A stretch of DNA of 32,044 nt, taken from NCBI GenBank assembly GCA_903851035.1, contig CAINND010000081.1, forward strand, positions 1-32,044. The letters are read 5' to 3'. The translations under genes were made by a program, and so were the position numbers. How positions within the stretch are numbered: position 1 is the first letter of the stretch; each line of letters starts with the position of its first letter. Positions 1 through 32,044 of this stretch are shown piece after piece. The notes under the pieces were generated by a model that ran no database searches, was not told the origin of the DNA, and saw only the letters and a program-made list of their open reading frames with translations. The stretch comes from an uncultured Acidobacteriota bacterium (GTDB lineage Bacteria > Acidobacteriota > Terriglobia > Terriglobales > Acidobacteriaceae).

Positions 1-664
1 CGTAGGCCTCAATCTTCACGCCGCTGGCATAGGGAACCTCCTCGGCGGCGTTGATCAGCACCTGCTCGCGAATCAGCTCGGCCACAATGAAGCGCTCGGG
101 CTGGTCGGTGATCTGCTCATCCGGAAAGTACTTTGGCCCCTCGGGCAGGGTGATGGCCACGGCAGAGAGAAGCTCGTCCGTCCCCTTGCCTTTGGCCGCC
201 GAAATCGGAATGATCTGCGCAAACTCGTAGCGCGCCGACCACTCCTCGATCATCGCCAGCAGTTTGGTCTTTTCAATCAGGTCGATCTTGTTCAACAGCA
301 GAAACGTCTTGGCCTGCGCGCGTTTGACGATCTCCAGCACAAACTCATCGCCGGTGCCGAACTTCGCCTGCACGTCCACAATCAGCAGGATGAGGTCGCA
401 CCCTTCCAGCGAGTCGTACACCTCCTGCATCATGCGCTTGTTGAGCTGGTCCTCGGGCTTGTGTACGCCCGGAGTATCCACCAGCACGATCTGTGCCGCC
501 GGGCGACGGCCCTGCCGCTTTACGTTGACGATGCCGGTGATGCGGTTGCGCGTAGTCTGCGCCTTGTGGGTGACGATCGCCAGCTTTTCGCCCACTAGGG
601 CGTTGAGCAGCGTACTTTTGCCCGCGTTGGGGCGGCCGAGAATGGTGACGAATCCGGAATGCAC
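1..664 (-). CDS. era: GTPase Era, partial (C-terminus beyond the window)
   Basis: Era is a GTP-binding protein that binds 16S rRNA and helps mature the 30S subunit. The visible 221 residues contain the whole G domain: P-loop GRPNAGKS near residues 10-17, the effector segment KAQTTRNRITG, DTPGVHKP (G3), NKID (G4) and SAAKG (G5). The reading runs off the left edge where the RNA-binding KH domain begins (YASGVKIEAY), so roughly the last 80 residues are missing. The start is GTG at 664; the frame has a stop only a few codons upstream, and no better start exists. It lies 9 bases after the corC/hlyC-like gene and is the last visible gene of the phoH-ybeY-corC-era order, so it is very probably co-transcribed. 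The identification is certain; only the start codon is inferred. Confidence 0.97.
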   Translation of the reverse strand, partial: MHSGFVTILGRPNAGKSTLLNALVGEKLAIVTHKAQTTRNRITGIVNVKRQGRRPAAQIVLVDTPGVHKPEDQLNKRMMQEVYDSLEGCDLILLIVDVQAKFGTGDEFVLEIVKRAQAKTFLLLNKIDLIEKTKLLAMIEEWSARYEFAQIIPISAAKGKGTDELLSAVAITLPEGPKYFPDEQITDQPERFIVAELIREQVLINAAEEVPYASGVKIEAY

Positions 665-673
665 TCTTAGATG

Positions 674-1954
674 CTATTCCACTGCGGGGTCTTTGGGAAT
701 GGGCGAAGACGCGGAAGTTCGCACCCGCAGCTTTTCCACCCGCCGCGCGGTCGATTCCACCACCTCATAGCGCAGGCCGTCCTCTTCCACCACCTCGCCC
801 GGCAGGGGGATGTGCCCCGCCAGCTCGGTGACCAGCCCGCCCACGCTGGTGGCATGACGATCCTCGGGCAGGTGCAAGTCGAAGAGCTCTTCCAGTCGGC
901 TTGTTTCCAGCGTACCGGGCAACAGGTAGCTGCCGTCGCCTTCGCGCACGGGATCGTGCCGAAGCTCGCCCTCTCCGTTCAGCTCACCTACAATTTCCTC
1001 GATTAAATCCTCCACCGTCACCAGGCCGGCCACGCCGCCGTACTCGTCAATCACAATGGCCAGGCGGCGATTCGCCTTCTGCATCTCATTCAGCAGCTCG
1101 CTGGCGCGCCGCGTCTCCGGCACAAAGAAGATGTCTGTGCGCATCAGGCTGGCCGCAGTGCGCCGCGCCGCCTCGGTGTCTGCCACTTGCAGCAGGTCGC
1201 GCGCCCGCACAATGCCCGCCATATGGTCCAGGTCGCCCTCATACACGGGAATGCGCGAGAAGGGGTGGCCGGCCAGCAGGTGCGTCAACTCCTCCACCGT
1301 AGTGTCGGCCGTCACGGCCACAATCGAGGGCCGCGGCGTCATCACCTCGCGCACGGTCTTGTCGCCAAACTCCACAACGGAGTGGATCAACTCGCGGTCG
1401 CTCTCTTCCAGGATGCCTTCGTCCTGCCCAGCTTCAATCAGCGCGTCCACGGCCTCGCTGGGATGCTCGGGCTCCTCCGTGGTGTTCTCCGGGCGCGTCA
1501 AGGTCACAATCGATTGCAGAAAGCTCAGCAGCAGCGTCAGCGGCAGCGCCGCGCAGATCAGCAGCCGCAGCAGCCATACCATGTGCAATAACCATCCACC
1601 GCGCGTCCGGCTGAAGAGCAGGTAAGGCACAAAGCGGTCGAAGATGGCGATGACGAAGAGCGTGAATCCAACGGCGTGCCACAGGTCATCGGCCATCCAG
1701 CCCGGCTGCGAGAAGACCTCCCATGCCAGCAGAAAACAGATCGCCGCGGTCAGCAACTGCTCCAGCACGGCAAAGGACAACGCTGCGCGCTTCGGTGTGA
1801 AGCCCAGCCGCGGCTCCACCTGGTGCTCAAACAGCTCGATGTTTTCTTGAAATTCGCGCGAGAGGAACTTGCCGCTCTCCGTGTACAGGCGAGAGGCGTA
1901 GGCGCTCACCACCAGCAGCGCAATCAATGCCAGCAATACCATGGAGATCAGCAT
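674..1954 (-). CDS. CNNM/HlyC/CorC-family membrane protein with CBS pair
   Basis: This 426-residue protein belongs to the family annotated as hemolysin C, CorC or CNNM, which is linked to Mg2+/Co2+ handling. It starts with a hydrophobic segment (residues 1-20) and has further membrane segments at about 60-85, 90-115 and 125-150, forming a short DUF21/CNNM-like region. Two CBS domains follow (about 195-325; VREVMTPRPSIVAV and VIDEYGGVAGLVTVEDLIEE are typical), then the CorC_HlyC domain (about 340-415). Its ATG shares one base with the ybeY stop (TGATG), so translation is likely coupled. Position between ybeY and era is typical of the family. The substrate cannot be read from the sequence, and true haemolytic activity is not implied. 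It is somewhat divergent in the membrane part but complete. Confidence 0.92.
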   Translation of the reverse strand: MLISMVLLALIALLVVSAYASRLYTESGKFLSREFQENIELFEHQVEPRLGFTPKRAALSFAVLEQLLTAAICFLLAWEVFSQPGWMADDLWHAVGFTLFVIAIFDRFVPYLLFSRTRGGWLLHMVWLLRLLICAALPLTLLLSFLQSIVTLTRPENTTEEPEHPSEAVDALIEAGQDEGILEESDRELIHSVVEFGDKTVREVMTPRPSIVAVTADTTVEELTHLLAGHPFSRIPVYEGDLDHMAGIVRARDLLQVADTEAARRTAASLMRTDIFFVPETRRASELLNEMQKANRRLAIVIDEYGGVAGLVTVEDLIEEIVGELNGEGELRHDPVREGDGSYLLPGTLETSRLEELFDLHLPEDRHATSVGGLVTELAGHIPLPGEVVEEDGLRYEVVESTARRVEKLRVRTSASSPIPKDPAVE

Positions 1955-2406
1955 CAGTCACGCCCCTGTCCGGCAGTGCGCTCAATCAGCCCGGAGGGCA
2001 GATTCAGCAGCGCGCGTAATCTGCTTTCACGCCGCGCCATGCGCCCGTTGTCCGCCTCGTGGTCAAATCCAGCCAGGTGCAGCATGCCATGCAGGATGAG
2101 CACCTTCACTTCCACCAGCAGCGGATGCCCCATCTCGCGGGCCTGCGCCTTGGCTCGATCCAGGCTGATGGCGATGTCGCCACCCTGCGCACGTCGCGAA
2201 GACGCCTCCGCCGGGGATGGAAACGAGAGCACGTCGGTCGGCTTGTCCTTGCCGCGAAAGTCGCAGTTCAGTTGGCGCAGCTCGGCGTCGCCGGTCAGCA
2301 GCACCGTCACCTCGCCCGCAAGGCCAACCTCGCGCTGCGCGCGCGCCGCAAAGCGAGCCAGCGCCAGCCGACTCAACTCCTTCGACTTTTTTCGTTCGAG
2401 GATCAC
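1954..2406 (-). CDS. ybeY: Endoribonuclease YbeY (rRNA maturation factor)
   Basis: YbeY is a zinc metalloprotein needed for 16S rRNA 3'-end processing and ribosome quality control. The family zinc signature is present (HGMLHLAGFDHE, three histidines), preceded by the conserved TDVLSFP segment. I place the start at GTG 2406, giving 150 residues, the usual YbeY length; AGGGA lies 5 bases upstream. An ATG at 2427 has no Shine-Dalgarno sequence. The longest open frame begins at 2487, but its first 20 codons lie across a hairpin with a T-rich tail, which makes that start unlikely. The gene sits between phoH and the CBS-domain gene, a very common arrangement. The stop overlaps the next start by one base. 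Function is secure; the exact start is inferred. Confidence 0.93.
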   Translation of the reverse strand: MILERKKSKELSRLALARFAARAQREVGLAGEVTVLLTGDAELRQLNCDFRGKDKPTDVLSFPSPAEASSRRAQGGDIAISLDRAKAQAREMGHPLLVEVKVLILHGMLHLAGFDHEADNGRMARRESRLRALLNLPSGLIERTAGQGRD

Positions 2407-2439
2407 GGAATTCCCTGCCCGGCTCATCCCGGGCGCCGT

Positions 2440-2474
2440 AAAAAAGAAAACGGGAGAGCCCAGCGGCCCTCCCG
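2440..2474 (-). terminator. Terminator-like hairpin between phoH and ybeY
   Basis: On the minus strand a CGGGAG/CTCCCG stem (2451-2474) is followed by an almost pure T run (2440-2450). It begins 17 bases after the phoH stop and ends about 34 bases before the proposed ybeY start. It has the full form of an intrinsic terminator. Because it lies inside an otherwise continuous operon it may only reduce, not stop, transcription into ybeY-corC-era. Confidence 0.7.
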
Positions 2475-2490
2475 CTATTGTACTCAAAGC

Positions 2491-3546
2491 TTATTGCTGA
2501 ACGGTGACAGTCGCTTTCTTCTTGCCATTGCCGTTCATTGGCGGCTCCTGCGCGGTGGCCACACCATCTGCATCCAGATGCAGCGTCAACTGGCGGTCGT
2601 CGCGCGCGCGGAACTCCTCGTAGGCACGAACAATGCGCTGCACCAACTGGTGGCGCACCACGTCCTTTTCATCAAAAAACTGGAAGCGGATGCCCTCCAC
2701 GCCCTGCAACACGTTCATCGCCTCCACCAGGCCGCTGTGCGAAGCGTTTGGCAAATCGATTTGCGTCACGTCGCCGGTGATGACCGCCTTGGAGTTGTTG
2801 CCCAGGCGCGTGACGAACATCTTCATCTGCTCGCGCGTCGTGTTCTGCGCCTCGTCCAGGATGACAAACGAATCGTTGAGCGTGCGGCCGCGCATAAAGG
2901 CGATGGGCGCAATCTCAATGACGTTTTTCTCGAGGAAGCGATCCACCTTCTCCGGCTCCATCAGGTCGTAGAGCGCGTCGTAGAGTGGGCGCAGGTAGGG
3001 GTCCACTTTTTCCTGCAGCGTGCCCGGCAAAAAGCCCAGCCGCTCGCCGGCTTCCACCGCGGGCCTGGCCAGGATGATGCGCGCCACCTTTTTTGCCAGC
3101 AGCGCGCTCACGGCCATGGCCACCGCCAAATACGTTTTGCCCGTACCCGCAGGACCAATGCCGAAGACCATGTCGCTCTGCTCTATAGCCTCCAGGTACT
3201 GCCGCTGGTTGGTACTCTTGGGCTGCACCTGTCGCTTTACGCCCACGGAGCGCGTCTTGCCGGCCTCGGCCAGCCCGCGCAGCGTCGTGGAAGGATCGGT
3301 CACCACCACGCGCAGCATCGAGTTCAACTCGCCGTTAAACAGCAGTTGCCCGTGCGCGCGCAGGTACTCAAAATCGTTGAAGACCTGCTCCACCCGCGCC
3401 ACGTCGCTGGGCTCGCCGTCCACTTGCACGGCGTTGGCCTTCAGCTCAATCGTCACGTTCAGGTTGTCTTCCAGCAGGTGCAGGTTTTCGTCGCGTGTGC
3501 CAAACAGCGTTTCCAGATTCGGGCGGAGTTCGATGTTTTTCTTCAT
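2491..3546 (-). CDS. phoH: PhoH-like ATPase (PhoH/PhoL)
   Basis: A 351-residue cytosolic ATPase of the PhoH/PhoL family, thought to act in RNA metabolism and ribosome-related processes. Walker A is GPAGTGKT (residues 131-138) and Walker B is FVILDEAQN (227-235); the [15 protein letters not shown] segment near 161-175 is a strong family signature. An N-terminal domain (about 20-95) precedes the ATPase core, and the last 20 residues are polar and lysine-rich. The start is ATG 3546; GAGGTGA lies about 13 bases upstream, a rather long spacing, and an in-frame stop lies shortly before it. It is the first gene of the phoH-ybeY-corC-era operon, with a good promoter at 3701-3730. Despite the name, phosphate control is not shown by the sequence. 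Confidence 0.95.
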
Positions 3547-3682
3547 CGAGTCTATGCATTCACCTCAGGCGCGGCGTGCGCCAGTGAGCACCGCAGGTTC
3601 TGCGGAGTGGATAACCAATTTGCCTGGGGACCATGGGCACGGAGATGCGCGAGAGTTGTAACGAGTTGCTTCTGGCTGGAAG

Positions 3683-3730
3683 CAATGATCATTGGCCGTG
3701 AGCGTAGCCCGATTCCCCTCCCGGAGTCAA
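3683..3730 (-). promoter_or_regulatory. Probable promoter of the phoH operon with a palindrome at the start point
   Basis: Read on the minus strand, TTGACT (3725-3730) and TACGCT (3701-3706) are separated by 18 bases, a good sigma-70-type match. Just downstream, where transcription would start, lies the perfect 12-base palindrome CAATGATCATTG (3683-3694). This is a plausible operator, giving a leader of about 150 bases before phoH. The repressor is unknown. Confidence 0.5.
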
Positions 3731-3790
3731 TAACAGAAACGCACAGCCGGAATCTCGAAGGTAGCGGCACCAATCCAGTAATCCCCCCGC

Positions 3791-4084
3791 TCAGTCCACA
3801 AAGTCCATAAAGCTGTCGCTGATGCTGGCGCCGTGGTTCACAACTATGCGCTCGGCCGCCTCCTCTACCTGCTGCATCAGCCCCTGCAAATAATCGCGAG
3901 AGCTGCTGATGGCCACCACGCCCACGGTAGCCCGCTGCCACATCTCGCTCGGCTCCAGCTCCGCCACGCTGACGTTGAAGCCCTCGCGCAACCGATCTTT
4001 CAGGCTGCGCAACACCTGGCGGCGATCCTTCAGCGACTGCGCGTCCTCAATGCGGATTTCGAGCGTAAGCTGTGCGATGGGCAT
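3791..4084 (-). CDS. DUF503 family protein (YlxP-like)
   Basis: A 97-residue DUF503 protein. The core reads TLEIRIEDAQSLKDRRQVLR, then SLKDRLREGFNVSVAELE, and WQRATVGVVAISS, all matching that family, which is often encoded in nusA-infB operons and is believed to be a small ribosome-associated or RNA-binding protein; its exact role is not established. The start is ATG 4084, with AAGG a few bases before it. The open frame extends 38 codons further upstream, but that part crosses the terminator of the preceding gene and is not family-like. The gene keeps the usual neighbourhood of infB but is separated from it by an outer-membrane gene with its own terminator, so it probably needs its own promoter, which I could not identify in the short gap. 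Confidence 0.88.
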   Translation of the reverse strand: MPIAQLTLEIRIEDAQSLKDRRQVLRSLKDRLREGFNVSVAELEPSEMWQRATVGVVAISSSRDYLQGLMQQVEEAAERIVVNHGASISDSFMDFVD

Positions 4085-4173
4085 GGCCTTGCAGTGTAGG
4101 AGCTCGCCCATGCGTGGCGCAAGCCGGGGCGTAAGCCAGCGGCACGCAGTGGATGGGCGCATGGCTAGCGGCA

Positions 4174-4206
4174 ATAAAAACGGGCCCCGCCTATGCACGG
4201 GGCCCG
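4174..4206 (-). terminator. Intrinsic terminator after the outer-membrane barrel gene
   Basis: On the minus strand a perfect 9-base-pair stem (4181-4189 with 4198-4206; CGGGCCCCG/CGGGGCCCG) with an 8-base loop is followed by TTTTTATT. It begins 19 bases after the stop at 4225. This is a textbook rho-independent terminator. Confidence 0.88.
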
Positions 4207-4224
4207 CGAGGAAACTGCCGTAAT

Positions 4225-4968
4225 CTACTTCTTTACGTTCTTGCCAAAGTTGAAAGTCGGACCGATCGAGACACGCACGCTGTTGCGCGAATCCGCCAGC
4301 AGGCCGCTGAACAGGTTCACATGCACAAACTCCACGTCGGTGCGCAGGTGCATGTGCTTGGTGGCGTTGAACTCGATGCCGCCGCCCAGGCCGTAGAAGT
4401 AGGTCGTGTCCGAGGGGTGAGTGGTCTGCAGCACGCCGCCAAGTACCAGTTCCTCCATCACAAAGCCGGTAAACGCGTCATGAGCCTCCAGGTTGATGTG
4501 CTCATGAATTGCGCCCAGCGACGGATGCAGGAAGAAGCCAACCTTGTGCTTTTTGAAGAACGGAACGTTGCGGAAGACCAACTGCGGGCCTGCGGCAAAG
4601 GTCTGCGTACGGGCTGAAAACGGCACATAGGCATTATAGTTTGCCGGCAGCGTGGGAACGCCGTAGCCGGTCAGCAATCCGCCCTGGCCCTCCAGAATCA
4701 ACCCTTCCACCATGCCGTAATACGGCTGCTTCAGTTCGTCAGGCACCAGCGTGCCGCGGCCGTCCTCGTTGCTGTAGTCAAAGCCCATGGCCAGCCAGCG
4801 TGTCATGTTGTAGCCGACCTGAATGTTTACGCCGCGCTGGCTGAGGTTGATCTTTGGCGACCCCAGGTAGCTGTATCCGGCAAACACGTCGTAGCGTCCT
4901 ACGTAGTCCTGCGCGAATGCACAGGTGGAGATCATCAGCAGCAGTGCTGCCAGAGCGATTTTCTTCAT
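4225..4968 (-). CDS. Outer-membrane beta-barrel protein, function unknown
   Basis: A 247-residue exported protein. The first 20 residues form a signal peptide ending at a CAFAQ-like signal peptidase I site. The rest is a run of amphipathic strands with barrel character: it opens with YDVFAGYSYLG, a frequent start for Acidobacteriota OmpA/OmpW-like barrels, and ends with VRVSIGPTFNFGKNVKK. No OmpA peptidoglycan-binding domain follows. I choose ATG 4968, with GGAG 10 bases upstream, over the TTG three codons earlier, which overlaps that signal. It has its own terminator and a long upstream gap, so it is a separate transcription unit lodged between infB and the DUF503 gene. Ligand or pore function cannot be stated. 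Confidence 0.8.
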   Translation of the reverse strand: MKKIALAALLLMISTCAFAQDYVGRYDVFAGYSYLGSPKINLSQRGVNIQVGYNMTRWLAMGFDYSNEDGRGTLVPDELKQPYYGMVEGLILEGQGGLLTGYGVPTLPANYNAYVPFSARTQTFAAGPQLVFRNVPFFKKHKVGFFLHPSLGAIHEHINLEAHDAFTGFVMEELVLGGVLQTTHPSDTTYFYGLGGGIEFNATKHMHLRTDVEFVHVNLFSGLLADSRNSVRVSIGPTFNFGKNVKK

Positions 4969-5272
4969 TCTTTTCAAGCTCCAGGTTCTTTCCTTGCGGG
5001 GTTGTCCCGCCGGAGACCCTTTTTATCTGGTGTTCTGGTTATAGCCTGCAGGCACCTCCTGAAGTGCCTTACCGACCTGCCGGGTTTGCCAATGCCTTCT
5101 TTGTTACAACGGCTGGCCCGGAGCAGTTGCCCCGGCCGTTCCAACACGCACACCTGCGTCAGCGTGTGCCACAGTGAACTGGACGGAAAATCCTAAGCCA
5201 TCCTGATTACGTGTTGCCATCCTCGGGTCTGCCGGAACCAGCGCTCCGGAGCAACCCGCTTGAGTGCAGGAA

Positions 5273-5290
5273 TCTTACATGAATGTAAGA
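5273..5290. repeat. Perfect 18-base inverted repeat
   Basis: TCTTACAT-GA-ATGTAAGA has two perfect 8-base arms with a 2-base centre. It is AT-rich in a GC-rich context and lies about 300 bases upstream of the barrel gene and 100 bases past the infB stop. It looks like a protein-binding operator rather than a terminator, because no T-run follows on either strand. Confidence 0.45.
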
Positions 5291-5356
5291 GGCCAATCGA
5301 GAAAAAAGATGTGGGCGTCCCGGAAAAGAACTGGCTGGCATTAGTTAAGCTGCGGC

Positions 5357-5384
5357 GGCGCCGGAGGAACTCTCCCCCGGCGCC
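5357..5384 (-). terminator. GC-rich hairpin just after infB
   Basis: GGCGCCGG and CCGGCGCC (5357-5364 and 5377-5384) form a perfect 8-base-pair stem starting 8 bases past the infB stop. There is no T tract after it on the minus strand, so it may protect the 3' end or assist Rho rather than act as a classic intrinsic terminator. Confidence 0.4.
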
Positions 5385-5391
5385 ATTCCGC

Positions 5392-8382
5392 TTAGTTCAG
5401 TTGTGTCGCGACCTTCTCGGTCATGAACGCTTCAATCACGTCGCCGGCCTTGATGTCGTTGTAGTTCTGGATGCCGATACCGCACTCCATGCCGGTACGC
5501 ACCTCGCTCGCGTCGTCCTTAAAGCGCTTCAGCGAGCCGATCTTGCCGGTGTAAACCACCACGTTGTCACGCAGCAGGCGTACCTCGGCGTCACGCTTGA
5601 TGGCGCCATCCAGAACCTGGCAGCCGGCAATGGTGCCCACCTTCGGAATGCGGAAGATGTCCTTGACCTCGGCGCGGCCCAGGTTGGTTTCCTTGATCGT
5701 CGGGTCGAGCAGTCCGGTCATGGCCTTCTTCATCTCGTCCTGCAACTCGTAGATGATGGAGTGCAGGCGGATGTCCACCTTTTCCTGGTCGGCCATCTCC
5801 TGCGCCTTGCGCTCCGGACGCACGTTGAAGCCGATGATGATCGCATTCGAAGCCGCCGCCAGCAGCACGTCGCTCTCCGTAATGGCGCCCACCGAGTAGC
5901 GCAGCACCTTCAGCCGCACCTGATCGTTGCTCAGCTTGTTCAGCAGGTCGTTGATGACCTCGACCGAGCCCTGCACGTCGCCCTTCAGGATGATGTCCAG
6001 TTGCTTGGTGCCTTCGTTCTTGATCTGCTGCGCCAGGCCTTCCAGAGAGATGCGCGAGCTCTTCGCCAGCGTCGCCTCGCGTGCCTTGGCCTCGCGGTAG
6101 TCGGCAATTTCGCGGGCGCGTTCGCGCTCGGCCACCACCACAAACTGGTCGCCCGCCTGCGGCAGGCCTTCCATGCCAAGAATCTCCACCGGAGTCGAAG
6201 GACCGGCTTCGTCCAGCACGCGGCCACGATCGTCAAACATGGCGCGCACCTTGCCGAAGATGTTGCCCACCACAAAGTTCTCGCCTGCGCGCAGCGTGCC
6301 GTTGTCGATCAGCACGGTGGCCACCGGACCGCGGCCGCGATCCAGCTTGGCTTCCAGCACGGTGCCGCTGGCCAAACGCTCGGGCGTCGCCTTCAGCTCC
6401 TTCATGTCAGCCACCAGGCAGATCATCTCCATCACCTGGTTCAGGTTGGTGTGCTTCTTGGCGGAAACGTCCACGAAGATCGTGTCGCCGCCCCAGTCTT
6501 CCGGCAGCAGGCCGCGGTCGGCCAACTGCTTCTTCACGCGGTCGGGCTGCGCTTCCGGCTTGTCGATCTTGTTCATCGCCACGATCAAGGGCACCTTGGC
6601 GGCCTTGGCGTGGTCAATGGCTTCCAGCGTCTGTGGCATCACGCCGTCATCGGCTGCAACCACCAGCACCACGATGTCCGTCACCTTGGCGCCGCGGGCG
6701 CGCATGCGGGTAAAGGCCTCGTGACCCGGCGTATCCAGGAAGACGATCTCGCGGCCAAATGCCGGTGAGTTCTCGTCCGTGATCTTCACCTTGTAGGCGC
6801 CGATGTGCTGTGTAATGCCTCCAGCCTCGCCGTCGGCCACGTTCGTCGAACGGATGGCGTCCAGCAGGCTGGTCTTGCCGTGATCCACGTGGCCCATGAT
6901 GGTGACCACCGGAGGACGAGTGACTGTGTTGAACACCGCCTCGTTGTCCTGCTCGATGGCTTCCGCGTCGTAGTCCTGCTGAATCTTGTCCTCAAAGCTG
7001 ATGACCGAGCTTTCGGCGCCGAAGTGGCGAGCCATCTCGCGTGCCAGGTCCTCGTTCAGCGTCTGGTTGATCGTGGCGAAGACGCCACGCGCCAGCAGGC
7101 GTGCGATCAAGTCCTTTGCGCGAATCTCCAGCTTCTCCGCCAGTTCCTTCACGCTCACGCCTTCACTGATCGTGATGCTGCGCGTAATCGGCAGCGGCTC
7201 CACGCTCAGGGAAAGGCGCGGGGGGGGCGTAAAGCCCTTCATCGGCCCTTCCTGCTTGCCTCTGGGAGCCTGATAGCGTTGTCCCGGACGCCGTGACGGC
7301 GCGCCGGCCCTTGCGCCAGGCCGCGGAGCGGTTCCCGGCGGCGGTGCGCCGGCGGCTCCACCCAGCAGTCCTCCCGGACGCGGCGGTCCACCCGGACGCG
7401 TACCCATCCCCGGGCGTCCAGCCATCGGAGGACGTCCACCCGGAGTCGGGGCGCTGCGCGTGGGATGCATGGGACGACGCTCGCCCGGACGCAGCGGCGG
7501 ACGCGAGCCCGGTGCTCCCGGAGCGGCAGGCTGTCCCGGACGCGGGCGCTGGAAGATTGGCTGTCTGCGCACGGGCAGTCCCGTGCGGTTGGCCGGAGGA
7601 TTCTCTGATGGCGGCGGCGCCGTGTACACCGGGCGCGGGCCGGTCTGCGGAACAATCATGCGGCGCGCCGGCACAGCCGGTGCGGCAGGCTTGGCCGGAG
7701 CAGCAGCGGCCGGAGCGGCCGGAGCAGCAGCCGGAGCGGCAGCAGGAGAAACAACCTCTTTGGCGGGCTGGCTCTCCTCTACCGGAGCAGCCGGAGCCAC
7801 GGGTACCACAGGCTGTGCGGCAGCCGGTGGCACAACCGGAGCTGCAGCGGCCTCCACGGCCGGTACCGGAGCGGCAGCCACGGGCGCTGCGGGCGGAATC
7901 ACCACGGCCTTTGGCGGAGCGGGCGGCAAATTGGCGGCACGCGTCTGTGCCACCGACTCCGGGGTCACCATGCGCGGCGCCGGAGCGGCGGGCGGAGGCG
8001 TGGCCGGAGCGGGCGGCTTAACCACCACCGCGGGCTTGTTCACTATCGCCTTCGGCGGGGCCGCGGGCGCAACGGCGGGCTTCGCCGGGGCGGCCGGAGC
8101 ATCTGCCTGCTCCTTACGCGCCAGGATCGCCTTCAGCGCGTCGCCGGGCTTGCTGATCTTCGACAGATCAATCTTCGGGCGGAACTCTTCGCCCCCGGCG
8201 CTCTTGCGTGCCGATGCGCCGCTCATCTCGTGGAAGTACTTGCGGACCTTTACGGCCTCGTCTTCTTCCACCGAGCTGGAGTGCGTCTTCTTCTCCGTGA
8301 CGCCGACTTTTATGAGCACGTCGAGAATCTGTTTGCTCTTAACTTCCAGTTCGCGTGCCAGATCGTTGATTCGAATCTTCAT
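5392..8382 (-). CDS. infB: Translation initiation factor IF-2
   Basis: IF-2 is the GTPase that brings initiator tRNA to the 30S subunit and promotes 50S joining. The 996-residue protein starts with an IF2_N domain ([20 protein letters not shown]). A long Ala/Pro-rich linker with many PAAPAA- and RPGGRPP-like runs follows (about 75-395), then a second IF2_N-like domain ([20 protein letters not shown], about 410-465), the G domain ([11 protein letters not shown] near 496, [14 protein letters not shown]), and domains II-IV to the end. The start is ATG 8382, where the conserved N-terminus begins; the 16 extra upstream codons are not family-like. AAGGA lies about 12 bases upstream. It follows nusA by 159 bases in the rimP-nusA-infB operon. 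The linker is longer than in E. coli IF-2, as is common in high-GC species. Confidence 0.98.
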
Positions 8383-8541
8383 CCGCCGTTCGTTTCCTTC
8401 TTGCCGCACCGTCCCGTTGCTGCGGGGCATGGCGGCCGCGCCGGAGCGCGGTACAGCTTCGGTGCAGCGGCCAGCTTGCTCGTCCGCTGCGTTGTCAGTT
8501 GGCCCCTCAATTCCGGGGCCGGGGAAACTTCTTGTCCAGCC

Positions 8542-10044
8542 TTACTTGTTGCCGGACTCTTCTTCTTTTTCTTCCGCCGCGACTTCTGCTGGCTTCACTG
8601 CTTCGGAATTGCCTTCTGACTCGCCTTCGGTGGCGGCTTCCGCCTCATCCGGCGACTCGACAACAGCCTTGCCCTCAGCCTCGGCTTCCGTGCCCTCGGC
8701 CTCGGCGGCAGCGGCTTCTGTGGCGGCAACTTCAGCGGCGGCGGCGGCTTCCGCGGCCTGTGCCGCTTCCAGCGCGATGAAGTAGTTGTTCACGGCCACC
8801 GAGATGCGTTCCACCACCTCGGCGTCGATGCCAGGGATGGCTTCCAGCTCTTCCGGCGTCATGTCGGCCAGCGACTCCACGGTGCTTACGCCCGCCTCGT
8901 TCAGCTTGACCACCACTTCCTCGCCCAGTTCGCCAGTGAGCATGTCCAGCGATGTCGTCTGGTTGCCGACCAGCGAATTCATCTGCTGTTCGACCTCCTG
9001 GCGCTTCTCTTCCTCGCTCTTGATGTCGATCTTCCAGCCCAGCAGTTTGGCCGCCAGGCGCACGTTCTGCCCCTTCTTGCCAATCGCCAGCGAAAGCTGG
9101 GTGTCGTCCACGATCACTTCCAGGTGCTTCTCGTGGCTGTCCACGATCGAAACACGGCTGACCTTGGCCGGCTGCAGCGCCTTTTCCGCAAAGGTCACCG
9201 CATCCTCGTGGTACTCGATGATGTCGATCTTTTCGCCGCGCAGCTCGCGGATGATGGACTGCACGCGCATGCCCTTCATGCCGACGCAGGCGCCCACGGC
9301 GTCCACGTCCTTGTCGCGGCTCAGCACGGCAATCTTGGTGCGCTCGCCCGCCTCGCGGGCAATCGCCCGGATGACGACCGTGTTGTCGTAAATCTCCGGC
9401 ACCTCTGTCTGGAAGAGGTTGACCACCAGCTCCGGCGCGGCGCGGCTAACGATCACGCCCGGCCCCTTGGTCGCCTTCTCCACCTTGGTGATGACCACGC
9501 GCACGCGCTCGCCCACGGCGAACGACTCCAGCTTGCTCTGCTCCTTGCGGCCCATGCGCGCCTCGGCCTTGCCCAGGTCGAAGATGTAGTCCGGACCCTC
9601 GATGCGCTTCACCGTGGCCGTCACCACTTCGTTCACGCGGTCGTGATACTCGTTAAAGACCGTGTCGCGCTCGGCCTCGCGCACCTTCTGGAAGATGACC
9701 TGCTTGGCCAGCTGTGCGGCAATGCGCCCCAGCCCCTCGGTGGATTTCTCCTCCAGCAGTTCGCCGCCCACAACCGCGTCTTCGCTGATCTTCAAAGCCT
9801 CTTCCAGCGAGATCTGAATCTGCGGATCCTCGATGTCGTCCTCGCTCGGCAGGATTTCCTTCACCGAATACGCGTGGATGACGCCGGTCTCTTTGTCCAG
9901 CACGGCGCGCAGGTTCTCCTGCGTCTTGTAAAACTTCCGCGTGGCCACCACCATGGCATCTTCCACGGCGGCCACTACAACCGCGGGGTCAATGCCCTTG
10001 TCGCGGCTGAGCGTCTCAATCACGTTGTACAGTTCACTTGCCAT
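8542..10044 (-). CDS. nusA: Transcription termination/antitermination factor NusA
   Basis: NusA binds RNA polymerase and nascent RNA and controls pausing, termination and antitermination. The 500-residue product begins MASELYNVIETLSRDKGIDP, the usual NusA N-terminal domain (to about 130), followed by an S1 domain (about 135-200), two KH domains (about 225-345, with VGACVGMKGMRVQSIIREL and LAIGKKGQNVRLAAKLLGW), and a C-terminal helix-hairpin-helix region (LADMTPEELEAIPGID). The last 70 residues are a low-complexity Glu/Ala tail. I use ATG 10044, where the family N-terminus begins and AAAGGTGA/AGGG lies upstream; the longer frame to 10122 lacks similarity. The gene lies between rimP and infB. 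Confidence 0.97.
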   Translation of the reverse strand: MASELYNVIETLSRDKGIDPAVVVAAVEDAMVVATRKFYKTQENLRAVLDKETGVIHAYSVKEILPSEDDIEDPQIQISLEEALKISEDAVVGGELLEEKSTEGLGRIAAQLAKQVIFQKVREAERDTVFNEYHDRVNEVVTATVKRIEGPDYIFDLGKAEARMGRKEQSKLESFAVGERVRVVITKVEKATKGPGVIVSRAAPELVVNLFQTEVPEIYDNTVVIRAIAREAGERTKIAVLSRDKDVDAVGACVGMKGMRVQSIIRELRGEKIDIIEYHEDAVTFAEKALQPAKVSRVSIVDSHEKHLEVIVDDTQLSLAIGKKGQNVRLAAKLLGWKIDIKSEEEKRQEVEQQMNSLVGNQTTSLDMLTGELGEEVVVKLNEAGVSTVESLADMTPEELEAIPGIDAEVVERISVAVNNYFIALEAAQAAEAAAAAEVAATEAAAAEAEGTEAEAEGKAVVESPDEAEAATEGESEGNSEAVKPAEVAAEEKEEESGNK

Positions 10045-10244
10045 AAACCCTGTCACCTTTAACGTCCGCGCAAGCCTGGTTCGCTCCGCCTGTAAACTAT
10101 TGCCCTGCCAGCCCTGCGCCAATCCCCCCGGCGCGGCTTCTGTCTAATCCACGCGGCACTCAGCGCCACGCACATCTCATGCAAGCAAATCTCTTTACGA
10201 AAATGCTGAAGACCATTGCTTCCGGGAAATTCCTTGCCCGTGGT

Positions 10245-10742
10245 CTAAAACTCAGGAACCAGGTTCGCCTTCTCAAGCTCCGCGTAAGGAATCGTTATCG
10301 TTCCTCCGCCCTGCGCCTTGGCCTTTTTGCGGCTGCCAACCTCGTCCAGATCCACCGTCAACTGCTGGCCGTCAAAGCTCTTCAGCCGGCCCTCGAACGT
10401 CCGGACGCCGTTGATGGCTGCCCGCGTGGTGACCTTCACCAGGCTGCCCACAAACTCGGTGAAATGCTCCGGTTTGAACAGCCTGCGGTCCAGCCCAGGC
10501 GAACTCACCTCAAGCACATACGGCCCGCCCGGCACCGCGTCTTCCACGTCGAAGATCGTGGCAACCTCGCGGCTGAACTTGGCGCAGTCCTCATGGGTTA
10601 CGCCATCCGGCCGGCGGTCGATGAAGACGCGCAGCGTGCGCGTCGCGCCCGAGCCCTTGATCTCAACGTCCCACAAAATCAATCCGCTCGACCCGGCCAC
10701 TCTTTCGGCGATCTCGCGCACATGATCCAAGCTGAATGCCAT
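10245..10742 (-). CDS. rimP: Ribosome maturation factor RimP
   Basis: RimP is needed for 30S assembly, at the stage where S12 and neighbouring proteins join. The 165-residue product has the expected two domains: an N-terminal alpha/beta domain containing LILWDVEIKG and LRVFIDRRPDGVTHEDCAKFSREVA (to about 85; the signature is the SPGLDRRL segment at about 95-102), and a C-terminal SH3-like domain (about 105-165). It is the first gene of the nusA-infB operon. The ATG at 10742 has no clear Shine-Dalgarno sequence; instead a hairpin and the end of a short leader frame lie directly upstream. The lysine-rich loop RKKAKAQGGG is an insertion in the second domain but not unusual. The identification is secure. 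Confidence 0.95.
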   Translation of the reverse strand: MAFSLDHVREIAERVAGSSGLILWDVEIKGSGATRTLRVFIDRRPDGVTHEDCAKFSREVATIFDVEDAVPGGPYVLEVSSPGLDRRLFKPEHFTEFVGSLVKVTTRAAINGVRTFEGRLKSFDGQQLTVDLDEVGSRKKAKAQGGGTITIPYAELEKANLVPEF

Positions 10743-10745
10743 CGT

Positions 10746-10814
10746 TCATACCCGGGTCAACTCGGTTGACCCTCCGCCAAATCCGGCGTCCTCGAAAAAC
10801 CGTAGTCTCCCCAT
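10746..10814 (-). CDS. Possible 22-residue leader peptide before rimP
   Basis: A short frame beginning ATG 10814, with AAAGG 4 bases upstream, encodes MGRLRFFEDAGFGGGSTELT and two more residues. It stops 3 bases before the rimP start. The rimP ATG lacks its own ribosome-binding site, so coupled translation from this frame is conceivable. The peptide resembles nothing I know, and chance is a real alternative. Confidence 0.25.
   Translation of the reverse strand: MGRLRFFEDAGFGGGSTELTRV
10754..10772. promoter_or_regulatory. Perfect hairpin/inverted repeat directly upstream of rimP
   Basis: GGGTCAACTCGGTTGACCC has two perfect 8-base arms around a 3-base centre, ending 11 bases before the rimP start. 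In RNA it would be a tight hairpin covering the ribosome loading site; in DNA it could be an operator. Autogenous control of this operon's translation is one possible reason for it. Confidence 0.5.
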
Positions 10815-10955
10815 CAGGCCTTTTGCCTGCCTGTCTTCGCCAAAATCCGCAAGTGGACAGGGGGGTACTGCAGGAATGCGAGCCAGGCCCGCATGTGTGC
10901 GCGTCCGCGTCCGACCCATTGACGTGGACAAAAACCCGCACAGCTACCGCATCAA

Positions 10956-10985
10956 AGTATAGCTCTGCTGCCCCGGGGAACACAA
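10956..10985 (-). promoter_or_regulatory. Candidate promoter of the rimP-nusA-infB operon
   Basis: On the minus strand TATACT (10956-10961) is preceded at 18 bases by TTGTGT (10980-10985). The -10 is good and the -35 weak. If used, the leader before rimP would be about 205 bases long, containing a CAGGC/GCCTG hairpin, the short leader frame and the rimP-proximal hairpin. Confidence 0.4.
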
Positions 10986-11204
10986 CAGAACAGTTGACGG
11001 CCTTGCCGGATGCCCGATATGGCAACCCCCTGGCATGCCGGCGTTCGCCCCAGCCGCCCATCCGTTTCCCAAGCACGAATACCCCGCTGCCGGAAGTAGC
11101 TGATCCCTTAACGGTGTTTACACACGAAAAGGGCCTTGCCGCGATAGAATAATTCGTAAGCCCTGCCCTTCGGGGGCGCTTCAACACCGCAATATGGAGT
11201 TTCC

Positions 11205-12137
11205 GTGAAGATGATGCGTTTCTGGCTGCCGTTGTTGGTGGCACTGGCACTTGCCGCGCCTTTGGCGGCACAGCAATTAGCAGCCCCGGCCCCACAGGAA
11301 AACGATCTTGCCCATCCCCAGTTGCGGGCTCATCTGGAGGCAGTTTCTCCTTTGCAACCTGCTGACAGGGAAGCAGATATTGACACCAGCAACCTCCCGG
11401 ACGCTCCCCAGCAGGCTCCGGCGGCGGATGCCCAGAAAACGGCCAACAAGCCGGCGGATGCCAAGAGCGGCCAGGCAGACGATAAGTCTAAGTTTCAAAA
11501 GGCCGAAGAGCAGATTCGCGAGCAGGAAAAGCAGCGCGTCTTGGGGGTCGTGCCCTCGTTCAACGTCAGCTACCGCTTTGACGCCGTTTCTTTGACCGGA
11601 ATGCAGAAAATCCGTCTCGCCTTCCGCACCACGCGCGATCCAGTCACCATCGGGTCAGCCTTCCTGGTGGCTGGCTATCATGAAGCATTGAATGACCTTT
11701 CCGGCTTTTCCTGGGGACCCACGGGCTACATGGAACGCGTCGGCGTGGTTTACCTGGATACCTTCAACGGTACGATGCTGGGCAACGGCGTCTTCCCGGC
11801 CCTGCTGCATCAGGATCCGCGCTACTTCCGTCTGGGCCACGGCAGCGCCATGCACCGCAGCCTCTACGCGATTTCCACGGCGGTCATCACCAGGCATGAC
11901 AATACCGGCAAGTGGGAGCCGAATTACTCCAACATTGCCGGCAATCTGGCCGCTGGAGGCATCTCCAACCTGTACTATCCCGGCAACCATGGCATCGGAC
12001 TGACCATCTCCAATGGATTGATCCAGACCGCCGAGGGCGCCATCGGATCGCTCTTCCAGGAGTGGTGGCCGGACATCTCGCGCAAAATTCTGCACAAGGA
12101 TCCCACGCACGGGCTCGACGCATCGTCCAAAAAGTAG
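11205..12137 (+). CDS. Exported protein of an Acidobacteriota family, function unknown
   Basis: A 310-residue protein with a signal peptide (about residues 1-22, cleavage near LAAQ). A low-complexity Ala/Gln/Pro/Lys segment (about 25-90) and a short charged helix (KFQKAEEQIREQEKQRV) follow. The conserved part begins VLGVVPSFNVSYR and contains YHEALN, a GNGVFPALLHQDPRYFRLGHG-like core (about 195-216) and GNLAAGGISNLYYP, with several weakly hydrophobic stretches. I have seen this LLHQDPRYF family repeatedly in Acidobacteriota genomes as hypothetical proteins; I know no assigned function. The start is GTG 11205, with GGAG 5 bases upstream; ATG codons at 11211 and 11214 are alternatives. It is monocistronic, with a strong terminator after it. 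A periplasmic or outer-membrane location is inferred. Confidence 0.8.
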   Translation: MKMMRFWLPLLVALALAAPLAAQQLAAPAPQENDLAHPQLRAHLEAVSPLQPADREADIDTSNLPDAPQQAPAADAQKTANKPADAKSGQADDKSKFQKAEEQIREQEKQRVLGVVPSFNVSYRFDAVSLTGMQKIRLAFRTTRDPVTIGSAFLVAGYHEALNDLSGFSWGPTGYMERVGVVYLDTFNGTMLGNGVFPALLHQDPRYFRLGHGSAMHRSLYAISTAVITRHDNTGKWEPNYSNIAGNLAAGGISNLYYPGNHGIGLTISNGLIQTAEGAIGSLFQEWWPDISRKILHKDPTHGLDASSKK

Positions 12138-12162
12138 TGCATATTTAACAGGGTTCCAGCCG

Positions 12163-12192
12163 GCCGTGCGCTCAGCGCGCGGCTTTTTCTTT
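12163..12192 (+). terminator. Intrinsic terminator after the exported-protein gene
   Basis: A 9-base-pair stem (12163-12171 with 12175-12183; one G-T pair) with loop TCA is followed directly by TTTTTCTTT. It starts 25 bases after the stop codon. Classic rho-independent form on the plus strand. Confidence 0.88.
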
Positions 12193-12259
12193 GGCGAATA
12201 CTTTTGTGTGAATAAATATGCAAGCGGCCATAACGTACCCTGGCGCGGGGTTGCGCAGG

Positions 12260-12300
12260 AAAAAATCGGCCGAAGACGCGATCGTCATCGCGCTTCGGCC
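12260..12300 (-). terminator. Strong minus-strand terminator with no visible gene before it
   Basis: GGCCGAAG (12268-12275) pairs with CTTCGGCC (12293-12300) and CGCGAT (12277-12282) with ATCGCG (12287-12292), leaving one bulged base and a 4-base loop. Read on the minus strand it is followed by GATTTTTT. No coding gene on that strand ends here, so it may end a small RNA started near 12430 (TTGTGA 12458-12463, 16 bases, TATAGC 12436-12441). Confidence 0.55.
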
Positions 12301-12310
12301 CAGGAGGAAC

Positions 12311-12394
12311 ATGAGCAACGCTGTTCAATGTTCCCGGCCTCTGGAGGACGCCGATACGCTGAACCCGCCGACATGTTTGGTAGAACCAGCATGA
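12311..12394 (+). CDS. Doubtful 27-residue small ORF behind an AGGAGG
   Basis: ATG at 12311 follows a perfect AGGAGG with only 3 bases between. The frame encodes MSNAVQCSRPLEDADTLNPP and seven more residues and ends in an ATGA overlap with a second frame (12391-12621) that runs into the guaB start. Neither peptide looks like a known protein and the spacing is short, so a chance match is more likely than a gene. Confidence 0.15.
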   Translation: MSNAVQCSRPLEDADTLNPPTCLVEPA

Positions 12395-12553
12395 AGGCTG
12401 CGGCGCGGAAAGGGAAATCGGAAGTTTTTATCGCTGCTATAAACGGGACGCCGCGTTTCACAATCCATTCACAATCGCAATCAGTTCGCTTGTTTGCGGA
12501 TGAATTTCGCCATCTGCGCCCGCCGTGGCGCCCTCCGGCGAAAATGGCCCGGT

Positions 12554-12592
12554 TTGCATCCCCGCCAGCCGAATTCATACAATGGTGTATGA
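12554..12592 (+). promoter_or_regulatory. guaB promoter with overlapping inverted repeat
   Basis: TTGCAT (12554-12559) and TACAAT (12578-12583) are 18 bases apart, placing transcription start about 24 bases before the guaB ATG. The inverted repeat TCATAC-N6-GTATGA (12575-12580 and 12587-12592) straddles the -10, the right place for a repressor. The regulator is unknown. Confidence 0.55.
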
Positions 12593-14128
<1,536 letters not shown>

Positions 14129-14152
14129 CCGACGCGCAGGCAAGGATAATTT

Positions 14153-14665
14153 TTGAGGCATACACGCGAGCTCTTCTGGCGTTACTGGCTGCCAGTGCTG
14201 GTGATGCTGTCGCTGATTAAGCTAGAGTCCACCGAGACCATGGGTGGCGGGCACACGGCGCACCTGCTGGGCGCGCTGCTGATGAGCGTCGGCATTCATC
14301 TTTCGGAATTCCACTTACACGCGCTGAACTTTGTGTTGCGCAAGGGCGGGCACATGGTGGGCTACGGCACGCTCTGCCTGCTTTGGATGATGCTGCTGCG
14401 CGGCAGCTACTGGCTGCATCATGAGTACCGCCGCCGCAAGCAGGGGCAGATTCCCGTGCTGCGCCTGTGGTGGCGCGCGGACTGGGCCGCCCTGGCCTTG
14501 TTCCTTACCTTCCTGGTGGCCACGGCCGATGAGTTGCACCAGATGCGCCTGCCCGGACGCGATGGAAGCTGGCATGATGTGGCGCTGGATACCTTTGCCG
14601 GCGCGCTCGCCCTGGGCGTGCTGTGGTTAGAGGCGCGGACCGTGTGCCGGAAACCGGCGCAGTAA
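14153..14665 (+). CDS. VanZ-like family membrane protein
   Basis: A 170-residue integral membrane protein of the VanZ-like family. Hydrophobic segments lie at about 9-22, 36-52, 60-82, 110-128 and 140-160. The family hallmarks are visible: FVLRKGGHMVGYGTLCLL (His and Gly-rich helix) and ADELHQMRLPGRDGSWHDVALDTFAG. VanZ itself gives low-level teicoplanin resistance, but most relatives are of unknown role. The start is TTG 14153, with AAGGA 6 bases upstream, and there is no ATG nearby. It follows guaB by 24 bases and probably shares its transcript. A region between two helices is basic (YRRRKQGQ), consistent with a cytoplasmic loop. No resistance role should be inferred. Confidence 0.85.
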   Translation: MRHTRELFWRYWLPVLVMLSLIKLESTETMGGGHTAHLLGALLMSVGIHLSEFHLHALNFVLRKGGHMVGYGTLCLLWMMLLRGSYWLHHEYRRRKQGQIPVLRLWWRADWAALALFLTFLVATADELHQMRLPGRDGSWHDVALDTFAGALALGVLWLEARTVCRKPAQ

Positions 14666-14701
14666 CCTACACAAATATTCAATTCGCAAAGCAGTGATTT
14701 C

Positions 14702-16990
14702 TTAAGGACGGCCCACGCGCACCCATCCGCGCGTCTGCCCGTCGGCGGTGCGGCTCACGGCAAAGGTCAGCACGCCCAGCGGCGTGCGCCACAGCATACC
14801 CACGGAGCCGCTCTGCTCGCTCTGCCAGCTCAGGCCCGGCTGTTGCACTCCGGCGGCGTCATACCAGGCACCCAGCCAGGGATGCTGCCCGAAGAGCGTG
14901 AAGCCCGTAAGCGGACGGCGGTAAGCCAGCTCGGCGCGGGCGAGCGATGCGGCGTGAAATTGCTGAAAGCGATAGCCTCGCAGATTGCCCTCTCCGCCAA
15001 GTGCAAACAGATCGTAGTAATGTGCCGGGGCTCCGAAGTTGCTGCTTGCTGCAAGCTGCGCCGTCACCACGCCATGCGCCAGCGGCCAGTGCTCCTCGGC
15101 TGCGAGTTGCCCCTGCGGCGTGAGCGTGCCGTCCGACTGCCGGTAGCGCCCGGCCAGCGAGGTCGTGATAAGCACTCCGTGCGTGGGCAGGATGGGGTCG
15201 TCGAGGGTGACCCACTCCGCACGCAGGCGCGGCGCCACGAAGGCGCCATCGCCGGGGATGGCGGCCGGTGCGGCTGTGAAAAATTTCGGCCGCTCGTAGC
15301 CCGCCTCTAAACCAGCACGCAGACGCCAGCGCGGAGTCGGCGAGTAGCCCACATCGAAGCCCGCCGTGTACGCATCCTGCCAGTGCGTCTGCTGCGAGCC
15401 GCCGTCGTAAGCTTCGGTGTTTGTGCGCTGGGCGGACAGCGATGGCGACCAGAACCATCCGTGGGCGAAGTCGTGCTCCCAGGCTGCACTGATGCCCGGG
15501 CTGTAACCGGCGGTGGCTGCCAGGCGCAGGCGCGAGGAGTAATCCCCCGCAGGCAGATAGGTGGCCACGGCGGAGACGGCTCCGCGCGCGCTTTCGCCGT
15601 TGGCGGTGGCAAAGTCAATGGCCGGGCGCAAACGCCACTGGCCGCCCGCACGCGCTTCGGCCTCGGCTAGCACGGGCGATGGTTGTGCCGACGGAGGCTG
15701 TATGGCATCTGACGCCGTTGGGCGCAGCCGATAGAAGACGCCGGCCAAGCCCTCGGCAGCGGAGAGCTCCTGCAAGCGGCGGCCAAGCTGCTGCGGGGTC
15801 AACAATACACCGGCGGGAAGTGCGCGCTCGACGGCCTCGGCCAGCGCTGAGTTCGATGAGGTATTCGTTGAAGTAGCCACCCCGGCCTGCACGCGCAGCA
15901 CGGGCGCGGGCTGCGGAAGCAATCGCGCCTGTCTGGCAGCCACATACACGGCCCAATCGGCATCGCCAAGGGCGAGCGTGGAAAGGAAGCGCTCCTTCTG
16001 CTGCGCCGCCTGGTAGCCGCGCTCGGCCAGTTCGTGGGTGTGCGCGGGATCAATCCCGCCAAGGCCCGCAAGCGATGGCGTGAGCAGCAGGTCGGCCATG
16101 CTCATGTGTTCGCGTTCGTTCAACGAGATGGCCACGCTGACCGCCTGCGCCACCACGTTGGGCAAGCTGCGCAGCCGCTCCGGGTTGGGCACGGGCAGAG
16201 GAAAATACACGCCGATAACGATGTCGCCGCCCATGGCGCGGGCAACGTCCGTGGGCAGGTTATCCACCAACCCGCCATCCACCAGTAAGCGGCCATCGTC
16301 CTCCACTGGCGCCAGCAGGCCGGGCACGGAGATCGAGGCTCGCAGCGCACGCGGTAGGTTGCCACGCTCCAGAGTGATGGCTTTGCCTGTACGGATATCC
16401 GTGGCGACGGCGCGGAAGGGCGTGGGCAGCAGTGCGAAATCCTGCACTGCGGAGTAGGCCAGCAGGTGGATGGAAGCGAAGAGATCGAAGGCCGTGCCCG
16501 TGCTGAGCCCGGCGGGCAGCCTTCCACCATTACCCAGACGCAGCTCCAGCTCGCTGGCTGAGGTTGCACGCAGGACGCGCTCGGCGGCCGGAAGCGCGGA
16601 ATAGGGATCGGTGACGCGCGAGGCCTCACGCCACTCCACACCTGCCATCAGTTGTTCGATTTCCTGCGGCGTGTGTCCCGTGGCGTACAGGGCGCCGATG
16701 ATCGCTCCCATGCTGCTGCCGGCAATGCCATCCACCGGAATGTGATGCTCCTCGCAGTAGCGCAGCACGCCGATGTGGGCCAGGCCCAGACTGCCTCCGC
16801 CGCTGAGGGCCAGCACCACGCGCGGGCGCCCGATGGATTGTGCGGCCTTTTGCGCCGTGGGCTGGATTGTGGATGATGGCACGGATGATGCGGCTGGTGA
16901 CACCTGTGCCGAGGCCAACGCACACACAGCCAGCAGGCTGCTGAGTGCGATCATCAGGCTGCAACGACGAAGCGGCATCATACGAAACAT
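14702..16990 (-). CDS. Patatin-like phospholipase fused to a BamA-like outer-membrane barrel
   Basis: A 762-residue exported protein with the type Vd (PlpD-like) layout. A signal peptide covers residues 1-28. The patatin domain (about 57-255) shows the oxyanion loop SGGGSLG (63-69), the nucleophile motif GSSMG with Ser93, and the partner Asp238 in DGG. A POTRA-like segment (about 345-400) and a C-terminal 16-strand-type surface-antigen barrel to the end follow. The family predicts a phospholipase A presented at or beyond the outer membrane. ATG 16990 has AGGAGG 7 bases upstream; the open frame continues far upstream, but that part lies antisense to the next gene and is spurious. The gene is transcribed towards the VanZ-like gene, only 36 bases away, with no hairpin terminator visible between them. 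Confidence 0.9.
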   Translation of the reverse strand: MFRMMPLRRCSLMIALSSLLAVCALASAQVSPAASSVPSSTIQPTAQKAAQSIGRPRVVLALSGGGSLGLAHIGVLRYCEEHHIPVDGIAGSSMGAIIGALYATGHTPQEIEQLMAGVEWREASRVTDPYSALPAAERVLRATSASELELRLGNGGRLPAGLSTGTAFDLFASIHLLAYSAVQDFALLPTPFRAVATDIRTGKAITLERGNLPRALRASISVPGLLAPVEDDGRLLVDGGLVDNLPTDVARAMGGDIVIGVYFPLPVPNPERLRSLPNVVAQAVSVAISLNEREHMSMADLLLTPSLAGLGGIDPAHTHELAERGYQAAQQKERFLSTLALGDADWAVYVAARQARLLPQPAPVLRVQAGVATSTNTSSNSALAEAVERALPAGVLLTPQQLGRRLQELSAAEGLAGVFYRLRPTASDAIQPPSAQPSPVLAEAEARAGGQWRLRPAIDFATANGESARGAVSAVATYLPAGDYSSRLRLAATAGYSPGISAAWEHDFAHGWFWSPSLSAQRTNTEAYDGGSQQTHWQDAYTAGFDVGYSPTPRWRLRAGLEAGYERPKFFTAAPAAIPGDGAFVAPRLRAEWVTLDDPILPTHGVLITTSLAGRYRQSDGTLTPQGQLAAEEHWPLAHGVVTAQLAASSNFGAPAHYYDLFALGGEGNLRGYRFQQFHAASLARAELAYRRPLTGFTLFGQHPWLGAWYDAAGVQQPGLSWQSEQSGSVGMLWRTPLGVLTFAVSRTADGQTRGWVRVGRP

Positions 16991-17089
16991 CCGAAGGCCT
17001 CCTGAAGGCTGACAGAAAGAGCATAACGCGAAGGCCGCCGCACGAGACGTGTAATAATCACGCTTTCCACGCATGTGAGGGGAACGACG

Positions 17090-17494
17090 ATGTCGAAGGC
17101 AAAGCTGATGCAATGGTCGCTGCGTGCCGGCGGCCTTTACTTTTTCATGGTGGCGGCCGCGCACATGATGGGCCTGAAGCTGCCCCTGCTCTTTGTGTAT
17201 TACAACGTGCCCTCCTATGCCTACCAGGACCGCATCATCAGCTTCCTCGCCTTTGGCTGGGCGGTCTTTCTGCTCTCTGCCTCGGATGATCCCGCGGGGG
17301 AGCGCCGCCTGGTGCGGGCCGTGCTGGTGGCAGGAGGAGGTGCCGTTGCGGGCCTCGTGGTCATCAACCTGACCACGGACTTTGCCGCCCTTGGGCCGGC
17401 GATTCTGCCGCGCAACTTCTGGCTGGAGACCGTCGCGCTGCTCGCCTACTGGCTGTGGCTCATCGCATGCTCTCGCGGCCTGCGGAAGGGCTGA
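17090..17494 (+). CDS. Small four-helix membrane protein, function unknown
   Basis: A 134-residue protein with four hydrophobic segments (about 12-30, 47-65, 78-98 and 108-128), predicted to lie in the inner membrane. I do not recognise a family. Notable features are an HMMGLKLP motif after the first helix, a YYNVPSYAYQDRIISF stretch before the second, and an acidic/basic loop (ASDDPAGERRLVR). ATG 17090 has GAGGGG about 8 bases upstream; an in-frame ATG five codons earlier lacks such a site. It is divergent from the patatin gene, about 99 bases between starts, and convergent with the acyl-CoA synthetase gene, with which it shares a terminator. Confidence 0.75.
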   Translation: MSKAKLMQWSLRAGGLYFFMVAAAHMMGLKLPLLFVYYNVPSYAYQDRIISFLAFGWAVFLLSASDDPAGERRLVRAVLVAGGGAVAGLVVINLTTDFAALGPAILPRNFWLETVALLAYWLWLIACSRGLRKG

Positions 17495-17498
17495 GGTT

Positions 17499-17536
17499 AA
17501 AAGCGAAGACACCCGCGCGGGGTGCCTTCGTTGTTG
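17499..17536. terminator. Bidirectional terminator between convergent genes
   Basis: CGAAG-A-CACCC pairs with GGGTG-C-CTTCG (17504-17530), one mismatch. On the minus strand it is followed by CTTTTAA; on the plus strand by TTGTTG. It lies between stops at 17494 (plus) and 17552 (minus) and likely serves both. Confidence 0.75.
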
Positions 17537-17551
17537 CGGTTGCCGCCAAAA

Positions 17552-20299
<2,748 letters not shown>

Positions 20300-20320
20300 G
20301 TATGTTCACCTTCTCAAACA

Positions 20321-20346
20321 GTATGATGTCCAACCGGAAATCATAC
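20321..20346. promoter_or_regulatory. Candidate operator before the acyl-CoA synthetase gene
   Basis: GTATGAT-N12-ATCATAC is a perfect 7-base inverted repeat, 22 bases upstream of the ATG at 20299. The right arm read on the minus strand supplies TATGAT, a good -10-like sequence, but the -35 is unclear. Arm spacing suits a dimeric regulator. Confidence 0.45.
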
Positions 20347-20479
20347 GCCGGAGGGTGGGCTGAAAGGGTGAATTTCCTTGGTAAAAACAGCGACGGAAAG
20401 CGAACACCCTTACGCCAGATAACGTTAGGAAGTATTGTGAATGCACCGGAAAGTTATGCTACCCGGCAAGCCATCTGGC

Positions 20480-20818
20480 TCAGCGGGCCGGGAATGCCTC
20501 CGGCCGTGCGTTATGCGGCCGAGCAGGCTTTTTCCCTCGGGATGAGCCGCCCGTGACCACCATGGCCACGGCCACGCCGCCAACGGTGCCAATCCACCAG
20601 GGCTGATGCGCCAGGTCAACGGCCATCTGCACGGCAAAAAAAGCTCCCATCAGCAGAAAGCACCCGCCCAGCAGGCGAACCTGCGCCAGCAGTTCCACGT
20701 CCTGATTGGGGCTGGCGCCGGCCAGGGCAAAGACCTGCCCGGGTTTGCGCCGCATCCAAAGGCCGACAAGCGCCACCAGCGCTCCGAATAGAACCAAAAG
20801 CCAGTCAAGGAGTAGCAT
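20480..20818 (-). CDS. Small membrane protein, function unknown
   Basis: A 112-residue protein with three hydrophobic helices (about 3-21, 46-66 and 72-92) and a basic, proline-containing tail (SSRGKKPARPHNARPEAFPA). I do not recognise a family. ATG 20818 has AAGGGA 5-6 bases upstream and is preceded by a good promoter; the open frame extends 31 codons upstream, but this would cross the promoter. It is divergent from purM, with about 200 bases between starts. No terminator-like hairpin with a T run follows the stop, so readthrough toward the acyl-CoA synthetase gene, 180 bases away on the same strand, is possible. Confidence 0.7.
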   Translation of the reverse strand: MLLLDWLLVLFGALVALVGLWMRRKPGQVFALAGASPNQDVELLAQVRLLGGCFLLMGAFFAVQMAVDLAHQPWWIGTVGGVAVAMVVTGGSSRGKKPARPHNARPEAFPAR

Positions 20819-20854
20819 GCCATCCCTTATTGCGGTAGAGTCCGCGGCAAACCC

Positions 20855-20883
20855 AGTATGGGATTGGCCGATAGTGGCGGCAA
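20855..20883 (-). promoter_or_regulatory. Promoter of the 112-residue membrane protein gene
   Basis: Minus strand: TTGCCG (20878-20883) and CATACT (20855-20860) are 17 bases apart. Predicted transcription start lies about 30 bases before the ATG at 20818, leaving room for the AAGGGA ribosome-binding site. Confidence 0.5.
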
Positions 20884-20944
20884 CTGCCCATGGTTGCTGT
20901 CCTTGCGTCATGTCGGGAACCCGTCTTGTGCATTTTGCCGCACT

Positions 20945-20978
20945 CCCGTGCTGCGCACGGGCCGCGCAATGCTACAAT
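20945..20978 (+). promoter_or_regulatory. purM promoter: extended -10 with hairpin in place of -35
   Basis: TGCTACAAT (20970-20978) is an extended -10. No -35 is recognisable; the perfect inverted repeat CCCGTGC-TGC-GCACGGG (20945-20961) covers that place, suggesting binding of a regulator. Start of transcription would be about 35 bases before the purM ATG. Confidence 0.4.
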
Positions 20979-21018
20979 CAAAGTGCCCGGAACCCCTGAA
21001 AATCCCCACACGGACGAG

Positions 21019-22074
21019 ATGACCTTGGCTGAACCTATCAACAAGAAGAGCCTGACCTACGCCGACGCAGGCGTCGACATTGAGCAGGGCAATCGCACAA
21101 AACAGCGCATCAAGTATCTGGCCCACCGTACTTTTAACAAGTGCGTCCTCAGCGAAATTGGCGGCTTTGGCGGCCTTTTCCAGGTGGACAAGCGCAAGTT
21201 CAAGGACCCCGTGCTGGTCAGCAGCGTGGATGGCGTGGGCACCAAACTGAAGCTGGCCTTTGAGATGGGTGTGCACCACACCGTCGGCGGCGACCTGGTG
21301 AACCACTGCGTCAACGACATTGCCGTGCAGGGCGCCACGCCGCTATTCTTTATGGATTACTTGGCCGTCGGCAAGCTGGAGCTGGAGACGGCGGAGAAGA
21401 TCGTCAGCGGCCTGGCCGAGGCCTGCAAGCACAACGGCTGCGCCCTGATTGGCGGCGAGACGGCCGAGATGCCGGGCTTCTATCCCGATGGCGAATACGA
21501 CTTGGCGGGCTTCATCGTCGGCGCCGTGGAGCGCGATAAGATTTTGACCGGCAAGGCCGTGGAAGTTGGCGATGTGCTGGTGGGATTGCCTTCCACCGGC
21601 CTGCATACCAACGGCTACTCGCTGGCCCGCAAGCTGATGTTCGAAGTCGCCGGCTACACCCCTGACACCTACGTCAACGAGATGAAGGGCAAAGTGGGCA
21701 GCGAACTGATGAAGCAGCACAAAAGCTACTGGCCCATCATGCGCCGCGTGGTGGACGGCGAGTGCGTGAACGCCATGGCCCACATCACCGGCGGCGGCAT
21801 TACGGAAAACCTGCCGCGCGTGCTGCCCAAGGGCGTCGGCGCCATGGTCGAGCTGGGAAGCTGGCCTGTGCTGCCCATCTTTGAGCACATGCAGAAGATC
21901 GGCTCCATCGAGCAGGCGGAGATGATGCGCACCTTCAACATGGGCATCGGCATGATCCTGGTGGTGCCGGCCAAGAAGTTCAAAAAGGTGCAGGGCATTC
22001 TGGACCGCGCCGGGGAGAAGGGCTACGTTATTGGCCGCACCGTCAAGGGCGACCGCAAGGTGCAGTACAGCTAA
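21019..22074 (+). CDS. purM: Phosphoribosylformylglycinamidine cyclo-ligase
   Basis: PurM (AIR synthetase) closes the imidazole ring: FGAM plus ATP gives AIR, step five of purine synthesis. The 351-residue protein has the expected length and motifs: LTYADAGVDIEQGN at the N-terminus, SVDGVGTKLKLA, GDLVNHCVNDIAVQGATPLF, GGETAEMPGFY and ITGGGITENLPRVLP. ATG 21019 begins at the family N-terminus; the frame continues 43 codons upstream across the promoter and is not used. The ribosome-binding site is weak (GGACGAG). It is monocistronic with its own terminator. purN is about 4.3 kb downstream on the same strand, separated by the sugar-transfer genes. Confidence 0.97.
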   Translation: MTLAEPINKKSLTYADAGVDIEQGNRTKQRIKYLAHRTFNKCVLSEIGGFGGLFQVDKRKFKDPVLVSSVDGVGTKLKLAFEMGVHHTVGGDLVNHCVNDIAVQGATPLFFMDYLAVGKLELETAEKIVSGLAEACKHNGCALIGGETAEMPGFYPDGEYDLAGFIVGAVERDKILTGKAVEVGDVLVGLPSTGLHTNGYSLARKLMFEVAGYTPDTYVNEMKGKVGSELMKQHKSYWPIMRRVVDGECVNAMAHITGGGITENLPRVLPKGVGAMVELGSWPVLPIFEHMQKIGSIEQAEMMRTFNMGIGMILVVPAKKFKKVQGILDRAGEKGYVIGRTVKGDRKVQYS

Positions 22075-22104
22075 GTTTTTACGATTGTTCCAACGCGAAA
22101 AATT

Positions 22105-22142
22105 GCGGGCGCGCCGAACAGGCCGTCCGCGATTTTGTTTTT
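22105..22142 (+). terminator. Terminator after purM
   Basis: GCGGGCG and CGTCCGC arms (22105-22130, one G-T pair and an internal loop) are followed by GATTTTGTTTTT. It starts 31 bases after the purM stop, on the plus strand. Confidence 0.75.
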
Positions 22143-22172
22143 GCGCGCAGAAAATTCATCGTCGATTGGAGA

Positions 22173-23540
22173 TTATTCGCCCAGCCCGGCCGCAATCTTC
22201 TCCGCCGCCTGTTTGCCGTTGCGCACCGCGTAGTTGGTGCCGCGGTCTTCGGGATAGACCTGCCCCATGGCCGCCACGTACAGCCCCTTCAGCTCGCCTT
22301 CAAATGGCGGAATCTTCTGGCTGTGGTGGAGGCCGACGATGGGCTGCGAGTAATCCGCCCGCCACACCCAGCTGCCGGTAAGCCACTGGCGCTCGAATTT
22401 GGGGAACATGCGCTTCAGGGCCGCCACGGCAAAGTCCACCGCCTCTTCGTCGCTCATCTGGTAAAGGTGCTCTTCGCGCGGCAGGTACTTGGAAAGATAG
22501 ACGATGTGGCGTCCGCCGTAGCTGGTGGCGGGCTCAAAGTTGGTGTGCTCGATGACGGCGACAAACGGAAAGCCGGGATCGTTGACGTTGAGCCAGTAGA
22601 TGCTCGACAAGCTCTGCGAAAGCTCCAGCACAATGCAGACGTTGGAGAGATACTGCATGTCGCGCAGGCGAGCCAAATAAAGCGCGCTGCACTGGCCCTC
22701 CAATAAATCAGAGGAGACCGGCAGCGGCGTGGTCAGCAGCACGCGGCGCGCGGTGATTTCACCCTCGGCGGTGGCCAGGCCCACGGCCACGCCATTGTGC
22801 GCCAGCACCTTTTGGGCGGCGCAGCCCAGCCGCACCTCGCCACCCAGGCGGCGAATCTCGGCGACCGTGGCATCCACCAGCGCGGCAAAGCCTCCGCGAA
22901 AGTAGCTGAGAACCTCTTGCCCGGCCTTGCCGCGGCTGCCTCCGCGCAGCTTGAGCTTGTTCCAAATCCAGACGGCGCTGACCTGATGTGCATGGCGGCC
23001 GAACTTGCCCGCCAGCAGCGGCTCCCATACAACCTGATAAACGCGTTCTCCGCAATGCTCCAGCAGCCAGTCGCGTGCGGTAACGGACTCCAGCTCGCGC
23101 CAGTCTTTTACGCGGCGCGCGGCCAGCGCCACCCAGCCCAGGCGCAGGCAATCGATAAGCCCCAGAGGTGGAAAGCGCAGCACATCCAGCGGCGTGCTGA
23201 GGCGGAAGAACTTATGCGCGTAGTACATGCCGGTGCGCGTGGGGCGATGCAAGACTTCGGACTCCAGTCCAATGCCGCGGATGAGTTCGAGGATGTCCGT
23301 ATCGGAGGCGAACCAGTGGTGATAAAAGCGCTCCAGCCGCTGCTGGGCCTCGCCGTTCTTGCCGCCGACGAGGAAGCTGCCGGCCAGGCCGCCCGCCTCG
23401 GAGTCCTTCTCAACGACTACGACGCGATGGCCCCGGCGTGCGAGTTCCAGTGCCGCGGACAGCCCGGTAAAGCCCGCACCGGCGATGGCGACATCAAACG
23501 GGCGGCTATCGCTGGGCATGGTCGGGTGCGGCAGTGGCAT
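22173..23540 (-). CDS. FAD-dependent amine-oxidase/protoporphyrinogen-oxidase-like oxidoreductase
   Basis: A 455-residue flavoprotein with a Rossmann FAD-binding site near the N-terminus (VAIAGAGFTGLSAALELARR, then VVVVEKDSEAGG), followed by YHHWF and a substrate domain typical of COG1232-type NAD(P)-binding amine oxidases, and the C-terminal FAD motif LYVAAMGQVYPEDRGTNYAV. These enzymes are often found beside GT2 glycosyltransferases in envelope-sugar loci, where the reaction is usually unknown. Start ATG 23540 overlaps the end of the GT2 gene by 35 bases; ATG 23519 is an alternative reducing the overlap to 14. No Shine-Dalgarno sequence is visible at either, so translation is probably coupled to the GT2 gene. 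A true protoporphyrinogen oxidase role is unlikely, as no heme genes are near. Confidence 0.85.
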   Translation of the reverse strand: MPLPHPTMPSDSRPFDVAIAGAGFTGLSAALELARRGHRVVVVEKDSEAGGLAGSFLVGGKNGEAQQRLERFYHHWFASDTDILELIRGIGLESEVLHRPTRTGMYYAHKFFRLSTPLDVLRFPPLGLIDCLRLGWVALAARRVKDWRELESVTARDWLLEHCGERVYQVVWEPLLAGKFGRHAHQVSAVWIWNKLKLRGGSRGKAGQEVLSYFRGGFAALVDATVAEIRRLGGEVRLGCAAQKVLAHNGVAVGLATAEGEITARRVLLTTPLPVSSDLLEGQCSALYLARLRDMQYLSNVCIVLELSQSLSSIYWLNVNDPGFPFVAVIEHTNFEPATSYGGRHIVYLSKYLPREEHLYQMSDEEAVDFAVAALKRMFPKFERQWLTGSWVWRADYSQPIVGLHHSQKIPPFEGELKGLYVAAMGQVYPEDRGTNYAVRNGKQAAEKIAAGLGE

Positions 23541-24495
23541 CGTGGGTTAACAGCTCGCGCACAAGGAAGAGCGGGCGCTGTTTGACCTCCGTGTAGATGC
23601 GGCCGATGTATTCGCCGACGATGCCGAGGCTGAGCATCTGTACGCCACCAAGGAACAGCATGGCGATAAACAGCAGCGTCCAGCCCTCCACCCAGATGCT
23701 TGTGAAGAGGCGCAGCACCAGTGCGTAGAGGATTCCGAGGGCGGCCAGGATGGCGGCTGCCAGGCCCATGACGCTGACCACGCGCAACGGAACCACGGAG
23801 AAGCTGAGCACGCCATCCAGTGCGAGGGCGATCATGCGGCGCAGCGGATACTTCGTCTCGCCGGCCGCACGCGAGGCTCGCTCATAGCGCAGCGGATGCT
23901 GGCGGAAACCAATCCAGCTGGACATGGCGCGCAGCAGGCGATGTTGCTCTTTCATCTGCAAAAGGGCGTTCACGGCGCGGCGGTCCAGCAGGCGGAAGTC
24001 ACCGGCATCTTCCGGAATGGGGCGCTCGCTGAGGCTGTTGAGCAGGCGGTAGAACCAGCGCGCGGTGGCCAGCTTGAACCAGCTCTCGCCCTGACGCGTG
24101 TCGCGCACGCCGTAGATGACTTCGTTGCCCTGCAACCAGAGATCGAACATCTGTAGCAGCACTTCGGGCGGATCCTGCAGGTCGGCGTCCATGATGGCCA
24201 CGGCCTGTCCGCTGGCGTATTCCAGACCGGCGCTGACGGCACGCTGATGTCCGAAGTTGCGCGCCAGGTCAACGACCTTGACGTGGGGGTCGGATGCAAA
24301 GAGCGCGCGCAGTTGGTCTCCGGTCGAATCCTTTGAGCCGTCGTTGACGTAGACGATCTCGTAGCTTTCAACCTTGCCGGCCCCAACCGTGGACAGCACG
24401 CGCGTCAGCTCGCCATGGCAGGCGGCAAGCACCTCCTGCTCGTTGTAGCAGGGCACCACGACCGAGAGCTGGCATGAGCCGATGCGGGTATTCAC
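23506..24495 (-). CDS. GT2 glycosyltransferase, DPM1/GtrB-like, two C-terminal helices
   Basis: A 329-residue membrane-anchored glycosyltransferase family 2 enzyme. It contains SVVVPCYNEQ (11-20), VNDGSKDST (50-58), and the metal-binding DADLQDPPE with Asp103 and Asp105. Two hydrophobic hairpins lie at about 235-268 and 275-303. Relatives (GtrB, ArnC, dolichyl-phosphate mannose synthase) move a sugar from UDP or GDP to undecaprenyl phosphate on the cytoplasmic face. The start is GTG 24495, only 7 bases after a perfect TATAAT, with no ribosome-binding site, so the mRNA is probably leaderless. It is co-transcribed with the overlapping FAD oxidoreductase and is divergent from a GT-C-type enzyme that could use the lipid-linked sugar. 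The sugar is unknown. Confidence 0.92.
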   Translation of the reverse strand: MNTRIGSCQLSVVVPCYNEQEVLAACHGELTRVLSTVGAGKVESYEIVYVNDGSKDSTGDQLRALFASDPHVKVVDLARNFGHQRAVSAGLEYASGQAVAIMDADLQDPPEVLLQMFDLWLQGNEVIYGVRDTRQGESWFKLATARWFYRLLNSLSERPIPEDAGDFRLLDRRAVNALLQMKEQHRLLRAMSSWIGFRQHPLRYERASRAAGETKYPLRRMIALALDGVLSFSVVPLRVVSVMGLAAAILAALGILYALVLRLFTSIWVEGWTLLFIAMLFLGGVQMLSLGIVGEYIGRIYTEVKQRPLFLVRELLTHDATAAPDHAQR

Positions 24496-24502
24496 AGCTC
24501 GG

Positions 24503-24532
24503 ATTATAGAGGAGGCCGCAAAGGTCTCCCAA
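24503..24532 (-). promoter_or_regulatory. Promoter of the GT2/oxidoreductase operon (leaderless)
   Basis: Minus strand: TTGGGA (24527-24532), 18 bases, TATAAT (24503-24508). Transcription would begin at or within a base or two of the GTG start at 24495. Confidence 0.7.
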
Positions 24533-24575
24533 CGGCAGCGTGCTCCCGCGCCAAAGTAGTAACCGCCCGTTCCTT

Positions 24576-24605
24576 TTGACTTGCCCGCGGCTTAACTGTT
24601 AGAAT
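24576..24605 (+). promoter_or_regulatory. Promoter of the GT-C-type glycosyltransferase gene
   Basis: TTGACT (24576-24581), 18 bases, TAGAAT (24600-24605) on the plus strand. Expected start is about 60 bases before the ATG at 24676. It is arranged divergently with the GT2 promoter, only 43 bases apart. Confidence 0.65.
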
Positions 24606-24675
24606 TTGGGCAATACCAATTTCATCTGCGTGGATGGCGCGGCAGCCGCAGAAATCCGCGATCAAAAGGATAGCC

Positions 24676-26310
24676 ATGGACTTCGAGGCAACCGGAACTC
24701 CTACCCGGAACCAGCAGCGTGTCAGCCTGACCGATCTCTACCGGGCAGGCCTGACCCCGGCACAGGACACGTTCGTCTGGAAGACCGTGGGACTCCACCT
24801 GCTGGTGGCGGTGGCAGTGGCGGTGGCCGTGCGGCTTCCCTACTATCGCGACGGTTGGCGTCCGCTGAACGATGGTGGTATGTTCGCCCTACTCCTCGAC
24901 CAACTGCGCGAACATGGGCTGCGCTGGCCCACCTACATTGACTATAACCATCTGCACCTGCCACTGGGCTACCCTCCACTGGGCTTCTACCTGGGGGTGC
25001 TGGCCACTTACCTGCCCATGCAGAACACGCAACTGGTGATGACCTGGCTGCCGCTGCTGTTTAACCTTGCCACGGTGGTAGCCGCCTACTTCATCGCCTA
25101 CGAGGTCTTCGCCGACCCTTTCCAGCGCCTGATGACCGCCGTGGTCTACGCCATCATCGGCTGGAGTTCGATGTGGCTGACCATGGGCGGAGGAATCACC
25201 CGCTCGCCGGGCGAATTTTTCGCCCTCACCGCGATCGCCCTCTTTCTGCGCGCCTGCAACCGGCAAAGCTGGAAGATTACGGTGTTCTGCGGCATCTTTG
25301 GCGGCCTTACCCTTCTCACGCATCTCGAGTGCAGCGTGCTGTTGGTGGTCAGTTTGCCGGTGCTGGCGCTCAGCTTTCCGCGCCGCTGGCAGAACCTGTA
25401 CCGGATGGTGGCCGCGGGTGCGGTGGGCACGCTCGTCGCCCTGCCGTGGATCTTCTGGGTATGGACGCACCTTGGCTTTGCTCCGCTGGTGAATGCCTTT
25501 CACTCCGGCTTCGACACTGCCCACTATGACTTCAGCGTGCTGCTGATTGTTGCCGCCGGTGTGCTTTTTGCCTGGGCGGCACACTTCCCTTACGTGCTGT
25601 GGCTGGTTACTGAATTCCTGCTGATGCGGCGAAACCCTAACACCCATTCAGTGGTGATCCGCGCCATCATCTTGGTATGGGTTGCCAGCGTCATTGTGGT
25701 TCTGTTTTCCCGGGTGTCGCGCAGCCTTTGGTGGCAGCGCGCTGTGGCCGCAGCCCTGGCTGTCGCAATGGCGCTGCCTATGCTGGGAACCATCCAGAAA
25801 AAGAATGACCGGCTGGAGGACCTGGCTACTAACGTGCGCGCCCAACTGAGTCCGACGGAGATTGCGGCAATGCAGGCCGTTCCAAACTACACCGCACCGG
25901 ACGCCCGATTTATCGTGCTCAGCCAGCGCACCGAGTATTGGTTCGAGGACTCTGCCAGCGAGTGGTTTCCCTACTATTCCGGCCGGCAGTGCCTGAACAC
26001 GGCACAGGGCCGGGAGTGGCTGCCCAACCGCGACTTCGCCCGCGCCGTCAAAGTCTCCGGCAGCCTGATGTCCCTGGGCGTCTCACCAAACTTCGACGAT
26101 CTCATCTACTACTCGAAGCCCGATTACCTGATGATCGTGTACCCCTTGGACGAGAACCATCAGGCCATCGCGCAGATTTACCGGCGCCTTACCCGTCCCA
26201 TCCCGCTGTACAAAAATTACGATGCCGAGGTGCTGGCCTTCGACCCGGAGAAATTGAGTGCGGCGGCGACCAAATACGCGGCGGCCACGGGCGGTGCCAT
26301 ACCCAAATAG
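24676..26310 (+). CDS. Polytopic GT-C-type glycosyltransferase (GT39/GT83-like)
   Basis: A 544-residue membrane protein with about ten hydrophobic helices in residues 40-380 and a soluble C-terminal region (about 390-544). The first large loop after helix one carries YRDGWRPLNDGGMFALLLDQ, where GT-C enzymes place their catalytic acidic residue, followed by GYPPLGFYLGVL. Such enzymes move a sugar from a polyprenyl-phosphate carrier to a lipid or protein on the periplasmic side. ATG 24676 has AAAAGGA 5-6 bases upstream; the earlier ATG 24634 lacks one. The assignment rests on fold-like features, not a strong signature; acceptor and sugar are unknown. It is divergent from the GT2 gene, which may make its donor, and is followed by purN 49 bases downstream. 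Confidence 0.75.
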   Translation: MDFEATGTPTRNQQRVSLTDLYRAGLTPAQDTFVWKTVGLHLLVAVAVAVAVRLPYYRDGWRPLNDGGMFALLLDQLREHGLRWPTYIDYNHLHLPLGYPPLGFYLGVLATYLPMQNTQLVMTWLPLLFNLATVVAAYFIAYEVFADPFQRLMTAVVYAIIGWSSMWLTMGGGITRSPGEFFALTAIALFLRACNRQSWKITVFCGIFGGLTLLTHLECSVLLVVSLPVLALSFPRRWQNLYRMVAAGAVGTLVALPWIFWVWTHLGFAPLVNAFHSGFDTAHYDFSVLLIVAAGVLFAWAAHFPYVLWLVTEFLLMRRNPNTHSVVIRAIILVWVASVIVVLFSRVSRSLWWQRAVAAALAVAMALPMLGTIQKKNDRLEDLATNVRAQLSPTEIAAMQAVPNYTAPDARFIVLSQRTEYWFEDSASEWFPYYSGRQCLNTAQGREWLPNRDFARAVKVSGSLMSLGVSPNFDDLIYYSKPDYLMIVYPLDENHQAIAQIYRRLTRPIPLYKNYDAEVLAFDPEKLSAAATKYAAATGGAIPK

Positions 26311-26359
26311 CAACGGCACAGATACCCCTGCCGCGCAAAACGCTATATCCTGAAGGCAC

Positions 26360-26971
26360 ATGAAACGACTCGGCATCCTTCTCTCCGGACGCGGTTCCAA
26401 CTTCCTGGCCATCGCGGAAAGCATTCGCCTTGGCCGCCTCAAGGCGGAGATCGCCATCGTCATCAGCAACCGCGCGGACGCCGCCGGCATTGCCAGCGCC
26501 GATGCCCTCGGCCTGAAGACCTTGATCCTGCCCAGCAAGGGCCGCCCACGCGAGGAGCACGATCAGCAGGTGGTCACAGCCCTGCGCGAGGCCGGAGCCG
26601 AACTCATCATCCTGGCCGGTTACCTGCGGCTGCTCTCGCCGTGGTTTGTGCAGCAGTTTCCAGCGGCCATCCTCAACATTCATCCCTCGCTGCTGCCGGC
26701 CTTTCCGGGATTGGAGGCACAGCGCCAGGCGCTCGATTACGGTGTGCAGGTCAGCGGATGCACCGTCCACTTTGTGGATGAGCATCTCGACCACGGCGCC
26801 ATCATCCTGCAAAAACAGGTTCCCGTACTGCCAACCGACGATGAGCACACGCTGGCCGAGCGCATTCTGGAGCAGGAGCACATCGCCTACAGCCAGGCCA
26901 TCGCCCTCATCGCCAGCGGAGACTACCGCATCGAAGGCCGCCGCGTGCTGCCCGGGCGCACGAAGAAGTAA
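26360..26971 (+). CDS. purN: Phosphoribosylglycinamide formyltransferase (PurN)
   Basis: PurN transfers the formyl group of 10-formyl-THF to GAR, step three of purine synthesis. All three catalytic residues are at the same positions as in the E. coli enzyme: Asn106 and His108 in LNIHPSLLPAFPG and Asp144 in DEHLDHGAI. The phosphate loop LLSGRGSN is at 7-14. It is 203 residues long, near normal. ATG 26360 has GAAGG 4-5 bases upstream. It lies 49 bases after the GT-C-type gene, so it may be transcribed from the 24576 promoter; I see no clear promoter of its own. A terminator follows. Confidence 0.97.
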   Translation: MKRLGILLSGRGSNFLAIAESIRLGRLKAEIAIVISNRADAAGIASADALGLKTLILPSKGRPREEHDQQVVTALREAGAELIILAGYLRLLSPWFVQQFPAAILNIHPSLLPAFPGLEAQRQALDYGVQVSGCTVHFVDEHLDHGAIILQKQVPVLPTDDEHTLAERILEQEHIAYSQAIALIASGDYRIEGRRVLPGRTKK

Positions 26972-27011
26972 CTCTTAGCGGGTAGTTTGGTTTTCCATTC
27001 AGCATAGCGGC

Positions 27012-27052
27012 AAAAGCAAACGGCGCGGATTCTCTCCGCGCCGCATTTGTTT
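27012..27052. terminator. Bidirectional terminator between purN and tonB
   Basis: A perfect 9-base-pair stem CGGCGCGGA/TCCGCGCCG (27021-27029 with 27035-27043), loop TTCTC. ATTTGTTT follows on the plus strand and TTTGCTTTT on the minus strand. It lies between the convergent stops at 26971 and 27065. Confidence 0.85.
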
Positions 27053-27064
27053 CCGCCTAAAAAA

Positions 27065-27949
27065 CTAGTAGAGATGGAAGTTGACTTCCAGGTAGATTGC
27101 AACGGGAACGGGGTTCCCATCTTTCTTGCCCGGATCGAAGCGCCAGTTGCGCGCGGCCTCCACGGCCTTTTCGTCCAGTCCCATGCCCAGCGAGCGAATC
27201 ACGCGCACTTCGTGAATGCGGCCATCCACGCCAATCACCACATCCAGCAGCACCGTGCCCTGGTGTTTGTTCTTGCGGGCTTCGTCGCTGAACTCAGGCT
27301 CTTCCTTGTAAATGATGCGTGGGGGGCTGACGCCGCCGCCGACGCGATAGGCTCCGCCGCCGATGCCACCGCCGTGTCCGGGGCCGACACCGGGGCCGTT
27401 GCCGCTGCCAACTCCGCCACCGCTGCCGCTGCCTATGCCACCGCCAATGCCGACGCCATTCGAGGGGATGCCGTTGAGCTTGCCCTGCGGATCGCCGACC
27501 ACCGTCCCCTGCGGCAACTTGATTTCAGGCGGAACGACCACCGAGGCAGGTACCGCCAGCTTGGGATTCTCCGGCGGGGTCACCGTAGGCGGAGCGAACT
27601 GCTCCTTGCTGAACTTGGGTAACGCGCCCTTGCTGGCCGGGTTCACGTCATGCGAGCCGCCGCCGCCACCGCCGCCCACTTGTTTTTTGGATTGCTGCAT
27701 GACGTAGGGGCTGATGTCCACGGCCTCGCCGGTGATGACCTTCTTAATCTCCGGCGCATGCGTCGCCGACCACGTGCCCAGCCAGATGAGCAGGGCGAGG
27801 ATAACGGTGTTGATGACGAAGGAGGCAACAAACGACTCCTTACGGACCTCGTAGAGGCCGTAGCCATCGCCAAAAAGAGTGGGCATGATCTCATGCCGCT
27901 CGTCGGGCCTGGTCGGGGGAGCCTTTTGCTGATACGGAGGTGTGGGCAT
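27065..27949 (-). CDS. tonB: Energy transducer TonB
   Basis: A 294-residue TonB-family protein. Residues 1-40 are cytoplasmic, one helix spans 42-62 (FVASFVINTVILALLIWLG), then a Gly- and Pro-rich periplasmic linker (about 85-205; a run of seven Gly, then GIGGGIGSGSGGGVGSG), and a TonB C-terminal domain (about 205-294, EPEFSDEARKNKHQGTVLLD and ARNWRFDPG). It would transfer proton-motive force from ExbBD to outer-membrane receptors; no exbB or exbD gene is near. ATG 27949 lies 14 bases after TATACT (27964-27969, minus), so the leader would be only about 7 bases. An ATG at 27886 (MPTLFGDGY) is an alternative start. Terminator shared with purN. Confidence 0.9.
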   Translation of the reverse strand: MPTPPYQQKAPPTRPDERHEIMPTLFGDGYGLYEVRKESFVASFVINTVILALLIWLGTWSATHAPEIKKVITGEAVDISPYVMQQSKKQVGGGGGGGSHDVNPASKGALPKFSKEQFAPPTVTPPENPKLAVPASVVVPPEIKLPQGTVVGDPQGKLNGIPSNGVGIGGGIGSGSGGGVGSGNGPGVGPGHGGGIGGGAYRVGGGVSPPRIIYKEEPEFSDEARKNKHQGTVLLDVVIGVDGRIHEVRVIRSLGMGLDEKAVEAARNWRFDPGKKDGNPVPVAIYLEVNFHLY

Positions 27950-28143
27950 ACCTGTGCCTTACGAGTATAAATCGGCGCAAGCAGCCAAAGCTTGATAAAA
28001 ACAATCCACAGTCAATTCGCAGTAAGAACACCAGCACCGCCAGAGGAATTCAGCAAGCTGGAATCGGAGCCGGGTTGGAAGCCCGGGAAGGGCATCCCGC
28101 CAGGGGATACGCACTCAATGGATCCACGCTTACGGAGCCCGCA

Positions 28144-29142
28144 TTACGGCACGATGACGCGCAGTGCCCCGGGCACCACCGTAATTTCCGCCGGAGTCTG
28201 GCACAGCGGCTCGCCATCGCCCCACAGGGGCAGCGGCTCCTCGCTTTCCACAAAGACCTGCACTGTGCGTTGATAACTGACCTCCGGCACCTCGATGTGG
28301 CGTCCGGAGTAAATCTTCAAAATGTGGCGCAGAATTTTCGTGATGGGCAGCATCGGCACCCAGCACAGGTCGAGCTCGCCATCATCCATCTGCGCGCGGG
28401 GCAGCATGCGTATGCCGCTGCCGTACACCGGCGCGCTGCCGATGGCGGCAAACAGTGTCGGCCCCTCCAGCACGGTCTCTTTGCCAGCTGCGTCATAGCA
28501 AACCATGCGCACCTGCGGCGCACGATAGCTGGCCAGGGCGCGCAGCGCGGCCAGCATGTATCCTCCGTAGCGGCGCACCAGCCCCGGCATGGGATCGGCC
28601 ACGCGGTTGGTCTCCGCGTCCAGCCCCAGGCCGGCAATGCCCGCTACATAGAGCTGGCTCTTCTGACCGTCGTTCTCCTCGGCCAGGCGCAGGTGGCGGC
28701 GCATGATGACCGGTCCGAGCAACTCATCCGGGCGGGCAAAGCGGCCATCTGTGTCGGCAAAGGTGCGCGTGGGCACCTCGTCCATCTCCTCCGGAGCGCG
28801 CTGCGCCAGCGGACGCACCAGCCCTAGATCGAGCACCCGCACGTTGCGATGGCCCTCCAGATATTTCTTCCAGGCACGCAGTGCGGTGGTCACGTCGCGA
28901 ATGCCGAGGCAGTGGGCAAAGTCGTTGGCGCTACCATGGGGAACCACCAGCATGGGCGTGGCCGAGTTGGCCAGGGCGGGCAGCACGCGATGCACACTGC
29001 CATCGCCGCCAAAGATCAGCGCGGCATCCGGCAGGTCGTTCGGCTCCAGTGCGTTGCCGCGAAAAATATTCGCGCGCTCGTCCCGAAAGGGCTCAACGAG
29101 CTGACTGCTGCGATATGGATGGAGGATGGCTGCGACGCGCAC
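28144..29142 (-). CDS. Diacylglycerol kinase family lipid kinase
   Basis: A 332-residue soluble kinase of the DAGK-catalytic/YegS family, which phosphorylates lipids such as diacylglycerol or long-chain bases. It shows the nucleotide loop GGDGS (45-49), PHGSANDFAHCLG (68-80; the family usually has GTxND), and the C-terminal domain with IGSAPVYGSGIRMLPRAQMDDGELD. The N-terminus VAAILHP matches the family's first strand. The start is GTG 29142, 6 bases after TACAAT, without a ribosome-binding site, so the transcript looks leaderless. It lies 77 bases after the MurU-like gene on the same strand. The substrate lipid is not determinable from sequence; sphingosine-kinase-type activity cannot be excluded. 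Confidence 0.9.
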   Translation of the reverse strand: MRVAAILHPYRSSQLVEPFRDERANIFRGNALEPNDLPDAALIFGGDGSVHRVLPALANSATPMLVVPHGSANDFAHCLGIRDVTTALRAWKKYLEGHRNVRVLDLGLVRPLAQRAPEEMDEVPTRTFADTDGRFARPDELLGPVIMRRHLRLAEENDGQKSQLYVAGIAGLGLDAETNRVADPMPGLVRRYGGYMLAALRALASYRAPQVRMVCYDAAGKETVLEGPTLFAAIGSAPVYGSGIRMLPRAQMDDGELDLCWVPMLPITKILRHILKIYSGRHIEVPEVSYQRTVQVFVESEEPLPLWGDGEPLCQTPAEITVVPGALRVIVP

Positions 29143-29148
29143 CGGGAA

Positions 29149-29154
29149 ATTGTA
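29149..29154 (-). promoter_or_regulatory. -10 element directly before the lipid kinase GTG start
   Basis: TACAAT on the minus strand lies 6 bases before GTG 29142. The -35 at 16 bases (TTACGC) is weak. A repeat of CTGCGTAAC (plus 29169-29177 and 29183-29191) overlaps it and may bind a regulator. Confidence 0.45.
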
Positions 29155-29219
29155 CCCTGCCGCTAAGCCTGCGTAACCATCTCTGCGTAACTAGCTCTGA
29201 GTTGCCAGGTTCTGCGCAG

Positions 29220-29981
29220 CTAGACGATCACTCCGCGGCGAAGGTCGTCCTCGGCCTGACGGAGCGCGTCAATCGTGCCCAGGTCGCGCCAGTAGCACCC
29301 CTCGGCGGAATAAGCGGCGACGGCTGCACCCTCGGCGGCCAGGCGCAGGTAGGTGGGGATGATGGGGAAGGCCGCTGCGTCATCCGATTGCAGGCGCAAT
29401 AGCACGGCCGGTGACAGCACATGAATGCCGCAGAAGGCCATCTGCTGCGTCGTGACCGCCATGCGAACCAACTCTTCGGGATGCCCGGCGGTGTGGCGGC
29501 CGCAGAGCAGCCCGGCCTCGTCAAACAAAAGCTGGCGGCTGCCGGCGCGGCGCTGCACGGCCAGTGTAACCAGCGCTCCGCGCTCACGGTGAGCCCGCAC
29601 CATCGCCGCCAGATCCAGCGAACTGATGACATCCACGTTATGCACGAGAAATGGCTCGGCGCTCTTCTCTCCATCGAGCAAAAAGAAATGCGCGGCCTGT
29701 TTTAGTCCGCCGCCGGTGTCGAGCAGTTCGCGCTCCATGGAAAGTTCGACGCGCAAGCCAAGTTCGTCGAGCATGGCTGTGTTCGCGGCGAGGAATTGTT
29801 CAATTTGCGCGGCAAAGTGGTGCGCGTTGACGATGACCTCGGTGACACCCACCCCTGCCAGCCTGCGTAGAGCGATCTCCAGCAGGGTGCGGCCACCCAG
29901 GGTAACCAGTGCCTTGGGGCGCTCATTGGTAAGTGGGCGCAGGCGCGTGCCCAGTCCGGCGGCCAGCACCATGGCCTTCAT
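29220..29981 (-). CDS. MurU-like sugar-1-phosphate nucleotidyltransferase
   Basis: A 253-residue NTP-transferase. It starts MKAMVLAAGLGTRLRPLTNE, the signature of the family, with RPKAL supplying the lysine, then VIVNAHHFAAQIEQFL, ERELLDTGGGLKQA and LVHNVDVISS (metal-binding aspartate). MurU of Pseudomonas makes UDP-MurNAc from MurNAc-1-phosphate in the peptidoglycan recycling bypass; related enzymes use mannose-1-P or glucose-1-P. Its partner there, the anomeric kinase AmgK, is matched here by the upstream gene, whose stop overlaps this start by 4 bases (ATGA), so the two are translationally coupled. The sugar assignment is by context; the fold and activity class are secure. Confidence 0.88.
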   Translation of the reverse strand: MKAMVLAAGLGTRLRPLTNERPKALVTLGGRTLLEIALRRLAGVGVTEVIVNAHHFAAQIEQFLAANTAMLDELGLRVELSMERELLDTGGGLKQAAHFFLLDGEKSAEPFLVHNVDVISSLDLAAMVRAHRERGALVTLAVQRRAGSRQLLFDEAGLLCGRHTAGHPEELVRMAVTTQQMAFCGIHVLSPAVLLRLQSDDAAAFPIIPTYLRLAAEGAAVAAYSAEGCYWRDLGTIDALRQAEDDLRRGVIV

Positions 29982-31453
29982 CGCGGCCAGCGCTCCTGCT
30001 CGCGATGCTGCAACTCCACGCGCACGCCGCGCTCACGCAACTGCCGCGCCGTCTGCTCCGCCAGGTATACCGAGCGATGCTGCCCGCCCGTGCATCCGTA
30101 GCTGACCATCAGCCGCTGGAAGCCGCGGCGGCGATATTCCGCCACGCTGATATCGACCAGTGCCAGCGCGTGCTGCAGGAACTCCGCGACGGTCACGTGC
30201 TGCTCAAGATAGACGGCAACCTCCGCGTCGCGCCCGGTAAGGGACTGGAAGCGCGCCTCGCGCCCGGGATTGGGCAGGCCGCGCGCGTCAAAGGTGTAGC
30301 CTCCGCCGTGGCCGCTCTCATCGGCCACTGGGCCATGGTGATAGCTGAAGCTGGTGACGATGACGGTGAGCGGGTCATCTGCCTGCGCGGGCACCGTTTG
30401 CGGCGTGTCGCCTGCGGCGGCCGTGGTGGCCGCGCCGCTTAGTTCGGCAATCTTCGCATCGCTGGTCAGTTGCGCGCAGGCCTTGGCCAGCGCGGGCAGT
30501 CCGGCGGCCAAAGTGGAGTTCTCCCACAGCCAGCGCAGGTTGCGCAGCGCGTAAGGAACACTCTGCAGGAAGTGGGCTTTACGCTCGTAGTAGCCGCGAT
30601 AGCCGTAAGCGCCCAGGGCTTGCAGGATGCGCACCAGGACCCAGGCGGGATAGTCGGCCAGGAAGCGTCCGCGATCCACCTTCATGTGGCGTGCAAGTGC
30701 CTCAAGATACTGCCCCAGCAGCTCGTCCCGCACGGTGGGCGGCAGGTCGGCCTTGGCATCGAAGAGCAGCGATGCAATGTCGTAGTGCGGAGCCCCGCGG
30801 CGTCCGCCCTGGTAGTCGAGGAAGTACGGGCGGCCCTCACGAAGCATGACGTTGCGCGACTGGAAGTCACGGTAGAGGAAGCACTCCTGCCCGGCGCTGA
30901 GCAGCCGCGAAGTGAGCCGCGCGAAATCCTCCTCCAATGCCTGCTCGTGGAACTCCGCGCCAGCCAGCTTGAGGAAGTAGTACTTGAAGTAGTTCAGGTC
31001 CCAGTGGATGGATTGTGCGTCAAAGGCCGCACGGGGATAGCAGAGTGAGTAGTCAATGCCGCGAGCGGCTTCCACCTGGAAGCGCGGCAACTCCTCAACG
31101 ACGCGGCGGTAGGCCTCGAGCACCTGCGGTGCCAGCTCCGGGCCGCGGCGGTGGGCCGTAAGGTACTGATACAGCGTGGTGTCGCCCAGGTCCTCTTCCA
31201 AGTACGCGGTGCCCGTGGCGGCCTCGGCGTAAATCTGCGGCACGGCCAGGCCATGCTTAAGGAAGTGGCGGGTAAAGGACAAAAACGCAAGGTTCTCCTC
31301 GCGCACGCTGTTGAGGATTCCGATGGCCGAATGCTGTGCGCTGGAGAGGCGCACGATGAGTCGTCCGCTGCCGCCGAGACCGCCCTGCACGGGACTCACA
31401 CTGGTGGCGGGCTGGCCAAAGTGGCGCTCAAAGAGTTGTCGCAAAACTTCCAT
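29978..31453 (-). CDS. AmgK-like aminosugar kinase fused to a RapZ C-terminal domain
   Basis: A 491-residue two-domain protein. Residues 1-330 are an aminoglycoside-phosphotransferase-fold kinase like AmgK: a Gly-rich loop (GGLGGSG, 24-30), the catalytic YRDFQSRN (194-201, Asp196) and the Mg2+ site DYQGG (213-217). An Ala/Thr/Pro-rich linker (335-360) leads to residues 362-485, which match the C-terminal domain of RapZ: VTSFSYHHG, FDARGLPNPG and the pocket GCTGGQHRSVYLAE (453-466). RapZ's own N-terminal P-loop domain is absent. In E. coli this pocket binds glucosamine-6-phosphate. ATG 31453 has GGAG 7 bases upstream and a promoter at 31478; the longer frame to 31507 crosses it. The 4-base overlap with the MurU-like gene supports joint function in cell-wall sugar recycling. 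Confidence 0.9.
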   Translation of the reverse strand: MEVLRQLFERHFGQPATSVSPVQGGLGGSGRLIVRLSSAQHSAIGILNSVREENLAFLSFTRHFLKHGLAVPQIYAEAATGTAYLEEDLGDTTLYQYLTAHRRGPELAPQVLEAYRRVVEELPRFQVEAARGIDYSLCYPRAAFDAQSIHWDLNYFKYYFLKLAGAEFHEQALEEDFARLTSRLLSAGQECFLYRDFQSRNVMLREGRPYFLDYQGGRRGAPHYDIASLLFDAKADLPPTVRDELLGQYLEALARHMKVDRGRFLADYPAWVLVRILQALGAYGYRGYYERKAHFLQSVPYALRNLRWLWENSTLAAGLPALAKACAQLTSDAKIAELSGAATTAAAGDTPQTVPAQADDPLTVIVTSFSYHHGPVADESGHGGGYTFDARGLPNPGREARFQSLTGRDAEVAVYLEQHVTVAEFLQHALALVDISVAEYRRRGFQRLMVSYGCTGGQHRSVYLAEQTARQLRERGVRVELQHREQERWPR

Positions 31454-31477
31454 CACTGCGCTCCGGGACGAAAGAGA

Positions 31478-31507
31478 AGTATCTGTGTAAGGCCGGAAGA
31501 AAGGCAA
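31478..31507 (-). promoter_or_regulatory. Promoter of the kinase-RapZ/murU operon
   Basis: Minus strand: TTGCCT (31502-31507), 18 bases, GATACT (31478-31483). Predicted start is about 20 bases before the ATG at 31453, leaving room for GGAG. Confidence 0.55.
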
Positions 31508-31599
31508 GTGCGGGGGCTGAAGTTACGCGGCTGTACCCTCTACTTCCCCAACCGCGCGCCGGCGACTATGATGGATGAGGCCAATGCCGCACACATACG

Positions 31600-31806
31600 A
31601 TGAAAACCACTGTGAATGAATCCGAGCCCCAGCGCAATCTCTTCCAAACGGCCGTTTATAACTTTTTTGCCCTGTACCTGGGCGTCACGCCTCCGGCGCC
31701 GGGCAAGGAAGGCTTTTATGTGGGCGTGCTGCTGGTGGCCACGCTGTTCATCATTGGCGCGGGATACCTGCTGACGCGGCTGCTGATCGGCATGATCTTC
31801 AATTAA
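31600..31806 (+). CDS. Small single-helix membrane protein, function unknown
   Basis: A 68-residue protein with a polar N-terminus (MKTTVNESEPQRN), an amphipathic aromatic stretch (FQTAVYNFFALYLGV), a TPPAPGKEG turn and one strong transmembrane helix (about 40-64). I do not recognise a family. ATG 31600 overlaps the TGA of a 12-codon frame (ATG 31568, ATGA overlap), and TATGAT at 31567-31572 could be its -10; no strong ribosome-binding site is visible. It is divergent from the kinase-RapZ gene. A TAA stop followed by an AT-richer stretch leads to an insertion-sequence end. It is probably real, on the basis of its clean membrane-protein composition. Confidence 0.6.
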   Translation: MKTTVNESEPQRNLFQTAVYNFFALYLGVTPPAPGKEGFYVGVLLVATLFIIGAGYLLTRLLIGMIFN

Positions 31807-31941
31807 TAAATTATGTTTTGAAGTTTTGTCAGGCTTGTTTCAGTGAAGCTCTGATTGCATTTTCATATACCTGCGCAGGTGGCAGATTATTGGGAGCGGT
31901 AAAGTAAGCATCCGGTCTCGACCGTATTGACTGTTCTGAGC

Positions 31942-31973
31942 TAAGTGTCCACGAATCGATTTGTGGACACTTA
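31942..31973. repeat. 32-base near-perfect palindrome at the IS66 end
   Basis: Arms TAAGTGTCCAC (31942-31952) and GTGGACACTTA (31963-31973) flank a centre AATCGATT with one mismatched pair around it. It overlaps the transposase stop and probably contains the terminal inverted repeat; it may also end transcription of the transposase gene. Confidence 0.6.
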
Positions 31974-32044
31974 CGATTTTGACTGGTCGGTGTGTGGGGT
32001 GGTGCTGGCGATGTTCCAGGGCAGAAGCTCTGCGATGCGATTCA
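31971..32044 (-). CDS. IS66-family transposase, C-terminal fragment
   Basis: The reverse strand enters the window in frame and reads NRIAELLPWNIASTTPHTDQ and three more residues before TAA at 31971-31973. RIxELLPWN is the hallmark of the IS66 C-terminal element (IS66_C). Only 24 residues are visible; whether the gene is intact lies outside the window. The stop codon is part of the palindrome at 31942-31973. These transposases (TnpC) work with TnpA and TnpB of the same element, which cannot be seen here. Confidence 0.75.
   Translation of the reverse strand, partial: NRIAELLPWNIASTTPHTDQSKS

Follow-up and report, generated by a model that had tools for sequence, protein, structure and literature searches.

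The locus described here raises the question of what the C-terminal domain of RapZ (RapZ_C) does when it is attached to a sugar kinase. Work on RapZ has hitherto dealt with its roles as RNA adapter and sensor of GlcN6P; a possible enzymatic function of the C-terminal domain (CTD) has been raised but left open in print, to go by the relevant parts of two papers (PMC7199280, PMC9841335). No publication on an AmgK–RapZ_C fusion was found in the literature searched. Our starting point is the window, the whole 32,044-nt stretch of DNA that was analysed, which carries the following features.

29978..31453, minus strand: AmgK–RapZ_C fusion gene, 491 aa (translation, Pfam)
30689..31372, minus strand: APH kinase domain, residues 28–255 (PF01636, E 9.8e-15)
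30851..30874, minus strand: YRDFQSRN, residues 194–201, which we take to be the kinase catalytic loop from its role in the APH family; R195, D196, R200 and N201 invariant in 42 fusions
30803..30817, minus strand: DYQGG, residues 213–217, presumably the metal-binding motif, as in the APH family; D213, Q215 and G216 invariant in 42 fusions
30380..30436, minus strand: low-confidence linker, residues 340–358 (AF2, pLDDT <50)
29996..30367, minus strand: RapZ C-terminal domain, residues 363–486 (PF22740, E 2.1e-33)
30299..30307, minus strand: fusion-type glycine insert GGG, G383–G385
30263..30265, minus strand: G397, at the position corresponding to His190 of E. coli RapZ
30071..30094, minus strand: CX5RS phosphate loop, C454–S461, within GCTGGQHRS (residues 453–461)
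29978..29981, minus strand: ATGA in which the stop codon of the fusion gene overlaps the start codon of MurU (sequence)
29220..29981, minus strand: MurU-like nucleotidyltransferase gene, 253 aa (PF00483, E 2.6e-24)

The fusion ORF runs from an ATG at 31453 to a stop codon ending at 29978, a strand that the preliminary description of this DNA had not given. That description had read an AmgK-like kinase and a RapZ C-terminal domain in one frame, with the P-loop domain of RapZ missing, and Pfam agrees on each point: the APH and RapZ_C matches (55.4 bits against a cut-off of 23.2, and 115.5 against 27) lie in the one protein, the APH kinase replaces the N-terminal P-loop domain PF03668, and no P-loop half of RapZ was detected there by the Pfam search. 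Both families are matched by all 42 fusion proteins in our alignment A1; the fusion is therefore no sequencing accident, chance or a frame artefact is ruled out, and the joining of an AmgK-type kinase to RapZ_C is confirmed as real. The AF2 model has a mean pLDDT of 90.5, and residues 341–354 of the linker are without counterpart in relatives (a gap in 42 of 43 alignment rows).

The N-terminal half is probably an AmgK-type anomeric sugar kinase, with fold and catalytic residues in evidence and the substrate presumed. A PDB sequence search with this part retrieved the phosphotransferase 3csv (E 7.5e-15), on which it superimposes with Z 28.9 and rmsd 2.7 over 308 aligned residues, and the catalytic Asp and Asn and the metal-binding Asp expected of AmgK (D196, N201, and D213) are invariant in the 42 fusions. 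Two NCBIfam AmgK models match 42/42 and 39/42 of the fusion members; the equivalog cut-offs of NF045698 and NF045759 are not reached (65.8 of 500 bits and 42.9 of 550 bits).

For residues 360–488, the PDB sequence search gave the E. coli RapZ CTD (5o5s, E 5.2e-21). The structural comparison with E. coli RapZ that the preliminary description had proposed as a check yields a close match, with Z 20.9 and rmsd 1.4 over 123 aligned residues of 5o5s, and the fusion protein stays below the NCBIfam RapZ equivalog cut-off (101.8 of 244 bits). We compared 28 canonical domains with a fused or split set of 45, made up of the window's domain, those of 41 further fusions, and three split forms; L036, whose contig breaks off within the domain, was left out, and six later fusions (L111–L116) were not added. 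The phosphate loop follows the pattern GCTGGxHRS, and its C, T, G, G, H, R, and S are identical in 45/45 fused or split and 28/28 canonical domains. CX5R(S/T) is the phosphate-loop motif of cysteine-dependent tyrosine phosphatases; here C454–S461 conforms to it and is invariant. The surrounding pocket is altered: the GGG insert is present in 45/45 fused or split and 0/28 canonical domains, and the position of His190, which in the canonical set holds His (15), Asn (5), Tyr (5), or Phe (3) and never Gly, is Gly in all 45. The E. coli ligand pocket (H190, T248, G249, H252, and R253) is thus kept at T, G, H, and R and lost at H190. With these two changes in every fused or split domain, simple sensing of GlcN6P is not the function that first suggests itself, and the proposal in the preliminary description that GlcN6P gates the kinase is, as worded, unsupported by the sequences, even with the phosphate loop kept. 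The glycine at position 190 and the insert may instead suit a ligand other than GlcN6P.

Directly downstream, the MurU-like gene matches the MurU model NF045761 (E 2.5e-34; 119.1 of 250 cut-off bits, short of equivalog level), the best among the 25 NCBIfam families listed for it, and is probably co-translated with the fusion gene that it overlaps. The placement in AmgK/MurU salvage offered in the preliminary description thus stands. Of the 46 fusion loci with enough flank, 38 have a MurU-like ORF downstream in the same orientation, counting phmmer matches to the window MurU (E <1e-10, same strand, stop 438–1267 nt past the fusion stop) rather than called genes. It is absent from eight loci (L006, L008, L009, L014, L015, L026, L027, and L035), and three more (L018, L023, and L036) are too short to judge. 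At one locus (L013), a reverse-strand ORF lies between the fusion and the MurU-like ORF. Besides MurU, no common theme emerged among the 20 neighbouring proteins scanned.

The domain search for fused versus split forms, also proposed in the preliminary description, shows fusions in Acidobacteriaceae, Bacteroidota, Calditrichota, and one planctomycete bin; fusion genomes were gathered by six exact peptide patterns and are no census, most being MAGs of unknown completeness. Fusions are scattered in the Acidobacteriota, with five in 20 genomes of the window's family, and occur in 17 of 148 sampled Bacteroidota, an even draw that includes its centre (G217), already a known fusion genome, and is likewise no census. 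Three of the 148 have a split form instead, in which RapZ_C is a separate ORF of 133–135 aa between AmgK and MurU, produced by in-frame linker stops (one, one, and four); in two of the three the separation thus depends on a single stop, and two of the sequences are sisters. Our trees were built by quick searches and leave many forks open. At least two gut-bacterial proteins are at present named “RNase adapter RapZ”. Canonical RapZ was not found by PF22740 and PF03668 searches in 36 of 43 fusion genomes, which is not proof of absence, because the control Bacillus subtilis also gave no match, and this species has YvcJ (PMC7525490). The window's own genome encodes, besides the fusion, a complete RapZ on another contig (C89), its sole PF03668 match.

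The salvage route to which AmgK and MurU belong is described as AnmK, MupP, AmgK, and MurU, with MupP, the MurNAc-6P phosphatase, a HAD enzyme for which a kcat of 0.88 per s is reported (PMC5371407, relevant part). In the window's genome, AnmK is present, MurQ was not found (the sole match, at 34 bits, lies inside a 627-aa ORF), and two of six HAD_2 matches were scanned. The better of these two reaches 72 bits with the NCBIfam MupP model, whose cut-off is 359, and 182 with that for phosphoglycolate phosphatase. This combination would leave a gap in the pathway. Across the 43 fusion genomes, 18 have AnmK and no detected MurQ, 17 have no detected AnmK, and eight (many of these genomes are MAGs) have neither, and therefore no evident source of MurNAc-6P.

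We tentatively favour, at somewhat below even probability, the reading that AmgK, RapZ_C, and MurU form a conserved salvage module in which RapZ_C acts as a hexosamine-6-phosphate phosphatase replacing MupP. The module would convert recycled MurNAc to UDP-MurNAc: through its CX5RS loop, RapZ_C would dephosphorylate MurNAc-6-phosphate, or a closely similar compound, at position 6 to give free MurNAc; the attached kinase would take this to MurNAc-1-phosphate; and the overlapping MurU-like enzyme would use the latter. RapZ_C would thereby stand in for the HAD phosphatase MupP of Pseudomonas. We infer the phosphatase activity and its substrate from the gene order (the downstream MurU-like ORF and the RapZ_C ORF between AmgK and MurU in split forms), from the pathway gap, from the loop cysteine kept in 45/45, and from the altered pocket. 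We also count in its favour that, among the 148 Bacteroidota, AnmK occurs in 14 of the 20 genomes with kinase and RapZ_C and in none of the 30 with only a kinase match (Fisher p 4e-8, relatedness ignored); 29 of those 30 match at just 25–31% identity and may represent a different kinase or few lineages. The idea that AnmK by itself tracks RapZ_C was dropped, as AnmK is also found in 89 of the 98 Bacteroidota with no AmgK-type match. Within the window's family, AnmK occurs in 20/20 genomes, fusion present or not.

Several observations count against the phosphatase reading. An unfused AmgK-type kinase coexists with AnmK in several Acidobacteriota (e.g. G027, G053, and G087), the 17 fusion genomes in which AnmK was not found and the 89 Bacteroidota that have it with no kinase match loosen the link, the phosphoglycolate-phosphatase-like HAD protein of the window's genome could itself be the MupP, and the split cases carry the caveats given above. 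No tyrosine phosphatase is among the fold matches listed for RapZ_C, which tells neither for nor against the reading; the best non-RapZ match listed, T4 polynucleotide kinase/phosphatase (Z 6.1, rmsd 4.1 over 97 residues), is within background. The published record, as far as the relevant parts of these papers go, points both ways. The E. coli RapZ pocket is described as homologous to the loop found in cysteine-dependent tyrosine phosphatases (PMC7199280). C247A and C247S each abolish RapZ function, and density seen for the CTD in the presence of GlcN6P is that of a product which has probably been chemically transformed (PMC9841335). The same paper, PMC9841335, describes the domain as a binding domain, and its variants tested in RNA pull-downs lost RNA, so that the C247 phenotype need not imply catalysis; no case of RapZ_C demonstrated as an enzyme appears in the literature examined, as far as the sources extend. 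More hesitantly still, we entertain the broader proposal that RapZ_C is in general a cysteine-dependent hexosamine-6-phosphate phosphatase, here for MurNAc-6-phosphate, and that the sRNA adapter RapZ is a descendant or moonlighting relative of a salvage enzyme.

A close rival, itself quite possible, is that RapZ_C is an allosteric sensor that binds GlcN6P, GlcNAc-6P, or MurNAc-6P without hydrolysis and tunes kinase activity up or down. Sensor domains are often covalently joined to the enzyme they control, and the intact phosphate loop would serve binding as well. The E. coli RapZ CTD is reported, in the part of the source concerned, to bind GlcN6P with a KD of 10 nM in a sensor role (PMC7073468), a specificity made doubtful here by the altered pocket. 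The fusion linker is of low confidence in AF2, and the separate RapZ_C ORF of three genomes fits an enzyme no less well than it fits a regulator tethered to the kinase, with care needed over the one-stop cases.

An assembly role, in which RapZ_C would mainly dimerise the kinase or dock MurU for channelling and have no ligand function, is unlikely in our estimation: self-interaction of the E. coli CTD via strand 179–182 (PMC5737377, in part), retention of F181 and D182 in 45/45 domains, and the recurrent MurU neighbour agree with it, but it leaves the full conservation of the loop unexplained. Least probable of all is an RNA-binding regulator, in which the fusion, like E. coli RapZ, would bind an sRNA or RNase. 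The domain is the same, the E. coli pocket holds GlmZ (PMC9841335, in part), R184 is kept in 45/45 domains, and Lys or Arg occupies the K170 position in 35/45; yet of the contact positions H190 is Gly and R238 is Phe or Tyr in all 45, the N-terminal half is absent, canonical RapZ is mostly not found alongside, and the E. coli RNA-binding domain is reportedly confined to Enterobacteriaceae (PMC7073468, in part). We have set a RapZ-like RNA adapter aside as unlikely. The preliminary description had suggested that RNA or RNase partners may differ given the missing P-loop domain; that loss holds, and such partners look improbable.

The natural RapZ_C–kinase fusion and its split forms offer a simple system, with its substrate predicted, in which to test whether RapZ_C is an enzyme. 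Should the phosphatase reading be true, the MupP step would be filled in fusion-bearing Bacteroidota and Acidobacteriota, the names of the gut-bacterial “RNase adapter RapZ” proteins would need correction, and there would be a hint at the origin of RapZ's sensing.

Relative to known systems, the window protein shares with the MurNAc/GlcNAc anomeric kinase AmgK of Pseudomonas the APH kinase, its catalytic residues, and an adjoining MurU-like gene, but falls far under the equivalog cut-offs given above (at best 65.8 of 500 bits) and bears a RapZ_C domain. With the E. coli RapZ CTD (5o5s), it has in common the fold, the loop C247-T-G-G-x-H-R-S254, and D182, R184, N188, P189, and H276; unlike E. 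coli RapZ, it has no P-loop N-terminal domain, has the replaced H190 and R238 and the GGG insert, and has RapZ_C fused to or adjoining a sugar kinase. To MupP it would correspond in the pathway step proposed for RapZ_C, whereas the RapZ_C fold is unrelated to the HAD fold. What it shares with cysteine-dependent tyrosine phosphatases is the CX5R(S/T) phosphate loop, set between a strand and a helix in the AF2 model.

The AmgK-RapZ_C fusion is confirmed and occurs widely; it is a new arrangement of known domains. The preliminary description had placed an AmgK-like kinase and a RapZ C-terminal domain in a single open reading frame, and Pfam matches both domains there. In NCBIfam the C-terminal part matches RapZ best and the N-terminal part AmgK, each under its equivalog cut-off. 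The fusion shares an ATGA overlap with a MurU-like gene, and the same genome carries a second, separate complete RapZ (P-loop half plus RapZ_C) on its contig C89.

29978-31453, minus strand: AmgK-RapZ_C fusion ORF (translation, 491 aa)
Residues 28-255 of the fusion: APH kinase domain (Pfam)
Residues 363-486 of the fusion: RapZ_C domain, PF22740 (Pfam, E 2.1e-33)
29220-29981, minus strand: MurU-like gene, next after the fusion (NF045761, E 2.5e-34, 119 bits; cut-off 250)

Following the MurU-like gene, also on the minus strand, is a lipid-kinase-like gene (28144-29142; YegS/diacylglycerol kinase models, below cut-offs), and 27065-27949 (minus) encodes a protein that has a TonB C-terminal domain and a long region rich in Gly and Ser.

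In the search for fused versus split forms proposed in the preliminary description, five of 20 genomes from the window's family have the full-length fusion, the window's own included, and the fusion also occurs in further phyla. Among the matches listed for the 199 Acidobacteriota genomes searched, none outside this family is a full-length fusion; matching genome contigs against six exact peptide patterns yielded 44 loci (38 fusions and six kinases alone), among them one acidobacterial fusion from outside the family (L024), as well as fusions from Calditrichota, a single planctomycete bin, and a bin named Caldisericaceae. The last of these (L019) clusters with Calditrichota sequences in both the kinase and RapZ_C trees, and its bin may be a mixture or carry the wrong name. 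Of 148 evenly drawn Bacteroidota, 20 carry RapZ_C, within ORFs of 479-524 aa in 17 genomes (counting G217, the centre of the draw) and of 134-149 aa in the other three. Full-length matches occur in the named human-associated Bacteroides finegoldii, Parabacteroides distasonis, Phocaeicola massiliensis, and Prevotella sp. oral taxon 299. The B. finegoldii and P. distasonis fusions are annotated as “RNase adapter RapZ”, followed by a “nucleotidyltransferase family protein”. These two fusions (L170 and L171, both at 4992-6422) reach the RapZ model with their C-terminal part only, at ∼106 bits versus a cut-off of 244. Their PLSDB “plasmid” records (NZ_OY725912.1 and NZ_OY725790.1) hold housekeeping genes, for example for fructose-bisphosphate aldolase or glutamate dehydrogenase, beside the fusion, and may be mislabelled chromosome fragments.

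Gene order provides good support for assigning the fusion to an AmgK/MurU salvage module. Of the 46 loci with enough flank, 38 have a MurU-like ORF 3′ of the fusion and on its strand, and the other eight have none there; three further loci were too short for this count. No other recurring neighbor appeared among 20 neighbor proteins scanned. Three loci encode the same order as separate ORFs:

L117 (genome G273): AmgK 7658-8701, RapZ_C 8702-9106, MurU 9103-9810
L118 (genome G337), minus strand: AmgK 8918-9973, RapZ_C 8468-8917, MurU 7675-8391
L119 (genome G254): AmgK 7516-8553, RapZ_C 8608-9027, MurU 9094-9810

The unit is therefore AmgK-RapZ_C-MurU, fused or split. Kinase and RapZ_C ORFs of the split forms share a frame, interrupted by one in-frame stop in G273, one in G337, and four in G254. 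An error could explain the single stop of G273; in the kinase tree G337 and G254 are sisters, and their RapZ_C ORFs both start with MLHIDIHSFSYKK, which speaks for a genuine split there. In the same tree, a quick search with several open forks, the split forms are nested among fused forms, as are six Bacteroidales that have the kinase alone, which suggests that splitting and RapZ_C loss came after fusion; the seven fusions from Acidobacteriaceae group together (98%). The six Bacteroidales (G235-G240; loci L039-L044) carry a close fused-type kinase and gave neither a RapZ_C nor an AnmK match; joint loss of the two, in apparently one lineage, is possible.

Canonical RapZ was mostly not found in the fusion genomes: RapZ_C and the P-loop half (PF03668) both matched in only 7 of 43, six Acidobacteriaceae and G220. 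Single absences are weak evidence, because the control Bacillus subtilis, expected to hold YvcJ, matched neither PF22740 nor PF03668.

What RapZ_C does in this module can be read in two ways: hexosamine-6-phosphate binding may tune the kinase, or the domain may take the 6-phosphate off MurNAc-6P in place of MupP. We lean slightly toward the phosphatase, because AmgK and MurU are accompanied by a domain that has both a phosphosugar pocket and a CX5RS loop. In the salvage route as outlined in PMC5371407, AnmK yields MurNAc-6P, MupP MurNAc, AmgK MurNAc-1P, and MurU UDP-MurNAc; the module comprises the last two enzymes plus RapZ_C, either between them or fused to AmgK. Khan and Goerke (PMC7199280) describe the RapZ pocket as homologous to the cysteine-dependent tyrosine phosphatase loop, and propose that GlcN6P hydrolysis may let RapZ free itself of GlcN6P. 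Islam et al. (PMC9841335) report that C247A and C247S each abolish RapZ activity, suggest a catalytic -SH, and describe pocket density as a likely transformed product; RNA was also lost by all variants tested in their pull-downs. Among the titles and abstract openings listed, none describes an AmgK-RapZ_C fusion, and no paper in the largely open-access literature searched covers both RapZ and AmgK.

Among the 43 fusion genomes, 26 have AnmK and 17 have full-length MurQ (16 over cut-off plus G227 at 263.6 bits): 18 have AnmK without MurQ, the window's genome included, eight have both, nine MurQ only, and eight neither. An AmgK-type kinase match occurs in 50 of the 148 Bacteroidota, covering all 20 with RapZ_C; AnmK accompanies it in 14 of these 20 versus none of the 30 without RapZ_C (Fisher p 4e-8, from counts tallied by hand and with relatedness ignored). 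Yet in 29 of those 30 genomes the kinase match reaches only 25-31% identity, and AnmK is found in 89 of the 98 Bacteroidota with no kinase match. Acidobacteriota such as G027, G053, and G087 combine an unfused kinase with AnmK, and the window's genome encodes a phosphoglycolate-phosphatase-like HAD protein (72 bits on the MupP model against a cut-off of 359, in a scoring that covered two of six HAD_2 matches); both likewise count against a phosphatase role.

Predicted structure bears out the resemblance to E. coli RapZ expected in the preliminary description. The AF2 model of the fusion has a mean pLDDT of 90.5, with a low-confidence linker at 340-358, and that of RapZ_C alone 91.9; in fold comparison the modelled RapZ_C matches the E. 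coli RapZ C-terminal domain (5o5s; Z 20.9, rmsd 1.4 over 123), and the kinase half matches 3csv (Z 28.9, rmsd 2.7 over 308) and N-acetylhexosamine 1-kinase 4ocj (Z 20.2, rmsd 3.5 over 281). The E. coli domain binds GlcN6P (PMC7073468), and E. coli RapZ binds malonate or sulphate through H190, T248, G249, H252, and R253 (PMC5737377). The 45 fused or split RapZ_C domains and 28 canonical ones (a narrow set, 27 from Acidobacteriota plus E. coli) are separated by a branch that has 99% SH-aLRT support. All domains of both sets have C247, T248, G249, G250, H252, R253, and S254 (E. coli numbering); R184 is retained in all 45 fused or split domains, 35 of which have Lys or Arg at position 170. Position 190 is Gly in all 45, whereas the canonical domains have His (15), Asn (5), Tyr (5), or Phe (3); all 45 and no canonical domain have a GGG insert; and position 238 is Phe or Tyr in all 45, but Lys or Arg in all 28 canonical domains.
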